A DNA stretch of 64,000 nt from Solirubrobacterales bacterium (lineage in GTDB: Bacteria > Actinomycetota > Thermoleophilia > Solirubrobacterales > 70-9): positions 1 to 64,000 of the forward strand of contig JAGQUV010000007.1 of assembly GCA_020438295.1 (NCBI GenBank), in the 5' to 3' direction. Made by a program: the position numbers and the translations under genes. This document shows positions 1-64,000 of this stretch, piece after piece. Positions within the stretch are counted from its first letter, which is position 1. Each line of letters starts with the position of its first letter. Below the pieces are notes generated by a model. That model saw nothing but the letters and a program-made list of their open reading frames with translations, was not told where the DNA came from and did not search any database.

Positions 1-2
1 AG

Positions 3-281
3 TCCCTCCTGGCGGTTCTCGTCGCGTCGGTGGTCCTGGGCGCCGGGTGCGCCGGAACCGTGATCGATTCACAGAAGGCCGAGGATGCGATAGCCGACGA
101 CGTGGAGACCGCCACCCGGGTCGAGGTCGAGTCGGTCGTCTGCCCCGACGACGTGGAGGTGGACCCGGGGGCACGGTTCGACTGTGAGGTGACCACCACG
201 GACGGACGCCGGGCGGTGGCCGAGCTCCGGGTCCTCAACGAAGACGCCGACGTCCGCGTGATCAGGCTCAGGGGGCAGTAG
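3..281 (+). CDS. Lipoprotein with DUF4333-like domain (5' partial)
   Basis: The reading frame is open from the window edge. The visible N-terminus is a hydrophobic stretch ending in a lipobox V-L-G-A-G-C, with the Cys at bases 48-50, so it should be a lipid-anchored secreted protein cut at its 5' end. The rest is a small acidic domain with two cysteines (V-V-C-P and F-D-C-E-V) spaced as in DUF4333 proteins of actinobacteria. The role of that family is unknown. A GTG at 30 lies inside the signal peptide and is not the true start. Confidence 0.7.
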   Translation, partial: SLLAVLVASVVLGAGCAGTVIDSQKAEDAIADDVETATRVEVESVVCPDDVEVDPGARFDCEVTTTDGRRAVAELRVLNEDADVRVIRLRGQ

Positions 282-457
282 CCGGTCGACCCGCCGACGG
301 GCGGCACGCGTCGCATTCCACCACCTTGCGGGCGGCGATCGCACAGCACGGGGGCGAGTATTTGCGCAACAATCAGGTTTGGGAGCCCGATTAGGGTTCC
401 CTCAACAGTCCCAATCGCCCCTTCGTCCAGGGTCGCAATAAAGGAGTTAGAGCGTTC

Positions 458-2266
458 GTGAGTGAGACCACCGAGGCAAGCGCGCCGACCGACAACGCCA
501 GGCTGATCGCCTGGGTGGATGAAGTGGCCGAGTTGACCCAGCCCGACTCGATCCACTGGTGCGACGGGTCGGCCGAGGAGTACGACCGGCTGGCCCGGGA
601 AATGGTCGAATCCGGCACTTTCCGGCATCTCGACCAGGCCAAGCGCCCCAACTCGTACCTCGCTTCGTCCGACCCGGCCGACGTTGCCCGGGTTGAAGAC
701 CGCACCTTCATCTGCTCCGAGCGCGAGGAGGACGCGGGGCCGAGCAACAACTGGAAGGACCCGGAAGAGATGCGAGCCATCCTCGACCCGTTGTTCGAAG
801 GGTCGATGAAGGGCCGAACCATGTACGTGATCCCGTTCTCAATGGGACCGCTGGGCTCGTCGATCTCCCACATCGGAGTGCAGCTGACCGATTCGCCGTA
901 CGTCACGGTATCGATGCGGATCATGACCCGGATGGGCACCGGTGCGCTGGAAGTGCTGGGTGACGACGGCGAGTTCGTACCCTGTGTCCACTCGGTCGGC
1001 ATGCCGCTCGAAGAAGGCCAGGACGACGTCCCCTGGCCCAATAACGCCGACAACAAGTACATCGTCCACTATCCCGAGACCCGCGAGATCTGGTCTTTCG
1101 GCTCGGGGTACGGCGGCAACGCCCTGCTCGGCAAGAAGTGCTTCGCTCTGAGGATCGCCTCGGTCATGGCGCGCGACGAGGGCTGGCTGGCCGAGCACAT
1201 GCTGATCATCAAGGTGACCAATCCGGACGGCGACTTCAAGTACATGACCGGCGCCTTTCCCTCGATGTGCGGCAAGACCAACCTGGCGATGCTCGACCCG
1301 AGCCTCCCGGGCTGGACCGTCGAGACGATCGGTGACGACATCGCCTGGATGAAGTTCGACGAAGACGGTCGCCTCCGCGCGGTCAATCCCGAGTTCGGTT
1401 TTTTCGGGGTCGCCCCGGGGACCGGGGAGGAGACCAACCACAACGCGATCGCCACGATCCGGTCGAACACGATCTTCACCAACGTCGCAGAGACCGATGA
1501 CGGCGACGTCTGGTGGGAGGGCAAGACGGAAAAGGTGCCGGATCACCTGATCGACTGGCAGAACCACGACTGGACCCCCGATTCGGATTCGCCTGCCGCA
1601 CATCCGAACGCCCGCTTCACCACTCCGGCCGGACAGTGCCCGAGCATCGCCCCCGAGTGGGAGGACCCGGCCGGAGTGCCGATCGATGCCTTCCTGTTCG
1701 GCGGCCGGCGCGCGACCGTGGTCCCGCTGGTGACCGAAGCTTTCGACTGGAACCACGGCGTCTTTCTCGGTGCGACCATGTCGTCGGAGACGACGGCTGC
1801 CGCGACCGGTGCGATCGGTGAATTGCGGTTCGATCCGATGGCGATGCTTCCGTTCTGCGGCTACAACATGGCCGATTACTTCGGCCACTGGCTGAAGGTC
1901 GGTGAACGCGAAGGCGCCATCCTGCCCAAGGTCTTCTACGTCAACTGGTTCCGAAAGGATGCCGCCGGGAACTTCATCTGGCCGGGATTCAACGAGAACA
2001 GCCGTGTGCTCGAGTGGATCTTCAACCGCTGCGACGGCCGGGGGGAGACTTTCGAGACCCCGCTCGGGCTGCTGCCGTCGATAGCCGACCTCAACCTCGA
2101 CGGGATAGAGATATCGGCCGAGCAGCTCGACGAGATCCTGACCGTCGAAGACGACGCGGTCAAGAAGCAGCTTCCGCAGGTCGAGGAGCACCTGGCCAAG
2201 TTCGGAGATTCACTGCCCGAGGGGATAACCGAGCAACTGGAGGCCCTGAAAGAGCGACTGGCCTGA
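458..2266 (+). CDS. pckG: Phosphoenolpyruvate carboxykinase (GTP)
   Basis: 602 residues, the usual length for GTP-dependent PEPCK, which converts oxaloacetate plus GTP to PEP, CO2 and GDP in the first committed step of gluconeogenesis. The nucleotide-binding segment with the family's reactive cysteine (Cys271, in M-C-G-K-T-N) is intact. The GTG start at 458 has a strong ribosome site, AAGGAGT at 441-447. A TAGGGT at 392-397 could be the -10 box. The gene sits near an ethylmalonyl-CoA pathway set, whose C4 products would need this enzyme to reach sugars. The next gene starts 16 bases downstream, so co-transcription is likely. Confidence 0.97.
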
Positions 2267-2282
2267 GCGCCGGGCGGACCCG

Positions 2283-3029
2283 ATGCTGGCGGTAATCGGC
2301 GGCAGCGGTCTCTACTCGCTGGATGGGCTGGAGGTAGAAGACCGCCGGACCGTCCTGACCCGCTTCGGAGAAACCTCGGGCCCGGTCGTGAGGGGCAGCC
2401 TCGGGGGGCGGGAGACGGTGTTTCTGGCCCGCCATGGCGAGGATCATTCGGTCGCCCCGCACCGAATCAACTATCGGGCCAACATCGACGCTTTGCGTGA
2501 GGCCGGGGGCGACCGGATCCTCTCGATCGCCACGGTCGGCGGGATCGGGCCAGGTTGCGTTCCCGGTTCGCTGGTCGTACCCGACCAGATGATCGACTAC
2601 ACGTGGGGCAGGGAGCAGACTTTCGCCGAGGCCGGTGATCCGGTGGTGCATACCGATTTCACCGAGCCGTACTCACCGGCGTGGCGGGCGGAGACCGTTG
2701 CCTCGCTTGTCGCGCTGAGCATCGAGCACATCGACGGCGGCACATATGCGGCGACCCAGGGACCGCGATTCGAGTCCGCGGCCGAGGTAGACCGGTTGCG
2801 GCGCGACGGTTGCGTGGTGGTCGGCATGACCGGCATGCCCGAAGCGGTCCTGGCCCGGGAGGCCGGGCTTGAGTATTCGGCGGTCTGCCCGGTGGGAAAC
2901 CTGGCCGCCGGGATCGGCAGCGGACCGCTGAGCGCGGATCAGGTGATCGAGGCTGTCGGGCCGGTCCTGGCCGCCGTGGGCAGGCTGGTTACGGACCTTC
3001 TCGGCCGCGCGACGACCGATCCGCGTTAG
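2283..3029 (+). CDS. mtnP: S-methyl-5'-thioinosine / thioadenosine phosphorylase
   Basis: 248 residues of the trimeric purine nucleoside phosphorylase (MTAP/PNP) family, which cleave methylthio-nucleosides with phosphate in the methionine salvage route. Visible family signatures are I-G-G-S-G-L-Y at the N-terminus, R-H-G near residue 57, H-R-I-N-Y-R-A-N, and G-M-T-G-M-P-E-A in the base-binding region. The M-T-G-M-P-E form is closer to the methylthioinosine-type enzymes of Pseudomonas than to the N-M-T-x-x-P-E of classical MTAP, so the true base could be hypoxanthine rather than adenine. It is 16 bases downstream of pckG on the same strand. Confidence 0.85.
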
Positions 3030-3090
3030 CATCGACCCTGTCCGAAAACGAACCGACCGGCAAGGACCGGAATCGAGCGCGAGGAGAGCC

Positions 3091-4455
3091 ATGAGCCAGG
3101 AACAGACCAAGTACATCCTGCCGGAGTCTTCGATCCCGACGAGTTGGGTCAACATCCTGCCCGACCTTCCCGGTGAACCGCTGCCACCGCTGAGCCCGGC
3201 GACCGGCGAGCCGGCCGGGCCGGACGACCTTGCGGCGATCTTCCCGATGGAGCTGATCGCCCAGGAGATGTCGACCGACCCCGAAATCGAGATACCGGAA
3301 GAGGTGCGCGAGATCTACCGGCTCTGGCGACCGACCCCGCTGATCAGGGCGCGCCGGCTGGAGAAGGCCCTCGACACGCCGGCCCACATCTACTTCAAGT
3401 ACGAAGGAACTTCGCCTGCCGGTTCGCACAAGCCGAACTCGGCCGTCGCCCAGGCTTATTACAACCGTGAGGCCGGGATCGAGAAGCTGGTCACCGAAAC
3501 GGGGGCCGGCCAGTGGGGATCGGCGCTGTCGATGGCCTGCCAGATGTTCGGGATCGCGTGCGAGGTGTTCATGGTCGGCATCTCGTACGACCAGAAGCCC
3601 TACCGCCGTTCGATGATCGAGACCTGGGGCGGAACGGTCCACCGCAGCCCGTCGGACCTGACCGAGGCGGGCCGGTCTCAGGCCTCGCATCCGAGCGGCA
3701 GCCTCGGGATCGCGATCTCCGAAGCGGTCGAGGTGGCGGCCGGTTCAGGCAACGCCAACTACGCGCTCGGCTCGGTGCTGAACCACGTCTGCCTGCACCA
3801 AACGGTGATCGGCCAGGAGGCGATCGAGGCGATGGAGCTGGCCGGCGAATATCCGGATGTGGTGGTCGGCTGCGTCGGCGGCGGATCCAACTTCGCGGGG
3901 CTGATCTACCCGTTCCTGCGCGAGAACCTGAACAACGGCCGCGAGACGCGGTTCCTGGGGGCCGAGCCGACGGCCTGCCCCACCCTGACCCAGGGCACCT
4001 ACGCGTACGACTTCGGCGACACGGTCGGGATGACTCCGTTGATGCCGATGTACACGCTTGGCCACGACTTCGTGCCGCCGCCGGTCCACTCGGGTGGCCT
4101 GCGCTACCACGGTGACGCACCCAGTCTCAGCGCGTTGGTCAAGGCAGGCATGGTCGAGGCGACCGCGGTCCCACAGGGCGCCGCATTCGATGCGGCGGTG
4201 CGCTTTGCCCGGGCGGAAGGAATCATCCCGGGCCCCGAGCCGGCACACGCGCTCAGGGCTGCGTTCGACGAAGCCGAAGCGGCCCGTGAAGCCGGCGAGG
4301 AAAAGGTGATCCTGGTCGGGCTGTCCGGGCACGGGCACCTCGACCTGTCTGCCTACGGGGCGTTCCTGGCCGGCGAACTCGAGGACCTGGAACTCCCACA
4401 GGACGAGCTCGATGCGGCGCTCGCCGGCCTCCCCGAGGCCCCTTCCATCGCCTGA
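3091..4455 (+). CDS. trpB2: Tryptophan synthase beta-like PLP enzyme (TrpB2)
   Basis: 454 residues, longer than TrpB1 and typical of the TrpB2 subgroup, which joins indole and serine, often without a TrpA partner. The PLP lysine is Lys114 in G-S-H-K-P-N-S, and the phosphate-binding glycine run appears as V-G-G-G-S-N. No trpA lies nearby, which fits a TrpB2 acting as an indole-scavenging enzyme. The ATG at 3091 is preceded by a purine-rich GAGGAGAG site. Assignment to the family is firm; the physiological substrate is inferred. Confidence 0.9.
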
Positions 4456-4495
4456 CCACGACGCTCGATCGGGTGTTGCACCCGCAACCTTGAGG

Positions 4496-5827
4496 GTGCG
4501 AACGGTTTTCGGTTGCGTGGGGCCGAACCGGAAATCCGTCAGCCCGCTGGGCGGCGGCGGGCGCACGATCGCGCGGGGGCTCTTGACCGCCGGCGCTCTC
4601 CTGCTGACCGCGATCATGGGGTCGACCTTCGCAGCAGCCGCGGGCGCGGCATGGCAGAAGGAGGCGGGAATCGAGTACGGAGAGGTAGGGGGGAGGCACG
4701 GAAGCCTGAACCAGTTGGACCTGTACGTGCCGACCGGCGGGCCGGCCGGTCCGGAGACGGGCAGGCCGCACGGTCCGAGGCCGGTCGTCGTCTACGTTCA
4801 CGGAGGGGCTTGGATGAACGGGGACAAGGAGAACAGGATCACCGACAAGGCGAAGCTGTTCACCGACGCCGGCTACCTGTTCGCCAGCGTCAACTACCGG
4901 TTGTCGCCCGACATCTCCTCGGGGTCACCCGACTTCGACGCAGATCGGGTCAGATTCCCGAACCATCCGGACGACGTCGCTCGGGCAGTCGCCTGGATAG
5001 CCGACCACGCGGAAGCGTATGGCGGCGATCCCGACTCGATCCTGTTGATAGGACATTCGGCAGGAGCGCACCTCGTTTCGCTGGTCGGCACGAACCCGGA
5101 GTTCATGAAACGGGTAGGAGTCGCGCCGAATCAGGTCATCGGAGTGGTTTCACTCGACACCGCGACGTTCGATATCTCCGAAGACGCGACCCCGGACGGT
5201 TCCATTCCGGGGCAGCGCGCCCTTCTCCTCTGGAACGCTTTCGGCACGCCGGCCGAGGAAGCGGCGAATCCGGGCTGGAATGCAGCTTCGCCCCTCCTGC
5301 ACGCGGGGTTGAACGATCCCCGGCACCTGTTCGTCACCCAGGCGGCCAAAGCGAATCGGATCGAGGCAAACCGCGAGATGGCTGCCGCGCTCGGCCAGGA
5401 TCCCGACGGGGTGGTCACGGTCCCGCTGGATCACGCGGGGATCAATGCTGCGGTGGGTGCCCCCGGTGACCCGAGCGGCGAGAGTGCCGCGATCCTGGAG
5501 TTCATGGGCCAACGGGTCGCGGCCCACCCACCGCTCCGGGTATCGATCCGGAAGCGTCCGGGGAAACGGGTCAGGATCGGCCGAAAGGCCCGCAAGCGCA
5601 GGGTCGCCTTCAGGTTCCGCGCCAACCGGAAGCCGGGACGGTTGAAATGCCGGATCGACAGCCGGAAGTTCAAGCGGTGCCACTCGCCCGAGCACTACCG
5701 CCTGCGCCGGGGCCGCCACGTCTTCCGGGTCCACGCGGTCTACCCGAGTGGCCGGACCTCACCCGAACGTAAGGTCCGCTTCCGGATCGTCGCCGGGATC
5801 GCCGCCGACGCTGAAGTCCGGCCCTAG
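4496..5827 (+). CDS. Secreted alpha/beta-hydrolase (esterase) with C-terminal beta-sandwich tail
   Basis: A signal peptide ([11 protein letters not shown]) is followed by an alpha/beta-hydrolase domain of the BD-FAE/HSL kind: oxyanion motif Y-V-H-G-G-A-W and nucleophile elbow G-H-S-A-G-A, with His in the late D-H-A-G segment. After about residue 320 comes a very basic tail rich in R and K, with a C-x-I-D-S...C pair and a G-R-H-V-F-R-V-H-A ending. This resembles the short beta-sandwich repeats that close many Thermoleophilia extracellular proteins. The frame runs up to 4412 inside trpB2; GTG 4496 or GTG 4517 are more likely starts because they lie downstream of trpB2 and give a compact signal peptide. 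It is convergent with mcl, and the two stop codons share the bases CTAG. Confidence 0.75.
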
Positions 5828-6873
5828 AAGCCGTACTGCTGCTTGAGCTCCGGGTCTTTTGCGGCCAGCATCTCGGCCAGCTCGACCATCACCTTGCACT
5901 GTTTCCAGGTGGCATCATCCTGCATCTTCCCGTCGATCATGTGAACGCCGCGGCCGTCGGGGATGGCCTCGATCACCTTCTTCGCGAACAGCACCTCGTC
6001 GGCCGGCGGTGAGAAGACCTTCTTGGCGATCTCGATCTGGACGGGGTGAAGGGACCAGGCGCCGACGCAGCCGAGCAGGAACGCCGCGCGGAACTGCGTC
6101 TCGCAGCCCTCTACGTCTTTGATGTCACCGAACGGACCGTAGAAAGGCAGGATGTCGTTGGCGGCGCAGGCGTCGACCATGCGGGCGATCGAGTAGTGCC
6201 AGGGATCCTGCTGGGCGGTCACCCGTGAGGCCTCGGGGTCATCGGCGTCGGGGTCTTCCATCGAGCGGTAACCGGGATGGCCTCCGCCGACCCGGGTCGT
6301 CTTCATCCGCCGGGATGCGGCGAGGTCGGCCGGGCCGAAGCTCATCCCCTGCATGCGGGGGCTGGCCGCCGCGATGTCTTCCAGATTGGTCACGCCCTGG
6401 GCCGTCTCGAGAATGGCGTGGACCAGGATCGGCCGCTCGACCGAGGCTTTGGCTTCGAGCTGGGCCAGCAACTGGTCGACGTAGTGGATGTCCCACGGAC
6501 CTTCCACCTTGGGCACCATGATCACGTCGATCCGGTCCCCGACCTCGGTGACCAGCGTGGTCAGGTCGTCCAGCACCCAGGGGCTCTCGAGCGAGTTGAT
6601 CCGTGTCCAGAGTGGGGTCCCGCCGAGGTCGGCCTCACTGGCGACCTTGACCAGGCCGGCGCGGGCGGCCTCCTTGTTGTCGACCGGGACCGCGTCCTCG
6701 AGGTTGCCCAGCAGAATGTCGGCCTGCCTGGCCATGTCGGGGACCTTTGCCGCCATCTTCTCGTTCGATGCATCGAAGAAGTGGATCATCCGGGACGGTC
6801 CGAACGGGATCTCGGTAACCGGATCCGGCGCACCGATGGCCATCGGCTTGAAAAAGTTCCTGGGGTTGCGCAA
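5824..6873 (-). CDS. mcl: L-malyl-CoA / beta-methylmalyl-CoA lyase
   Basis: 349 residues of the HpcH/HpaI (CitE-like) aldolase family. In the ethylmalonyl-CoA pathway this Mg-dependent enzyme splits beta-methylmalyl-CoA to glyoxylate and propionyl-CoA, and malyl-CoA to acetyl-CoA and glyoxylate. From memory the protein is close over its whole length to Chloroflexus Mcl: [11 protein letters not shown] near the start, [29 protein letters not shown] and M-I-D-G-K-M-Q-D-D at the end. I chose the TTG at 6873 because AAGGAG (6878-6883, minus strand) sits 4 bases upstream and the resulting N-terminus matches the family; a GTG at 6909 would add 12 residues. Confidence 0.9.
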
Positions 6874-6877
6874 GCTG

Positions 6878-6883
6878 CTCCTT
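6878..6883 (-). promoter_or_regulatory. Ribosome binding site that fixes the mcl start
   Basis: Read on the minus strand this is AAGGAG, 4 bases before the TTG codon at 6873. It lies inside the longer frame that begins at GTG 6909, so it argues for initiation at the TTG. Confidence 0.6.
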
Positions 6884-6984
6884 CGATTCGTGTTTTCTGG
6901 CCGCGCCACCGGCGGCGCGCGCCGTGATGACCGGCGCGACCGTATTTATATGGGTTCGGCCGCTCCGGTGGTCGGGGCGGGCGC

Positions 6985-6990
6985 TAGGGT
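6985..6990 (+). promoter_or_regulatory. -10 box TAGGGT, leaderless start
   Basis: TAGGGT ends 6 bases before the ATG at 6997. Transcription would start at or next to the start codon. No clear -35 hexamer is visible. Confidence 0.45.
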
Positions 6991-6996
6991 GGCGGA

Positions 6997-7467
6997 ATGG
7001 AGTGCACCGTCCGAGAAGCCGCCGCCGGCGAGGAGGAGGAGATCGTGCCGCTCTACGAGTGGCTGTTCGCGGCTCCGGGTACCCGTCCGGCCGGCTGGGA
7101 CCCGGAGTGGGCAGCCCGGGCGCTGAAGACCGCGATCGAGGACCCGAACAGCGTCGTGTTCGTGGCCCAGGAGGAGGGCGAGGGGGAGCTGCTCGGCCTC
7201 TGCAGCGCCTACATCGACCTACCCTCGGTGCGCTACGGGGAACGGTGCTGGGTGGAGGATCTGACGGTCGACCCCGATTGCCGGTCGGCCGGGATCGGAA
7301 GCCGGCTGCTCGACGCGGCCGAGGCGTGGGGGCGCGGAAAGGGGGCCACCCACCTCGAACTCGACACCGGGATCGCCAGGGTCGACTCCCAGCTTTTCTA
7401 CGAGGCGCGAGGCCCGGTCACGACCAGCATCTGCTACCAGTGGAGGCTGGATTCCCCGGGTCCCTGA
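6997..7467 (+). CDS. GNAT-family N-acetyltransferase
   Basis: 156 residues with the GNAT core: a beta-4 strand ending in V-E-D-L-T-V-D-P and the acetyl-CoA pyrophosphate loop seen as C-R-S-A-G-I-G-S-R-L-L (R-x-x-G-x-G/A type), about residues 95-105. The C-terminal F-Y-E-A-R-G-P-V segment fits the final strand of the fold. The acceptor substrate cannot be read from sequence. It lies divergently from mcl, with a leaderless-type promoter of its own. Confidence 0.8.
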   Translation: MECTVREAAAGEEEEIVPLYEWLFAAPGTRPAGWDPEWAARALKTAIEDPNSVVFVAQEEGEGELLGLCSAYIDLPSVRYGERCWVEDLTVDPDCRSAGIGSRLLDAAEAWGRGKGATHLELDTGIARVDSQLFYEARGPVTTSICYQWRLDSPGP

Positions 7468-7558
7468 CCCCGTTATCCTTCAGCTTCTTTCCCGTTCGCC
7501 CACCCGAATGACCGCACTTGGGTGAGCCCCATTTCCCCAGACCCTTCAAGAAGGAGCC

Positions 7559-8767
7559 ATGTCCCAAGCGAGCTACCAGGAGATGACTGAGGACCAGAAG
7601 GCGATCATCGAGATGGTCCGCCAGTTCGTCGACGAGCAGATCATTCCGAACGCCGAGCAGTACGACCACGAGGACAAGTTCCCGGAGCCGATAGTCGAGC
7701 AGATGAAGGAACTGGGCCTTTTCGGGGTCACCGTGCCCGAGCAGTACGGCGGCATGGGACTGGACCTGACCACCTACGCGATGATCGTCGAGGAGCTGTC
7801 CAGGGGCTGGATCTCGATCTCGGGCGTTGTCAACACGCACTTCATCGGCTCCTACCTGCTGATGAAGTTCGGCACCGACGAGCAGAAGGAGACCTTCCTG
7901 CCGAAGATGGCGACCGGCGAGATGCGGGCCGCTTTCTCCCTTTCCGAGCCGGAGACGGGTTCCGACGTCCAGGCGATCAAGGCGAGCGCCAACAAGGACG
8001 CCGACGGGAACTGGGAGATAAACGGCCAGAAGATGTGGGTCACCAACGGTCTCGGCTCGAGCCTGGTCTTCGTCCTCGCCAAGACCGACAGCAAGGCCGA
8101 CCCGCCGTACAAGGGCATGACCTGTTTCATCACCGAGAAAGAGCCCTGGGTGGAGACCAATTCCGGCGAGTTCGCCGGGCTGACCGTGCCGCCGAAGATC
8201 AAGAAGATGGGTTACAAGGGCGTAGAGTCGACCGAGCTGGTCTACGACGGCTACCGCTGCCCGCCGGACCGCATCCTCGCTGGTGAGGAGGACGGCCTCG
8301 GCAAGGGGTTCAGCCAGATGATGGATGCGCTGGAGGTCGGCCGGGTCAACGTGGCCGCCCGCGGCGTCGGGATCGCCCAGCGTGCCCTCGAACTGGCCCT
8401 GCGCTACAGCCAGGAGCGCAAGACCTTCGGCAAGCCGATCGCCCAGCACCAGGCGATCCAGTTCAAGCTGGCCGACATGGCGACCAAGATCGAGGCAGCC
8501 CGCCTGGTCACCCGCAAGGCCTGCCGGATGAAAGATGCCGGCGAGCGGTCCGACCTCGAGGCCGGGATGGCCAAGCTGATCGCGTCGGAGACCGGCAAGG
8601 AGTGCGTCGAAGACTGCTTCCGGATCCACGGCGGCTATGGCTATTCGAAGGAGTACGAGGTCGAGCGCCTGTACCGCGACGCGCCGTTGCTGCTGATCGG
8701 AGAGGGGACCTCGGAGATCCAGCGCATGGTGATCGGCAAGAAGTTGCTCCAGCGCCACAAGATCTGA
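7559..8767 (+). CDS. mcd: Acyl-CoA dehydrogenase, probable (2S)-methylsuccinyl-CoA dehydrogenase
   Basis: 402 residues with all three acyl-CoA dehydrogenase domains. FAD- and substrate-contact motifs are visible (A-F-S-L-S-E-P-E-T-G-S-D, M-W-V-T-N-G, G-R-V-N-V-A-A-R-G-V-G-I-A), and the catalytic base is Glu382 in I-G-E-G-T-S-E-I-Q. Location in the same region as mcl, mch, ecm and ccr, together with the S-R-G-W-I-S-I-S-G-V-V-N-T-H segment, points to methylsuccinyl-CoA oxidation to mesaconyl-CoA. It lacks the roughly 150-residue N-terminal extension of the proteobacterial Mcd, so a general short-chain acyl-CoA dehydrogenase is the alternative. AAGGAG lies just before the ATG. Confidence 0.8.
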   Translation: MSQASYQEMTEDQKAIIEMVRQFVDEQIIPNAEQYDHEDKFPEPIVEQMKELGLFGVTVPEQYGGMGLDLTTYAMIVEELSRGWISISGVVNTHFIGSYLLMKFGTDEQKETFLPKMATGEMRAAFSLSEPETGSDVQAIKASANKDADGNWEINGQKMWVTNGLGSSLVFVLAKTDSKADPPYKGMTCFITEKEPWVETNSGEFAGLTVPPKIKKMGYKGVESTELVYDGYRCPPDRILAGEEDGLGKGFSQMMDALEVGRVNVAARGVGIAQRALELALRYSQERKTFGKPIAQHQAIQFKLADMATKIEAARLVTRKACRMKDAGERSDLEAGMAKLIASETGKECVEDCFRIHGGYGYSKEYEVERLYRDAPLLLIGEGTSEIQRMVIGKKLLQRHKI

Positions 8768-8783
8768 GCCACGGCCCGGCGGA

Positions 8784-9254
8784 TTGAGGACGGTCCGGCA
8801 GACGGTGGTCCAGAGCAAGGCAGAGACCCCGGAGGAATATCTGGACGGCCTGCGCGAGGGCCGTCGGGAGGCGATCGCCGCGGTCCGCCAGGTGATACTC
8901 GACAACCTGCCGGACGGCTACGAGGAAGCGATGCAGTACGGGATGTTGAGCTACGTGATCCCGCTGGAGCGCTACCCCGAGACCTACAACGGCCGGCCGC
9001 TCGGCTACGTCTCGCTGGCCTCTCAGAAGAACTACATGTCGCTCTATCTGATGGGGATCTACGGCGAAGTGAACGGCCGCAACTGGTTCGAGGCCGAGGC
9101 CGACAGGCGGGGGGCCAGGCTCGACATCGGCAAGGCCTGTGTCCGGTTCAGGAAAATCGAGGACCTGCCGCTCGATCTGGTGGCCGAGGCCGTGGCGAAG
9201 ATCGGGGTAGACGACTTCATCGACAGCTACGAGCAGAGCCGGTCGCGGAACTGA
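8784..9254 (+). CDS. DUF1801-family protein
   Basis: About 150 residues matching the DUF1801 (YdhG-like) fold: an N-terminal helix L-R-E-G-R-R-E-A-I-A-A-V-R-Q-V-I, then M-Q-Y-G-M-L-S-Y-V-I-P and Y-V-S-L-A-S-Q-K-N-Y-M-S-L-Y, with a C-terminal L-I/V-x-K-I-G-V-D-D segment. The family has no established biochemical role. The start is uncertain: TTG 8784 or GTG 8805, neither with a clear ribosome site. It lies 16 bases after mcd and is probably in the same transcript. Confidence 0.7.
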   Translation: MRTVRQTVVQSKAETPEEYLDGLREGRREAIAAVRQVILDNLPDGYEEAMQYGMLSYVIPLERYPETYNGRPLGYVSLASQKNYMSLYLMGIYGEVNGRNWFEAEADRRGARLDIGKACVRFRKIEDLPLDLVAEAVAKIGVDDFIDSYEQSRSRN

Positions 9255-9283
9255 ATCGGCCTGTTCCCTGATAAACAGTCTCC

Positions 9284-9649
9284 ATGGCATCCACCGCACA
9301 GCTGATCGAGAGCGCCGTAATCCACCTCCAGGAGGAGGTTCCGGCGCTCAAGAAGCTGAAGCTGGTCTTCGGGCTCGACCTCAGGGCAAAAGGGGACACC
9401 CAGACCTACCGGGTCGAGGTTCCGGGGCCGAAGGTGAGCAAGGGACGGGGAGAGGATGAGCGGTGCCGGGTCGAGATCGACCGGGCCCAGTTCAATCAGC
9501 TGGCCGACGAGAAGAGCACCGTCGGGTCCTACCGGAAGGCCGCAGAGACCGGTCATATCCGTTTCGAAGGCGACCCCAACGTCAGGAAGCTGATCGTCAG
9601 GGTCTTCGAGACCCACGAGCAGCGGGCCAAGCTGAAGAAAGTCCATTGA
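9284..9649 (+). CDS. Small SCP2-like protein
   Basis: 121 residues with a mixed alpha/beta pattern resembling sterol-carrier-protein-2 domains: strand K-L-V-F-G-L-D-L, strand T-Y-R-V-E-V-P-G-P-K-V, V-E-I-D-R-A-Q-F-N-Q-L, a helical stretch, and the G-x-I-R-F-E-G-D-P ending typical of SCP2. It lies between mcd and the MaoC hydratase, so lipid or acyl-CoA binding is a reasonable guess, but no catalytic residues can be named. Confidence 0.55.
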   Translation: MASTAQLIESAVIHLQEEVPALKKLKLVFGLDLRAKGDTQTYRVEVPGPKVSKGRGEDERCRVEIDRAQFNQLADEKSTVGSYRKAAETGHIRFEGDPNVRKLIVRVFETHEQRAKLKKVH

Positions 9650-9701
9650 GAACCAACCAGGGCCGCCGGAGCGGCCCCACGACAAGGAAAGCCACCAGAC
9701 G

Positions 9702-10244
9702 ATGAGCGAAGAAAGCAACCAGTTCACGACCGATCAGGCCGAGCGCGAAGCTTCGGGTGCCCACTCCTACGGGCGCTACCTGGAGGAGTTCGAGGTCGGG
9801 GCAACCTACAAGCACTGGCCCGCCAAGACGGTCACCGAAAGCGACGACCACCTCTTCTGCCTGATCACCATGAACCACCATCCGCTCCACCTGAACGACG
9901 TATACGCCTCTGAGTCGCAGCAGAAGCGGAACGTGGTGGTTGGCCCGCTGGTCTACTCGCTGGCGCTCGGCATGTCGGTCTCCGACGTCTCGGGCAAGGC
10001 GATAGCCAACCTGGCGACCGAGGAGCTGAGCCATCCGGCACCGGTGTTCCATGGAGACACCCTTTTCTGCGAGTCGGAGGTCCTCGAGGTCAGGCCATCC
10101 AAGTCGAAGCCGGACCGTGGGATCGTGAAGGTTCACACCCGCGTGCTGAACCAGGACGGCGTACTCGTCGCCGAGTTCAAGCGCACCGTGCTGATCCCGC
10201 GCAAGGAGCACGGTAGCTCCCACTCGGAGGGCAACGTAGAGTAG
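9702..10244 (+). CDS. mch: MaoC-type hydratase, probable mesaconyl-CoA hydratase
   Basis: 180 residues of a single hot-dog (MaoC) domain. The hydratase signature is M-N-H-H-P-L-H-L-N-D-V-Y-A, with Asn where R-hydratases have the catalytic Asp; to my recollection this N-x-x-P-L-H form is usual in the actinobacterial ethylmalonyl-CoA relatives, so it is not by itself a defect. The expected reaction is mesaconyl-CoA plus water to beta-methylmalyl-CoA, between mcd and mcl. At 180 residues it is about half the length of the Rhodobacter two-domain Mch. An AAGGAA ribosome site lies upstream of the ATG. Confidence 0.8.
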   Translation: MSEESNQFTTDQAEREASGAHSYGRYLEEFEVGATYKHWPAKTVTESDDHLFCLITMNHHPLHLNDVYASESQQKRNVVVGPLVYSLALGMSVSDVSGKAIANLATEELSHPAPVFHGDTLFCESEVLEVRPSKSKPDRGIVKVHTRVLNQDGVLVAEFKRTVLIPRKEHGSSHSEGNVE

Positions 10245-10288
10245 TTCCGGCCCCCGGGGGGCCGCGAAGGTCGAGCCCCGCCGTCGGC

Positions 10289-10311
10289 GCCGGGCCGGTA
10301 GTCGGCCCGGC
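10289..10311. terminator. GC-rich hairpin between convergent genes
   Basis: GCCGGGCCG, a 5-base loop and CGGCCCGGC form a perfect 9-bp inverted repeat between the mch stop and the end of the convergent gene at 10437. There is no T run, which is common for GC-rich actinobacterial terminators. Confidence 0.45.
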
Positions 10312-10436
10312 CGGCGGCTGAGGGCGGGTGCATTTGCCACGCACATGGTCGGGAACTTGCACCCAGACTGACCCCGGCGGTCGCTCAGATCCGTGGAGCT
10401 GGTTCTATCCGGGGGCGGCTCAGACCCGGGGGTGGC

Positions 10437-11003
10437 TCAGTGCGCGCTGTCCGAGGCGTGGGCCGGGGGGCGGGACTCCTCGGCCAGTGAGGTAATTTCG
10501 AGGGCGCCACGAGCGGCGTCCCCGAGAACCTCGCTCGCCTCCTCCGGGGAGCGGGCGTAGAACTCGACCAGCAGGTGGACGGCGATCTGGTCGTCGTGGT
10601 GCTTGTGGAAGCGGACGTGGGTGAAGAACTCGCGCACGCCGGGGTCGCCGAGCGCGCCGTAGGTGAGCAGCTCGGTCGCCTCGGGGCCCGAGCAGGCTTC
10701 GATTTGGTCGGCGCTCACGGTGACCGTGCACGAGGCGATCCAGGGCGTGCCCGCGACCATCCGTTCCCAGCGATCCTCGATTGGCACCACCCGCTCGCCG
10801 TCGAAGGTCAGGTGGGGCTGGTCGTGCATGCAGTCGAGGCACTGGACCACCGATTCCTGGATCTCGTCGACACCCTCGGCCGGAGCGCCCGATTCGGGAT
10901 CGACCCGGCGGATCGCGTCGTAGTGGTACTGAACCTCGAGGTTCCGGGACCAGCAGCGGTAGCAGCGCAACCAGGAAGAGATTTCACCGTCCATGGCTTC
11001 CAT
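10437..11003 (-). CDS. Uncharacterised protein with two CxxC pairs
   Basis: 188 residues with no family I can name. C-Y-R-C near residue 14 and C-L-D-C near residue 55 are placed to form a zinc ribbon or similar metal site, followed by an alpha/beta region with a hydrophobic strand I-A-V-H-L-L-V-E-F-Y and a histidine-rich H-V-R-F-H-K-H-H. The C-terminus is low-complexity and probably disordered. Starts at 11003 or 10994 are both possible. It points away from the DsbA gene and towards mch. Confidence 0.6.
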   Translation of the reverse strand: MEAMDGEISSWLRCYRCWSRNLEVQYHYDAIRRVDPESGAPAEGVDEIQESVVQCLDCMHDQPHLTFDGERVVPIEDRWERMVAGTPWIASCTVTVSADQIEACSGPEATELLTYGALGDPGVREFFTHVRFHKHHDDQIAVHLLVEFYARSPEEASEVLGDAARGALEITSLAEESRPPAHASDSAH

Positions 11004-11027
11004 TGTTACGCCCGGGACTGCCCGGCG

Positions 11028-11783
11028 CTACTGGGCCTGGTTGATCGCCTTGATCAGTTCTTCGGCCGAGTTGGCTGAGACGACCTCGAGGTTGCCGTCG
11101 GCGTTGCGGATCGCGAACGAGGGGGTACCGGTCAGGCCGAGGCCGGTGGCCTGGTCATCGGTATCCAGCAGTTGCTTGTCCCATTTCGGGTCGTTGCGGT
11201 CCTGTTCCCACGTGTCGATGTCGGGGACCCCCGACTTCTCGGCGATCTCCTTGAGGAAATCGTCGGTGACGTAACCGGAGTTCTCGAAGCCCTGGTCTGC
11301 GTAGAAATTCTCGATGAACTGCCAGTACCGACCCTGCAGCGAAGCCGCGAGCGAGGCCTTGGCTGCGGTCACCGAGTCCTCGCCGAGGATCGCCCAGTTC
11401 TGGAATTCCAGGTTGGCGTTGCCGTTCTTGACCGGCCCGGAGATCACGTCGGGAATGATCGTTTCGGAGGCCTGCTTGCAGGACGGGCACTGGAGGTCGC
11501 CGAATTCGACTAGCGTCACCTTGGCGTCCGGCTCTCCGAGCACCAAGCCGTCCTGGGGGATGCCTTCGAGCATCGCGTCCACTTCGCCGCTGCTCTTGGC
11601 CGGCTCGTCGGAGCCCGAGCTGGAAACGACGATCGCGACCACGATCGCGATGATCGCGACCAGAACCGCCGCGCCGATGATCTTGACCATGTTCTGACGG
11701 CGGTCGCTCCCCTTCGCGGCGGCCTCGGCCGCCAGGCGCTTTTCGCGGAGCTCTTTTCTCTTCTTCTGCGGTCCGGTAGCCAT
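11028..11783 (-). CDS. Membrane-anchored DsbA-like thiol-disulfide oxidoreductase
   Basis: 251 residues: a basic cytoplasmic N-terminus, one transmembrane helix (about 33-54) and an extracytoplasmic thioredoxin-fold domain of the DsbA/Thioredoxin_4 type. The active site is C99-P-S-C102 and the cis-proline loop is T-G-T-P-S-F. It would oxidise cysteines in secreted proteins. It lies 16 bases downstream of the VKOR gene on the same strand, so VKOR should re-oxidise it. TAGGAT in the gap could give a second promoter. Confidence 0.9.
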   Translation of the reverse strand: MATGPQKKRKELREKRLAAEAAAKGSDRRQNMVKIIGAAVLVAIIAIVVAIVVSSSGSDEPAKSSGEVDAMLEGIPQDGLVLGEPDAKVTLVEFGDLQCPSCKQASETIIPDVISGPVKNGNANLEFQNWAILGEDSVTAAKASLAASLQGRYWQFIENFYADQGFENSGYVTDDFLKEIAEKSGVPDIDTWEQDRNDPKWDKQLLDTDDQATGLGLTGTPSFAIRNADGNLEVVSANSAEELIKAINQAQ

Positions 11784-11799
11784 AGGCCGGTGATCCTAC

Positions 11800-12273
11800 C
11801 TAACCGCCGGGCCCGGGCAGCGGATCTGTCTCGTCCTGACCACCGACTTGCTGGTCGAGCCCGAAGTAGCCGATCACGCGCGCCGTGTTGACTGCAAACA
11901 GCAGCGTCATGACGGTCGCGCTGGCGATGCACCACTGGCAGATCGCCTGGATCACCCAGAGTTCGAGGTAGGTCAGATACAGGCTGAAGCCGAAGCCGAA
12001 CAGCGAGAGCACAAACGCGGCGATCCGTCCGGGGTCGCGGCGCCAGAGCGTGGCCCCGAGTATCAGGGAGTAGCCGATCAATCCGAACACCGAGACGTGG
12101 ATGCCGGCGATCTCGGAGTATTTGCTCTTTTCCACCGTGGCGCACCCGGTACTACCGCCGACGCATTGGGGGATCCCTCCGGAAGCGACCGTGATCGCGA
12201 CCGTACCGGCGATACCCAGTCCCAGCAGGCACAGCACGACAGCGGCGATTCTGAGGTTGCGTTCGGACGGCAT
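11800..12273 (-). CDS. Vitamin K epoxide reductase (VKOR) family protein
   Basis: 157 residues with four predicted membrane helices. The quinone-facing active site C112-Q-W-C115 and the loop cysteines C37 and C44 are all present, as in bacterial VKOR, which passes electrons from DsbA to the quinone pool. It is the first gene of a two-gene unit with the DsbA-like protein, making a complete disulfide-forming pathway. The ATG at 12273 is 23 bases from the end of ecm, so transcription from ecm may continue into it. Confidence 0.9.
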   Translation of the reverse strand: MPSERNLRIAAVVLCLLGLGIAGTVAITVASGGIPQCVGGSTGCATVEKSKYSEIAGIHVSVFGLIGYSLILGATLWRRDPGRIAAFVLSLFGFGFSLYLTYLELWVIQAICQWCIASATVMTLLFAVNTARVIGYFGLDQQVGGQDETDPLPGPGG

Positions 12274-12296
12274 CGGGGCTTTGGTCTATCCAGCCG

Positions 12297-14294
12297 TCAG
12301 GCGGAGGCCGCGACCGGTTCGTGGCGCCGGGCGACCAGTTCGACCATCTCTCCCATGATCTCGTTCATGTCGAAGTCTTTCGGCGTGTAGACACCGGCCA
12401 CTCCCTGGTCGAGCAGGCGCTCGGCATCTTCGGGGGGGATGATGCCGCCGGCGACCACCGGGATCTCGAGTCCCTCGGCGCCGAGCAGCCTCACCACCTC
12501 CGGTACCAGCTCCAGGTGGGAGCCGGACAGGATCGAGAGACCGACCAGGTCCACGTCTTCCTGGAGGGCCGATTCGACGATCTGTTCAGGCGTCAGCCTG
12601 ATCCCCTGGTAGACGACCTCCATGCCGACGTCGCGCGCCCGCAGGGCGATCTGCTCGGATCCGTTCGAGTGTCCGTCCAGGCCCGGTTTGCCGACCAGGA
12701 TCCGGATCCGGTGGCCGATCTGCTCGGAGACCTGGTCGACCCGGGACCTCGTGGCCGAAAGCGCGTCACGGTTCCCGGCCGGCGCGGCACCGCCGACTCC
12801 GGTCGGTCCGCGGTAGGCGCCGAACACTTCACGCAGGGTTTCGGCCCACTCGCCGGTGGTCGCTCCCGCTTTGGCGGCAGCGATCGTGGCCGGCATGATG
12901 TTCTCCTCCTCGGCCGCGGCCACGCGTGCGACCTCGGCCAGGGCCCGGTCGACCGCCACCTGGTCACGATCCACCCGCCAGGATTCGAGCGCCGCGATCC
13001 GCTCGCGCTCGACCTCGGGATCCGGCTTCATGATGCCCCCGTCGAGACCCTCGGTCAGCGGTGACTCCTCGGTCTCGGGGTATACGTTGACTCCGACCAC
13101 CTTCTGTTCGCCGTTCTCGATCCGGGCGAAGCGCTCACGGTGCGACTCGACCAGGCTGGCCTTCATGTAGGGAACCGCGGCTACGGCGCCGCCTTTCTCG
13201 GCGACCACCTCCATCTCCGCCCGGGCACCTTCGGTGAACTCGGCGACCAGGCCCTCCATCACCTCAGAGCCTTCGAAGATGTCGGGGTATTCGAGCAGGT
13301 CGGTCTCGTAGGCCAGGACCTGCTGGATCCGCAGGCTCCACTGCTGGTCCCAGGGTCGGGGCAGACCCATCGCCTCGTTCCAGGCCGGCAGCTGCAGGGC
13401 CCTGGCCCGGGCGTCGCGGGCGAGGGTCACCCCCAGCGCCTCGATCACGATCCTCTGGATGTTGTTCTCGGGCTGGGCCTCGGTCAGCCCGAGCGAGTTG
13501 ACCTGGACCCCGTAGCGGAACCGCAGCATCTTCTCGTCGGTCACCCCGTAGCGCTCGCGGCCGATCTCGGTCCAGATCCGCCCCATCGTCTTCAGCTTGG
13601 CGATCTCCTCGATGAACCGGATGCCCGCGTTGACGAAGAACGAGATCCGGCCGAAGACCCTGGGGAAGTCCCGGTCACCGACCTGGCCGCGGGCCTTCAC
13701 CTCGTCGAGCACCGCGACCGCGGTCGAGATCGCGTACGCGATCTCCTGGATCGGAGTGGCACCGGCCTCCTGAAGGTGATAGCTGCAGATGTTGACCGGG
13801 TTCCAGTCCGGGACCTCGTTCACGGTGAACGCGACCGTGTCGGCGATCAGCCGCATCGACGGCTCGGGCGGGAAGGCATAGGTGCCGCGGGAGAGGTACT
13901 CCTTGATGATGTCGTTCTGGGTGGTGCCTTTGAGCTCGGCCCGGTTGACGCCGGACTTTTCGGCCGTTGCCACGTACAGCCCGAGCATCCAGGCGGCGAC
14001 CGCGTTTATCGTCATCGAGGTGTTCATCGTGCCCAGCGGGATCTGGTCCATAAGGGCCTCCATGTCGCCGAGATGGGCGACCGAGACGCCGACCTTGCCG
14101 ACCTCTCCCCGGGCCAGGATGTGGTCCGGGTCGTAACCGGTCTGGGTGGGCAGGTCGAAAGCGACGGAGAGGCCGGTCTGGCCTTTGGCCAGGTTGTTCC
14201 GGTAGAGCTCGTTCGAACGGCGGGCGTCGGAGTGACCCGCGTAGGTACGCATCACCCAGGGACGGTCGCGTTCGGGCAGGCGGTGGTCGCTCAT
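12297..14294 (-). CDS. ecm: Ethylmalonyl-CoA mutase (coenzyme B12 dependent)
   Basis: 665 residues of the methylmalonyl-CoA mutase superfamily with catalytic TIM barrel and cobalamin domain in one chain. The cobalt-ligand motif is D540-G-H542-S-N-G. The N-terminal R-T-Y-A-G-H-S, L-P-T-Q-T-G-Y-D and G-T-T-Q-N-D-I-I-K-E-Y segments follow the Ecm/MeaA subgroup rather than true methylmalonyl-CoA mutase. It converts ethylmalonyl-CoA to methylsuccinyl-CoA, directly between ccr and mcd. The frame extends 11 codons further, but ATG 14294 matches the family N-terminus and has a -10 box 7 bases upstream. Confidence 0.93.
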   Translation of the reverse strand: MSDHRLPERDRPWVMRTYAGHSDARRSNELYRNNLAKGQTGLSVAFDLPTQTGYDPDHILARGEVGKVGVSVAHLGDMEALMDQIPLGTMNTSMTINAVAAWMLGLYVATAEKSGVNRAELKGTTQNDIIKEYLSRGTYAFPPEPSMRLIADTVAFTVNEVPDWNPVNICSYHLQEAGATPIQEIAYAISTAVAVLDEVKARGQVGDRDFPRVFGRISFFVNAGIRFIEEIAKLKTMGRIWTEIGRERYGVTDEKMLRFRYGVQVNSLGLTEAQPENNIQRIVIEALGVTLARDARARALQLPAWNEAMGLPRPWDQQWSLRIQQVLAYETDLLEYPDIFEGSEVMEGLVAEFTEGARAEMEVVAEKGGAVAAVPYMKASLVESHRERFARIENGEQKVVGVNVYPETEESPLTEGLDGGIMKPDPEVERERIAALESWRVDRDQVAVDRALAEVARVAAAEEENIMPATIAAAKAGATTGEWAETLREVFGAYRGPTGVGGAAPAGNRDALSATRSRVDQVSEQIGHRIRILVGKPGLDGHSNGSEQIALRARDVGMEVVYQGIRLTPEQIVESALQEDVDLVGLSILSGSHLELVPEVVRLLGAEGLEIPVVAGGIIPPEDAERLLDQGVAGVYTPKDFDMNEIMGEMVELVARRHEPVAASA

Positions 14295-14301
14295 GACACA
14301 A

Positions 14302-14307
14302 AAGATA
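14302..14307 (-). promoter_or_regulatory. -10 box TATCTT, leaderless ecm start
   Basis: On the minus strand TATCTT ends 7 bases before the ecm ATG at 14294. No ribosome site is visible in between. Confidence 0.4.
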
Positions 14308-14351
14308 CTGTGAACGGGGCGAATCACCCCCAGCCAGGCGTCGTTGAATGA

Positions 14352-14912
14352 CTACCCGGTGATGATCTCCCCGGTTCCATCCCGGTTGACGTCCCCGGTG
14401 GCAACGCGCACGGGCCCGCAGGCCTGGAAGCGCCGACCGGTCTCGGGCGAGAGCAATACCATCGACCTGGCCCTGCGGAGAACCTTTCGCTGCAGACGGT
14501 AGTTCCGTTTGACCACCGCCTTGCCCTCGGACGAGGCGGTGAAGCGGACCCCCTTGCCGACCAGGCCACCGGCGCCCCTGGTGCAGCGCCTGGTGCTGAA
14601 GGCGAGCCCGTACTTCTGCTCGGCCTTCAGTCCGATCAGGATCGCAATGATGCCCATCGGCCGGGCGCCCTTCCCGGAGGTGCGCCCGTTCTGCTTGGCG
14701 ACCACGAGCCCCTGAGCCGTGCCCGGCGCGTAGATACCCCCGCCGCCGGTGCCCGACATGTACGACGTGATCTGCACGCTTCGCAGCTCGTATGCCCGTG
14801 CCGGCAGCCCACCCGCGGTCAGCATCAGGCCCACCAACAGGACGGTGGTCAGGATCCCCGTGGCGATCAGGCGGGCCGTGTCCCGGTTCGATCGCGTGCC
14901 GGTCTCGCTCAT
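14352..14912 (-). CDS. Secreted protein of unknown function, paralogue of 15130-15759
   Basis: 186 residues with an N-terminal signal or anchor helix (residues about 15-37). The core shares G-I-I-A-x-L-I-G-L-K-A, Y-G-L-x-x-S-T-x-R-C and a basic Y-R-L-x-R-K-x-x-R-R-A-R-S block with the neighbouring gene, so the two are tandem duplicates. The C-terminus V-A-T-G-D-V-N-R-D-G is a calcium-loop sequence like those of dockerin or FG-GAP repeats. GGGAGGAG precedes the ATG. I do not recognise the domain. Confidence 0.65.
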   Translation of the reverse strand: MSETGTRSNRDTARLIATGILTTVLLVGLMLTAGGLPARAYELRSVQITSYMSGTGGGGIYAPGTAQGLVVAKQNGRTSGKGARPMGIIAILIGLKAEQKYGLAFSTRRCTRGAGGLVGKGVRFTASSEGKAVVKRNYRLQRKVLRRARSMVLLSPETGRRFQACGPVRVATGDVNRDGTGEIITG

Positions 14913-15129
14913 GACGTGTCTCCTCCCGCTGTCTGCGTTCTTTCGCTTGTTCTGCCGCGAGCTACCAGTTGCCGCCCTTCCACCGCCGCGGGGGCGGACC
15001 CGCCGGTGGCCGGGGCGTGGTCTCGGTGTGGCCGTAAGTTCGAATCGTTCCTTTTGTCACGAACCTAACACAGGCCCGGCCGGTTCAACCCCGGCGGAGC
15101 ATTGCCACCCCTGGCGGTCGGGTCATCGA

Positions 15130-15759
15130 CTAGAAATCGGCAGCGTCGACGCTGCCGTCCTGGTTGTAGTCACCGGCCAGGAAGCGGGCTTTCCCGCAGA
15201 CCACGAGCGGTCTGTCGGGATCCCCTTCCAGGAGGAGGACCGACCGCGCTCGGCGACCGGCCTTACGGGTCAGCCGGTAGCGCCTGTTCACGTATGCCGC
15301 GCCGTCGGCGTCGCTGGTCACCTTGATGCCACGACCGACCAGCGTTTTCTTCAGCCCGGTTGTGCCGAGGTTGAAGATTCCGCCGCCCTGGCCGGACCCG
15401 CCCTGACCGGACACGCAGCGGGCGGTGGATAGGCGAAGACCATAGCCATGGTCGGCCTTCAGGCCGATAAGGACCGCGATGATTCCCAGCGGTCTCGAGC
15501 CGCGCTTCGACTTCGGACCGGTCTGTGCGCCCTGGAGCAGGAACCCGGCCGTGAGGGAATCGTCTCGGGGTGCGCTGCCGGTGCCGGGCTTGTGGCTGGA
15601 CCAGAGGAGCAGACCGCGCTTGTCCGGGCGCTTGGTGGCCCCGCCGGCGGTCGGACCTTCCCCGATCAGCGCGCCGCTCATAGCGATTGTGGCCGCAAGC
15701 AGGGCGATCAACACCGGACGGCAGATCGAAGGCTTCGTCGAACGGGATTCGTACCTCAT
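15130..15759 (-). CDS. Secreted protein of unknown function, dockerin-like C-terminus
   Basis: 209 residues, signal peptide R-P-V-L-I-A-L-L-A-A-T-I. It shares the G-I-I-A-V-L-I-G-L-K-A block, the S-T-A-R-C cysteine, V-G-R-G-I-K-V-T-S and the basic Y-R-L-T-R-K segment with the gene at 14352. It has an extra glycine-rich insert (G-Q-G-G-S-G-Q-G-G-G) and ends in G-D-Y-N-Q-D-G-S-V-D-A-A-D-F, an EF-hand-type calcium loop as in dockerin type I, stopping after one half-repeat. Function unknown; extracellular location is inferred. Confidence 0.65.
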   Translation of the reverse strand: MRYESRSTKPSICRPVLIALLAATIAMSGALIGEGPTAGGATKRPDKRGLLLWSSHKPGTGSAPRDDSLTAGFLLQGAQTGPKSKRGSRPLGIIAVLIGLKADHGYGLRLSTARCVSGQGGSGQGGGIFNLGTTGLKKTLVGRGIKVTSDADGAAYVNRRYRLTRKAGRRARSVLLLEGDPDRPLVVCGKARFLAGDYNQDGSVDAADF

Positions 15760-15923
15760 CTTGCCCCTTCCCGCCCCTGGGCGGTCCTGCCCGGTGGTTA
15801 CGGCGCATCGGCCCCGCGGCCGGGCTGTTCACTGGCGGATGTTGCGAAAGTAACACAGTCGACCGGAAGCGACAGGTTTTGTTTCGGACCCGGGGGCCGC
15901 ACCCTTTCCGGGCGTGCTGTGTT

Positions 15924-15929
15924 TAGGCT
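15924..15929 (+). promoter_or_regulatory. -10 box TAGGCT, leaderless start
   Basis: TAGGCT ends 6 bases before ATG 15936, with no ribosome site between. No obvious -35. Confidence 0.5.
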
Positions 15930-15935
15930 TTTCGT

Positions 15936-16682
15936 ATGCATTTACTCAACTTCCGCCCGACGACCGGTTCCGCCCGGGTCGCCGTCGCGGCCGCACTCGC
16001 GGCCGCGCTGACCGCCTTCTCCGCTCTGGCACTGGCCGCGGACGCCAATTCGGCCAGCGCCGTGACGATCTACAAGAACGACCTCCGCAGCTCGGAAGGC
16101 CGCGGCGAAATCCGCCAGTACGGCAGCAAGGCAAACTGCGCTCGAGGTGGCTCGAGCTCGGCTTTCAGGGTGAAGATCGGCAAGAAGACCAGGGACTGCT
16201 ACTACTGGATTCCGGTGGTCGGCCGCGACGTACAGATCGCCGCGACCGCCCGCGTGTTCAAGTCCACGCCCAAGGACGTGCGGCCCAAGGTCTACGCGGC
16301 GGTCAACCTGAGACAGGGCAAGAACGGCAGCCGGTACCAGCTCTCGGTCTACCCGAGCGGTAGTCGCTACCGGGTCACCAAGGTGGCCGGCAACGGCAAC
16401 AAGCGTGTCCTTGCCGGCGGCAAGGCCGGCAAGGTCGTGAACGGGTTCGGCGAGGCCAACCGGCTGACCCTGCGGGCCTTCAACGACGTCAAGGGCCAGC
16501 CGGCAGGTTCGGCCCGGCTGCTGGCGATCGTCAACGGTAAGCGCCTGGCGGTGATCGACGATCGCGAGGGCGGCAAGCTGGAGGGCCGGGACTCGACCTT
16601 CTCAATCGGCGCCGACCGGAATGCGACCGGTGCCGCCGGCAGCTTCGTCAACGTGAAGCTCGGCCTTCCCGACCCCTTCTAG
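15936..16682 (+). CDS. Secreted hypothetical protein
   Basis: 248 residues with a Sec signal peptide ending near A-L-A-A-D-A. The mature part has two cysteines (C-A-R-G-G and D-C-Y-Y-W) that could form a disulfide, and a strand-rich C-terminal half (L-L-A-I-V-N-G-K-R-L-A-V-I-D-D) like the LamG or concanavalin-type sandwiches of actinobacterial surface proteins. No catalytic motif is visible. It is divergent from the two paralogous secreted proteins. Confidence 0.65.
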   Translation: MHLLNFRPTTGSARVAVAAALAAALTAFSALALAADANSASAVTIYKNDLRSSEGRGEIRQYGSKANCARGGSSSAFRVKIGKKTRDCYYWIPVVGRDVQIAATARVFKSTPKDVRPKVYAAVNLRQGKNGSRYQLSVYPSGSRYRVTKVAGNGNKRVLAGGKAGKVVNGFGEANRLTLRAFNDVKGQPAGSARLLAIVNGKRLAVIDDREGGKLEGRDSTFSIGADRNATGAAGSFVNVKLGLPDPF

Positions 16683-16691
16683 ACCGGGTTG

Positions 16692-16707
16692 GCGCCGGCA
16701 CCGGCGC
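16692..16707. terminator. Short GC hairpin between convergent genes
   Basis: GCGCCG, a 4-base loop and CGGCGC form a 6-bp stem 10 bases after the stop of the secreted protein and before the convergent gene ending at 16749. A weak candidate with no T tail. Confidence 0.3.
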
Positions 16708-16748
16708 AATCGGGTGCCGGGCGGCCCCCGGCGGGCGGGCTCGACCGG

Positions 16749-17042
16749 TCAGCCGGAGGCGATCGGGGTATTCCAGACCGGCAGCAGCGGCTTGTCGTAG
16801 AGGTCGACTATCCCGTCCCGGTATTCGCAGATCTCGTCCGAGTACCAGTAGTCCTCGAAGTCGCTCTTCTCCCTCCACACGGTGACCTGCCGGAACAGCA
16901 GCGGATCCTCGTTGGAGCGGTAGATCTGCCAGCTCTCGGCCCCGTAGTCCGCCGCCTTGGCGGCGGCCGGGCCCCAGAGGTCGAGCCAGCGCTGTTCCCG
17001 GAAAGGTGTCACGTGCCACGAGATCTCGGAGATGTGTGCCAT
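16749..17042 (-). CDS. Small dimeric ferredoxin-like (ABM-type) protein
   Basis: 97 residues. The layout (strand I-S-W-H-V-T-P, helix W-L-D-L-W-G-P-A-A-A-K-A, strand S-W-Q-I-Y-R, strand F-R-Q-V-T-V-W, helix F-E-D-Y-W-Y-S) suggests a small dimeric alpha+beta barrel as in ABM monooxygenase-like proteins. It directly follows ccr with a 22-base gap on the same strand, so it is probably co-transcribed. No metal or cofactor ligands can be assigned. Confidence 0.55.
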   Translation of the reverse strand: MAHISEISWHVTPFREQRWLDLWGPAAAKAADYGAESWQIYRSNEDPLLFRQVTVWREKSDFEDYWYSDEICEYRDGIVDLYDKPLLPVWNTPIASG

Positions 17043-17064
17043 TGAAGCTGTTCCCTCTCTTCGT

Positions 17065-18321
17065 TCAGGCGCCGACTTCGGCCCGGATCGCCCCGGGCCC
17101 CTCGGTCTCGCGCCCGTCGTCTTCGTCGACCGCTCCGACCAGGATTGCGATCTTGCCCTGGTGCTGGTTCTCGTGCATCATCTGGTGTGCACCCGGTACT
17201 CCGTCGAATTCCATGGTCTTCCAGAGGACCGGCCGGACCTTGCCCTCCGCCATCAGTTCGTTCGCTTTCATGCATTCGTAGGCATTGGCGAAGTGGGAGC
17301 CTATGATCTGCTTCTGGCGCATCCAGAGGTAGCGCACGTCGAAGTCCAGGTTGTAGCCGGAGGTCGCGCCGCAGATCACGACCTTGCCGAACGGCTTGAC
17401 CATGAACACCGAGGTGGGGAAGGTGGCTTTGCCGACATGCTCGAAGATGACGTCCGGCTTGTCACCGAGGATCTCCTGCGCCCGCTTCGCGAATGCGCGC
17501 GACACCTTGAAGCGCTCCTTTTCTTCCTCGGGCGTCTCGTTCCCGGTCCGCATCATGCCGGCGAACTCGTTGCGGTTTATGTAGCCGACCGCGCCGAGCT
17601 CCTTGACCAGCTCGCCCTTCTCATCGGACGACACGACGCCGATCGCGTTCGCGCCCGCCGCCTTGCAGAGCTGGACCGCGAACACGCCCAGCCCGCCGGC
17701 GGCGCCCCAGATAAGGACGTTGTGGCCGGGCTGGATCTTGGCCTGGTCGATCAGCATGCGATAGGCGGTGAAGTAGGTCAACCCGTACGAAGAGGCCTCG
17801 GCCCAGGAAAGGTTCTGTGGCCGGGGTAGGAGCTGCTGGGCCTGGACCTTGGTGAACTGGGCAAACGAGCCCCAGGTGGTCTCGTAGCCCCAGATCTTCT
17901 GGCTGGGCGCGGCCATCGGGTCGAGTCCGTGGACCTCGACGTCTTCGTACGAGGCCTGGTTGCAGTGGACCACGACTTCGTCGCCGGGCTTCCACCGGGT
18001 GACGCCGTCTCCGACCTTCCAGACGACGCCCGACGCGTCGGACCCGCCGATGTGGTGCCCGTACTCGGGGTGGTCGCCGTAGCCGAAGACCGAAACCGGC
18101 TTGCCGAGGGCCGCCCAGACGTTGTTGAAGTTGACTCCCGCCGCCATCACCCTGACGATCACTTCGAAAGCGCCCGGCTCAGGCGTCTCGATCTCCTCCA
18201 GCTTGAACGCCTCGTTCGGCTCTCCCATCGTCTCGGGGCGGATCACCCACGCGGCCATCCTGTCCGGGAGCTCCCCGGGCTCGACATCGAGGCTGCTTAC
18301 TTCGGCGAGGTCTACGGACAC
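17065..18321 (-). CDS. ccr: Crotonyl-CoA carboxylase/reductase
   Basis: 418 residues of the medium-chain reductase family. The enzyme reductively carboxylates crotonyl-CoA with NADPH and CO2 to ethylmalonyl-CoA, the signature step of the ethylmalonyl-CoA pathway. Diagnostic features are V-N-F-N-N-V-W, C-N-Q, I-W-G-Y146-E147-T, W-G-A-A-G-G-L-G for NADPH, V-F-E-H-V-G-K-A-T-F and I-I-G-S-H-F-A-N. The Glu and His that hold CO2 in characterised ECR enzymes are kept. The Y-E-T and G-S-F-A-Q-F pattern is nearer to the Rhodobacter enzyme than to the Streptomyces one (from memory). GAGAGGAA lies upstream of the GTG start. Confidence 0.95.
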   Translation of the reverse strand: MSVDLAEVSSLDVEPGELPDRMAAWVIRPETMGEPNEAFKLEEIETPEPGAFEVIVRVMAAGVNFNNVWAALGKPVSVFGYGDHPEYGHHIGGSDASGVVWKVGDGVTRWKPGDEVVVHCNQASYEDVEVHGLDPMAAPSQKIWGYETTWGSFAQFTKVQAQQLLPRPQNLSWAEASSYGLTYFTAYRMLIDQAKIQPGHNVLIWGAAGGLGVFAVQLCKAAGANAIGVVSSDEKGELVKELGAVGYINRNEFAGMMRTGNETPEEEKERFKVSRAFAKRAQEILGDKPDVIFEHVGKATFPTSVFMVKPFGKVVICGATSGYNLDFDVRYLWMRQKQIIGSHFANAYECMKANELMAEGKVRPVLWKTMEFDGVPGAHQMMHENQHQGKIAILVGAVDEDDGRETEGPGAIRAEVGA

Positions 18322-18454
18322 TTATTTCCTCTCGGGTCGGAACGTGGTGGACGGTGCGGTCATCCTACATTCGTCGACCGGAAAACGACTGCTGCGCAGT
18401 CGCCGGGAGAAGGTGCGGGCCGACCGATGCGCGGGCCCGAGCGACCGGCCCGGA

Positions 18455-18922
18455 CTAGGGGGTCAGCAGGTCGCCTGACGAAGAGATCCGGCTCGGTCCG
18501 ACCACCAGGCGGGCGGTGCCGGCGCTCACGTTCGAGCTGAGCCGGTAGATACCGGACGGTAGGCCGGCGATGAAAGAGCCGGAGCCGTTGGGGACGATCG
18601 GCTGGACCCTGCGAACCGGGCCATCCAGAAAGAGCCGGCCCGGAACCGAGGTTTCGTTCGAGAGCGCAAACCTCACGTCGAGCGGCACGCCCCTTTCGGC
18701 CTGGTTCTGAGGGGCGTTGCGGTTCTGGCTTATATTCGGCTGGCGCTCGAACGGGAGCCCGACCGCCCGGGGTCCGATCTCGATCCCCTTGACGTTGATC
18801 GCGACCGTGACCACCGTCGGAATCGGCGGCCTCGGTTCGTTTTCGTGACTCTCGGCCGAACAACCGGCGACCAGCGCGGCGGTCGCGAGCAGTGCTGCGA
18901 GACAGGACAAGCTTCCCCTCAC
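18455..18922 (-). CDS. Small lipoprotein
   Basis: 155 residues with a lipoprotein signal peptide and lipobox L-V-A-G-C near residue 21. The mature part looks like a single beta-sandwich (V-T-V-A-I-N-V-K-G-I-E-I, V-R-F-A-L-S-N-E-T, G-I-Y-R-L-S-S) resembling a copper-chaperone or Ig-like domain, but without clear ligands. Function not recognised. The start is GTG 18922, with a -10 box 7 bases upstream. Confidence 0.6.
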   Translation of the reverse strand: MRGSLSCLAALLATAALVAGCSAESHENEPRPPIPTVVTVAINVKGIEIGPRAVGLPFERQPNISQNRNAPQNQAERGVPLDVRFALSNETSVPGRLFLDGPVRRVQPIVPNGSGSFIAGLPSGIYRLSSNVSAGTARLVVGPSRISSSGDLLTP

Positions 18923-18929
18923 GGTCCAG

Positions 18930-18935
18930 AATCTA
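18930..18935 (-). promoter_or_regulatory. -10 box TAGATT, leaderless start
   Basis: On the minus strand TAGATT ends 7 bases before GTG 18922. Confidence 0.4.
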
Positions 18936-18950
18936 CCCGACTCGGGGGCG

Positions 18951-19985
18951 TCAACCCATCCAGACCGACTTGCGCCGGCTGATCATCTGATCGAGCTGGA
19001 TCTGGATCCCGGCCCGGATCTTCTCCGAGATCTCCTGGATCGCGGCCGGATCGGAGGCCGTTTCGGGTGGATACTGGCTCATATCGATCGGTTCGAGAAA
19101 GCGGATCCTGAACTTAGCCGGCATGTAGAGCATCCCCGCCGCGAGCCCGAACAACGGGAAGGTAGGGGTGACCGGGAAGTAGATCAGGCCCGACAGCTTC
19201 TGCAGCAGCCGCAGGTGGGCGAAGATCGGCATCGCCTCCTCGCCGCCGACCAGCGCGATGGGCACGATCGGGACCCGGGCCCGGATCGCGGTGCGGACGA
19301 ACCCGCCGCGGCCGAACCGCCGCAGCCGGTAGCGCTGCCAGTAGAGCTTGCGGGTGCCCTTCTGGCCCTCGGGAAAGACCACCGCCAGCCGCCCTTCGTC
19401 GTGGAGCAGGCGCTGGGCGTTGTCACGGTGGGCCGGCACCAGACCCATCTTGTTGGCGATCATCGCCACTCCGGGATAGCCCTTGAACCAGTGCTCGCCC
19501 AACATGTACAGGGCCCGGGGGGAGGGGTGCTCGTTGCGGATCGCCTGCATGATCATCGGCCCGTCCGGCGGCAGTGCCCCGGAATGGTTCGAGACCAGCA
19601 GCGCCCCGCCGTTCGTGGGAATGTTCTCGATGCCTTCGGTCTCCACCCGGAACCAGTAGCGGTAGTAGAAATTGAGCAGCGGATCGATCAGCGATACGAC
19701 CGCCTCCGACCGTCCCCAGTCGTCGAGCGAACGACCGTCTTCGGCGGCCGGAAGCAGGTCGCGGAGACTTTCCAGCTGGGCTTCGGCCGCGGCAAGTTCC
19801 TGCGGTGACGGCTCCGGGTCGACCTCGGCCGCGTAGGGGTCCGACCTAGGGTCCCAGGGCGGGACCGCACCGGGCGGAACGGCGTCCGTACTGCCGTTTG
19901 CCTTCTCCGGCTCCGACTCGCCCCCGAACAGCGGGCTGTCGGAGCCGAGCGGCTTCCCGCCCAGGCCCTGGTGGCGGGAGCTCAC
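18951..19985 (-). CDS. PlsC-like 1-acylglycerol-phosphate acyltransferase family protein
   Basis: 344 residues. The acyltransferase motifs are S-N-H-S-G-A-L-P-P-D-G (His to Asp spaced by six residues rather than the usual four) and F-P-E-G-Q-K-G-T-R for phosphate binding. The N-terminal 70 residues are low-complexity and acidic. It would acylate a lysophospholipid or related lipid at the membrane. The start overlaps the ygfZ stop by 4 bases, so the two are translationally coupled. Confidence 0.8.
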   Translation of the reverse strand: MSSRHQGLGGKPLGSDSPLFGGESEPEKANGSTDAVPPGAVPPWDPRSDPYAAEVDPEPSPQELAAAEAQLESLRDLLPAAEDGRSLDDWGRSEAVVSLIDPLLNFYYRYWFRVETEGIENIPTNGGALLVSNHSGALPPDGPMIMQAIRNEHPSPRALYMLGEHWFKGYPGVAMIANKMGLVPAHRDNAQRLLHDEGRLAVVFPEGQKGTRKLYWQRYRLRRFGRGGFVRTAIRARVPIVPIALVGGEEAMPIFAHLRLLQKLSGLIYFPVTPTFPLFGLAAGMLYMPAKFRIRFLEPIDMSQYPPETASDPAAIQEISEKIRAGIQIQLDQMISRRKSVWMG

Positions 19986-20992
19986 TGCGGAGACCCGTTC
20001 CGGAACGGAAGTTCAGAAACCTCGGCCGCGACTTCCCCGGCCGCCGTTTCGACGGTGACGGTGTCGCCGGGCTCGACCTCCTTTCGCAGGATCGCCAGGC
20101 CGATCCGCCCTGAGGCCGGTGAGACGACCGCGGTTCCCACCGACCCCAGCTCGCGCTCGGCGTTCACGACCGCATCTCCCCGCCCCACCGAGCCCGAGAA
20201 GCGGAGCCCGCGCAAGTGCCGGTTCGGCCGGCCCCGGTAGTGAAGGCGGGCGACCGGTTCCTGACCGATGTAGCAGCCCTTGCCGAAATCGACCGCCCGT
20301 CCGACGATGCCGGCTTCAGCCGGCATGTGCGCCCCGGTCATCTCCGCCCCGTACCGGGGGCGGCCCGACTCGACCCGGACGATTTCGGCTGCCGCGGCGG
20401 TCACCGGGGTGGCGCCTCGCGCGATCAGCTCGGACACCACGGCGTCGTACTCTTCCTGCTCGCAGATCAGGTCCTGGCCCAGATCGGTGACGGCGGTCAG
20501 GCAGGCTGTCCCGGCCACGGTAAGTTCGGCGAAATCATGCTCCGCACCGGGGTCCAGTCCCGTCACCTCAGCCGTGCCGGGCCCGATCAGCGAAATAACC
20601 GACCGTCCGGCCGGGGCGACCTCTACCTCACGGCCGATCCTGTAGGTGTCCAGGTGCTTCATGGTCCGGGCAGCCGTTTCGTCAGGGACATCCAGCAGGA
20701 AGCGGTCGTCGGCGAGCCGGAGCAGGCGCAGATCGGTCTGGATGTGGCCCTTCCGGTCGAGCAGCGCGGCGTACCGGCCACTACCCGTCTCGAGGTCCTC
20801 GGTTTCGTTGGTTATCTGCCCCTGCAGGAACTCGGCCGCCTCGGGGCCGCTCACGCTGAACGTGGCCCGGCCCGTTTGGGTCAGCAGACCGCAGGCTTCA
20901 CGCATCTGGCGATACTCGGCGTCGAGGTCGGGGCCCGGCCCGGCCGCCCCCGCATCACCTCGCCCCGTGTCGGTCGTGGTCTTCGGGCTCAT
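19982..20992 (-). CDS. ygfZ: Folate-binding protein YgfZ (iron-sulfur cluster repair)
   Basis: 336 residues of the GcvT-like YgfZ family, which uses folate to help maintain Fe-S enzymes. The family's defining K-G-C-Y-I-G-Q-E is present near residue 240, followed by R-L-H-Y-R-G. The G-C-x-x-G-Q-E signature separates YgfZ from glycine-cleavage GcvT. It is the first gene of a two-gene unit with the PlsC-like protein. ATG 20992 has a -10 box TAGAAT 6 bases upstream. Confidence 0.9.
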   Translation of the reverse strand: MSPKTTTDTGRGDAGAAGPGPDLDAEYRQMREACGLLTQTGRATFSVSGPEAAEFLQGQITNETEDLETGSGRYAALLDRKGHIQTDLRLLRLADDRFLLDVPDETAARTMKHLDTYRIGREVEVAPAGRSVISLIGPGTAEVTGLDPGAEHDFAELTVAGTACLTAVTDLGQDLICEQEEYDAVVSELIARGATPVTAAAAEIVRVESGRPRYGAEMTGAHMPAEAGIVGRAVDFGKGCYIGQEPVARLHYRGRPNRHLRGLRFSGSVGRGDAVVNAERELGSVGTAVVSPASGRIGLAILRKEVEPGDTVTVETAAGEVAAEVSELPFRNGSPQ

Positions 20993-20998
20993 GTGACG

Positions 20999-21004
20999 AT
21001 TCTA
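20999..21004 (-). promoter_or_regulatory. -10 box TAGAAT, leaderless ygfZ start
   Basis: On the minus strand TAGAAT ends 6 bases before ATG 20992. It lies only 15 bases from the divergent -10 box at 21020. Confidence 0.5.
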
Positions 21005-21019
21005 GAAGAGCAGGAACGG

Positions 21020-21025
21020 TAGGCT
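21020..21025 (+). promoter_or_regulatory. -10 box TAGGCT, leaderless start
   Basis: TAGGCT ends 6 bases before ATG 21032. No ribosome site is present. Confidence 0.5.
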
Positions 21026-21031
21026 TGCCCC

Positions 21032-21394
21032 ATGCCGCTGGCCGACGACTTCCAGGATGTCCTCGACTCGCTCCCGGACGACTGGACCGACCTCGAACTC
21101 GATCTGCGCATCGAGGACGAATCGCGCTACATCGACGCGGCGGTGGAGCTCAGCCTGGTCAACGCCCAGCCCTATTCCAGGGCGGACTGGCACTGGCGGA
21201 TCCCGGTCGCCCATCATTTCGGGAAGGCCGCGGCTCCTCAGACCGTGTTGGGCGTCATGGACAGGCTGGATGCCGGTGGATGTGCGGGCGAGATCCAGCT
21301 ACGAGAAGTACGGGAGGGACGCTCCGAGGTGGTCCAGATGTGGGGTCGCCCGGAAAGCGTCCGCGAAGAGTTCCGCAAGCGGCGCTCGATCTGA
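21032..21394 (+). CDS. Conserved-looking hypothetical protein
   Basis: 120 residues, acidic N-terminal half (D-D-F-Q-D-V-L-D-S-L-P-D-D-W) and alternating strands (L-E-L-D-L-R-I-E-D, D-A-A-V-E-L-S-L-V-N). No known motif. It is divergent from ygfZ with nearly abutting promoters and is followed 5 bases later by the receiver-like gene. Confidence 0.6.
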   Translation: MPLADDFQDVLDSLPDDWTDLELDLRIEDESRYIDAAVELSLVNAQPYSRADWHWRIPVAHHFGKAAAPQTVLGVMDRLDAGGCAGEIQLREVREGRSEVVQMWGRPESVREEFRKRRSI

Positions 21395-21399
21395 GCCCG

Positions 21400-21720
21400 G
21401 TGGCCCGCGTCCTGGCCTGTGTTGCCGACCTGATGCTGGCCAGTCGAGTCAGTGAATCACTCGGCTCGGCCGGCCATCGGGTCGAGGTTGTGGCGGCCGC
21501 CCCCGAGGCGGCCGACTGCGACCTGGTGGTCTGTGATCTGGAGGCCTGCGACCCGGCGGCGATCGCGCGGCTCGGGCACTTCTCGATCGGCTTCTATTCG
21601 CATCTGGATACGGGGACGCGTGACCGGGCCGTGGCGGCCGGCATCGACCTGGTGATTCCGCGGTCGCGGATGGCTCGCGAACTCCCGGCCCTGGTCGACC
21701 GGGCATTGGCCGAGGGCTGA
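21400..21720 (+). CDS. Small receiver-like (CheY-fold) protein
   Basis: 106 residues from GTG 21400, which abuts the preceding stop. The pattern of strands and helices (V-L-A-C-V-A-D-L, C-D-L-V-V-C-D-L-E, F-S-I-G-F-Y-S-H, G-I-D-L-V-I-P-R) is that of a response-regulator receiver or B12-binding Rossmann fold. The acidic D-L-E at the end of strand 3 could stand for the phosphoacceptor position, but the late-strand Lys is not clear, so it may be non-phosphorylated. No output domain. Confidence 0.55.
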   Translation: MARVLACVADLMLASRVSESLGSAGHRVEVVAAAPEAADCDLVVCDLEACDPAAIARLGHFSIGFYSHLDTGTRDRAVAAGIDLVIPRSRMARELPALVDRALAEG

Positions 21721-21795
21721 GCGCTTCCCGACCACCCGGCCGCTAGACTCGCGACCGCCCGGTAACCCGAAAGTGTCAGGATCTTGCGGGAAGGC

Positions 21796-21801
21796 TAGAC
21801 T
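21796..21801 (+). promoter_or_regulatory. Candidate -10 box TAGACT for the aquaporin gene
   Basis: TAGACT at 21796-21801 and an identical hexamer at 21744-21749 lie upstream of the aquaporin gene. The nearer one would give a leader of about 50 bases with a good ribosome site. Confidence 0.3.
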
Positions 21802-21860
21802 TCTCCGGTCCGGCCTATCGCCGGCAGGTACTAATCGACAAGCCACGGAGGTTGGATTTC

Positions 21861-22592
21861 ATGCAAGATCGCGGTCTCGCCGCATACATCGCCGAGTTGG
21901 TCGGGACGCTGCTCCTGGTCTTCTTCATAACCGCGGTAGGGGTTCTCTTCGTCTCGGTCGGGGACAACGCGCAGTTCGGGTCCGACTTCGCGGTGGTCGG
22001 CCTGGTCTATGGCTTCGTCTTGATGGTCCTGATCATCGGAATCGGCATCGCCAGCGGTGGACACTTCAACCCCGCGATAACACTCGGCGCGGCGTTGATG
22101 AAGAAGATCGCCTGGGTCGACGCGGCGATCTACATGCTGGCTCAGCTTTCCGGCGGCGTCCTCGGCGCGCTGCTGACCAAGGCTCTGCTCGAGGACGAAG
22201 GCCGGGCCTCCAACTGGGCCCTTCCGGTGGTCAGTCCGCTGCTCGGCGGAGCCACGCAGGGCGCGATAGTCGAGGCGCTGGGCTCTTTCCTGCTGGTCCT
22301 CACCGTGCTGGTCGTGGCGCTCGGGATCAAGGCAAAGAAGGAATGGGCGCCCCTGGCAATCGGCCTCGCCCTGGCCGTGATCGCGATGGTCTTCGGACCG
22401 CTCACCGGCCCCGGTGTCAACCCGGCCCGGTGGTTCGGATCGGCCCTGGTCGCGACCGACTTCACCGACGCCTGGGTCTACGTGGTCGGTCCGATCGTGG
22501 GATCGGTGCTGGCCTTCCTGTTCTACAAGTTCGTGCTCGAAAAGAGCGACGCGGAAGAGGAGACCGCGGTCGCGCCCGGCGCACAGAAATAG
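21861..22592 (+). CDS. Aquaporin / MIP-family channel
   Basis: 243 residues, six predicted membrane helices and both NPA boxes intact (H-F-N-P-A-I-T and G-V-N-P-A-R). The first half-helix E-L-V-G-T-L-L-L-V-F-F is typical of AqpZ-like channels. Long acidic cytoplasmic C-terminus. I chose ATG 21861 over TTG 21852 because ACGGAGG ends 9 bases before it. Water versus glycerol selectivity is not certain; the Arg after the second NPA is present. Confidence 0.9.
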   Translation: MQDRGLAAYIAELVGTLLLVFFITAVGVLFVSVGDNAQFGSDFAVVGLVYGFVLMVLIIGIGIASGGHFNPAITLGAALMKKIAWVDAAIYMLAQLSGGVLGALLTKALLEDEGRASNWALPVVSPLLGGATQGAIVEALGSFLLVLTVLVVALGIKAKKEWAPLAIGLALAVIAMVFGPLTGPGVNPARWFGSALVATDFTDAWVYVVGPIVGSVLAFLFYKFVLEKSDAEEETAVAPGAQK

Positions 22593-22630
22593 CCCCGAGG
22601 CCGCCGGACCACCCGGCGACCGATGGCGAC

Positions 22631-22660
22631 ACGAAGGGCCCCCGCACGGGGGCCCTTCGT
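22631..22660. terminator. Strong bidirectional terminator hairpin
   Basis: A perfect 13-bp inverted repeat (ACGAAGGGCCCCC and its complement) with a 4-base loop, followed by CGTTT on the plus strand. It lies between the convergent aquaporin and HEAT-like genes and would serve both. Confidence 0.85.
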
Positions 22661-22664
22661 CGTT

Positions 22665-23210
22665 TCAGGCGGAGCCGCCCCCGATCTCACCCAGCGTGGC
22701 CCGGAGCCGCGACGCCCGTTTGGCCACCGACTTGCGGCGGTCGAGGGTGAGGCGATCGAGCTCCGGTTCGAGCCATTCCGCCAGTCCCGGGTCTCCGGCC
22801 GACCAGGCGGTCAGGATCGCCATCGAAGTATTCAGCACGATCCAGTCGTCCGATCCGGTCAGGTAGCCCTTGACCAGAGTGGTGGCTCTCCTGCGTCGCC
22901 CGGGGTCGATCAGGCAGCGAAGATGCCCGAGTATCTGGGCCGAGTGCCACTGGACCGACGGTTGGTCGATCGACCCGATCTCGTCCAGGATCCGATCTGC
23001 GTAGGGAACCAGCCACTCCGGGTGCTGGCGGCAGACCTTCTCGAGCGCGTCGCCGGCCCGCATCCGTACCAGTTCGTCGTCGGAGTCGAGCGTAGCGACG
23101 AGCCGGTCGAGCAGGTTACGGTCGGCGAGCGCCGCGTCCACCACTTCGCCGGTCCGGCCCAGCGAGTTGTGATGGCCGCCGCTCAGAACTCCGGCAAACG
23201 ACTCCTCCAC
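22665..23210 (-). CDS. HEAT-repeat-like protein
   Basis: About 181 residues, nearly all helical, with repeated helix pairs such as L-V-A-T-L-D-S-D-D-E-L-V-R-M-R-A-G-D-A-L and S-V-Q-W-H-S-A-Q-I-L-G-H-L, as in HEAT/PBS-lyase or DNA-alkylation-repeat proteins. The frame reads back to 23312 across the next gene, so GTG 23210 is the likely start; it lies 13 bases after the cupredoxin stop and is probably coupled to it. A scaffold or adaptor role is only a guess. Confidence 0.6.
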   Translation of the reverse strand: MEESFAGVLSGGHHNSLGRTGEVVDAALADRNLLDRLVATLDSDDELVRMRAGDALEKVCRQHPEWLVPYADRILDEIGSIDQPSVQWHSAQILGHLRCLIDPGRRRRATTLVKGYLTGSDDWIVLNTSMAILTAWSAGDPGLAEWLEPELDRLTLDRRKSVAKRASRLRATLGEIGGGSA

Positions 23211-23223
23211 GCTTCCGGCCCGG

Positions 23224-23682
23224 CTACTTGACCGTGAGCGTGCCTTCCATTCCCGCTTCCCGGTGACCGGGCACCGAGCAGTAGAAGGTGTAATCGCCCG
23301 CTTTGGCGTCAAAGCTCACGACCTCGCTCGAGCCGGTGATGACCGAGCTCCGCGCCACTTCCTGGCCGTCCTTTTCGATCACCACATCGTGGCCGATCGG
23401 CGAATCGTTGGTGAAGTCGATCTGTACCTTGCCCGGCTTCTCGGCGGTCAGCGAGGTCTCCTCATAAGCCAGCGCGCCGCTCGGATCGGCCTGCAGCTCG
23501 AGCACGTTGCCGCCACTGCCCGCCTGGTCGGCGGTAGCACCACCAGACTGCTGTGCGGGTTGAGCGGCTTCATTCGAGCCATTGGTGCCCGACGAATCGG
23601 ACGAGCTGTCGTCACCCCCGCAACCGGCGATCAGGGCGAGGGTGGCAAGCGGTAGGGCTAGCAGGGCTGCGGTCTTCTTCAT
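23224..23682 (-). CDS. Cupredoxin (plastocyanin/azurin-like) lipoprotein
   Basis: 152 residues: lipobox L-I-A-G-C21, a Ser/Gly/Gln-rich linker, then a cupredoxin domain. The type-1 copper ligands are all visible: H98 (I-G-H-D), C135, H140 and M145 in C-S-V-P-G-H-x-x-x-G-M. It should be a membrane-tethered blue copper electron carrier outside the cell. The ribosome site is AAGGAGAG before the ATG. The redox partner is unknown. Confidence 0.9.
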   Translation of the reverse strand: MKKTAALLALPLATLALIAGCGGDDSSSDSSGTNGSNEAAQPAQQSGGATADQAGSGGNVLELQADPSGALAYEETSLTAEKPGKVQIDFTNDSPIGHDVVIEKDGQEVARSSVITGSSEVVSFDAKAGDYTFYCSVPGHREAGMEGTLTVK

Positions 23683-23793
23683 CTGGCTCTCCTTGGAGTG
23701 GCTTTCTCGGCCTTGCTGCTACGGAATCACATTATCCGAGTGAGACCACCGGGCCGGGCGGTCGGGGCAGGGCTGCGATAGTTTGACGGGGCG

Positions 23794-26091
23794 ATGCGCA
23801 GGATCACTTTTTCACGGAATTACACGATCTCCCTGTCGCGGACCTGTCAGTGCTACTGCAAGTACTGCGCCTTCGCAACGCACCAGGCGCACCTCCACCC
23901 GCCCGATGAAGTGGAGCGGCGCCTGGACGAGGCCGCCAGGCGAAACGCCAAGGAACTGCTCTTCCTGACCGGCGAAAGGCCCGAGGTCAATCCGGTCGTG
24001 GCCGAGAAGCTGCGGTCGTGGGGGCATCAGGACTTCACCTCGTACGTGGTCTGGGCCTGCGAGCGGGCGCTCGAGAGGGGCATCCTGCCCCATACCAACA
24101 TCGGGGTCGTGACAGCCGAGGACCTGGCTCGCCTCAGGGAGGTGACCGCCTCGCAGGGATTGATGCTGGAGTCGTCTTCGGTTCGACTGATGGACACCGT
24201 GCACGCCGGGTCGCCGACCAAGCACCCGGAGCTCCGCCTGGCCACCATAGAAGCCGCCGGTCGGCTGAAGATCCCGTTCACCACCGGCATCCTGGTCGGG
24301 ATCGGCGAGACCCGGGAGGAGCGGATCGAGTCGCTCGAGGCCCTGGCCGGGCTGCACGCCCGCTTCGGGCACATCCAGGAGGTGATCATCCAGAACTTCG
24401 TCCCGCATCCGAACTACTACGGGCAGGAACCGGCCGAGATCGCCGATCTGGCTTCGGCCGAGCGCTGGACCGGCACTGGAAAGTGGTCCGCGGAAAGCGG
24501 GGTCTGGGATGCCGGGGAAGGTGACCCGGCGCCGGCGGAGCAGCGAAGGGGGCCAGGGGCTGACGGCCCGGTGCCGATGCCGGGATGGGCCTGCCCGGTC
24601 ACGATCGAGGACCTCGAGCTCCTGATCGGCGAGACCGAGCGACTGATGCCCGGGGTCGGGATCCAGGTACCGCCGAACCTGTCCGACTGGTGGATCGGGC
24701 TGGCCGAAGCGGGAGCGACCGATTTCGGCGGGCTCTCGGCCAACGGTGACCACATCTCACCGGAACACCCGTTCCCCAGCCCCCATCAGATCCGCAAGCA
24801 GCTCACGCCGCGAGGCTTCGCCCTTACCGAGCGTCTCTGCGTCTACCCCCAGTACATGAACCCCGAGTGGATGGAGCAGGGCGTGCTCGACGTGATCAAG
24901 CTCAAGTACTGGAGCTTCATACCCCGGCTCGGCTCCGGGCGCCGGAGCAGTGAGGAGATCGACCCGGGGCTCGCCGGTGAGGCGATCGCCAAGGGGCGAG
25001 AAGGGGCCCGGCTGAGCGAGGATGAGCTGACCGCGCTGTTCGCCGAGACCCGACCGGAAGTGATCGAGGAGATCAGGGTCGCGGCCGACGGTCTCAGGGC
25101 CGAGCTGGCAGGCGACACGGTCACCTTCGTGGTGAATCGCAACATCAACTTCACCAACATCTGCGTGGTCGGGTGCGCATTTTGCGGCTTCGGCCAGGGC
25201 AAGCGGTCCCCCGACGCCTACGAATCCAGCCGGGAGGATTTCATCGGCCGGGTGGAAGAGGCGGTCGAGTTCGGGGCGACCGAGCTCTGCATGCAGGGCG
25301 GGATCCACCCCGAACTCGACCTCGAGGCCTACGGCGGATGGCTCAGGCTGGCCAAAGAAGTGGCCCCCGACATCCACTTGCACGCCTACTCCCCGATGGA
25401 GATAAACCACATGTGCGAGCGGTCCGGGCTGCCGCCGTCTGACGTGTTCGCCTATCTGATCGAGTGCGGTCTCGGCTCCACGCCGGGCACCGCGGCCGAG
25501 GTACTCGACGACGGGGTCCGGCAGCGGATCTCACCGAACAAGCTGCCGTCGGCCCGCTGGGTCGAGATCATCGAAGCGGCGCACGGCGCCGGCCTCAACT
25601 CGACCTCCACCGTGATGTTCGGGCATATCGAGGAGCCGCGTGAGCTGGCCCGCCACATGGAAGTCATCCGGTCGGTTCAGGAGCGGACCGGCGGCATCAC
25701 CGAGTTCGTCCCGCTCAGTTTCATCCCGTACAACACCCTGCTCGGCCGGACCCACGGCGTGGCCGAGATCTCGATAGAGGAGAACCTGAAGCACACCGCG
25801 GTCTTTCGGCTGGCCCTCGGCCGGGCGATCACCAACCTCCAGGCGAGCTGGGTCAAGATGGGCCTCGAGGGCGCGACCGAGGCCCTGCGCTGGGGGGTCA
25901 ACGATCTGGGCGGCACGCTGATGGAGGAGAGCATTTCGCGAATGGCCGGCTCCCGGCACGGGGTCCGCCTCGAAGTCGACGAACTGGTCGCGGCGGCCCG
26001 CCGCGCCGGTCGTCCCGCGGCCCAGCGCACCACCGGCTACGAGATCATCGAGGCTTATTCCGAGACCGATCCGGAGCCGGCCGCGGCCTGA
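23794..26091 (+). CDS. fbiC: FO synthase (fused CofG-CofH)
   Basis: 765 residues with two radical SAM domains. The first cluster motif is C18-x3-C22-x2-C25 (CofG half), the second C457-x3-C461-x2-C464 (CofH half). Together they make 7,8-didemethyl-8-hydroxy-5-deazariboflavin (FO), the F420 chromophore, from tyrosine and 5-amino-6-ribitylaminouracil. The fusion order is the same as in mycobacterial FbiC, slightly shorter. ATG 23794 has a TAGTTT 9 bases upstream and no ribosome site. It opens a plus-strand unit opposite the other F420 genes. Confidence 0.96.
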   Translation: MRRITFSRNYTISLSRTCQCYCKYCAFATHQAHLHPPDEVERRLDEAARRNAKELLFLTGERPEVNPVVAEKLRSWGHQDFTSYVVWACERALERGILPHTNIGVVTAEDLARLREVTASQGLMLESSSVRLMDTVHAGSPTKHPELRLATIEAAGRLKIPFTTGILVGIGETREERIESLEALAGLHARFGHIQEVIIQNFVPHPNYYGQEPAEIADLASAERWTGTGKWSAESGVWDAGEGDPAPAEQRRGPGADGPVPMPGWACPVTIEDLELLIGETERLMPGVGIQVPPNLSDWWIGLAEAGATDFGGLSANGDHISPEHPFPSPHQIRKQLTPRGFALTERLCVYPQYMNPEWMEQGVLDVIKLKYWSFIPRLGSGRRSSEEIDPGLAGEAIAKGREGARLSEDELTALFAETRPEVIEEIRVAADGLRAELAGDTVTFVVNRNINFTNICVVGCAFCGFGQGKRSPDAYESSREDFIGRVEEAVEFGATELCMQGGIHPELDLEAYGGWLRLAKEVAPDIHLHAYSPMEINHMCERSGLPPSDVFAYLIECGLGSTPGTAAEVLDDGVRQRISPNKLPSARWVEIIEAAHGAGLNSTSTVMFGHIEEPRELARHMEVIRSVQERTGGITEFVPLSFIPYNTLLGRTHGVAEISIEENLKHTAVFRLALGRAITNLQASWVKMGLEGATEALRWGVNDLGGTLMEESISRMAGSRHGVRLEVDELVAAARRAGRPAAQRTTGYEIIEAYSETDPEPAAA

Positions 26092-26092
26092 G

Positions 26093-27082
26093 ATGAGGGC
26101 GATGCTGCTCGAAGCCCAGCCCGGCCAACTCCGCCCGGCCGAGCTTGCCGACCCGGAGCCGGGGCCGGGCCAGGTAGGACTCGAGGTCGCGGTGTGCGGG
26201 GTCTGTCGTACCGACCTGCATCTGATCGACGGAGAGCTGGATGGCGCCCGTCTGCCACTGGTCCCGGGCCATCAGATCGTGGCCCGGGTCGATTCGCTCG
26301 GGGCAGGGGCAGAGCGATTCGCGATCGGCGAACGGGTCGGAGTCCCCTGGCTGGCCTGGACCTGCGGCGAATGCCGCTACTGCGAGAGCGGCCGGGAGAA
26401 CCTCTGCCCGCGGGCGCTCTTCACCGGCTTCACGGTTGACGGCGGCTACGCCGAGCGGGCGGTCGCCGACGAGCGGTTCTGCTTTCCGATACCGGACCGG
26501 CTCGGCGACGTCGAGGCGGCTCCGCTCCTGTGCGCCGGGATGATCGGGCACCGGGCGCTTCGGATCGCCGGCGACGGCGAGCGGCTGGGCCTCTACGGGT
26601 TCGGTTCTTCCGCCCACATCCTGTGCCAGATCGCGGTCGGACAGGGGAGGAGGGTGTTCGCTTTCACCCGGCCCGGGGATAGCGAAGGCCAGCGTTTCGC
26701 ACGGGAACTGGGAGCCGAATGGGCTGGTGATTCCGGCCAATCGCCACCGGAGCAGCTGGACGCGGCGATCATCTTCGCCCCGGTCGGTGAGCTGATGGTC
26801 GCCGCGCTCGAGGCCAGTGCGCCGGGGGCCAGGGTGGTCAGCGCGGGGATCCACATGAGCGACATCCCTTCGTTTCCGTACGAACTGCTCTGGGAAGAGC
26901 GCAGCCTGCACTCGGTCGCCAACCTGACCCGGGCCGACGGGGACGCTCTGCTGGCCCAGGCCGCCGAGTTCGGAGTAACCACCAGGGTGGCCAGGCGACC
27001 GCTCGAGAAGGCCGGAGAAGCGCTGGAGGAACTCCGCAACGGAGAGGTCCAGGGCTCGATCGCGATCGACCTCGGCCTCTGA
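26093..27082 (+). CDS. Zinc-dependent alcohol dehydrogenase
   Basis: 329 residues of the medium-chain reductase family. The catalytic zinc cysteine is in C-G-V-C-R-T-D-L-H, the structural zinc lobe is C-G-E-C-R-Y-C-x7-C, and the NAD(P) site is shortened to Y-G-F-G-S-S-A. This is the AdhP/propanol-preferring type. It starts 1 base after the fbiC stop, so it is translated from the same mRNA, but nothing in the protein links it to F420 itself. Confidence 0.88.
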   Translation: MRAMLLEAQPGQLRPAELADPEPGPGQVGLEVAVCGVCRTDLHLIDGELDGARLPLVPGHQIVARVDSLGAGAERFAIGERVGVPWLAWTCGECRYCESGRENLCPRALFTGFTVDGGYAERAVADERFCFPIPDRLGDVEAAPLLCAGMIGHRALRIAGDGERLGLYGFGSSAHILCQIAVGQGRRVFAFTRPGDSEGQRFARELGAEWAGDSGQSPPEQLDAAIIFAPVGELMVAALEASAPGARVVSAGIHMSDIPSFPYELLWEERSLHSVANLTRADGDALLAQAAEFGVTTRVARRPLEKAGEALEELRNGEVQGSIAIDLGL

Positions 27083-27087
27083 TCGCA

Positions 27088-27113
27088 GAGCCCGCCTCCT
27101 GGCGGTTCGGCTC
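27088..27113. terminator. Imperfect hairpin between convergent genes
   Basis: GAGCC-CGCC, loop TCCT, GGCG, then GGCTC after a 4-base bulge. It lies between the alcohol dehydrogenase and cofE stops. Confidence 0.3.
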
Positions 27114-27119
27114 GTCCGG

Positions 27120-27914
27120 TTAGCGGAACAGGTCGTCGCCGGGCGGCCTGATCTGGTCGGCGCACCCGGGGCCGTCTTCGTCCCGGACCCACCGGGCGAG
27201 GCCACCGACTACGGCTGCCGGGGTTCCGCTGGTCTTGTCGCGGACCAGGTCGGCGGCCGCCGCTATCTGGTCGGCGATCGCGATAGAGGTCGCCCCCAGC
27301 ACGGCTCCGGCGCGGTCGGCTCGGCCGCGCCAGTCGTCCAGCGGAGCGATCCCGGCCATGCCGATCGCGACTTCGGCCTGTCCGAGCCGCCAGGCGCGGC
27401 CGAAGCTGTCGGAGATGATCACCGCCGGCCTGACCCCGGCCGCGGCCGAGATCTCGCCCCTTATTCGGCGGGCTGAACGGTCGGGGTCCTCCGGTAGCAA
27501 CGAGACCGTTCCGGGCTCGGCCATGTTCGAAGCGTCGATCCCGGCGTTGGCGCAGATGAATCCGTGATGGGTCTCGGCTATCAGGATGCCCCGCTCCGGG
27601 TCGGTCCGGACGATGCTCCGGCTCTCGCGCAGGACCAACTCGACCAGCACGGCGTCACGGTCGATCTCGGCCGCCATCCGCCGGGCCTCCGGGCCCGGCT
27701 CGACCTGCGAGAGGGCGACCACGCGGCCCTCCGCCTTCGAGACCGCCTTCTGGGAGACCACCACGACGTCGTCGCCGGCCAGGCCGGTCGATTCGCCGAG
27801 CGCCGCGCCGAGGTCGAACCCCGGCCCGATCTCCGGCAGGCCGGGCACCGCGGTCACCGAGACGGACCGGCCGGGCCCGCCCGGCTGAGCTTCGGTGTAC
27901 GCGGTTTCGCCCAC
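27120..27914 (-). CDS. cofE: Coenzyme F420-0:L-glutamate ligase
   Basis: 264 residues of the CofE family, which adds gamma-linked glutamates to F420-0 using GTP. Family features: V-S-Q-K-A-V-S-K-A-E-G near residue 53, H-G-F-I-C-A-N-A-G-I-D-A-S-N, and S-D-S-F-G-R-A-W-R. It ends where the CofE domain ends, so it lacks the C-terminal FMN/nitroreductase-like half of actinobacterial FbiB. The GTG start at 27914 directly abuts the cofC stop. Confidence 0.93.
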   Translation of the reverse strand: MGETAYTEAQPGGPGRSVSVTAVPGLPEIGPGFDLGAALGESTGLAGDDVVVVSQKAVSKAEGRVVALSQVEPGPEARRMAAEIDRDAVLVELVLRESRSIVRTDPERGILIAETHHGFICANAGIDASNMAEPGTVSLLPEDPDRSARRIRGEISAAAGVRPAVIISDSFGRAWRLGQAEVAIGMAGIAPLDDWRGRADRAGAVLGATSIAIADQIAAAADLVRDKTSGTPAAVVGGLARWVRDEDGPGCADQIRPPGDDLFR

Positions 27915-28571
27915 TCAGATCCCGAGCACGGCGGCGGTCCGTCGGGCGCCGCCGGGCTTGGCGGCCAGTCGGGTGGTCAGGGCGACGATGTCTGCCGGTG
28001 TGTCGAGGTCGAGCGCCAGGCCGGCGATCTCCTCGGTGACGCCGGGCACGCCCGCTTCTCTCGCCAGGTCGAGATGGCGCCGGTGACTGCCTTCGCCGAA
28101 CGACGGCTCGATTGCGTCCGGGGGGGAGAGGACCAGGGCGTTGGTCCCGGTCCCGTGCCGGTCGGGGACGACGGTCACGAAAGGGGAGGGGACCCCGGTC
28201 AGCAGATGGTCGAGCTCCCGTGACTCGAGCAGCGGGCAGTCACCGGGCAGCAGGATCACCGTTTCCGCGCCCAGCTCCCGCGCCCGTTCGATCCCGAGCA
28301 GGGAGGCGGCCGGGTGTCCGATGCCGCCGGGATCGGCGACCACCTCGGCCCCGGACGACTCGGCCAGCGAGGCCGCCGCGGGCTCACCGGTCACGACCAG
28401 CGCGGTCCCTACCATCCGGGCCCCGGAAACGGCTTCGAGCACATCGCCCAGCATGGCCTCGACCAGGTCCCGGCGGAGCTCGGGCCCGACCGATTCGGCC
28501 ATCCGCTGCTTTGCCTGGCTGAACTGCTTGGCGGTGACGACCGCGACCGTATTCGGGGCCGGTCCACTCAC
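27915..28571 (-). CDS. cofC: 2-phospholactate / phosphoenolpyruvate guanylyltransferase
   Basis: 218 residues of the CofC/FbiD nucleotidyltransferase family, which activates phosphoenolpyruvate (actinobacteria) or phospholactate with GTP for CofD. Signs: V-A-V-V-T-A-K-Q-F at the N-terminus, L-L-P-G-D-C-P-L-L for metal and GTP binding, and V-V-P-D-R-H-G-T-G-T-N-A-L. It lies between cofD and cofE with no gaps, so cofD-cofC-cofE form an operon. Confidence 0.92.
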   Translation of the reverse strand: MSGPAPNTVAVVTAKQFSQAKQRMAESVGPELRRDLVEAMLGDVLEAVSGARMVGTALVVTGEPAAASLAESSGAEVVADPGGIGHPAASLLGIERARELGAETVILLPGDCPLLESRELDHLLTGVPSPFVTVVPDRHGTGTNALVLSPPDAIEPSFGEGSHRRHLDLAREAGVPGVTEEIAGLALDLDTPADIVALTTRLAAKPGGARRTAAVLGI

Positions 28572-28584
28572 TGCCGGCCCGTCC

Positions 28585-29511
28585 TCATGATCCGGCCAGG
28601 TGGCGGCCGACCTTCAGCACGCCACGGGCAACCGCGCGGCGGCTCTCCGTGCTGTGCATGAGCGTTGGAGTCGAAAAGGCCCGGATTCCGGTCGGAGGGG
28701 GGTCGGGGTCGTCGGCATCACAGATCATTGCGTCGATTATCCCCTCGTAGAGCGATGCCACCCCGGCCGCCGTGGTCGGCCGCCCGATCGCCTTCATGAA
28801 CAGGTCGGTCGGTCCCTTGACCACCTTCCCGGCGACGTACGGGCTGACCGCCACCACCGGCGCCGCAGAACTTCTGATCGCTTCCCTGATCCCGGGCACG
28901 GCGAGGATCGGCCCGATGCTGATCACCGGGTTCGACGGTCCGATCACGATCAGCTCGGCTTCGGCGATCGCGCCCAGGACCTCTTCTGTCGGCTCGGCTT
29001 CGGCGATGCCGTCGAGCTCCACGCCTTCGACTTCGGTGGCCCCGCCTTCGAGGATCAGGTACTCCTGGAGCCCCCGCCAGGTGCCGCTGCTCATGATCCG
29101 GGTCCGGACCGGCTGATCGGACATCGGCAGGACCCGGGCTCCGATTCCCAGTCCCCTGCCGATCTGGGCCTGGGCGTCGGTCAGGCGACCGCCCTCGGCC
29201 ATGAAGTCCCGTCGGTACAGGCAGGCGGCGAGGTCGAGGTCCGAGAGCGAGAACCAGTCGGGTGCCCCGAACGCTGCCATCCGCCTGAACACCTTGAAGC
29301 TGTCGTCCTTGATCCCCCAGCCCCGGAGCTGGTCGATCTCGCCGGCCAGCCAGTAGGTGACCAGGTCGGGGTCGGGTGACACGTGTACACCGAGTAGCTC
29401 TATGTCATCGCCGGTGTTGACGATCACGTCGAGCCGGTCGCCGACCGCGTCCTGCATACCGGCGGCAAGCTTCGCCCCGCCGGTGCCCCCGGCCAGCAGC
29501 GCGACCTTCAC
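28585..29511 (-). CDS. cofD: 2-phospho-L-lactate transferase (CofD/FbiA)
   Basis: 308 residues from GTG 29511, which begins exactly at the family's V-K-V-A-L-L-A-G-G-T-G-G-A-K-L motif; the open frame to 29607 runs into the upstream gene and is not used. CofD joins the activated phosphoenolpyruvate or lactate to FO to give (dehydro-)F420-0. N-T-G-D-D and I-G-P-S-N-P are the expected nucleotide- and FO-binding segments. It lies 13 bases upstream of cofC. Confidence 0.95.
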   Translation of the reverse strand: MKVALLAGGTGGAKLAAGMQDAVGDRLDVIVNTGDDIELLGVHVSPDPDLVTYWLAGEIDQLRGWGIKDDSFKVFRRMAAFGAPDWFSLSDLDLAACLYRRDFMAEGGRLTDAQAQIGRGLGIGARVLPMSDQPVRTRIMSSGTWRGLQEYLILEGGATEVEGVELDGIAEAEPTEEVLGAIAEAELIVIGPSNPVISIGPILAVPGIREAIRSSAAPVVAVSPYVAGKVVKGPTDLFMKAIGRPTTAAGVASLYEGIIDAMICDADDPDPPPTGIRAFSTPTLMHSTESRRAVARGVLKVGRHLAGS

Positions 29512-29539
29512 GGCCGGCGATCCACCGTGCAGGGTGAAG

Positions 29540-30238
29540 TCACGCGAACGGATCTCCGTCCGGCAGGCCGGTGAACCGGATGCCGGCATGGGTCTTGTAG
29601 CGGACATTGATCGAGATCAGCAGCGCCGTGAGCTGTTCCGCGATACGTGACATCTCGAGGCTGCCCGCGTTCACGGGGCGGAGGCCCTCGATCATGCCGA
29701 TCAGCCGGGCCACCCTGGCCTTGTCGGCTTTGCGGTCACCGCAGATCGGCACATCTTCGTCGAGTTCGGCCGAGAGATCGCCGAGGCCGGGGCCGCTGAC
29801 CGTGTGGAGCGCCGAGACCACGGTGACCCCGTCCGGTGCCATCTCCTGCGCCTGCTGGGCGGCCGACCCCTGCCAGACCCCGATCGTGCGGGTCGGCTTG
29901 CCCCCTACCGCCGCCGCCAGCGGGACCGAGCAGTCGACCAGGATCTGGCCATGCGTGAGCACCTCCCCGAGGTCGGTCAGGTACTCCGACTGGCTGCGGA
30001 ACGGGATCGTCAGGAAGACGATCTCCGCCTGCCGGGCGGCTTCATGGTTGACCATGCCGGTCACTTCGCCACCGCTGTCGCCGGCCGCCTTCTCGGCCGC
30101 CTCCGCAGCCCGGCCGGCGTCCCGGGAGCCGATGATCACTTTGGCGCCCGCCCTGGCCCAACGCCGGGCCAGACCCGAGCCCAGGGGCCCGGTACCGCCG
30201 AGTACAGGAATGACTGGTCTGCTCTGAGTATCGGTCAC
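29540..30238 (-). CDS. fno: NADPH-dependent F420 reductase
   Basis: 232 residues of the Fno/NpdG family, which moves hydride between NADPH and F420. The Rossmann motif G-G-T-G-P-L-G-S-G-L is at the N-terminus, followed by I-I-G-S-R-D for the NADPH phosphate. The frame extends to 30544 across the divergent gene, so GTG 30238 is the start; it puts the Rossmann strand at residue 10 and a TAGACT box 8 bases upstream. It is the first gene of the cofD-cofC-cofE unit. Confidence 0.92.
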   Translation of the reverse strand: MTDTQSRPVIPVLGGTGPLGSGLARRWARAGAKVIIGSRDAGRAAEAAEKAAGDSGGEVTGMVNHEAARQAEIVFLTIPFRSQSEYLTDLGEVLTHGQILVDCSVPLAAAVGGKPTRTIGVWQGSAAQQAQEMAPDGVTVVSALHTVSGPGLGDLSAELDEDVPICGDRKADKARVARLIGMIEGLRPVNAGSLEMSRIAEQLTALLISINVRYKTHAGIRFTGLPDGDPFA

Positions 30239-30246
30239 GGCGCCGG

Positions 30247-30256
30247 AGTCTATTGT
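30247..30256. promoter_or_regulatory. Overlapping divergent -10 boxes
   Basis: The bases AGTCTATTGT contain TAGACT for the minus strand (30247-30252, 8 bases before fno) and TATTGT for the plus strand (30251-30256, 7 bases before ATG 30264). The two hexamers share two bases, so polymerase would compete for one site to make both leaderless transcripts. Confidence 0.45.
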
Positions 30257-30263
30257 TCGGCCC

Positions 30264-30647
30264 ATGCCGATAATCGACCAAGTGGGAAGCGAACGCGAAG
30301 AAGAGTTCACGGTGGACGGGTGGCTGGTCACGGACGTGGGCGGGACGATCGGCGCGCACGTCCTCTCGACGCCGGGGATGATCGGCATGATGGAGCACAA
30401 CGCGACCCTGCTCGCCGCACCGCACCTCGGAGAGGGAACGGCTACGGTCGGCTTCGAGGTCTCGGTCAAGCACGTGGCCGGCGCGTTCGAAGGGGCAGAG
30501 TGCACCGCCTGGGCCAGGCTGGACGAAGTGATCGACGACCGCAAGCTGCGGTTCGCGGTCGAGGTGCGCGAGGGCGACCGGACGATCGGCGTCGGCCGGC
30601 ACGAGCGCCGGGTGATCGAGGTCCCAGGCGCCGGGACCGGCGGTTGA
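30264..30647 (+). CDS. FlK-like hot-dog thioesterase
   Basis: 127 residues with a single hot-dog fold similar to fluoroacetyl-CoA thioesterase and related acyl-CoA thioesterases: H-V-L-S-T-P-G-M-I-G-M-M-E, then G-x-x-T-V-G-F-E-V-S-V-K-H and E-V-R-E-G-D-R-T-I-G-x-G-x-H-E-R. The Thr/Glu/His set of FlK is plausible here but not proven. Its stop overlaps the TTG start of the HMG-CoA lyase gene (TTGA). Confidence 0.75.
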   Translation: MPIIDQVGSEREEEFTVDGWLVTDVGGTIGAHVLSTPGMIGMMEHNATLLAAPHLGEGTATVGFEVSVKHVAGAFEGAECTAWARLDEVIDDRKLRFAVEVREGDRTIGVGRHERRVIEVPGAGTGG

Positions 30648-31573
30648 GCCCCCGGACCGAAAGTCGCCTTCCGGACGCGGTCCGGATCCGCGAGGTCGGC
30701 CCCCGCGACGGTTTCCAGAATGAGCCCGAGGTCATCGAGACGGGCGACAAGATCAGGTTGATCGACCTGCTCTCGTCGACCGGACTGAACCGGATCGAGG
30801 TGGCCTCGTTCGTCCGGCCGGACGTGATCCCACAGCTGGCCGACGGCGAGCAGGTGCTTCGCGGCATCCGGCGTCGTGAGGGCGTCCGGTTCTCGGTGCT
30901 GATCCCCAACCGGAGGGGGCTCGAGCGGGGACTCGAGCTACGGGAGCGGTTCGATGAAGCTAGCTTCTTCCTCTCGGCGTCGGAGACCCACAACCGGAAG
31001 AACGTCAATCGTTCGGTCGAGCAGTCGCTGAACGACCTTGAGCTGTCGATCCCGGTCGCCAGGCAGGCCGGTCTCGGGTGCACCAGCGTGATCGCCACAT
31101 CGTTCGGTTGCCCGTACGAGGGCAGGGTCGATCCGGAACGGGTCCTCTCGATCGCCGAACGGCTGGTCGCCGCCGGAAGCGACGAGATCGGGTTCGGCGA
31201 TACGACCGGGATGGCGAACCCGGTCCAGGTCGGCGCCTTTTTCCGGGGGGCCCGGGACCGCCTGGCCGGGGTCGAGCTGACCGCCCACTTCCATGACACC
31301 CGCGGCCAGGGCCTGGCCAACGTGCTGGCCGCCCTGCAGCAGGGAGTCGACTCGTTCGAGTCGAGCTTCGGTGAACTGGGCGGCTGCCCGGTGCCCCCCG
31401 GGGCAACCGGCAATGTCGCCACCGAAGACGTGGTCTCGATGATCTCGGAGATGGGGATCGAGACCGGGGTCGAGCTTCCCCTGCTGATCGAGGCTTCCGC
31501 TGCGGCCCAGGAGGTGCTCGGCCGCCGGCTGGGTTCCCACGTGCTCAAGGCCGGGCCGATCGATTGGCGCTAG
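30644..31573 (+). CDS. mvaB: Hydroxymethylglutaryl-CoA lyase
   Basis: 309 residues of the HMGL-like TIM barrel. V-G-P-R-D-G-F-Q-N-E, S-F-G-C-P-Y, H-F-H-D-T-R-G-Q with the metal histidines, and the C-terminal cysteine loop G-G-C-P-V-P-P-G-A-T-G-N are all present. It splits HMG-CoA into acetyl-CoA and acetoacetate in leucine breakdown. The start is taken as TTG 30644 overlapping the previous stop, giving translational coupling; the frame itself is open much further upstream. Confidence 0.9.
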   Translation: MSPRTESRLPDAVRIREVGPRDGFQNEPEVIETGDKIRLIDLLSSTGLNRIEVASFVRPDVIPQLADGEQVLRGIRRREGVRFSVLIPNRRGLERGLELRERFDEASFFLSASETHNRKNVNRSVEQSLNDLELSIPVARQAGLGCTSVIATSFGCPYEGRVDPERVLSIAERLVAAGSDEIGFGDTTGMANPVQVGAFFRGARDRLAGVELTAHFHDTRGQGLANVLAALQQGVDSFESSFGELGGCPVPPGATGNVATEDVVSMISEMGIETGVELPLLIEASAAAQEVLGRRLGSHVLKAGPIDWR

Positions 31574-31576
31574 TCT
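31571..31576 (+). promoter_or_regulatory. -10 box TAGTCT, leaderless start
   Basis: TAGTCT ends 6 bases before ATG 31583 and includes the TAG stop codon of mvaB. Confidence 0.45.
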
Positions 31577-31582
31577 GAATCC

Positions 31583-31969
31583 ATGAAAAGCGATCAGTTC
31601 AGAGCGGCGGCCGAGTCCAAGGATTTCAGCGGGGTGGAGGAGATCTTCTCCCCGGACGTCGTCTTCAACAGTCCATTCGTATTCAGGCCCTACCACGGAC
31701 TCGAGCCGCTGAAGGTCCTGCTCGGAAACGTGGTCGAGGTCCTCGAGGACTTCCGCTACATCGCCCATACCGAGACCGGCGATACCGCGGTGCTGGTCTT
31801 CGAGGCCGCAGTCGGCGACCGCCTGCTGAACGGGGTCGACGTGCTCAGGTTCGGTGATGACGGAAAGGTCGCCGAGATGTCGGTGATGATCCGGCCGATG
31901 AGCGGGTTGCAGGCGGTCGGCGAGGAAATGAGCAGGCGCATGGAGGCGGCCGGAGTCAAACCGGCCTGA
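31583..31969 (+). CDS. SnoaL/NTF2-like protein
   Basis: 128 residues with the cone-shaped NTF2-like pattern: N-terminal helix, F-S-P-D-V-V-F-N-S-P-F, P-Y-H-G-L-E-P-L, a strand D-T-A-V-L-V-F-E-A and the closing I-R-P-M-S-G-L segment common in SnoaL-like polyketide-cyclase relatives. No catalytic activity can be assigned. It lies between HMG-CoA lyase and the hydroxyacyl-CoA dehydrogenase. Confidence 0.8.
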   Translation: MKSDQFRAAAESKDFSGVEEIFSPDVVFNSPFVFRPYHGLEPLKVLLGNVVEVLEDFRYIAHTETGDTAVLVFEAAVGDRLLNGVDVLRFGDDGKVAEMSVMIRPMSGLQAVGEEMSRRMEAAGVKPA

Positions 31970-32031
31970 TCCGACCCCGGCCCGGTGCCCGCCGGGCCAC
32001 GTCGGCGCCCGACCCGGTGCCCGATTCCCGT

Positions 32032-32037
32032 TAGGCT
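32032..32037 (+). promoter_or_regulatory. Candidate -10 box TAGGCT for hbd
   Basis: TAGGCT would start an mRNA with a leader of about 53 bases that carries the AGGAGG ribosome site of hbd. Confidence 0.35.
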
Positions 32038-32096
32038 GCCAATCCTGTGGTCCGGCCGACCGGGCCGAGAACCTTTCCACCAGGAGGACTGTCCGC

Positions 32097-32981
32097 ATGG
32101 AGATCAAGAAGGTAGGCGTAGCCGGCTGCGGCCTGATGGGTCATGGCATCACCCAGGTAAGCGCCGAAGCCGGATACGAAGTCGTCGTGACCGAGCTCGA
32201 CCGGGAGCGGCTGGACGCCGGGATCGGAAAGATCTCCAAGCAGCTGGGCAGGGCAGTCGAGAAAGGCAAGCTGGAACAGTCGGACGCCGACGCCGTCCTC
32301 GACCGGATCAACCCCACCCTCGACCAGGGCGAGTTCGCCGACTGCGACCTGGTGCTCGAGGCGATTACCGAGGACCTCGATCTCAAGCTGGATCTCTGGA
32401 AGCAGCTGAGCGGCATCGTCAAGGAAGGGGCCCTCTTCGCGACGAACACCTCGTCGCTCCCGGTGATCACCCAGGCGGCGACCACCGATCGCCCGGAAAA
32501 CTTCATCGGGCTACATTTCTTCAACCCGGTTCAGCGGATGCCGCTGCTCGAGGTGATCCAGTCGGTCGCCTCGTCGCCCGAGGCGATGGCGGCCGGCCTC
32601 GCCTACGGAGAGAAGCTGAACAAGACGACGGTGGAGACCAAGGACAAGGCCGGCTTCATCGTCAACCGGCTGCTGGTCCCCTATCTGCTCGACGGAATCC
32701 GGGGACTGGAAGAGGGCATCGGCTCGATCGAGGAGATCGACCTGGCGATGAAGGCCGGAGCCGGTCACCCGATGGGCCCGCTCACCCTGGCCGACTTCGT
32801 CGGTCTCGACACCCTGGATTCGATCGCCGGCGTGATGTTCGACGAGTTCCGCGAACGCCGCTTCGCCGCACCGCCGACCCTGAGGAAGATGGTTGCGGCC
32901 GGCTTCTACGGTGTGAAATCCGGTCGCGGCTTCTACGACTACTCCGGCGAGAAGCCGGTTGCGGTGAACCCGGGCCTTTAA
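32097..32981 (+). CDS. hbd: 3-hydroxybutyryl-CoA dehydrogenase
   Basis: 294 residues of the L-3-hydroxyacyl-CoA dehydrogenase family. NAD site G-C-G-L-M-G-H-G-I, catalytic region N-T-S-S-L-P, G-L-H-F-F-N-P-V and the C-terminal substrate lobe with G-x-G-H-P-M-G-P-L are complete. It would interconvert (S)-3-hydroxybutyryl-CoA and acetoacetyl-CoA. In this window it can link ketone-body enzymes to crotonyl-CoA formation if a crotonase lies elsewhere. Ribosome site AGGAGG 9 bases before the ATG. Confidence 0.92.
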   Translation: MEIKKVGVAGCGLMGHGITQVSAEAGYEVVVTELDRERLDAGIGKISKQLGRAVEKGKLEQSDADAVLDRINPTLDQGEFADCDLVLEAITEDLDLKLDLWKQLSGIVKEGALFATNTSSLPVITQAATTDRPENFIGLHFFNPVQRMPLLEVIQSVASSPEAMAAGLAYGEKLNKTTVETKDKAGFIVNRLLVPYLLDGIRGLEEGIGSIEEIDLAMKAGAGHPMGPLTLADFVGLDTLDSIAGVMFDEFRERRFAAPPTLRKMVAAGFYGVKSGRGFYDYSGEKPVAVNPGL

Positions 32982-33006
32982 GCCCGGGTCGGACGGAGCG
33001 GAGGCC

Positions 33007-34533
33007 GTGAGCAAGGTGGATCTCGACGCCGCCCTCCGGGCTGCACTGGGCGGCGGACCCGAGCGCCATCACGCCAAGACCGCCGAGCAGGGCAAGCTAC
33101 CGGTCCGGGAGCGGGTCGCCCTACTGGTCGACGACGACAGTTTCGTCGAAGAAGCACTGCTGGCCAACTGGGACCAGGAGGGTCTCGGGGCGGATGGCGT
33201 GGTCACCGGTACCGGGCTGGTCGACGGCCGCCCGGTGGCGTTGATGGCCAACGACCCGACCGTCAAGGCAGGCTCCTGGGGCCCGAAGACGGTCGAGAAG
33301 ATCCTCCGCATCCAAGAGAAGGCGATCGCGCAGGAAATCCCGATGGTCTACATGGTCGACTCGGCCGGAGCCAGGATCACCGAACAGGTCCGCATGTTCC
33401 CGGGCCGGCGCGGGGCCGGGCGGATCTTCTACAACGAGGTCAGGATGTCGGGGCGGGTCCCGCAGATATGTCTGCTGTTCGGTCCGAGCGCGGCCGGCGG
33501 CGCCTACATCCCGGCCTTCTGCGACGTGGTGATCATGCGCGCCGGCAATGCCTCGATGTACCTGGGATCTCCGCGGATGGCGGAGATGGTGATCGGCGAG
33601 TCGGTCTCGCTGGAGGAGATGGGTGGCGCGAAGATGCACACGTCGACGTCGGGCTGCGGACACTTTCTGGTCAAGACCGACCGGCAGGCGATCGAGACGG
33701 GCCGCCGTTATCTCGGCTACATGCCGACCAACTGGCGTGGGGAACCTCCTGCGGCCGAGGCCGCGGAGCCCGTCTCGTCGGCTGATATCGACGCGATCAT
33801 CCCGTCCGACGAGAACGTCCCGTTCGACATGGTCGACCTGCTCGATGCCCTGCTCGACGCCAACTCGTTCACCCAGGTGCACGAGCGCTGGGCGAAGGAG
33901 CTGATCGTCGGATACGGCCGCCTGGGAGGCGAGGTCGTCGGGGTCGTGGCCAACCAGCCCAAGCAGAAGGGCGGGGTGTTGTTCGTCGACTCGGCCGACA
34001 AGGCGGCCCGGTTCATCAGCACCTGCAATGCGTTCAACGTCCCGCTGTTGTTCCTGGCCGACGTCCCCGGCTTCATGATCGGGACCGCGGTCGAGCGACA
34101 AGGCATCATCCGTCACGGGGCCAAGATGATCTCGGCCGTGTCGGAGGCGACGGTGCCGAAGATCTCGGTGGTGGTGCGCAAGGCCTACGGCGCCGGCCTC
34201 TACGCGATGGCCGGGCCGGCCTTCGAGCCCGACTGCTGCATCGCCCTGCCCAGCGCCTCGATCGCGGTGATGGGGCCGCAGGCGGCGGTCAACGCCGTCT
34301 TCTACAACCAGATCCAGGCGATCGAAGACGAGGCCGAGCGCGAGCGGTTCATCGCCGAAAAGCGTGAGGAATACGCCGAGGGCGTGGACCTGCTCCACCT
34401 CGCCTCGGAGATGGTCGTCGACACGGTGATCGAATCGAAGGATCTCCGGCGGGAGCTGATCAGCCGGTTCAGGCTGGCCGAGGGTCGCGAGCGCTCGTTC
34501 ACCGAGCGCCGCAACCCGATCACCCCGGCCTGA
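33007..34533 (+). CDS. pccB: Acyl-CoA carboxylase carboxyltransferase (beta) subunit
   Basis: 508 residues with both crotonase-like halves of a biotin-dependent carboxyltransferase: G-A-R-I-T-E-Q in the first, G-G-A-Y-I-P-A-F, and D-V-P-G-F-M-I-G plus A-Y-G-A-G-L-Y-A-M in the second. Propionyl-CoA is the most useful substrate here because Mcl releases it, but acetyl-, methylcrotonyl- or another acyl-CoA cannot be excluded. No biotin carboxylase (alpha) subunit is in the window. It follows hbd by 25 bases. Confidence 0.88.
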   Translation: MSKVDLDAALRAALGGGPERHHAKTAEQGKLPVRERVALLVDDDSFVEEALLANWDQEGLGADGVVTGTGLVDGRPVALMANDPTVKAGSWGPKTVEKILRIQEKAIAQEIPMVYMVDSAGARITEQVRMFPGRRGAGRIFYNEVRMSGRVPQICLLFGPSAAGGAYIPAFCDVVIMRAGNASMYLGSPRMAEMVIGESVSLEEMGGAKMHTSTSGCGHFLVKTDRQAIETGRRYLGYMPTNWRGEPPAAEAAEPVSSADIDAIIPSDENVPFDMVDLLDALLDANSFTQVHERWAKELIVGYGRLGGEVVGVVANQPKQKGGVLFVDSADKAARFISTCNAFNVPLLFLADVPGFMIGTAVERQGIIRHGAKMISAVSEATVPKISVVVRKAYGAGLYAMAGPAFEPDCCIALPSASIAVMGPQAAVNAVFYNQIQAIEDEAERERFIAEKREEYAEGVDLLHLASEMVVDTVIESKDLRRELISRFRLAEGRERSFTERRNPITPA

Positions 34534-34580
34534 CCGACCGGTCCCGGATCCGGCCGAGCCGCCCTGCCGTCGGCGGCCGC

Positions 34581-36581
34581 CTACCCGAGCTGCCGGGCGT
34601 AATCGGCAAAGAAGTCGAGGCTTTCGGGGTTGGCCAGCGAATCGCGGCTGGCCGCCTGATCGGCGGGCGTCCCGGCGAGGATGCGCTTGACCGGGACTTC
34701 GAGGATCTTTCCGCTAAGGGTGCGGGGGACCGACTCCACCTCGACGACCTCATCGGGGACGTGGCGGGGCGAGCACCTTGCGCGGACTTCCCGCGCGACG
34801 CGGTCGCTGAGCCGACCGTCCAGTTGGCAACCGTCGGCCAGCACCACGAACAGCGGCATCCACCCTTCGGTGCCGGGCTTCGGGATATCGACCACCAGTG
34901 CGTCGGTGATTTCCGGCAGGGCCAGCACCGCCCGGTAGATCTCGGCCGTGCCCATCCGTATCCCGCCGCGGTTGATGGTCGAGTCCGAGCGGCCATGGAT
35001 CACCGCGGTTCCGCGCGAGGTGATCTCGATCCAGTCGCCGTGTCGCCAAACGCCCGGGTAGTGGTCGAAGTAGCTCTCCCGGTACTTCGAGCCGTCCTCG
35101 TCGCCCCAGAAGTAGATCGGCATCGAAGGCATCGGCTCGGTGATGACCAGTTCGCCGACCTCTCCGGTCAGCGGTTTCCCCGATTCGTCCCAGGCCTCCA
35201 CGGCGGCTCCGAGCGCGCGCCCCTGGAGCTCGCCCCGGTAGACCGGCAGGGTCGGCACGCCGCCGACGAACGCCGTGCAGAGATCGGTCCCGCCGCTGGT
35301 CGAAAAGAGCCAGGTGTCGCTGCCGATCCGATCGTAGACCCAGTCGAAGCCTTCCGGGGCAAGCGGCGAGCCGGTCGACCCGACGGCCCGCAACCTGGAT
35401 AGATCGCGACCCCGGGCGGGCTCGACGCCGGCCTTCATGCAGGCCGAGATGTATGAGGCGGAGGTGCCGAAACAGGTGACCCCGGCGTCGGCGGCGAGCT
35501 GCCAGAGGGTCTCCATGTCGGGATGCCCCGGGTTGCCGTCGTAGACGACGATCGCTGCCTCGGTCAGCAGGCAGGAGACCAGGAAGTTCCACATCATCCA
35601 GCCGGTCGTCGTGAACCAGAAGACGCGGTCACCCGGACCGGCATCCAGGTGGAGGTTCATCTTCTTCAGGTGCTCGAGCAGGATGCCGCCCTGGCTTTGC
35701 ACGATCGGCTTGGGCAGGCCGGTGGTGCCGGACGAGTACAACACCCACAACGGGTGGGCGAACGGTACCCGCGTGAAGGTGAGCTCGGCAGCCGGATCGG
35801 TAGCCAGCAGGTCGGCCCAGGTCGAGCATTCCGGGATGCCGGTCAGCTCGGGGCTGGGGTCCAGGTAGGGCAGGACCACCACCCGTTCGAGCGACGGCAT
35901 CGAACGGGCCAGCTCGCCGACCACCCCGCGACGGTCGAATTCCTTGCCCCCGTACGTGTAGCCGTCCACCGCCAGCAGCACCTTCGGCTCGATCTGGGCG
36001 AAGCGGTCGGTAACGGCACCGGCGCCGAAATCCGGTGAGCAGCTCGACCAGACCGCTCCCAGGCTGGCGGTGGCGAGGAAGGCGACGATGGTCTCCGGCG
36101 TGTTCGGCAGATAGCCGACTACCCGGTCGCCCGGGCCGACCCCGAGCGCCTTCAGGCCGGCTGCCGCGGCCGCGACGCCGGCCCTGAGTTCACCCCAGCT
36201 GGTCTCGGTCAGCGGGCGGGTCTCGGAAGCGGCGAAGATCGCGACGGCCGAGTCGTCGCGGTCGCGGAAGATGTGCTCCGCGTAGTTCACCTCCGCTCCC
36301 TCGAACCAGCCGGCACCGGGCATCGTCCTCGTGTCGAGGACCCGTTCGTAGCTTCCGGACGAGATCACCGCGAAGTAGTCCCAGATCGTCTGCCAGAACT
36401 GCTCAGGTTCCGAGGCCGACCATCGCCAGAGCTGGTCGTAGTCGTCGAATTCCAGCTGCCTCTCCTCCCGCAGCCAATCGACGTACGCGGTCAGCTTGGA
36501 TCCGGCCACCGCTTCGGCCGACGGCTGCCAGAGAGGTCGATCTGCCGCCCCGTCGCCCGAAGCTTCAGCCCCGGGTGACAT
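34581..36581 (-). CDS. aacS: Acetoacetyl-CoA synthetase
   Basis: 666 residues of the ANL adenylate-forming family, acetoacetate-CoA ligase subgroup: N-terminal L-W-Q-P-S, then F-E-G-A-E-V-N-Y-A-E-H, the P-loop Y-S-S-G-T-T-G-L-P-K, and G-R-S-D-S-T-I-N-R-G-G near the C-terminus with a late catalytic Lys in S-G-K-I. It activates acetoacetate with ATP. The start is ATG 36581, which overlaps the end of the upstream gene by 17 bases; the frame beyond it reads through that gene. It is convergent with pccB. Confidence 0.92.
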   Translation of the reverse strand: MSPGAEASGDGAADRPLWQPSAEAVAGSKLTAYVDWLREERQLEFDDYDQLWRWSASEPEQFWQTIWDYFAVISSGSYERVLDTRTMPGAGWFEGAEVNYAEHIFRDRDDSAVAIFAASETRPLTETSWGELRAGVAAAAAGLKALGVGPGDRVVGYLPNTPETIVAFLATASLGAVWSSCSPDFGAGAVTDRFAQIEPKVLLAVDGYTYGGKEFDRRGVVGELARSMPSLERVVVLPYLDPSPELTGIPECSTWADLLATDPAAELTFTRVPFAHPLWVLYSSGTTGLPKPIVQSQGGILLEHLKKMNLHLDAGPGDRVFWFTTTGWMMWNFLVSCLLTEAAIVVYDGNPGHPDMETLWQLAADAGVTCFGTSASYISACMKAGVEPARGRDLSRLRAVGSTGSPLAPEGFDWVYDRIGSDTWLFSTSGGTDLCTAFVGGVPTLPVYRGELQGRALGAAVEAWDESGKPLTGEVGELVITEPMPSMPIYFWGDEDGSKYRESYFDHYPGVWRHGDWIEITSRGTAVIHGRSDSTINRGGIRMGTAEIYRAVLALPEITDALVVDIPKPGTEGWMPLFVVLADGCQLDGRLSDRVAREVRARCSPRHVPDEVVEVESVPRTLSGKILEVPVKRILAGTPADQAASRDSLANPESLDFFADYARQLG

Positions 36582-37863
36582 TTCTCTTCCTCGGCGCCGC
36601 GTCGGCTTTTCGAGCGTCGGGCCCGCTTCCGGACCGAGCGGCCTCTGCCGGCTTCGTTCCGCTCCCGACCCGGTTGTCGCCCTGGTCGGGGTTCGCGTCG
36701 CTGTCGCCGCCGTCCCCGTCGTCGCCCGGGTGGGCCGACGCGTCGGGCCTGAACGAAGCCGATTCCAGGCCCCCGTCGGCCAGGTCGAGCCCCGTGTCGA
36801 CTGCCTCGTCGTCGCGACCGACAATCGTGACCGCCCTGATACCCCTGCGTCGTGCCGCGACCGCGCCGGTTGTGGTTCGGAGGATCGCCGGTTCCGGGTC
36901 GAGCCGGCAGTCGGCGGCGAGCTCGGAGTTCATCCTGAGGGTGGCGAGGTCGCCTTCCCGGGCGGTGATCTGGATGCGCTCGGCCGATTCATCCCCGACG
37001 ATGAAGTTGATGACCAGTGCGTTGTTGGCACTCATCTCGAGCGGGGCTCGCCTGAAGAACTGGGACCCACCTGCGCCGGTGGCCGACTCGGCCCCGAAGA
37101 AGCAGACCCCTATTCCCTGTTCCGCTTCATCTGAATCAAGCAGTTCGTCGAGCACCTCGAACAGAATCCCGGGCGCCGCCGGATCGCCTTCTTCGGCGAT
37201 CGGCCGGCCGGCCATCCGGCGATCGATCTGGGCCACGATCATCGAGAGCAGGACGACCGAGCCAAGCATCTGGAGCAGGCCGGTCGCGAGCCCGTCGATC
37301 TCTGCCAGCCGCAGCATGGTCGCCGCGAAGAGGGGGATCATGCCGGCCCAGAGCACGATCCGGTCGGAAGTTAGTCGGCCCGAGAACCTCCGGGACAGCC
37401 ATTCACCGGCCGGGTAGGCGTCCGGGATGTCATACCCGGCGGTCAGCACGATCCCGATGCCACCGCTCCAGACCGGGCCGACGGGAGGGGAGAGGACGTT
37501 CTGGGAGCTCCGCTTCGGGATCAGACGCCCCAGCAGGTTCAGTCCGAGGGCCCGCTCGGAATAAAACGAAAAGGCCACGGCCAGGCAGATCGTCGCCCCG
37601 AGCAGCGGCGCCGTCAGCCCCAGCAGCCCTCCCCCGACCGAGAGGGCGGCATGGATCACGACCGACCCCGCTTCAGAGGGCCGCACCGCGATCGGCTCGA
37701 CCTCGGTCTTCAGGCCTCTCCGCTCGAGTTCGGCCGCCAACCGGTTCGCCGCCTGGCGCTCGCCTTCGCTGGCCGGTATGCCGGTGGTGGGGCTTTCTTC
37801 GTCTGAGGTACCTATGCGAATTCCTTTCGGGAGTTCGATGCGGCGGGTGGGAATCGAACCCAC
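36565..37863 (-). CDS. M28-like membrane protein, apparently catalytically degenerate
   Basis: Up to 432 residues. The N-terminal P-T-T-G-I-P-A-S-E-G-E-R-Q-A-A-N-R-L and later S-Q-N-V-L are typical of membrane M28 peptidases of this lineage, and there are about four hydrophobic helices. The zinc motif is broken: T-A-G-Y-D replaces A-H-Y-D, and G-A-E-S replaces the G-x-E-E pair. The C-terminal 80 residues are an acidic Asp/Gly linker. The only standard start, GTG 37863, lies inside the tRNA-Leu gene, so the true start may be a rare codon near 37815-37825 behind AAAGGA. Confidence 0.6.
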   Translation of the reverse strand: MGSIPTRRIELPKGIRIGTSDEESPTTGIPASEGERQAANRLAAELERRGLKTEVEPIAVRPSEAGSVVIHAALSVGGGLLGLTAPLLGATICLAVAFSFYSERALGLNLLGRLIPKRSSQNVLSPPVGPVWSGGIGIVLTAGYDIPDAYPAGEWLSRRFSGRLTSDRIVLWAGMIPLFAATMLRLAEIDGLATGLLQMLGSVVLLSMIVAQIDRRMAGRPIAEEGDPAAPGILFEVLDELLDSDEAEQGIGVCFFGAESATGAGGSQFFRRAPLEMSANNALVINFIVGDESAERIQITAREGDLATLRMNSELAADCRLDPEPAILRTTTGAVAARRRGIRAVTIVGRDDEAVDTGLDLADGGLESASFRPDASAHPGDDGDGGDSDANPDQGDNRVGSGTKPAEAARSGSGPDARKADAAPRKRNVTRG

Positions 37864-37922
37864 ATGCCCTCGCGGGCAATGGATTTTGAATCCATCGCGT
37901 ATACCAGTTCCGCCACCGCCGC
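37839..37922 (-). tRNA. tRNA-Leu (anticodon CAA)
   Basis: 84 bases. 7-bp acceptor GCGGCGG/CCGCCGC with discriminator A, anticodon stem ATGGA/TCCAT with loop TTCAAAA (anticodon CAA), a long class II variable arm and T-loop GGTTCGATTCC. CCA is not encoded. Its 3' half overlaps the 5' end of the M28-like frame. Confidence 0.95.
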
Positions 37923-38023
37923 GGGCCCGCGCAGTCTATGCAGAACCGGGGGCATCGGCGATCCGGCGCACCGGCCCACACCCGGGCCCCGCCCGGTCCA
38001 CGCCGAAGCGCTGGGATGCGTCA

Positions 38024-38563
38024 CTAGGCGGAGGTCGCCGTGGCCGAGCCCGGCCCCGGGGATGAAGCGGGCGGCGTCACGTCGTCACCGGAGCCGATCG
38101 GCCGTTCCACCTCGACGTGCCACTCCTGGTTAACCCCGAGCGAGCAGGCCACGGTCAGGACGATCTGAACCAGCGCGAAGATGATCACGAACACCCCGAG
38201 CAGTTCGCTGGGCAGGGCCCCTTCGTCGAAGCCTGCCTTGTTGCGGTCGAACCACGAGCCAAAGCCGATCGCCGCGAAGATGAACATCAGGACCGCGATC
38301 GCTACGGTGAGCGAAAGCGCCCCGCGGCTCCACTTGAAGATCAGGTAGGCGTTCAGCAGATAGAGCGCGGACAGGGCGATCAGGATTATCCCGTACCTCG
38401 ACCCGCCGTTCAGTACCGGCCAGCCTCCGAACGCCACGAGCAACATCAGGACCGCGGAAACGACCATGAGCAGCACGATCAGGAACCGCGTCGTCTGGCT
38501 GCTCGCCTTCTCTCGATTGGGTCGCCAGAGCTCGTAGCCCGGCCTCGCCTCTCCGATGGCCAT
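38024..38563 (-). CDS. Four-helix membrane protein of unknown function
   Basis: 179 residues with four predicted transmembrane helices (about 27-47, 56-75, 83-103 and 122-143), a polar N-terminus and a Pro/Ser/Gly-rich C-terminal tail. No family I can name. ATG 38563 has TATGAT 6 bases upstream, so the message should be leaderless. Confidence 0.65.
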   Translation of the reverse strand: MAIGEARPGYELWRPNREKASSQTTRFLIVLLMVVSAVLMLLVAFGGWPVLNGGSRYGIILIALSALYLLNAYLIFKWSRGALSLTVAIAVLMFIFAAIGFGSWFDRNKAGFDEGALPSELLGVFVIIFALVQIVLTVACSLGVNQEWHVEVERPIGSGDDVTPPASSPGPGSATATSA

Positions 38564-38569
38564 GGAGCG

Positions 38570-38575
38570 ATCATA
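38570..38575 (-). promoter_or_regulatory. -10 box TATGAT, leaderless start
   Basis: On the minus strand TATGAT ends 6 bases before ATG 38563. Confidence 0.5.
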
Positions 38576-38658
38576 GAAACATTCGCGGACGGCCGTCGCC
38601 GTCGCGGTTCGATCGGTGCGAACATGTCGCCGGTGCGGATGTGCCCCATCCCCGCCGA

Positions 38659-38742
38659 TGCGGACGTGGCGGAACTGGTAGACGCGTCAGGTTTAGGTCC
38701 TGGTACCCGAGAGGGTGTGGAGGTTCGAGTCCTCTCGTCCGC
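38659..38742 (+). tRNA. tRNA-Leu (anticodon UAG)
   Basis: 84 bases. Acceptor GCGGACG/CGTCCGC with discriminator A, anticodon stem TCAGG/CCTGG with loop TTTAGGT (anticodon TAG), class II variable arm and GGTTCGAGTCC T-arm. No encoded CCA. Confidence 0.95.
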
Positions 38743-38849
38743 ATGACCCGGGCCTCGGCAGGGGCAGCCGGGCGATCGTCATTCGCCATTCGGGCGGGGT
38801 CCCACCGGTCGGCGTGACCGCCCGTCGGCCCTCATGCGGCAACTATGAT

Positions 38850-39662
38850 GTGCCGATCGACGACCGGATCGAACAACACACATCGTCCTGGTCGGGTCTG
38901 GAGCTGCTCGAGGTCCAGCCGGACGATCCCGATGGCAGGACCCCGGTCCTTTTCGTTCACGGGGCCGGACACGGCGCCTGGTGCTGGGAGAACTGGCTGA
39001 CCGCGACCGCCGACGCGGGCCACCCGGCCTACGCGCTTTCGCTGTCGGGGCACGGGGGGAGTGGCGGCTCACTGCTGAGGTCACATCTCGGCACTTACGC
39101 CGACGAAGTGATCCGGACCGCCGCCTCGCTTCCCCGGCAGCCGGTCATCGTCGGTCACAGTCTCGGCGGGCTGGTCGTCCAGAAGGCGATCGCCCGCTAT
39201 CCGGCCCGTGCCGCCGTGCTGGTGGCCCCGATCGCGGCCCGCCCTGGCCTGCTCACCCTGGCGGCGATCGCCCGGCGGCACCCGGGTGACGCTGCGAAGG
39301 TGATGGCCGGGGGCTCGCTTCCGATGCGCGAGGACTACCTTTTCGAGGAGCTCGAGCCAGAAGTCGCTACCGGCTATTCGGGCCGGTGCGGCAACGAGTC
39401 CCCTTGGGCCCAGTTCCAGGTACTGCTCCACCTGCCGGCCCGGCCGCCGAAAGGAGGGGCCCCGGTCCTGGTGCTCGGCACCCCCGACGACGCCCTTATC
39501 CCGATCGATGACGTACGTGACACCGCCCGGCGCTACGACGCCGAGCTGATCGAGTTCCCCGGCATCGGGCACGACCTGATGCTCGACCGCCGCTGGGCAG
39601 AGCCGGCCGAGGCGATGCTCGGCTGGATCGACTCGGTCGAGTCGATCGCCGAAGCCGCCTGA
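38850..39662 (+). CDS. Alpha/beta-hydrolase
   Basis: 270 residues from GTG 38850. Oxyanion motif H-G-A-G-H-G-A-W, nucleophile elbow G-H-S-L-G-G, late acid L-G-T-P-D-D-A and His in G-I-G-H-D-L-M complete the triad. This is the esterase/methylketone-synthase-like subgroup without a signal peptide. The frame runs back into the tRNA-Leu gene, so a start near 38715 is rejected. Substrate unknown. Confidence 0.8.
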   Translation: MPIDDRIEQHTSSWSGLELLEVQPDDPDGRTPVLFVHGAGHGAWCWENWLTATADAGHPAYALSLSGHGGSGGSLLRSHLGTYADEVIRTAASLPRQPVIVGHSLGGLVVQKAIARYPARAAVLVAPIAARPGLLTLAAIARRHPGDAAKVMAGGSLPMREDYLFEELEPEVATGYSGRCGNESPWAQFQVLLHLPARPPKGGAPVLVLGTPDDALIPIDDVRDTARRYDAELIEFPGIGHDLMLDRRWAEPAEAMLGWIDSVESIAEAA

Positions 39663-39683
39663 ATCGGCGGACGACCCCGGCCT

Positions 39684-40463
39684 TCAGGATTTCGGGCCGA
39701 CGAACGAGTCGAGCAGCGCCACGCTGTTCCGGTGCGAGACCGAGATATTGCGCCAGTTCGAGCGGCTCCATCGGATCCCGACCAGGTCGCACGCATCACA
39801 GAAGATCCGCCGGATGTCGGCCGAGTAGTTGGTGAAGAAGTAGCGCGGATAGGTGTACTCCTTCGGGCCACCCTTCAGCTCGACGGAAAACGTGTTCAGG
39901 CACCGCGAGCCGTCGGAATGGATCAGCCCCCGGATCAACCACTTCGGGTGTTCATCAGCGATTTCCTGCTGCCAGTCTTCCAGCTTGATCTCCCTTTCGT
40001 GCTTCTTCCCGGGGCCGTGCTGTGGGAAGACCTCAGGCCAGAAAGGGCTGTACGAAGTCAGCCGGAGGCAGTCCGAATCTTTCCGGCGGTAGCGGCCGAT
40101 TCTCGTCCCCAGCAGGCCTGACAACACACCGGCACATTCTTCGATCAGATCCGGATAGGCCGAATCGAGGTAGATGTGGAGTCCAAAATGGTCCCGCCCG
40201 CTGCTCCCGTGGCGGGTGATGGTGCCGTCGCCCAGGTACATGCCGAGCAGGTACGAATAACCGGCAAGATCGGGCGGTCGCCAGTCGGCCGGTAGCCTCC
40301 TGGGAGCAGGGTCCGTCCAAGGAATTCCCCGGCGCCGCCACCGCTGAACGGTGGCCCTCCCGACGCCGGTTCGCCGCGAGATCTCGTAGTCGGACAGTCC
40401 GGTACCCAGCAGTTCGCCGACCGCCAGGCGGGACTCTCTTGGCAAGATCTTTGGCACGAACAC
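39684..40463 (-). CDS. Free-standing LAGLIDADG-type protein with N-terminal HTH
   Basis: 259 residues. A helix-turn-helix (about 21-46, S-D-Y-E-I-S-R-R-T-G-V-G-R-A-T-V) precedes a two-motif LAGLIDADG core: Y-L-L-G-M-Y-L-G-D79-G and L-I-R-G-L-I-H-S-D184-G. Both catalytic acidic positions are kept, as in monomeric homing endonucleases, but similar actinobacterial proteins may be regulators (compare WhiA). It sits among tRNA genes and is not inside an intron or intein. Confidence 0.75.
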   Translation of the reverse strand: MFVPKILPRESRLAVGELLGTGLSDYEISRRTGVGRATVQRWRRRGIPWTDPAPRRLPADWRPPDLAGYSYLLGMYLGDGTITRHGSSGRDHFGLHIYLDSAYPDLIEECAGVLSGLLGTRIGRYRRKDSDCLRLTSYSPFWPEVFPQHGPGKKHEREIKLEDWQQEIADEHPKWLIRGLIHSDGSRCLNTFSVELKGGPKEYTYPRYFFTNYSADIRRIFCDACDLVGIRWSRSNWRNISVSHRNSVALLDSFVGPKS

Positions 40464-40540
40464 ATGTTCGCACCGTCATCGGATGCCAACCCGTGCGCGC
40501 GGGAACGCCCGTGGCCGGGACGCCGCTAGGATGGCCATCC

Positions 40541-40612
40541 GGGGCAATGATGTCAACGGTAGCATGATGGTCTCCAAAACCATTCGTCCAGGTTCGAATC
40601 CTGGTTGCCCCG
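40541..40612 (+). tRNA. tRNA-Trp (anticodon CCA)
   Basis: 72 bases. Acceptor GGGGCAA/TTGCCCC, discriminator G, anticodon stem ATGGT/ACCAT with loop CTCCAAA, T-arm CCAGGTTCGAATCCTGG. TAGGAT at 40527-40532 could be its -10 box. No encoded CCA. Confidence 0.95.
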
Positions 40613-40683
40613 CTCGATCCGGCCGGCCGAACGACGCTCGGATTCATGCGAGTCAAGGATCCACCTTCAGGAATCTCCTCTCC

Positions 40684-40689
40684 TATAAT
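40684..40689 (+). promoter_or_regulatory. -10 box TATAAT of the tRNA-Gly gene
   Basis: A consensus TATAAT 18 bases upstream of tRNA-Gly. Such a perfect hexamer is rare in this GC-rich window. The -35 region is not clear. Confidence 0.5.
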
Positions 40690-40707
40690 CGGAACCGATT
40701 GAAGCGC

Positions 40708-40778
40708 GCGGGTGAGGTGTATCGGTTGCACAGGAGCCTTCCAAGCTCCTAGGGCGGGTTCGACTCCCGTCACCCGCT
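40708..40778 (+). tRNA. tRNA-Gly (anticodon UCC)
   Basis: 71 bases. Acceptor GCGGGTG/CACCCGC, discriminator T, anticodon stem GGAGC/GCTCC with loop CTTCCAA, T-arm CGGGTTCGACTCCCG. No encoded CCA. Confidence 0.95.
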
Positions 40779-40829
40779 TGCCCGCCCGGCGCCGCCGGCC
40801 GCGGCCCCGATAAAGTCCCGGCTCACGCA

Positions 40830-40903
40830 CGGGGCGTGGCGCAGTTTGGTAGCGCATTCGACTGGGGGTCGAAAGGTCGCTGGTTCAAATCCAGTCGCCC
40901 CGA
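40830..40903 (+). tRNA. tRNA-Pro (anticodon GGG)
   Basis: 74 bases. Acceptor CGGGGCG/CGCCCCG, discriminator A, D-arm GCGCAGTTTGGTAGCGC, anticodon stem TTCGA/TCGAA with loop CTGGGGG, T-arm CTGGTTCAAATCCAG. No encoded CCA. Confidence 0.95.
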
Positions 40904-41007
40904 TCAAATCTTCGAGAAGATCGTAACCGTGGAGGAGTGCGGACAGTACGCATCCGGGTCCTGTCCGGTTAGGCTGGGGTCGTCGAATCAATGCTCGCTT
41001 CTGGTCC

Positions 41008-41487
41008 ATGGAACTCAAGCCGAAACCGACAGAGAGCAAGAAGAAGGAATACGAGCGGGAGCTGGAGGCGTACCTGAGCGGCCTGCTCGAATCGGGGGAG
41101 ACCCTGCGGGGCTTCTGCGCCGCGTCGCGTCAGAAGAACCCCTTCTCCCAGTCCGTGGTGGCGTTGGCCACGACCGACCGACGCCTGATCGTCCAGACGC
41201 TTGACCGCAAGGGCCGGGCCAAGGGCGGCGAGGTCGTCTCGATCAGGCCGGACGAGCTCGCCTCGGCAAAGGCCGGCGGAATCGGTGGAGTGATAGACGA
41301 CCCAGCCTCCGCTGTGATGTCCCGCACCACGATCAAACTCAAGCTGAAGACGACCGGCGGAGAGAAGTTCAAGTTCATGCTGCTGGACGGGAGCGGGATC
41401 TTCGGGTCGTTCGGCGGCGGCGAGATGCAGCGTCAGGGAGTCGACGTGCTGATGCAGTTCCTGGGAGAGTCGGAGCCCTCGATCTGA
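41008..41487 (+). CDS. Hypothetical protein, PH-like fold possible
   Basis: 159 residues: a charged N-terminal helix, a helix E-L-E-A-Y-L-S-G-L-L, then repeated strands (V-V-A-L-A-T-T-D-R-R-L-I-V-Q, T-T-I-K-L-K-L-K-T, K-F-K-F-M-L-L) that look like a bacterial PH-type domain. The T-T-D-R-R-L-I-V motif recurs in such proteins. No catalytic residues. A TAGGCT about 30 bases upstream may be the -10 box. Confidence 0.6.
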   Translation: MELKPKPTESKKKEYERELEAYLSGLLESGETLRGFCAASRQKNPFSQSVVALATTDRRLIVQTLDRKGRAKGGEVVSIRPDELASAKAGGIGGVIDDPASAVMSRTTIKLKLKTTGGEKFKFMLLDGSGIFGSFGGGEMQRQGVDVLMQFLGESEPSI

Positions 41488-41500
41488 CCACTCTTCCCGG

Positions 41501-41515
41501 CCGGCTCCGAGCCGG
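41501..41515. terminator. Small hairpin between convergent genes
   Basis: CCGGCT, loop CCG, AGCCGG, followed by GGGTTG. It lies 14 bases after the stop at 41487. Confidence 0.4.
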
Positions 41516-41524
41516 GGTTGCGCC

Positions 41525-42022
41525 TCAGGCCACCTGCCCGGTGAAGTAGTCCGCCTGGGCCGGGTAGTAGTCGTCGAAGTCCGGCAGATCCCCGCCTTCG
41601 CGTGAGGCGACCAACATGTCGAGGTAGTACTCCCAGCCCGGGCCGATGCTGCCGACCGCGCCGGGGTCGTCGAGATGGTGAATCAGAGTCAGTTCGGCAC
41701 CGGCCGGCGATTCCTCGACAAGGGCCTCGAGCCGCCAGGCTCCCATTCCCGTTTCCACCGTCAATGCGAGCCGGTTCGGTGGCTCACAGGCTTCGATCCG
41801 GACCTCGCTCCAGGCGTCGCCCTCCTCGAACTCCATCCGCAGCCGGACCGTGTTGCCGGCAGCGCCGTCACCCTCCCAGGTGCCGAACCACCGGGCGGTC
41901 CGTTCGGGCTCGGTGATGCTGGCCCAGACATCGTCCCCTGTTGCTTCGAAGTTGCGTTTGACGAGCAGGTCGTACCGGCCTCCGCCGACCGCGGTCAGCC
42001 TGCCGGTCGGTTGCGGGGTCAT
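41525..42022 (-). CDS. SRPBCC / AHSA1-like protein
   Basis: 165 residues of the START-like helix-grip fold: N-terminal strand F-E-A-T-G-D-D-V-W-A-S-I-T-E-P-E-R-T-A-R-W-F, G-N-T-V-R-L-R-M-E-F, and L-T-L-I-H-H-L-D-D before the long C-terminal helix. These proteins bind hydrophobic ligands; no specific substrate can be assigned. The ribosome site GGAGACC precedes the ATG. Confidence 0.85.
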   Translation of the reverse strand: MTPQPTGRLTAVGGGRYDLLVKRNFEATGDDVWASITEPERTARWFGTWEGDGAAGNTVRLRMEFEEGDAWSEVRIEACEPPNRLALTVETGMGAWRLEALVEESPAGAELTLIHHLDDPGAVGSIGPGWEYYLDMLVASREGGDLPDFDDYYPAQADYFTGQVA

Positions 42023-42116
42023 AAGGTCTCCCCGTCTCCACTGTGCCGGCGCCGTCCCTTATCGGGGCGGCGCAATTCGATGTGAGGTGGCTTCAACATC
42101 TTCTGCCGGGTGCCAG

Positions 42117-43541
42117 TCAGGCGCTGGCCCGCGAGAGTTTTCGGCGGAGGCGGCCGGCGAGCCCCGAACCGGTGCCGCTTTCGCTGGTCCGCTTGCGGCA
42201 GAGCTCCAGTGCGTGAGCGTAGCGCCAGAAGTCGACCTGCATGGTGTGGCGGTCGGAGCGTACGTAGCGCCTGGCCATCGCCGCCTGGTCGGCCGCGATC
42301 CATTCGGCGATCTCCGGCTCCGGAGGGACCACGCAGGCACCGGTGATCAGGTCGCCGACCCATTCGGACTGCATCTCGGTGAGCGGGATGTTCGAGCCGA
42401 CGGTCTGCACGAAGCCGATGAAGTAGAGGCCGGGCAGGTCGGGCGTCAGGACCCGCTGGTACAGCGGCATCCTGTTCCCGGCCGGGTCGTAGAGATCGGC
42501 GGCCAGGAACGGCAGGGCCACCCTGTATCCGGTCGCATAGACCACCAGGTCGGCCTCGATCGAGCTGCCGTCGGCGAATCGCACTGTCTCGCCATCGAAA
42601 CGCTCGATCCCGGGCTTGATCGCGATGTCGCCGTGCCCGACCCGGTCGCAGAACTCCGATGACACGGTCGGATGAGCCGAGAGCAGCCGGTGGTCCGGCT
42701 CGGGCAGGCCGCGGTCCTGGGGCCGGCCGGTACTCATCCGCTGGATCACCTCGTAGAGCTTGCGTTCGAGCGGGAACGGGAGGTAGGCGTTGAGCGGCGA
42801 GCCGAACTGGTCGATCGGCCTTCCGAACGCGTACTTCGGCAGCACGTGGACGCCATGGCGGGTCACGACGGTGACGCTCCGGGCCAGCTTGGTCGCATCG
42901 CAGGCGATGTCCATGCCGGAGTTGCCAACCCCGATCACCAGCACGTCCTTGTCCTCGAACACTTCCGGCTCGACGTACTCGTGGGCGTGGAACGACTGGC
43001 CGGTGAACTGCCCGGGAAAGTCGGGAGTCCGCGGTTCACTGTGGTGGCCGTTGGCCACGACCACGTGGCGGTAAGTCCCGGCGCCTTCCCGAGTTGTGAC
43101 CGCCCACCCGCTTTGCCCCGGCCTGCCGGCGCCGCTCAGCGTTTCGACCTTCTCCACCGGGGTATTGAACGTGACGCGTCCGGTCAGGTCGAAGTGATCG
43201 GCAAAGTCCTGAAAGTACCTGGCCATCAGTTCGTGGGACGGGTAGTCGGGCCAGTCGGCCGGCATCGGGAACGAGGGATACTGGGTCAGCGGCCTGGAAC
43301 TGTTCAGATGCAGGGTCTCGTAGGCCGCGGCGCCGCCGTTGTCGTTGTCGATTCGCCAAAGCCCCCCGACCATTGAGCCCTTCTCGAACCAGTCGAAGCT
43401 GATCCCACGGTCGGCCAGTGCCTTGGCCGCGGCCAGCCCGGCGGGGCCGGCCCCGATCACACAGGCATCGGCGTCAAAGGCGTTTGCTTGGTCGGTATGG
43501 GTCTCGCTCAAAGCTCTGCACCCGGGTAGCGGAGGCACCAA
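42117..43541 (-). CDS. Flavin-containing (FMO-like) NAD(P)-dependent monooxygenase
   Basis: 474 residues with two Rossmann motifs: FAD site G-A-G-P-A-G-L-A near residue 30 and NADPH site G-V-G-N-S-G-M-D near residue 207. Between them lie an FMO-type H-S-R-x-F-like segment (seen as Q-S-F-H-A-H-E-Y) and the A-T-G-Y late motif. It belongs to the FMO/Baeyer-Villiger group; N-oxidation, S-oxidation or ketone oxidation cannot be told apart. The start could be TTG 43541 or GTG 43538, neither with a ribosome site. Confidence 0.85.
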   Translation of the reverse strand: MVPPLPGCRALSETHTDQANAFDADACVIGAGPAGLAAAKALADRGISFDWFEKGSMVGGLWRIDNDNGGAAAYETLHLNSSRPLTQYPSFPMPADWPDYPSHELMARYFQDFADHFDLTGRVTFNTPVEKVETLSGAGRPGQSGWAVTTREGAGTYRHVVVANGHHSEPRTPDFPGQFTGQSFHAHEYVEPEVFEDKDVLVIGVGNSGMDIACDATKLARSVTVVTRHGVHVLPKYAFGRPIDQFGSPLNAYLPFPLERKLYEVIQRMSTGRPQDRGLPEPDHRLLSAHPTVSSEFCDRVGHGDIAIKPGIERFDGETVRFADGSSIEADLVVYATGYRVALPFLAADLYDPAGNRMPLYQRVLTPDLPGLYFIGFVQTVGSNIPLTEMQSEWVGDLITGACVVPPEPEIAEWIAADQAAMARRYVRSDRHTMQVDFWRYAHALELCRKRTSESGTGSGLAGRLRRKLSRASA

Positions 43542-43596
43542 TTCAACAGCAACGACCGCCCGCAGGCCCGACCGGCCCGCGCAGGCCCGACCGGGC

Positions 43597-44289
43597 TCAC
43601 GCCATCGCTTCCTTGACGCCGCGGTTGATCAGCCAGATGTTGACCGGATACGTGGTCAGGAATCCCAGCACCATGCCGACCTGCATCATCAGCCAGTAGG
43701 TGGCGGTGTCGGGAAACAGGTGGGGATCGGTGAACAGGACCAGCTGTGTTATCGCCATCCAGCCGAACAGCCCGATTTCAAAGGCCGAAAGTGAGACCAC
43801 GTCGGCCTTGAATGCCCGGCCCAGCAGCTGCCCGGCACCGAGGTCCGGCTGCATCGGGCGAATCGCCCACACCTGGAAGCCGATCCCGATCGAGAGGGCG
43901 AGGACATAGCTGAACAGGTATTCCCAAGGCAGTGCGAGACCGGCGACGGTCAGCCCCAGGGCGAAGACCAGCCAGGCGGCGATGATGTCGCCGAGCGTAC
44001 ACCCGCCGCCGCAGTGGCTGGCGCTTATCGCGACGCGCACTCGCATCGGACGTTCGCCTGCCGGCCCGTTCTCGGCTTCGTATTTCGGGCTTTTCGCCTT
44101 GCCCCACCTGAAGTACGCCCACAGTCCGACCGGGCCCATGTAGAGGGCGGTGATCGGCCAGACCGCCTCCATCACGCCCATGCGCTGGCGGAATCCCCGG
44201 CCGAAGATGTCCCAGACGATCACGGCGGCGCAGACGAACGCCACGCCGAGCGAGATCCATGCGACGGTTTCCAGCCAGCCGGGTGGCAC
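43597..44289 (-). CDS. DUF4396 membrane protein
   Basis: 230 residues, about six hydrophobic helices. The central S-H-C-G-G-G-C-T-L-G-D-I segment is the hallmark of DUF4396, where the His and two Cys may bind a metal. The family's function is not established. GTG 44289 has a TAGGCT box 6 bases upstream, which supports this start and a leaderless mRNA. Confidence 0.8.
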   Translation of the reverse strand: MPPGWLETVAWISLGVAFVCAAVIVWDIFGRGFRQRMGVMEAVWPITALYMGPVGLWAYFRWGKAKSPKYEAENGPAGERPMRVRVAISASHCGGGCTLGDIIAAWLVFALGLTVAGLALPWEYLFSYVLALSIGIGFQVWAIRPMQPDLGAGQLLGRAFKADVVSLSAFEIGLFGWMAITQLVLFTDPHLFPDTATYWLMMQVGMVLGFLTTYPVNIWLINRGVKEAMA

Positions 44290-44295
44290 TCGAAG

Positions 44296-44301
44296 AGCCT
44301 A
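44296..44301 (-). promoter_or_regulatory. -10 box TAGGCT, leaderless start
   Basis: On the minus strand TAGGCT ends 6 bases before GTG 44289. Confidence 0.5.
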
Positions 44302-44368
44302 AACCGGAGCCGCATCGCTCGCCACCGCCGTGACGACCCCGGAGCCGACCGCCCACTCGCGATGACTT

Positions 44369-45589
44369 TCAGTAGGCAGGGTCCCGTTCGATCGGGCAGG
44401 TCATGCAGCGGGGACCGCCGCGACCGCGGCCCAGTTCGAATCCCTCGATCTCGATCACCTCGATCCCCTCCCTGCGCAGGCGGGCGTTGGTGTTTACGTT
44501 GCGTTCGTAGGCGATCACCACGCCGGGTTCTACGCAGACCACGTTGTTGCCGTCGTCCCACTGCTCGCGCAGGGTGCCGAACGGATCGCCTCCGGTCGGG
44601 ATCACCCGGATCGAGTCGATCCCGAGCGCGACCTCGACCGCCCGGACGACCCCCCCTTCGAATTCCTCCGCGACCGGGAGGTCGGGATCGTCACCCGGTC
44701 TCAGGGTCCAGACCCGGGCCTGCTCGACCACGTCGGGAAACAGGGTCACGGCATCGCGGTCCAGCATCGTGAAGACGGTGTCGAGATGCATGAACGACCT
44801 GGTCTGCGGCAGCATCACCGCGATCACCCGTGAAGCGGAGCCGGCCTGGAAGAGCCGGCGGGCGATCAGGGCGACGGCCTGTGGCGTGGTGCGTTCGCTC
44901 ATTCCGAACATGACCACACCGTTGCCGAGTGGCATCACGTCGCCACCCTCGACCGTGGCCGGCCCCCAGTCGGTCTCGACCCCGCCGTACCAGACTTCGA
45001 ACGGCTGGTCGGCGAAGAGCGGATGGTGGCGGTAGATCGCTTCCACAAGTACCGTTTCGGGCCGCCGGGCACGCCGGGCCATCGGGTTCAGGGTGACCCC
45101 GTTGAAGATCCAGGACGACGGATCCCTCTGAAACATGAAGTTGGTCAGTGGAGGGACCAACAGCTCACCGCTGATGCTGGCGTCGTAGTTCAGGCCCGAG
45201 GCTCCTTCCAGGTCTTCTTTGGTTATGCCGCCGATCAGGAAATCGGCGACCTCATCCGGCGCCGCGGACCTCGCCCACTCGTGGCGGTTGCGCGCCAGGT
45301 GGACCCCGACGTGCCGTTCGCTCAGAGCCTGGTCGACGACCCAGTCGCGGGCCTCCGGAATCGCCAGGACCCCGGCCAGCAGCTCCTCGGCGTAGTGGAC
45401 CTCGACCCCCCGTGCGCGCAGGACATCGACGAAGGCTTGGTGCTCGGCCTTGGCCCGCTTGACCCAGATCACGTCCTCGAACAGCAGTTCGGCCGCGTTC
45501 TCCGGGGTGAGCCGGGTGTGTTCGAGGCCCGGTCGGTGAACGATCACGCGGCGAAGCAGTCCGACTTCCGACGCTGCGTTGAGTGGCAT
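44369..45589 (-). CDS. arcA: Arginine deiminase
   Basis: 406 residues, usual for ADI, which hydrolyses arginine to citrulline and ammonia. Family motifs: F-M-F-Q-R-D-P, E-G-G-D-V, H-L-D-T-V-F and the catalytic cysteine in G-P-R-C-M-T-C-P near the C-terminus. It starts 5 bases after the carbamate kinase stop, so the two form an operon. No ornithine carbamoyltransferase (arcB) or arginine/ornithine antiporter is adjacent. Confidence 0.95.
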
Positions 45590-45594
45590 GGAGC

Positions 45595-46548
45595 TCAGTC
45601 GCCTTTCTCTCGGAATGATCGGCCGGCGGCCGGGCTGCCGGTTCCGACCTGGGTGCCGGCGGATCCGTCCAGCAGCCCGGGAAGATCTTCCAGGGAGCCG
45701 ATCGCAGCGCGCCGGCCGGTCGTCTCGACCATCCGGCAGGCAGCCTCGACCTTGGGTCCCATCGAGCCGGCCGGGAAGTCGCTGCTTCGCAGCCGCTCGG
45801 GGGTGGTTTGGCCGATGGCCCGCTGTCCGGCGGAACCCCAGTCGAGATAGACCGCGTCGACGTCGGTCGCCAGAACCAGCAGTTCGGCCTCGAGATCGAT
45901 CGCCAGCCGGGCCGAACAGAGATCCTTGTCGATCACCGCCTCGACACCGCGGTGGCCGGAACCCTGCTCGACCACCGGAATGCCGCCCCCGCCGGCGCAG
46001 ACGACCAGGAAGCCCGACTCCGAAAGCCGCCGGATCGCCGGCAGCTGCACGATGCTCCGGGGCTCGGGGGAAGGGACGACTCGCCGGAACCCGTCGCCGT
46101 CCGGTCTGATCGTCCAGCCCCGCTCGCGTTCGAGCACCCCGGCCGCATCCCGGTCGTAGACCGGGCCGATGAACTTGGTCGGGTCATCGAACGCGGGATC
46201 GTCCTCGCGGACCACGACCCGAGTGATCAGGGCGACCGTGTCACGATCATCGATCGCATTGTCCAGCTCGAGCTCGATCACATATCCGATCTGGCCGGCA
46301 CTCTCGGCGTCCAGGACGTCGAGCGGATAGGGGGCGACCGCCTCGTATGCATCGCTCATCAGCGCCAGCAGTCCCACCTGCGGCCCGTTCCCGTGGGTGA
46401 CCACCAGCCGGCGGGCCTCGGCCACCGGTGCGAGCGTCTCGGCCGCGCGTCTGGCCGCGCGGAGCTGCGCCGCCGCCTCGGGCGCCTCGCCGCGCGGGAG
46501 CAGCGCGTTGCCGCCGAGCGCGACCACCGCCGTCCCGTCCGATTTCAC
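45595..46548 (-). CDS. arcC: Carbamate kinase
   Basis: 317 residues of the amino-acid kinase family: A-L-G-G-N-A-L near the N-terminus, T-H-G-N-G-P-Q-V-G, and C-A-G-G-G-G-I-P for carbamoyl-phosphate binding. It makes ATP from carbamoyl phosphate in the arginine deiminase route. It precedes arcA. TAGGAT in the upstream region may be the -10 box, with a leader that carries TTGAGG before the GTG. Confidence 0.93.
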
Positions 46549-46669
46549 CGGCGCCTCAATGCGTGGATAGACGACACGGCCGCATCCTAGACCCGTTCCG
46601 GGCGGGCGGCTACCGGTTATCCGGCCCCATCGCGGAATTCAGCTCGGGCGGCACGGCCGCAGACGACGG

Positions 46670-47809
46670 TCAGGCGCCGGCCGGCAGACTCCGCGGGTGC
46701 TCTGCCCGGAGGCTGCGGGCGGGACTTCCGGCCAGCCCCACTCTGGCGTCGAGGAACTCGCTTTCGACGCCGCGAATCGTCTGCTCCGCCCAGGCCGGGG
46801 ACAGCGCCGCCGGCACCGCCCGGGCGATCACCTGCAGCCGTCCACTCGGACCCGGCCACGGTGAATGTCCGGTTTTCAGGGCGCAGTCCCGGTAGTGAAG
46901 GTCGGTGAACAGGATCATCAACACCGCGGCGGCCCTGACCGGGGCGGTACCGCCGAGATCGAGGTCCTCGTAGAGGCGCCGGTATGCCGGAGCGCGGTCG
47001 AGGGCCATTGCCAGGTACTCCTCGCGAACGGTGCGGACCATGGTCCCCGCTTCCGGATCGGTCCCGGACCTTCCGAGATAGGGCTTGAGCGCCGGGTGAT
47101 AGGAGATGCCGCGCTCGAGATCACGCTCGATGTCACGCGAGATGTTGGCCAGCTGGATCATCTCGCTGACCAGCAAGGCATCTTCGCGGGCCGTTTCGCT
47201 CAGTTCACCGTGGGCGATCTGGCTCAGCGTGAACAGAGCCGGGTAGCCGATCACGTTCCTGCAGTACCGCGTCAGCTGCCGCTCGTCGAGCAGCACCCCC
47301 CCCTGGTGGGCGAACGCCGCGGCCGACCAGATCATGCCGTCGGCCATCGCCCGGACCAGATCCGAAATCTGCCGCCGCACCCCGGGCGCCAGCGATTCGA
47401 AGACCGAGTCGACCAGCCGGTATCGAGAGATCAGCAGCAGGTAGACCCGGTCGCGGGCGTCCCTGGCCAACGATTCAGGGATCCCGGCAGGTGGTTCCGG
47501 GGATTCCGACTCGAATCGCCGTGAGAAACGGCCCAGCTCGGCCGCGCACTCGTCCGGATCGGTGATCAGATCCTCGTAGGTGTCGAGCATGCGGCAATAC
47601 AGGTAGGCGACCGCCGCCGCCCTGGCCTGGTCGGGAGGCAGCACTGCGATGCTTGCGGCGAAGCTGCGTGCAGCGTGGGGCAGCACCTTCCAGACGAAGC
47701 GCTCGGGGTCGGTTTCGCGGGCCAGCCGCTCCAGGTCGGGATGGCTGCGGTCAACGGTCAGGCCGCGCAGGATAAGGGCCGGTCCGATCGTGCGGTTACG
47801 TCTCCTCAC
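46670..47809 (-). CDS. Squalene/phytoene synthase family protein
   Basis: 379 residues of the head-to-head prenyl synthase fold. First Asp-rich motif D-T-Y-E-D (after Y-C-R-M-L), second N-I-S-R-D-I-E-R-D, plus F-S-R-R in the A-L-I-S type loop. Both metal sites look intact. Whether it makes squalene, phytoene or a related C30/C40 product cannot be told; no carotenoid or hopanoid gene lies next to it. GTG 47809 has a TAGGTT box 6 bases upstream. Confidence 0.85.
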   Translation of the reverse strand: MRRRNRTIGPALILRGLTVDRSHPDLERLARETDPERFVWKVLPHAARSFAASIAVLPPDQARAAAVAYLYCRMLDTYEDLITDPDECAAELGRFSRRFESESPEPPAGIPESLARDARDRVYLLLISRYRLVDSVFESLAPGVRRQISDLVRAMADGMIWSAAAFAHQGGVLLDERQLTRYCRNVIGYPALFTLSQIAHGELSETAREDALLVSEMIQLANISRDIERDLERGISYHPALKPYLGRSGTDPEAGTMVRTVREEYLAMALDRAPAYRRLYEDLDLGGTAPVRAAAVLMILFTDLHYRDCALKTGHSPWPGPSGRLQVIARAVPAALSPAWAEQTIRGVESEFLDARVGLAGSPARSLRAEHPRSLPAGA

Positions 47810-47815
47810 CGCTCA

Positions 47816-47821
47816 AACCTA
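47816..47821 (-). promoter_or_regulatory. -10 box TAGGTT, leaderless start
   Basis: On the minus strand TAGGTT ends 6 bases before GTG 47809. Confidence 0.5.
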
Positions 47822-47866
47822 GCAGCGGGTGCTGCCTGCCCGGCCGGGCCGCGTCGATTCGGAATA

Positions 47867-49531
47867 ATGCGGATCGATGGGCAAGCGATCCCCGGCACAA
47901 GCAAGTTGAGCCTGGCCAGCGAGATCCTGGGCAGGCGGCTCGGCCTACCGGTTCCGGAAACCCGAGACGTGGTGGTGCACCGGGACATCGAGATCCCGAT
48001 GGATGACGGCACCATTCTGCTCGCCAACCGCTACACGCCCCGGGACGAGAGGCCGCGTCCGACCATCCTGGTCCGCTCGCCGTACGGGCGAGGGGCGCTG
48101 TTCGGTCTGATCTACGGCCGGCTCTTCGCCGAGCGCGGCTTCCAGAGCGTGGTCCAGAGCGTGCGCGGGACCTTCGGCTCGGGTGGCGAGTTCCAGCCGT
48201 TCAACGAACGGGCCGATGGTCTGGCGACAATCGGCTGGATCGAGCGGCAGCCCTGGTTCGACGGCCGGCTGGCGATGGCCGGGGCGAGCTATCTCGGGAT
48301 AGCGCAATGGGCCGTGGCACACGAGGCCGGCGACCGGCTGGACGCGCTCGCCTTCTCGATCACCGCGTCACAAGTCCAGGGCCAGGCCCTGGGTGGTGGG
48401 CCGATCTCCCTGGAGACCACGGTGGCCTGGACGATGATCCTCGATGCCCAGGAAGGACGGCTGGGCCCGATCGGCACGCTCGGTCGCCTGCGCAAGCTGC
48501 CCCGCCTGGTCGACGACCTCCCGATCGGCGGGCTCGACGCGGTCGCTACGGGGAAATCTCTGCCGTTCTTCGCCGAGTGGATGGCGCATACCCGGCCCGA
48601 CGACCCCTACTGGGCCGAGCGTGACTTCTCGGCCGGGGTGGTGGAGACCAAGGCGCCGGCCCAGTTCGTCGGGGGGAGGTACGACATCTTCCTGCCCTGG
48701 ATGCTGGACGACTTCGTCACGCTCCAGAACGCGGGCCGCAGACCGCAACTGGTGATCGGTCCGTGGGCCCATATGTCGCCGGGCCTGCTCCGGTCCGGCA
48801 CCCGCGAGGCGCTCGCCTGGCTTCGTGCCCATCTGCTCGGTGACCGGAGCCTGCTTCACGACGCCCCGGTGAGGGTCCATGTCGGGGGCTCCAGGATCTG
48901 GCGCGAATTCGAAACCTGGCCTCCCGATTCGCAAAGCGTGCGGTTCCATCTTCACCCCGGCCGACGACTGGCCCGCAAGGCACCGGACGAGCCTGCCGAC
49001 GACGGGTATTACTACGACCCGGCGTTGCCGACCCCGTCTGTCGGCGGACCGGGACTGCTGGCCAATGCGCCGGTCGTGGACAACGGGGCCCTGGAGGCGA
49101 GGGCGGACGTGCTCGCCTATACCACCGAGCCGCTGGACGACGACTTCGAAGCGATCGGTCCGGTCTCGGTCGAGATCTGGGTCCGGTCGGACCGTGAGCA
49201 CTTCGACCTGTTCGCCCGGGTCTGCGACGTCCTGCCGGACGGCACCTCGCTGAACGTCTGCGACGCGATCGACCGGATTTCGCCCGACAATGGTGGCAAC
49301 ACCACCGGCGATCCGGTCAGGGTGAGCTTCGAACTGTGGCCGATCGCCCATCGCTTCGCTGCCGGCCACAGGATCCGCCTCCAGGTCTCCAGCGGCGCCC
49401 ACCCCAGGTACGCGCGCAACACCGGGACCGGCGAGGACATCGCTACCGCGACCAGGGTGATCACGTCCCACCAGCAGGTGCTTCACGGCCCCGAACATCC
49501 GTCGTCGGTGGTTCTGCCGATGGTCGACTGA
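47867..49531 (+). CDS. CocE/NonD-family hydrolase
   Basis: 554 residues of the X-Pro dipeptidyl-peptidase S15 / cocaine-esterase family. N-terminal alpha/beta-hydrolase with R-S-P-Y-G-R-G and nucleophile G-A-S-Y-L-G, a helical cap, then the C-terminal jelly-roll domain (from V-S-V-E-I-W-V to R-I-R-L-Q-V-S-S-G-A-H). It would cut an acyl ester or amide; the substrate is unknown. The frame is open to 47675, but that part overlaps the divergent prenyl synthase, so ATG 47867 is used. Confidence 0.85.
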   Translation: MRIDGQAIPGTSKLSLASEILGRRLGLPVPETRDVVVHRDIEIPMDDGTILLANRYTPRDERPRPTILVRSPYGRGALFGLIYGRLFAERGFQSVVQSVRGTFGSGGEFQPFNERADGLATIGWIERQPWFDGRLAMAGASYLGIAQWAVAHEAGDRLDALAFSITASQVQGQALGGGPISLETTVAWTMILDAQEGRLGPIGTLGRLRKLPRLVDDLPIGGLDAVATGKSLPFFAEWMAHTRPDDPYWAERDFSAGVVETKAPAQFVGGRYDIFLPWMLDDFVTLQNAGRRPQLVIGPWAHMSPGLLRSGTREALAWLRAHLLGDRSLLHDAPVRVHVGGSRIWREFETWPPDSQSVRFHLHPGRRLARKAPDEPADDGYYYDPALPTPSVGGPGLLANAPVVDNGALEARADVLAYTTEPLDDDFEAIGPVSVEIWVRSDREHFDLFARVCDVLPDGTSLNVCDAIDRISPDNGGNTTGDPVRVSFELWPIAHRFAAGHRIRLQVSSGAHPRYARNTGTGEDIATATRVITSHQQVLHGPEHPSSVVLPMVD

Positions 49532-49568
49532 GTACTGCGCGCCGACTCGGGCCGGACCTTCGGCCGGC

Positions 49569-50090
49569 TCAGCGCTTAAGCTTCACCGTCCACTTGCCGC
49601 TGCCGGAGCAGAGCTCACCGTCTGCCGGGAAGAACGGGTTGAAGACGAAATTGAACTTGCTCGCCTGGAAGCTGCCTTTCGCCTTCTTCCGGCTGACGAA
49701 CTTCCCGCTTATCTTCCATGAGACGTCGTTCTTGTCGGTTCCCTTGGCCGCGAACTTGCCGTTCCGTTTCACCGGAATCTTCTTGGTGGACCGCATCGCC
49801 ACGAGCACGGGACCGCGAATGTGGCCGTCGGAGCTTCGCTGGCAGGTGGCCTGGACCCCGGCATCGAGCCGCTTGATCTTCTTCGGTGTCGTCTTCATGA
49901 CGATCCGGGCGAAGGTGCCGACCTTTCCCTTGTACCGGCCAGAATTGGGTTTCGCACTTGCCGTAGCCCTCGGATCCGGGTCGGCGGCCGGCGAGTCGCT
50001 GTCCGATGCGAGTCCGGGCCCTACCGGGATGATTCCGATGGTGAAGGCGGTCGCGACGGCGAGCGCCAAGCTGTTTCTCCTTCCAGTCAT
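49569..50090 (-). CDS. Secreted hypothetical protein
   Basis: 173 residues with a signal peptide and an Asp/Ser/Pro linker. The mature part is basic with repeated strands (G-K-V-G-T-F-A-R-I-V-M, G-K-F-A-A-K-G-T-D, G-S-F-Q-A-S-K-F-N-F) and two cysteines, like the small beta-barrel surface domains of this lineage. ATG 50090 follows AAGGAGG closely. The open frame continues to 51251 on this strand only as a shadow of the ABC transporter gene. Confidence 0.65.
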   Translation of the reverse strand: MTGRRNSLALAVATAFTIGIIPVGPGLASDSDSPAADPDPRATASAKPNSGRYKGKVGTFARIVMKTTPKKIKRLDAGVQATCQRSSDGHIRGPVLVAMRSTKKIPVKRNGKFAAKGTDKNDVSWKISGKFVSRKKAKGSFQASKFNFVFNPFFPADGELCSGSGKWTVKLKR

Positions 50091-50220
50091 CGTCCTCCTT
50101 TGAAAACCATACCCCCCGCCCGTCGGCTCGGGTAGCGGGCCGAATCGCCCGTTGTGAGCGGTTCCGGGCCGGGCCTCTCGAACAAACATAGCCGACCGTT
50201 GTCCGGGCAACCGGGACATG

Positions 50221-50226
50221 TAGTTT
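50221..50226 (+). promoter_or_regulatory. -10 box TAGTTT, leaderless start
   Basis: TAGTTT ends 8 bases before GTG 50235. Confidence 0.35.
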
Positions 50227-50234
50227 TCGGGATC

Positions 50235-51269
50235 GTGACCCAGAGCGAACCGACAGAGGCCGAAACCGCAGCCGCGGCGGAACCGGACCGGTCCGGACCG
50301 GACGCTTCGATCGCGATCCGGGCCGAAGGACTGGTCAAGTGTTTCGGCGAGGTCCGGGCGATCGACGGAGTGGACCTCGAGGTGGAGACCGGGACCGTGC
50401 TGGGGCTGCTCGGCCCCAACGGCGCCGGCAAGACGACCGCGGTCCGGGTGCTGACGACCCTGCTCAAGCCCGATTCGGGAACCGCCGAGGTGGCGGGACA
50501 CGACGTCATCACCGACGGTGCGGCGCTTCGCGAGCAGATCGGCCTGGCCGGGCAGTACGCCGCGGTCGATGAGAACCTGACCGGAGTGGAAAACCTGACC
50601 ATGGTCGGGCGGCTCTACGGCATGCCGCGGTCGAAGGCGACCGAGCGGGCCGGCCTGCTGCTCGAACGGTTCGGCTTGAGCGAGGCGGGGGGGCGGCCGG
50701 CGCGGACGTACTCGGGCGGCATGAGAAGGCGGCTCGACCTGTCGGCGGCCCTGGTGGCGAACCCGCCGGTCCTGTTCCTGGACGAGCCGACCACCGGGCT
50801 GGATCCGCGCAGTCGCATCGCCCTCTGGGAGACGATCGAGTCGCTGGTGGCCGAAGGCACCACCGTCTTGCTGACCACGCAGTACCTCGACGAGGCCGAC
50901 CGGCTCGCCGACCGGATTGCGGTGATCGACCACGGGAAGGTGATCGCCGACGGAACCCCGGACGAGCTCAAGGACCGGGTCGGCGGCGAGCGGCTCGAGG
51001 TGAGGCTCTCCGAGCCGGCCGACGCCGGGACGGCGATCGAGCTGCTGGCTTCGATGGCCGAAGAACGCCCCACCCTGGAGGAGGGCTCGGTCAAGCTCAC
51101 GGTTCGCCGACGCAAAGGCGCGATCGTCGAGGCGGTCAAGCGCCTCAACGAGGCCGGTATCGGGATCGACGATCTCGGGCTGCGACGGCCCACCCTCGAC
51201 GACGTGTTCCTCAGCCTGACCGGCCATGCGGCCGAAATCGAAGACGATCAAGGTGAAGATCGGGATTGA
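50235..51269 (+). CDS. ABC transporter ATP-binding protein, DrrA type
   Basis: 344 residues from GTG 50235. Walker A G-P-N-G-A-G-K-T-T, signature Y-S-G-G-M-R-R-R, Walker B L-F-L-D-E-P-T-T-G-L-D. The C-terminal extension P-T-L-D-D-V-F-L-S-L-T is the DrrA hallmark of drug- and lipid-exporting ABC systems. The stop overlaps the TTG start of the permease gene. Substrate unknown. Confidence 0.93.
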   Translation: MTQSEPTEAETAAAAEPDRSGPDASIAIRAEGLVKCFGEVRAIDGVDLEVETGTVLGLLGPNGAGKTTAVRVLTTLLKPDSGTAEVAGHDVITDGAALREQIGLAGQYAAVDENLTGVENLTMVGRLYGMPRSKATERAGLLLERFGLSEAGGRPARTYSGGMRRRLDLSAALVANPPVLFLDEPTTGLDPRSRIALWETIESLVAEGTTVLLTTQYLDEADRLADRIAVIDHGKVIADGTPDELKDRVGGERLEVRLSEPADAGTAIELLASMAEERPTLEEGSVKLTVRRRKGAIVEAVKRLNEAGIGIDDLGLRRPTLDDVFLSLTGHAAEIEDDQGEDRD

Positions 51270-52030
51270 GGCGCCTGTTCTCGGACACCATGGTGATCGC
51301 CGAGCGCAATCTGGTCCGGCTGCCGCGCTCGCCCGACCTGCTGCTCGCCTTCACCGTCCAGCCGATTATGTTCGTGCTGCTGTTCGCCTACGTTTTCGGC
51401 GGGGCGATCAGCACCCCGGGATACAGCTACATCGACTTCCTGATCCCCGGGATAATCGTGCAGAACATCGCCTTCGGCGGTTTCGTGACCGCGGTCGGCC
51501 TGAACGAAGACCTGAGCAAGGGTCTGATCGATCGCTTCCGTTCGCTGCCGATGGCTCGTCCGGCGGTCCTGGCCGGACGGACCACGGCGGACATCGTGAC
51601 CAACCTGCTCTCGGCGGTCGTGCTGCTGGTCACCGGTCTGATAATCGGGTTCCGGTTCGACGCCGGCCCGCTGGACATCGTCGCCGGAATGGCGCTGCTG
51701 CTCTTCTTCGGTCACGCCTTCTCATGGGTATTTGCCGTGTTCGGCCTGATCGTCTCGTCCCCGGAGTCGGCCAACTCGGTCGGCTTCATCGTGGTCTTCC
51801 CCCTGACCTTCATCTCCTCGGCCTTCGTCCCGGTCGATTCGATGCCGGCCGGTCTGCAGTGGTTCGCCGAGATCAATCCGTTCACCTACATGGTCGATGC
51901 GATGAGGGCGCTCTGGCTCGGGGCGCCGGCCGGCGACAGCATCGGGGGCGCCGTCCTGTGGACGGTCGCGATCCTCGCGGTGTTCGTGCCGTACGCCGTC
52001 TACCGGTATCGCCGCGCCGCCGTGCAGTAG
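51266..52030 (+). CDS. ABC-2 type permease, DrrB type
   Basis: 254 residues with six membrane helices and the ABC-2 pattern I-P-G-I-I-V-Q-N, G-R-T-T-A-D, and P-L-T-F-I-S-S-A-F-V-P. It pairs with the upstream ATPase (4-base TTGA overlap) to form an exporter. Confidence 0.93.
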   Translation: MRRLFSDTMVIAERNLVRLPRSPDLLLAFTVQPIMFVLLFAYVFGGAISTPGYSYIDFLIPGIIVQNIAFGGFVTAVGLNEDLSKGLIDRFRSLPMARPAVLAGRTTADIVTNLLSAVVLLVTGLIIGFRFDAGPLDIVAGMALLLFFGHAFSWVFAVFGLIVSSPESANSVGFIVVFPLTFISSAFVPVDSMPAGLQWFAEINPFTYMVDAMRALWLGAPAGDSIGGAVLWTVAILAVFVPYAVYRYRRAAVQ

Positions 52031-52121
52031 GGCGCCGGCCGCGGGCCAGGCTCGCGGACCGGCCGTTCTGCGCCCGGCCGCAGCCGTCTGATGCGGACCG
52101 GGCCGCGAACTCGCCACGGAA

Positions 52122-52127
52122 TATGCT
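52122..52127 (+). promoter_or_regulatory. -10 box TATGCT, leaderless start
   Basis: TATGCT ends 6 bases before ATG 52134. No ribosome site. Confidence 0.5.
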
Positions 52128-52133
52128 CCGGGT

Positions 52134-53915
52134 ATGGAGACCTCAGTCAGCTCTGCCGCCGGCGAGGCCCGGCCGATCGCGCCCGGCACGCCCGGCGACG
52201 GCCTGGTCCTCGATCCCTGCAACTATTCAGTGCCCCATCTCGACGATGCCGACCAGGCCAGGCTCGGGGCGATGATCGAATGGTTCGAGGACCGGGGCAA
52301 GAAGACCCTGAAGGACCACGACCGCGAGCACCGCTGGTATTCCGACTACCTCGAGATGCAAGCCGGGCAGGGCATCTTCGCCAACTTCCTGACGCCGGCC
52401 CGCGACGGCGGTGGCGATCCCGGGAAACGCTGGGACACCCAGAGGATCTGCGCTTTCAACGAGTTGTCCGCCTTCTACGGACTGGCCTACTGGTACACGT
52501 GGCAGGTTTCGATCCTCGGTCTGGGGCCGATCTTCCAGTCCGACAACGAGTCGGCGCGGCGGAGGGCGGCCGATCTTCTGGCCGACGGCTCGATCTTCGC
52601 CTTCGGCCTGTCCGAGCGCGAACACGGGGCGGACATCTACTCGACCGACATGGTGCTGACCCCGCGCGACGGTGGGGGCTACGCGGCATCGGGCGGCAAG
52701 TACTACATAGGGAATGGCAACGAGGCCGGGATGGTCTCGGTGTTCGGCCGGCTGGACGGGGTAGAGGGCCCGGACGGCTACGCATTCTTCGCCGCCGACT
52801 CGCAGCACCCGAACTACGAGTTGATCCGCAACGTGGTCAACTCGCAGAGTTACGTGTCGCAGTTCCGGCTGAACGAATACCCGGTCCGGCCGGAAGACCT
52901 GCTTCACACCGGTCCCGGTGCCTTCGACGCAGCGCTGAACACGGTGAACATCGGCAAGTTCAACCTCGGTTTCGCCTCGATCGGGATCTGCGAGCACGCC
53001 TTCTGGGAGGCGATCACCCACGCCGACGCAAGGGTGCTGTACGGGATGAAGGTGACCGACTTCCCGCACGTCCGTCAGGCTTTCACCGACGCTTTCGCCC
53101 GTCTCGCGGCGATGAAGCTGTTCGCCGACCGTTCGATCGACTACATGCGGTCGGCCTCACTGGAAGACCGGCGCTACCTGCTGTTCAACCCGTTGACCAA
53201 GATGAAGGTGACCACCGAGGGCGAGCGGGTGATCGATCTGCTCTGGGATGTGATTGCGGCCAAGGGCTTCGAGCGCGACATGTGGTTCGAGATGGCTGCG
53301 CGAGACATCCGCGCACTGCCCAAGCTCGAGGGTACGGTCCACGTCAACATGGCTCTGGTGCTCAAGTTCATGGGTTCGTACCTTTTCAATCCCGACCCGG
53401 ACCTCGAACCACCTCGCCGGACCCTGCAGCCGGGTGACGACGAGTTTCTCTTCCGCCAGGGACCGGCGCGCGGGCTCGGGAAGATCCGCTTCAGCCCCTG
53501 GGGCGATGCGTTCGAGCCGTTCGGCGGCGTCCCGAACGTGGCCCGCTTCGTCGAACTGGCCGAATCGTTCCGGCAGCTGCTGATCGACGCCGCACCCGAC
53601 GAAGCCCAGCAGAAGGACCTCGAGTACCTGCTCACCCTGGGCGAGCTGTTCACGCTGATCCCGTACGGTCAGCTGATCTGCGAGCAGGCGGCTCACATCG
53701 GCCTGCCGACCGATACGCTGGACCAGATTTTCGACGTCCTGGTCAGGGATTTCTCGGCCTATGCGGCCGAGCTCCACGGAAAGACCTCGGCAACCGAAGC
53801 GCAGCAGGCATGGGCCCGCTCGGCGCTGACCAAACCCGTGGTCGACGGGGAGCGCTTCGATTCGGTCTGGCAGAAGACCAGGGCCCTGGCCGGCGGCTAC
53901 GAGATGCGACCGTAG
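52134..53915 (+). CDS. Acyl-CoA dehydrogenase / oxidase-like flavoprotein
   Basis: 593 residues, longer than classical acyl-CoA dehydrogenases. The FAD/substrate region F-G-L-S-E-R-E-H-G-A-D and G-N-G-N-E-A-G-M correspond to the usual S-E-P-x-x-G-S-D and G-x-K-x-F-I-x-N motifs but differ in detail. It has an extra C-terminal region as in acyl-CoA oxidases or the large FadE group. Substrate and electron acceptor are not clear. No partner electron-transfer gene is adjacent. Confidence 0.8.
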   Translation: METSVSSAAGEARPIAPGTPGDGLVLDPCNYSVPHLDDADQARLGAMIEWFEDRGKKTLKDHDREHRWYSDYLEMQAGQGIFANFLTPARDGGGDPGKRWDTQRICAFNELSAFYGLAYWYTWQVSILGLGPIFQSDNESARRRAADLLADGSIFAFGLSEREHGADIYSTDMVLTPRDGGGYAASGGKYYIGNGNEAGMVSVFGRLDGVEGPDGYAFFAADSQHPNYELIRNVVNSQSYVSQFRLNEYPVRPEDLLHTGPGAFDAALNTVNIGKFNLGFASIGICEHAFWEAITHADARVLYGMKVTDFPHVRQAFTDAFARLAAMKLFADRSIDYMRSASLEDRRYLLFNPLTKMKVTTEGERVIDLLWDVIAAKGFERDMWFEMAARDIRALPKLEGTVHVNMALVLKFMGSYLFNPDPDLEPPRRTLQPGDDEFLFRQGPARGLGKIRFSPWGDAFEPFGGVPNVARFVELAESFRQLLIDAAPDEAQQKDLEYLLTLGELFTLIPYGQLICEQAAHIGLPTDTLDQIFDVLVRDFSAYAAELHGKTSATEAQQAWARSALTKPVVDGERFDSVWQKTRALAGGYEMRP

Positions 53916-53993
53916 CGGCTGGACCGTCCGCCGGCAGGGGTCGCCCCCGGCACCGCAACTCTGGGCAGGCAGGCCCGTTCAGAGTTGACAGGG

Positions 53994-55754
53994 ATGAGCG
54001 CGAGAACCGATCAAGAGACCGCCCGCACCTTCGGCGACCGCGGCATGGGCTTCGGCAGGCCTACGGCGAAGGCATGGCCGTCAAGGTGGTTCCACGGGTC
54101 GATCTTGGTGGGCCTCGCCTGGCTTGCGGTACTGGCGCTCCACCCGCCGGCGGCCCAGGCGGTGGCCGGCTGCAAGCAGCTTCGCGGAGGCAGCGAGCCA
54201 CCCTGTAATCCACATCTGGCCCAGTCCCGGTGGTCGGCCTCCCACCGGGGAAGCTACGCGCAGGGATCGTCGCCGAACAGGGGACTGAGAAGCGGGCGGG
54301 TGAGCACTCAGCACATCGACTTGCCGGGGACCCCGATCCAGATCCAGTTCAGTCAGCCCTACCCGCATGGCGGGCGGGTCGCCTGGGGGTCGCTCGTCGA
54401 CGCATTCGACCGGCGGATCGTGTTCAAGGCCGGGGTCAACAGCGGCCGGTTGATCGACCTCTATGTCCCGGAGGAGCGTGAGCAGAACCCGCCTCCTCCT
54501 GGCGCCGGCGGGATCACCGGCGCCTACAACATGCTCGACCGGGGAGGGCGGTTCATCGTGCCGCGCCAGCGGTTCTTCGATGTCTTCGAGGACGCGGCCA
54601 ACGATCGCGTCAACTCTCCGATCGCATTGCGCAAGCGGTTCTTCCTGCCGGAGCGGGCCTTCTGCGGGCCCGACGACGTGCTGGTCGGTGCGACCATGAC
54701 CTACGACGGATACGTCGCGTTCGCGACCGAGCGGGGTGTGGTCGGGACGGTGCCCAGGAAACCCCGGCAGATGACCGCCGCCAACCTCAGGGCGATCGCG
54801 ATCAACCGCGACTGTGACCTGCCGGACGAACAGCTCGAAACCGTCTCCAACAACATCGCTGCCGATGAAAAGGGAGGGATCTACGTGGTGACCTCGTCCC
54901 GGATGAGGCGATTCGACCACGATTCCGCAAAGAACCGGCTGAGCAGCAGGTGGCAGGCCCGCTATCAGGCGGGATCCGAGGTTTCCGAGATCCGGCTCGG
55001 TGCGGGGTCCGGATCGACTCCCAGCCTGATGGGTACTGGAAAGGGCCAGGACAGGTTCGTGGTGATAACCGATGGCCAGGACCTGATGCACCTCGACCTG
55101 TTCTGGCGTGACCGACCGCCGAACGACTGGAACGGCATGGGAGGGGGCCGCCCCCGCAGGATGGCCTGCGAGTACCCGGTCCGCTTCGGCGACCGGAACG
55201 CAACCAGTTCCCTGTCCGAGCAGTCGGTTGCGGTCCGAGGGTACGGCAACCTGCTGGTCAACAACGAGCTCGACTACGAGTTTCCGGATGGACTGACCGA
55301 GACGCTCAGGACCGCCCAGGCAGCGCTGCGTGGAGGCGATCCGGACTCCGCCCCGAAAGGGATGGAGCGGATCGACTGGGATCCGGAGAAACGGCGGTGC
55401 CGGTCGGTCTGGAATAACCGCGAGGTTTCGGTTCCGAACGGGATCCCGTCGATCAGCGGCCGGTCCGGCACCGCATACGGCATCGAGCAACGAGCCGGCG
55501 AGTGGGGCGTGGGAGGCCTCAACTGGAAGAGCGGGAAGTCCCGTTTCTTCGCCCGGTCCGACCAGCAGCAATGCTCGGACGAGGCGCTGGGCATCTTCGA
55601 GCGGACCGGGATCCTGCCGATCCTGCAGCCGACCCTGGATGAGCTCCCGGGTAGTTGCCAGAACTCGTTCTACGCAGCGACCGAGATCGGCCCGGCCCGT
55701 TCGATCTGGACCGGGACCTTCTACGGGATGACCATCTACCGGCCCGACGGCTGA
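53994..55754 (+). CDS. Large secreted protein, beta-propeller-like
   Basis: 586 residues with an N-terminal signal peptide (residues about 30-55, after a long basic lead). Repeated strand blocks such as G-A-T-M-T-Y-D-G-Y-V-A-F-A-T, G-G-I-Y-V-V-T-S-S-R-M and R-F-V-V-I-T-D-G-Q-D-L resemble the blades of a quinoprotein or SGL-type beta-propeller. Several cysteine pairs. No catalytic motif identified. ATG 53994 is preferred over TTG 53985. Its 3' end overlaps the convergent hugZ gene by 19 bases. Confidence 0.65.
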   Translation: MSARTDQETARTFGDRGMGFGRPTAKAWPSRWFHGSILVGLAWLAVLALHPPAAQAVAGCKQLRGGSEPPCNPHLAQSRWSASHRGSYAQGSSPNRGLRSGRVSTQHIDLPGTPIQIQFSQPYPHGGRVAWGSLVDAFDRRIVFKAGVNSGRLIDLYVPEEREQNPPPPGAGGITGAYNMLDRGGRFIVPRQRFFDVFEDAANDRVNSPIALRKRFFLPERAFCGPDDVLVGATMTYDGYVAFATERGVVGTVPRKPRQMTAANLRAIAINRDCDLPDEQLETVSNNIAADEKGGIYVVTSSRMRRFDHDSAKNRLSSRWQARYQAGSEVSEIRLGAGSGSTPSLMGTGKGQDRFVVITDGQDLMHLDLFWRDRPPNDWNGMGGGRPRRMACEYPVRFGDRNATSSLSEQSVAVRGYGNLLVNNELDYEFPDGLTETLRTAQAALRGGDPDSAPKGMERIDWDPEKRRCRSVWNNREVSVPNGIPSISGRSGTAYGIEQRAGEWGVGGLNWKSGKSRFFARSDQQQCSDEALGIFERTGILPILQPTLDELPGSCQNSFYAATEIGPARSIWTGTFYGMTIYRPDG

Positions 55755-56596
55755 GCGACGGCCTGCCGGGCCCTCCGGGCAAGGTCGACGGTCGCCGCCC
55801 TCAGGCCGTTGGGCAGGTCGATGCGTTCGGTGAAGTTGACCCTCGTCGCGCGTTTGCCCGCCGGGGTCTCCAGGGCGAGGTCGAGCCCGTAGCGATCGGC
55901 GCTCGTGCACGCGGCTTCGGTCGCGTCGTCGTACTCACCGAAGGCTCTGGCCATAAGCAGCAGGGCATCGGGATGGTCGGCGTTCAGGTGCGAGATCGCG
56001 TCGGGCACCTGAGGCTGGACCGGATCCGGTTCTGCCGCGGCATAGTCCGCTCCTGAGGTCGAGTCCATACGTCCGTACCCGCCGACCCACCGGACCCTTC
56101 CCACTTCGAGGATCCAGAAGGTGAAATCGTTGAAATCGGCGTACATCGAAGCGCTCGGCACCGCGTCGAGATGTGCGTCGCGAGCCGACTTCTCGTCGGG
56201 GCTCTCGTCTGACCTGACCACGCGGCCGGCCAGCGTGACCCTTCCGCCGGCCAGCGCGTCGCCGGTGTGGGTCGGGTCGGTGACCATCAGCGAGGCCTGC
56301 CTGTTGTTCTCGAGATTGCGGGCATGCTCGGCCAGGTGGGAAAGGCAGAGCACCGGGGAGCCGTCATCGAGGGTCCCGAAAGTGACCAGCGACGCCCAGG
56401 GCGTTCCGTCTTCACTCAGGGTCGCCAGCGATCCCGCAGCGGTCCCGGCGATGATCGTGCGCGCCTCCTCGGCTGGTGTACGGCGTCGGCCGTTGCGTGC
56501 AATAGGGGGCACCTTCGGCAGCGGCGCCCCTTCGGGGAGGTCGTGGGCACCCACCACGGAGGCGGCTTCGGGCTGGTTCTCGGTCTGGCTGGGCAA
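55736..56596 (-). CDS. hugZ: HugZ-like haem oxygenase / pyridoxamine-oxidase-fold protein
   Basis: 286 residues: a split-barrel FMN-binding-like domain (R-T-I-I-A-G-T-A-A-G-S-L-A-T-L-S, then S-L-V-T-F-G) joined to a C-terminal DUF2470 domain (H-L-N-A-D-H-P-D-A-L-L-L-M-A). W-V-G-G-Y-G-R-M between them is typical of HugZ. In HugZ proteins haem is broken open to release iron. Divergence from a haem-type ABC transporter with a DtxR-like box between them supports that role. The start is TTG 56596. Confidence 0.8.
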   Translation of the reverse strand: MPSQTENQPEAASVVGAHDLPEGAPLPKVPPIARNGRRRTPAEEARTIIAGTAAGSLATLSEDGTPWASLVTFGTLDDGSPVLCLSHLAEHARNLENNRQASLMVTDPTHTGDALAGGRVTLAGRVVRSDESPDEKSARDAHLDAVPSASMYADFNDFTFWILEVGRVRWVGGYGRMDSTSGADYAAAEPDPVQPQVPDAISHLNADHPDALLLMARAFGEYDDATEAACTSADRYGLDLALETPAGKRATRVNFTERIDLPNGLRAATVDLARRARQAVAQPSGR

Positions 56597-56650
56597 GGAT
56601 CTCGCTTTCGGCGTTCGATGCGGATGGACCTGGTCCGGTCGGGCGGGGAA

Positions 56651-56669
56651 TTAGGTTACCCTATCCCGA
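56651..56669. promoter_or_regulatory. DtxR/IdeR-like iron box
   Basis: TTAGGTTACCCTATCCCGA matches the consensus TTAGGTTAGGCTAACCTAA at 14 of 19 positions, with the left half exact for 8 bases. It lies in the gap between hugZ (minus) and the binding-protein gene (plus), 55 bases from hugZ. Confidence 0.6.
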
Positions 56670-56830
56670 CCAAAACAGGTGGGATTCGCGCCGGCCGACC
56701 CGGCGGTCCGGGTTTCGGCCTCCCGATATCGTCTCGGGTCCGCCGCAGGTCCGATTCGGGTTGGCACGTGTTCCATACCGAGACCCCGAAGATCCCCTCA
56801 AGTTCCCGCTCCCAAGGAGTCTTTCCGAAA

Positions 56831-57754
56831 ATGCAGTTCGTGCCCACGCCCGACCGAATAGCCCGCTCCGACGCCACTCCGCGTGCGGTTCGAGCGGTGC
56901 TGCTCGGGGTGGTCCTGGTCGCGGCTTCCTCGTTTATGCTGGCCGCCCCGGCCGAGCCGGCCCAGGCCAAATCGCAGCGGATCGTCGCCCTGACCCCGTT
57001 CGCGGCCAACACGATGGCCCTGCTCGGGGTCCAGCCGAAGGCGGTCGGACAGACTCTCGGGGGTGACCGGCGTCTGCTGCCGGTGCTTTCGACCACCCGG
57101 GTCCTGCCGCTCTCGCATCCGAACGGCCCCAACCTCGAACAACTGGCCCAGATCGGTCCGAAGGTCGTCTTCAGCTCGCCGCGATGGGCCAAGGGCAGTG
57201 AAGGGATGAGGCAGCTTGGGATAAAGGTGATCCAGGCCGACCCGAAGAACCTCGGGGCGGTCTACCGGCAGACCAGGATGATCAGCCGCGTGGTCGGTCG
57301 CCAGAAGAAGGGCCGGCAGCTGGTCAGGAGGATGCGCAAGCAGCTCCGCAAGAAGACCGCGAACATCCGGAGGCGGCCGAAGGTGATGCTGATTCTCGGA
57401 GTGGGCCGGACGCCGTATACGTTCCTCGGGAACAGCTGGGGTGGACAACTGATCAAGCGGTCCGGCGGTCGCCTGCTGACCGGCGGGGCGACCGCCAGTG
57501 GCGGCTTCGCCCGGATCTCGGACGAGACGGTGATCGCCGAGAACCCTGACGTGATCATCGGGGTTCCCCACGCAAACACGGAGGACATCCCGGCGATGGT
57601 CGAGTACATCAAGAACAACTCGGCCTGGGATTCCACCAATGCCGTCAAGAACGACCGAGTCTACGTTTCGACCGACAACTCGATGCTCCAGGCCGGCACC
57701 GATGTCGCCCGGGTGATCGGCAAGATCCGCAAGAACTACCTGAACAACAGATAG
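56831..57754 (+). CDS. hmuT: Haem/iron ABC transporter substrate-binding protein
   Basis: 307 residues of the FecB/BtuF periplasmic-binding fold: R-I-V-A-L-T-P-F-A-A-N, P-N-L-E-Q-L-A-Q-I-G-P-K-V-V-F, and N-P-D-V-I-I-G-V-P in the C lobe. The signal peptide is Sec type (A-E-P-A-Q-A-K) and no lipobox Cys is present, unusual for a Gram-positive binding protein. The central linker is very basic. AAGGAGT lies 10 bases before ATG 56831. It is first in a row with the permease and ATPase. Confidence 0.85.
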   Translation: MQFVPTPDRIARSDATPRAVRAVLLGVVLVAASSFMLAAPAEPAQAKSQRIVALTPFAANTMALLGVQPKAVGQTLGGDRRLLPVLSTTRVLPLSHPNGPNLEQLAQIGPKVVFSSPRWAKGSEGMRQLGIKVIQADPKNLGAVYRQTRMISRVVGRQKKGRQLVRRMRKQLRKKTANIRRRPKVMLILGVGRTPYTFLGNSWGGQLIKRSGGRLLTGGATASGGFARISDETVIAENPDVIIGVPHANTEDIPAMVEYIKNNSAWDSTNAVKNDRVYVSTDNSMLQAGTDVARVIGKIRKNYLNNR

Positions 57755-57764
57755 GCGTGCGGCG

Positions 57765-58769
57765 GTGGGGGCGGTAACAGCGGGGGGCCTTCGCCGTAGT
57801 GCTGTAGCCGTCTTTCTGGTGGTCGCCCTGCTGGCCGCGGTCGGCGCTTCGCTGGCGCTCGGCGCGGTCAAGATCCCGCTGGGCGAAGTGATCGACATCC
57901 TCACCGGCAAAGACGCACCGGGGCCGGCGACTCAGATCGTGGAGGTCCTCCGTCTGCCCCGTACGGTCGAAGCGATCCTGGTCGGAGCCGCACTCGGGGT
58001 GGCGGGAGCGATCCTGCAAGGCGCCCTGGCCAACCCGCTCGCCTCCCCGGACGTGATCGGGGTCACCGGCGGTGCCGGTTTCGGGGCGATGCTGATCATC
58101 CTGCTCCGCCCCGAGGACATCGGGCTGCTTCCGGTCAGCGCCCTGGTTTTCGGCCTGGTGGCGGCGGCGATGGTCTTCTCGATCGGCTTCTCGGGCGCGT
58201 CCGGGGGAGGGGTGGGCCGGGTGATCCTGGCCGGGATCGCGATCGCCTCGATGTTCGCCGCCGGGACCGCGGCGCTGATCGCCGCATACCCCGACCGTGT
58301 TCCGTCCGGGATCTTCTTCCTGGTCGGCGGCCTGACCTCGGACGGCTGGACCGATCTCGAGATCATCTGGCCCTACTTTGCGGTCGGCTTCGTGCTGGCC
58401 GTCTTCCTGGTGCGACCGCTCGACCGCCTGATGCTGGGCGACGACGTGGCCGCGTCACTGGGCTCGCGTCCCCGCGCGATCCGGCTCACCGCCGCGGTCG
58501 CGGCCGCGATCCTGGCCTCGGCAGCGGCGGCAATCGCGGGGCTGGTCGCCTTCATCGGCCTGGTCATCCCGCACATCGTCCGGCTCGCCGGCGGCACCAA
58601 CAACCACACTTTCGTGATCCCGGTTTCGGCCCTGGGCGGGGCCACACTGCTGGTCGCCGCCGACACCCTGGCCAGGACGGTCAGGGCCCCGATCGAGATG
58701 CCGGTCGGGCCGTTCATGGTGCTGCTCGGTGTGCCGGTTTTTCTCTGGCTGCTGAGGAGGGTGGTCTAG
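57765..58769 (+). CDS. hmuU: FecCD-family ABC permease
   Basis: 334 residues with about nine to ten membrane helices and the FecCD motifs: L-R-L-P-R-T, G-A-A-L-G-V-A-G-A-I-L-Q-G, N-P-L-A-S-P-D-V-I-G-V-T-G-G-A, and G-L-V-A-F-I-G-L-V-I-P-H-I-V-R. It moves haem or iron chelates inward. Only one permease gene is present, so it works as a homodimer. It follows hmuT by 10 bases. Confidence 0.93.
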   Translation: MGAVTAGGLRRSAVAVFLVVALLAAVGASLALGAVKIPLGEVIDILTGKDAPGPATQIVEVLRLPRTVEAILVGAALGVAGAILQGALANPLASPDVIGVTGGAGFGAMLIILLRPEDIGLLPVSALVFGLVAAAMVFSIGFSGASGGGVGRVILAGIAIASMFAAGTAALIAAYPDRVPSGIFFLVGGLTSDGWTDLEIIWPYFAVGFVLAVFLVRPLDRLMLGDDVAASLGSRPRAIRLTAAVAAAILASAAAAIAGLVAFIGLVIPHIVRLAGGTNNHTFVIPVSALGGATLLVAADTLARTVRAPIEMPVGPFMVLLGVPVFLWLLRRVV

Positions 58770-59606
58770 GTGACGGGATCGGGGCGAGACCTCGGATCGG
58801 TACCGGACCTGGCACCGAACGGGGCGACGCCGCTACTGGAAGCGCAGGGGGTCCGGGTCACGATCGGCGGGACCGAGATCCTGCGACATGCCGACCTGAG
58901 GCTCGAGGCGGGCGAGCTGGTCGCGATAGTCGGACCGAACGGGGCCGGCAAGTCGACCTTTGCCCGGGCTTTCTGCGGGCTTCGCAAGCCGACCGGTGGC
59001 ACGGTCCGGTGGTCGGGGGTAGATGTCTCGACGATCCGCGGCCGTCGCCTGGCCCGCCTCCGGGCGTTCGTCCCGCAGAGGGCTCAGGTCCCCAATGGCG
59101 TAACCGTGAAGGATGCGATCGCGATCGGACGCTCGGCCCATCTGAAGCCACTGCAGTCTTTTTCGGCGGCCGACCGGGAAGCGATCGCCGGCGCCACTGC
59201 CCGGGCCCGGCTCGACGGCATGGAGGACCGCCAGCTCAACACCCTTTCCGGAGGTGAGCTGCAGCGGGTTCAGATCGCGGTCGGCCTGGCTCAGGGGGCT
59301 CCAGTTCTGGTCGCCGACGAGCCAACCGCCCAGCTCGACCTCGGGGCCACCGCCGCGGTCTCGGAATTGCTCAGGGACCTGGTCCACGACGATTACGGGA
59401 TCGTGCTGATCGTGCACGACCTTGCCCTGGCCGCGGCCGTCGCCGATCGCGTGGTTGTGATGTCCGACGGACGGACCATCGCAACTGGACCCCCGGTTGA
59501 GGTGTTATCGAAAGAGATGATCGGTGAAGTCTGGAACGTCGAGGCCGAACTGATCAGCCACGAAGGACGCTCCGGTCTCCATGTCGAGTGGCTCGGCCGA
59601 ACCTGA
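58770..59606 (+). CDS. hmuV: FecE-family ABC ATPase
   Basis: 278 residues. Walker A G-P-N-G-A-G-K-S-T, Q-loop F-V-P-Q-R-A, signature L-S-G-G-E-L-Q-R-V, Walker B V-L-V-A-D-E-P. It starts directly after the permease stop and completes the importer. Confidence 0.93.
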   Translation: MTGSGRDLGSVPDLAPNGATPLLEAQGVRVTIGGTEILRHADLRLEAGELVAIVGPNGAGKSTFARAFCGLRKPTGGTVRWSGVDVSTIRGRRLARLRAFVPQRAQVPNGVTVKDAIAIGRSAHLKPLQSFSAADREAIAGATARARLDGMEDRQLNTLSGGELQRVQIAVGLAQGAPVLVADEPTAQLDLGATAAVSELLRDLVHDDYGIVLIVHDLALAAAVADRVVVMSDGRTIATGPPVEVLSKEMIGEVWNVEAELISHEGRSGLHVEWLGRT

Positions 59607-59671
59607 CGCCGGACCAAACCTGCTCTGACAGTCCCCGTGGCCCAATTCCAATAACATTGGTCCGGATTCGA

Positions 59672-59683
59672 TAGGTATACCTA
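59672..59683. promoter_or_regulatory. Palindrome TAGGTATACCTA, possible iron-regulator site
   Basis: A perfect 12-bp palindrome in an AT-rich spot between hmuV and the first HtaA-like gene. It resembles one TAGGTTAGCCTA unit of the DtxR/IdeR box. It could act as operator for the surface-protein genes at 59740-63553. Confidence 0.45.
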
Positions 59684-59739
59684 ATAGGCAGGCGGTCGCG
59701 GTGGCCGGCTACGACCAAGATCAAGGAGATTTCCAGAGT

Positions 59740-61008
59740 ATGAGCCCCAATTTTCCGCTGCTGCGCAAGTCGTCCCGGAACCCGATGGTCGCGGTACTTG
59801 CGGCCTTCGGCGCGTTGGCCCTGATCACCGGTTCATTCGCGACTTCCGCCGGGGCGGTCGAGACTTCGGGAGGCTCCGTGGTGACGCTGGGGACCGGCAA
59901 GGCCGGCCAGAAGCTGATCCGTCAGGGAGTCAGGTTCAAGGCGACCGCCCCGGCTACAAGAAAGAAACTGAGCAAGGGGAAGGCCCGGATCGCGGCATCG
60001 GCCAATGATGCCCGGGTTGGGGACGCGGCCACCGTCAGCCTGCGCGGAGGCCTGGTCCTGAAGCGCGGCAAGCGCCAGCTCAAGCTTCGGGGCCTGGTCT
60101 TGAAGTCCGGGGCCAACCAGACCACGGTCAAGGCGAAGCTCGGCGGTAAGCAGACCACGATTGGCAAGGTGAACGGCAGCTCGCTGATCAGCGCCGACGC
60201 CGGAACCGTCGAGATGTCCGGGGGCAAGTTCTCGCTGGCCGGCAAGGCGATCAATAAGACGAAGCAGAAGCTCAGGCTCAAGAAGTCGCCCAAAGGCGTG
60301 ATCGGGAAGATGGACGTTGAAGTTCAGGCGGCGTTCGAGGATCCCTATCTAGCCGAGTGCGGGCTGGCGGCCGACACCAAGACGGCCGGGACGCTTCCGG
60401 CGGCGACCCCGCCGCCGTCGCTGAGCGGCGCGGTGAGCACCAACGGCAACCCGGTCAACTGGGGCGTCAAGCTGAGCCTGCGTGGCTACATCGCCGGGGT
60501 CGGCAAGATCGTCGGCCTCGACGGGGCGGTGGTGAACGAGTTGCCGTTTCCCGGCCCCCCGCCGACCGGCTTCACCTGGCCGGATGAAGCCGAGTACGCC
60601 GCAAACGGACCCGGCGCCGGCGACGACCAGGCCGTGCTGAACGGCTCCGGCTCAATCCTGTTCTGCAACGAGCCGCACGGTTTCCGGATCGTGCTTTCCG
60701 ATCCGACCGTGGTGATCGACGGGGCCAACTCGCGGCTGATCGCGGATGTGGACACCAATACGACCGATCTGGGCACCGGGATCAGTGACTGGATCCCGGC
60801 CCAGCGCATCGATTTCGCGACGCTCGACACCAGTGCGGTAGCCCCGGCCGCGGGTGCCGGCACGCTCACCTGGACCGAAGTGCCGACCCGGTTGACCGCC
60901 GCCGGCGCCGAATCGCTCCGTCTCTGCGAAGGCAACCCGGGGCCCTGCACCTACGTTGAAGGCGCCGAATTCGACCCGATCACGGTGACCGTCAAGACGG
61001 CGGGATGA
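59740..61008 (+). CDS. HtaA-like haem-binding surface protein, first copy
   Basis: 422 residues from ATG 59740 with AAGGAG 11 bases upstream. The signal peptide is followed by a basic repeat domain (R-G-G-L-V-L-K-R-G-K-R-Q-L-K-L) and a second domain with the HtaA pattern: W-G-V-K-L-S-L-R-G-Y-I, then G-S-G-S-I-L-F-C...P-H-G-F and D-P-T-V-V-I-D-G. In corynebacterial HtaA the Tyr after the W binds haem; that Tyr is present. Its stop overlaps the next start (ATGA). Confidence 0.7.
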   Translation: MSPNFPLLRKSSRNPMVAVLAAFGALALITGSFATSAGAVETSGGSVVTLGTGKAGQKLIRQGVRFKATAPATRKKLSKGKARIAASANDARVGDAATVSLRGGLVLKRGKRQLKLRGLVLKSGANQTTVKAKLGGKQTTIGKVNGSSLISADAGTVEMSGGKFSLAGKAINKTKQKLRLKKSPKGVIGKMDVEVQAAFEDPYLAECGLAADTKTAGTLPAATPPPSLSGAVSTNGNPVNWGVKLSLRGYIAGVGKIVGLDGAVVNELPFPGPPPTGFTWPDEAEYAANGPGAGDDQAVLNGSGSILFCNEPHGFRIVLSDPTVVIDGANSRLIADVDTNTTDLGTGISDWIPAQRIDFATLDTSAVAPAAGAGTLTWTEVPTRLTAAGAESLRLCEGNPGPCTYVEGAEFDPITVTVKTAG

Positions 61009-62273
61009 TCCGTCTGATTCCTAACGTCCTGGAGGTGCGCCCGCCGGGATGGCTGGCCGGGCTGCTCGTCGTGGCGATTGCCGCGGTCGGCATGTCGGCG
61101 GCGCCGGCCCGGGCTGCGACTCCGCTGGTCCCTTGCGACCCGGTGAACGGCGGCAAGGTCCTGATCGACGGTGAGGCGACGATCGTGCCGAAGGTCAATT
61201 TCCGCAAGAAGCTCAGCCGACTGGGCCTGCGGCTGAGCACGGTGACCCCGGGCAACAACTTCACCGGCCGGCCGACCTTTCCGGTCGCCTACCTCAGCTT
61301 CGACCAGAAGGATCCCGGCCTTTCCAGGGTCAAACTCGCCGGTGGGATCAAGTTCTCCGACGGGGCCGGTGCCCGGGTGCGGCTGACCAGCCTCAAGGCC
61401 GTCCTCGAGAAGGGCGGCAAGTCGTACGTGACCGCCAGGAAGGGAGCGAACAAGCTCCGCATTTTCGACCTGCGTGGGGGGCGGCTGAAGCCGAAGCAGG
61501 AGGATGGGGAGCTGAAGCTGAGCGGGGCGAAAACCGTGCTCACCGGAGCCGGCGCGAAGTTCCTGCGGGACCGCCTCGGCATCGGGACGGAAGGTTCCGC
61601 GCGAAGGTCTCCAGCGCCGCTGCGCAAGGGCGCTCGCTACGGGAAGACCACGATCTTTGCCTATCGGCAGCTGGCCGCGAACACGAACCCGGAGGGCGAG
61701 GCGCCGGACCCGCCGCCGGAGATCGTCCGGCCCGACGGCGCCAAGTCGCTGCTCTCGGCCGAAATCAAGTGGCGGGTCAGGGACTCGTTCATCCGGTACA
61801 TAGGCAGCGGGGACGGGACCAGGACCGAAGACGGCGCGTACGGAGATCCGTCCCAGGCGATCGATGGCGGGCCGCTCCTGACTTATGCGTTCAACTTCCC
61901 GTTCAGCAGCGGCTGGACCGACGGCCCCAGTGACCGGACCGCGGTCTATGGCAGCGGTCTGGTCGGCTTCCGCTACTGCCAGAATACGATCAATTTCACC
62001 GTGAGCGATCCCGAAATCGAACTGAACGGCGATTCCTCGCAGTTGATCTTCCGGGTCAACGGGATCGACGGCACCCCGTACCCCGACAGCCGGGCCGTCG
62101 TGGTCGGGCTCAGGCTGAGCGAGGCGGCTTTGGTGGAGACCCTGGGCGACACCACCACCTACACCGGGATCCCCGGCTACATCCCGGAAGGATCGACCGG
62201 AGTGTTCGCGGACATCTACCCGGTCGGAGACGATTTCGGTTCGCTCGACCTCACGCTGACCGAGGGGCCGTGA
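61005..62273 (+). CDS. HtaA-like haem-binding surface protein, second copy
   Basis: 422 residues, similar plan to its neighbour: signal peptide (V-A-I-A-A-V-G-M-S-A-A-P-A), a first domain (G-G-I-K-F-S-D-G-A-G-A-R-V-R-L), and a C-terminal HtaA-like domain I-K-W-R-V-R-D-S-F-I-R-Y-I with later G-L-V-G-F-R-Y-C and D-P-E-I-E-L-N-G. The Tyr after W is kept, but the His of the other copy's P-H-G is absent. The two copies are diverged duplicates in one operon. Confidence 0.68.
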   Translation: MIRLIPNVLEVRPPGWLAGLLVVAIAAVGMSAAPARAATPLVPCDPVNGGKVLIDGEATIVPKVNFRKKLSRLGLRLSTVTPGNNFTGRPTFPVAYLSFDQKDPGLSRVKLAGGIKFSDGAGARVRLTSLKAVLEKGGKSYVTARKGANKLRIFDLRGGRLKPKQEDGELKLSGAKTVLTGAGAKFLRDRLGIGTEGSARRSPAPLRKGARYGKTTIFAYRQLAANTNPEGEAPDPPPEIVRPDGAKSLLSAEIKWRVRDSFIRYIGSGDGTRTEDGAYGDPSQAIDGGPLLTYAFNFPFSSGWTDGPSDRTAVYGSGLVGFRYCQNTINFTVSDPEIELNGDSSQLIFRVNGIDGTPYPDSRAVVVGLRLSEAALVETLGDTTTYTGIPGYIPEGSTGVFADIYPVGDDFGSLDLTLTEGP

Positions 62274-63553
62274 CGGCCGGTTTCGCAGCCCTGGCGGGAC
62301 CGTCCCGCTTCGAACGACGGTCGGTGGCTGCCATTTCGTTGCTGTTCCTGACCCTGTCCGGCATCGCGCTGCTCGCCCCGGGCCAGGCCGGCGCCATGGG
62401 TGGCGAGGTGACGGTGAGGGCCGCCGGCGACAACCCGGCCTCGGTCAACATCACCTTGAGCGAGCTGGGAGCCCCGGACGTCGAGAACCGGAAGTACAGA
62501 CTGGGTTCCGGGACCCGGACGATCACCGGATATTCGGTCGCGAAGGTACTGCAGCAGGCGGCGTCCGAATCCGACGAAATCGATCTCGCCCGGATTCCGT
62601 ACGTAGAAGTGGACCGGGTCGGGGCAGGCGCGCCGATCAGGCTCTCCTCCCGGCAGATCAACGACCCCGGGGCGTTCGCCGACGGCCCGCCGGTCTTCTT
62701 CGAAGAGGGGGGTGCGACCCTGTTCGTCAAGCCGGGCAGCGGGGGCGGGGCGGGAGCTACGGTTCGGTTCACCAACGCTCCGATCGGGGTCACCGTCGGT
62801 GTCGATGACGACCTGTCGGTCGCACTGACGGCTTCGCCGAAGAAGATCGACAGAGGCGACACGGTCAAGCTGCGGGCGAAGGTGGGCAAAGCCGAGGCAG
62901 GTCAGGCGTTCGAGTTCCGCTGGAGTTTGGGCGACGGACGCACCGAAGTCACCTCGAAGGCTTCGCTGACGCACGTCTATCGCAAGGCGGGCACCTATTC
63001 GGTGATCGTCACGGTCACGACCGGCGCCGCCAGCGGGCAGGCGGCGGGGACCATCACGGTGGGACGGTCCGAATCGAAAAAACGTCCCGAAGAAAATTCC
63101 GGTGGCGGTACCGGAGACGGCGGCTCCGGCGGCTCGGGTGTCGGCGGCGACCCGTACGGCGACTCCTACGGCGGCAGCGGCTCGGGGATCGACTACGGGA
63201 TCCCGGGCGACTACGGCTATGACTCCGGTCTCGACTACGGATCCTCACAGCCCGGAAGCGTGCCGCCGGCGGTCTCACCGGTTGCGCCGACACCGACACC
63301 TCAAGTCGACCTTGGTCCATCGCCGGACGACGGCCTGGTCCCGGTGTCGGGCGAGCTCGTCTCGGGAAGCGCTCCAGCACCGATCGCCACGATCCCGGCG
63401 CCCGGCGGATCCGACACGATCATCGAGCCGGCGACCCCTGCGTCGGATACGGCCGGCATCCCCACGGCGGTCTGGATGATCGGCGGGGCCCTGGTCCTGC
63501 TCGGGCTCGGCGGCCTCTCCGAGGTTCGTGGCTTCTCCCGGTACGGCGGTTGA
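62270..63553 (+). CDS. PKD-domain surface protein with C-terminal membrane anchor
   Basis: 427 residues: signal peptide, an N-terminal strand domain (V-T-V-R-A-A-G-D-N-P), a PKD domain (F-R-W-S-L-G-D-G-R with Y-R-K-A-G-T-Y-S-V-I-V-T-V, about 190-270), a Gly/Tyr/Ser-rich linker (roughly 280-325), a Pro-rich linker, and one C-terminal helix W-M-I-G-G-A-L-V-L-L-G-L. No LPxTG. It starts by a 4-base overlap with the HtaA-like gene, so it is the end of that operon and may tether or present the haem proteins. Confidence 0.75.
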   Translation: MTAGFAALAGPSRFERRSVAAISLLFLTLSGIALLAPGQAGAMGGEVTVRAAGDNPASVNITLSELGAPDVENRKYRLGSGTRTITGYSVAKVLQQAASESDEIDLARIPYVEVDRVGAGAPIRLSSRQINDPGAFADGPPVFFEEGGATLFVKPGSGGGAGATVRFTNAPIGVTVGVDDDLSVALTASPKKIDRGDTVKLRAKVGKAEAGQAFEFRWSLGDGRTEVTSKASLTHVYRKAGTYSVIVTVTTGAASGQAAGTITVGRSESKKRPEENSGGGTGDGGSGGSGVGGDPYGDSYGGSGSGIDYGIPGDYGYDSGLDYGSSQPGSVPPAVSPVAPTPTPQVDLGPSPDDGLVPVSGELVSGSAPAPIATIPAPGGSDTIIEPATPASDTAGIPTAVWMIGGALVLLGLGGLSEVRGFSRYGG

Positions 63554-63600
63554 GCCGGCCCAATCCGGGCCCCGGACCCCGGGCGGTCTGACCCCCGGAC

Positions 63601-64000
63601 CTAGCCCCGGCTGAGTATCTGGGATCCGCCGGTGATCGCGTCCGATCCGTCCGGGAAGCGGACCCAGGCCTTGTTCGTCCCGTCGTAGTCGGGCGCCCAG
63701 AGGACCAGGGTCGCTTCACCGCGGCCGTTGACTTCGCAGTTCTCGTCACCCTCGGAATCGAGCCCCCGCCAGATCCGGACGAACGGGTTGTTGTCCCATT
63801 CGGCGCCGATCGTGCTCGGCTCACAGTGGCCGGGATGCATCCGGGTTTCCGGAGGAAGCGTCATCAAGCGCTCCATGACCGAGCCCTTCAGGTCTTCGAA
63901 CCCGGTGGCGCCCGGTGCCATCGTGCCTCCGACCGTGCCTTTGAAGATCACGTCGGCGGTGATCACATCGGTTCCGTCGATCAGGAAGGCAAGGTGTCCG
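63601..64000 (-). CDS. MBL-fold metallo-hydrolase, C-terminal part (5' partial)
   Basis: The frame is open to the window edge. The visible C-terminus has G-H-L-A-F-L-I-D-G-T-D-V-I, G-A-T-G-F-E-D-L and H-P-G-H-C-E-P-S-T-I-G-x-E, which are glyoxalase-II-like MBL motifs with the last metal histidine in P-G-H. The first HxHxDH motif lies beyond the window. It is convergent with the PKD-protein gene. Confidence 0.8.
   Translation of the reverse strand, partial: GHLAFLIDGTDVITADVIFKGTVGGTMAPGATGFEDLKGSVMERLMTLPPETRMHPGHCEPSTIGAEWDNNPFVRIWRGLDSEGDENCEVNGRGEATLVLWAPDYDGTNKAWVRFPDGSDAITGGSQILSRG

Follow-up and report, generated by a model that had tools for sequence, protein, structure and literature searches.

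Two adjacent genes on the minus strand of the window (the whole 64,000-nucleotide stretch of Solirubrobacterales DNA that was analyzed) encode diverged paralogous proteins, here called P1 and P2. They appear to be a novelty peculiar to one species, not components of a docking complex. Each has an N-terminus resembling a signal peptide, followed by a poorly conserved linker, a conserved core, and a short C-terminal loop. We tentatively favor the reading that P1 and P2 are small exported proteins forming an orphan family, which would be closed by a disulfide, clamped by calcium, held at the cell envelope, and acquired as an already duplicated pair.

Gene layout

The tandem lies between a gene of the methylmalonyl-CoA mutase type and a gene for a 248-aa exported protein, beyond which come a 97-aa gene and then a crotonyl-CoA carboxylase/reductase (CCR) gene. 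The features of the locus are as follows.

14352..14912, minus strand: P1, predicted exported protein of 186 aa, paralog of P2
14355..14396, minus strand: C-terminal loop of P1, GDVNRDGTGEIITG, FG-GAP-like, lacking the acid at position 12 (Pfam and motif scan)
14397..14669, minus strand: conserved core of P1, residues 82-172, with C110 and C165 (P1-P2 alignment, 50% identity)
15130..15759, minus strand: P2, predicted exported protein of 209 aa, paralog of P1
15133..15174, minus strand: C-terminal loop of P2, GDYNQDGSVDAADF, with D-x-N-x-D-G-x-x-D-x-x-D spacing and no second half (Pfam and motif scan)
15138..15157, minus strand: CGGCAGCGTCGACGCTGCCG, a perfect palindrome of 20 nt within the final codons of P2 that resembles a terminator (palindrome search and RNA fold)
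15175..15501, minus strand: conserved core of P2, residues 87-195, with C115 and C188 (alignment to the P1 core)
14328..15935, unstranded: 1608-bp interval separating the mutase gene from the 248-aa exported-protein gene, holding P1 and P2 (synteny and DNA alignment)
11028-12273: DsbA-like (PF13462/PF01323) and VKOR (PF07884) genes, ~2 kb from P1 and P2
12297-14327: methylmalonyl-CoA-mutase-type gene (PF01642 and PF02310)
15936-16682, plus strand: 248-aa exported-protein gene, divergent from P1 and P2, with no Pfam or NCBIfam match
17065-18321: CCR gene (TIGR01751, above cut-off)

P1 and P2 are diverged paralogs

An earlier note on this DNA, made from the letters alone, had proposed two tandem paralogous proteins at these positions, and the comparison of the two proteins bears this out. 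P1 and P2 share 72 of 184 aligned residues in a BLASTP search (39% over 184 aa; 103 bits, E 2e-32), and identity rises to 50% when only the core is aligned. Furthermore, the substitutions are of the type seen in coding sequence. Identity at the first, second, and third codon positions is 0.52, 0.60, and 0.40, respectively, with the third position differing most, and different codons specify 30 of the 55 identical core residues (i.e., the changes are synonymous). The estimated dN is 0.55 and dS is about 1.27-1.28, the latter being near saturation. Among the possible frame pairings of the two genes, +0/+0 gives 117 bits and every other pairing gives at most 63.

The composition of the genes leads in the same direction. 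GC3 (0.81-0.90) and codon adaptation resemble those of the neighboring genes and differ from those of the overlapping antisense ORF, which scores far lower. Purine-rich stretches resembling Shine-Dalgarno sequences precede the start codons of P1 (GGGAGGAG) and P2 (GGGAAGGGG). P1 and P2 are genuine diverged paralogs, and the minus-strand frame is the coding frame.

Protein architecture

By sequence, both proteins begin with a charged N-region, continue into a hydrophobic stretch, and then show a plausible signal-peptidase site (in P1, MSETGTRSNRDTAR-LIATGILTTVLLVGLMLTAGG-LPARA), which is consistent with the earlier proposal that the two proteins are secreted. The shared core follows the consensus G[AS]RP[LM]GIIA[IV]LIGLKA...YGL..ST.RC...LVG[KR]G...T...G.A.V.R.YRL.RK..RRARS..LL...CG..R...GD.N.DG. 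and thus holds every common motif that had been named before: GIIA[IV]LIGLKA, ST-x-RC, LVG[KR]G, YRL-x-RK-x-x-RRARS, and GD-x-N-x-DG. The P2 core carries an extra Gly-rich insertion of 18 aa. The mature part of each protein contains two conserved cysteines; the second of these, in the CG motif (C165 in P1, C188 in P2), had been overlooked. Although ~60% of residues have changed between P1 and P2, the two cysteines and the GD-x-N-x-DG motif at the end have stayed the same. The loop starts just seven or eight residues beyond the second cysteine. The mature chains are strongly basic, with pI values of 11.3 (P1) and 10.5 (P2).

Structure prediction, one of the checks proposed in the earlier note, was carried out and yielded strand-dominated AlphaFold models of low confidence, with pLDDT values of 29 for the full-length protein and 46 for the core, both unusable as structures. 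The full-length model contains strands only, with the signal region set apart, and the core model contains strands plus one helix turn of three residues. In the sequences themselves, hydrophobic stretches alternate in a hairpin-like manner with turns rich in D and G. Because this alternation accompanies the strand-dominated models, the core may be an all-beta domain.

Relatives and origin of the pair

The absence of a recognized domain family, which had been suspected at the outset, holds in the database searches: the core has no match at E <0.001 in Pfam, NCBIfam, PHROGs, PADLOC, or PDB sequences. Lineage specificity, also suspected, turns out to be extreme. P1 and P2 are the only two copies in their own genome, and they are confined to that genome among those searched. 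Profile and sequence searches gave marginal matches only, and no relatives, in 49 other genomes of the family, in 231 of the order, and in overlapping samples of ~400 genomes of the class and ~400 of the phylum; no profile match was found in 17 congeners. A peptide-pattern scan of 84,980 species genomes returned a single match, a scan of viral contigs returned none, and tblastn with P2 was negative in collections of phages and plasmids. The earlier idea had been tied to homologs elsewhere that show coding constraint. Such constraint is evident between the two paralogs, but a homolog outside their own genome was not found.

The candidates that did surface were rejected. The sole match among species genomes, in a Steroidobacter MAG (L043), is due to chance, as it lies antisense to a long ORF that we take to encode a SapC-type protein. 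The marginal matches, including L005, L009, L042, L044-L047, and L074-L080, contain internal stops, lie antisense to or out of frame with other genes, are unrelated, or lack the layout of P1 and P2.

The locus itself is well preserved in the genus. Several of the related genomes are incomplete MAGs; nonetheless, the locus is assembled in nine congeners, and in all nine the mutase gene, the 248-aa exported-protein gene, the 97-aa gene, and the CCR gene occur in the same order. By synteny and tblastn, P1 and P2 are absent from the locus in each of these nine. The gap between the mutase and exported-protein genes is about 50-240 bp in the congeners vs 1608 bp here, as judged by synteny and by DNA alignment with the closest congener. 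In a search for remnants of P1 and P2 at these loci, tblastn gave matches at chance level only. As a positive control, the same tblastn recovered the 248-aa neighbor in nine of nine congeners, across which its identity is ~42-83% (42-51% in the more distant ones).

The age of the duplication can be compared with these splits. Between P1 and P2, dS is 1.28, as against 0.67-1.20 between congeneric orthologs (both near saturation), so the duplication dates back at least about as far as the splits within the genus. Given an old duplication and a presence limited to one species, the simplest reading is that a pre-duplicated pair was acquired. It is therefore most likely that the pair entered the lineage already duplicated and settled between the mutase and 248-aa exported-protein genes; the alternative to acquisition is repeated loss. 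The codon usage and GC content of P1 and P2 match those of the host, and thus a recent foreign origin is not visible. Neither a mobile-element gene nor a clear flanking repeat was found in the interval. A phage or plasmid origin was considered and set aside given the negative tblastn and viral-contig results.

The strongest competitor to this account holds that P1 and P2 belong to an ordinary, fast-evolving exported family whose relatives have diverged beyond detection or are unsampled, and whose genes were lost from the locus, or never stood there, in the sampled congeners. We consider this explanation possible, if somewhat unlikely. The exported neighbor falls to 42-51% identity within the genus, so exported proteins do evolve fast here. 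The search profile was built from two sequences only and is correspondingly weak, the large genome and viral scans demand exact short peptides, and the searches covered genomes, viral contigs, phages, and plasmids, with metagenome contigs outside their scope. However, a protein evolving as fast as the 248-aa neighbor would still be found among congeners, and the profile picks up no relative in the 17 congeners, the 231 order genomes, or the class and phylum samples.

The C-terminal loop

The earlier note had described both proteins as ending in a calcium loop. The conserved GD-x-N-x-DG end is present on both, and the calcium binding is putative, as judged from the motif. The sequence Dx[DN]xDG appears as DVNRDG in P1 and DYNQDG in P2, with the key residues invariant, and each protein also has an export signal as judged from sequence. 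The Dx[DN]xDG linear calcium motif recurs in many unrelated folds, EF-hands, dockerins, and the integrin-like calcium blade among them, and a large proportion of its occurrences are structurally or functionally important (PMC3123361). As a DNA pattern, GD-x-N-x-DG is found three times in the whole genome and a reversed-pattern control is found zero times; two of the three instances are the tails of P1 and P2, and the third lies in a non-coding frame in the gcv region.

The two tails resemble different calcium-binding repeats. The P1 tail matches the Pfam FG-GAP family (PF01839) at 14.7 bits (E 0.028, cut-off 22.1) over profile positions 4-21 of 37, and has no Dockerin_1 match. It is closer to the integrin-type FG-GAP calcium blade than to a dockerin, a likeness that went unremarked at first: GDVNRDGTGEIITG matches the loop of the repeat and its first strand, GD-x-N-x-DG-x-x-[DE]-I-I-x-G. 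In contrast to FG-GAP proteins, P1 has one partial, sub-cut-off match of 18 residues, with no repeats or propeller, and the protein ends at the loop. The P2 tail matches Dockerin_1 (PF00404) at 12.2 bits (cut-off 22.9) over profile positions 1-15 of 57. It has the complete 12-residue spacing of an EF-hand or dockerin loop, and P2 stops one residue past loop position 12, the position at which P1 has no acid. The literature yielded nothing relevant on secreted orphan proteins of the FG-GAP type from MAGs.

These partial fits could mean that P1 and P2 are truncated remnants in which a core domain was once joined to an FG-GAP beta-propeller or a dockerin, since reduced to its first calcium loop. 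The partial spans of both profiles are what such a history might leave behind. Yet P1 and P2 stop at the same place despite having diverged to 40% identity, and because both diverged copies do so, the short end is ancestral and retained. Moreover, when the sequence was read in frame past both stop codons, neither an FG-GAP-like nor a dockerin-like continuation was found, and the 50 family genomes searched hold no dockerin. We regard truncation as improbable.

About equally improbable is the proposal that the loop-like end is incidental, with the last codons of P2 shaped by a terminator RNA hairpin and the resemblance to a calcium loop due to chance. The P2 tail codons do form a perfect palindrome just before the stop codon, a feature that the earlier note had missed, and the RNA folding z-score there is -3.58. 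However, the palindrome spans just the latter part of the loop (DGSVDAAD). P1 shares the invariant GD-x-N-x-DG start but lacks such a hairpin (z -1.12), and the stem is not followed by a strongly U-rich tract. The palindrome is best taken as a caution against viewing that part of the P2 loop as purely protein-selected.

Comparison with known modules

Among known systems, the class to which this genome belongs offers one group of proteins that are likewise basic, small, exported, and probably beta-rich: Ig-like Arg/Lys-rich modules (L051-L072) with the pattern G-x-V-x-V-x-L-S-x-x-A-R-x-x-L-R-R-x-R-S-V. P1 and P2 could be divergent copies of this module, with which they share an RK-rich block (RK-x-x-RRARS in P1 and P2) and paired cysteines. 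A profile of 19 collected modules was run against P1, P2, and their reversed and shuffled copies; P2 scored 9.2 bits, above 500 of 500 of its own shuffles, and P1 scored 5.2 bits, above 496 of 500. However, P2 aligns to module positions 13-47 and P1 to 52-87, which do not correspond, hhalign gives a probability of 1.9%, and the cysteine pair of the module is out of line with the cysteines of P1 and P2. Since the registers disagree and the scores lie only slightly above those of shuffled sequences, we do not claim homology, and we rate this relationship as very improbable.

As a separate observation, the Ig-like modules recur in other families of the class, many with a cysteine pair of the C-x-E-x-C type. 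They have no confident Pfam match (the best is DUF7846 at E 0.13), and a search at E 1e-6 detected none of them in the family that contains the window.

The suggestion that the two proteins dock onto a surface complex did not survive. A dockerin requires two loop-helix calcium segments (22-24 residues, duplicated) and a cohesin partner. P2 resembles type I dockerins in its 12-residue calcium loop spacing and its weak Dockerin_1 match, but it offers half of one duplicated motif at most (15 of 57 profile positions), with neither a second loop nor a helix after the first, and searches found neither a cohesin (PF00963) in its own genome (87% complete) nor a dockerin in 50 family genomes; attachment to a cohesin-bearing complex is thus largely refuted.

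Proposed role and neighboring genes

The tentatively favored reading of P1 and P2 as an orphan family includes a proposed mode of action. After cleavage by signal peptidase, each would form a compact all-beta domain of ~100 residues with one disulfide (C110-C165 in P1, C115-C188 in P2), perhaps formed by the DsbA-like/VKOR pair encoded nearby. With one calcium ion bound, the C-terminal Dx[DN]xDG loop would be a structural clamp holding the C-terminus in place and not a docking module, and the strongly basic chain would keep the proteins on the anionic cell envelope. By this account, the pair would have entered the lineage already duplicated.

A bolder version of this proposal, which we think possible but rather doubtful, is that P1 and P2 represent a new species-restricted exported family with an undescribed disulfide-closed fold and a stand-alone structural calcium loop at the C-terminus. 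The pair, duplicated beforehand, would have come from an unsampled source and entered a single member of a genus in which this locus is otherwise fixed. A new fold would also add another context for the Dx[DN]xDG calcium motif. The pair is a clean case of a diverged tandem of orphans at a site where no sampled sister species has such genes, and it raises the question of where such pairs originate. Without a function, it is one among many exported orphan families of uncultured bacteria.

Several observations concern the neighboring genes. The 248-aa exported protein evolves much faster than its metabolic neighbors. Upstream of the CCR gene lies a 155-aa lipoprotein-like ORF (18455-18922, minus strand) with an LVAGC box and no Pfam or NCBIfam match; one congener locus (L036) carries a 48% identical relative of it, also beside CCR. 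Finally, the VKOR gene is present as a single copy in the window and is tandemly duplicated beside the DsbA-like gene in three congeners (L029, L033, and L035), with the second copy in L033 cut off by the contig end.
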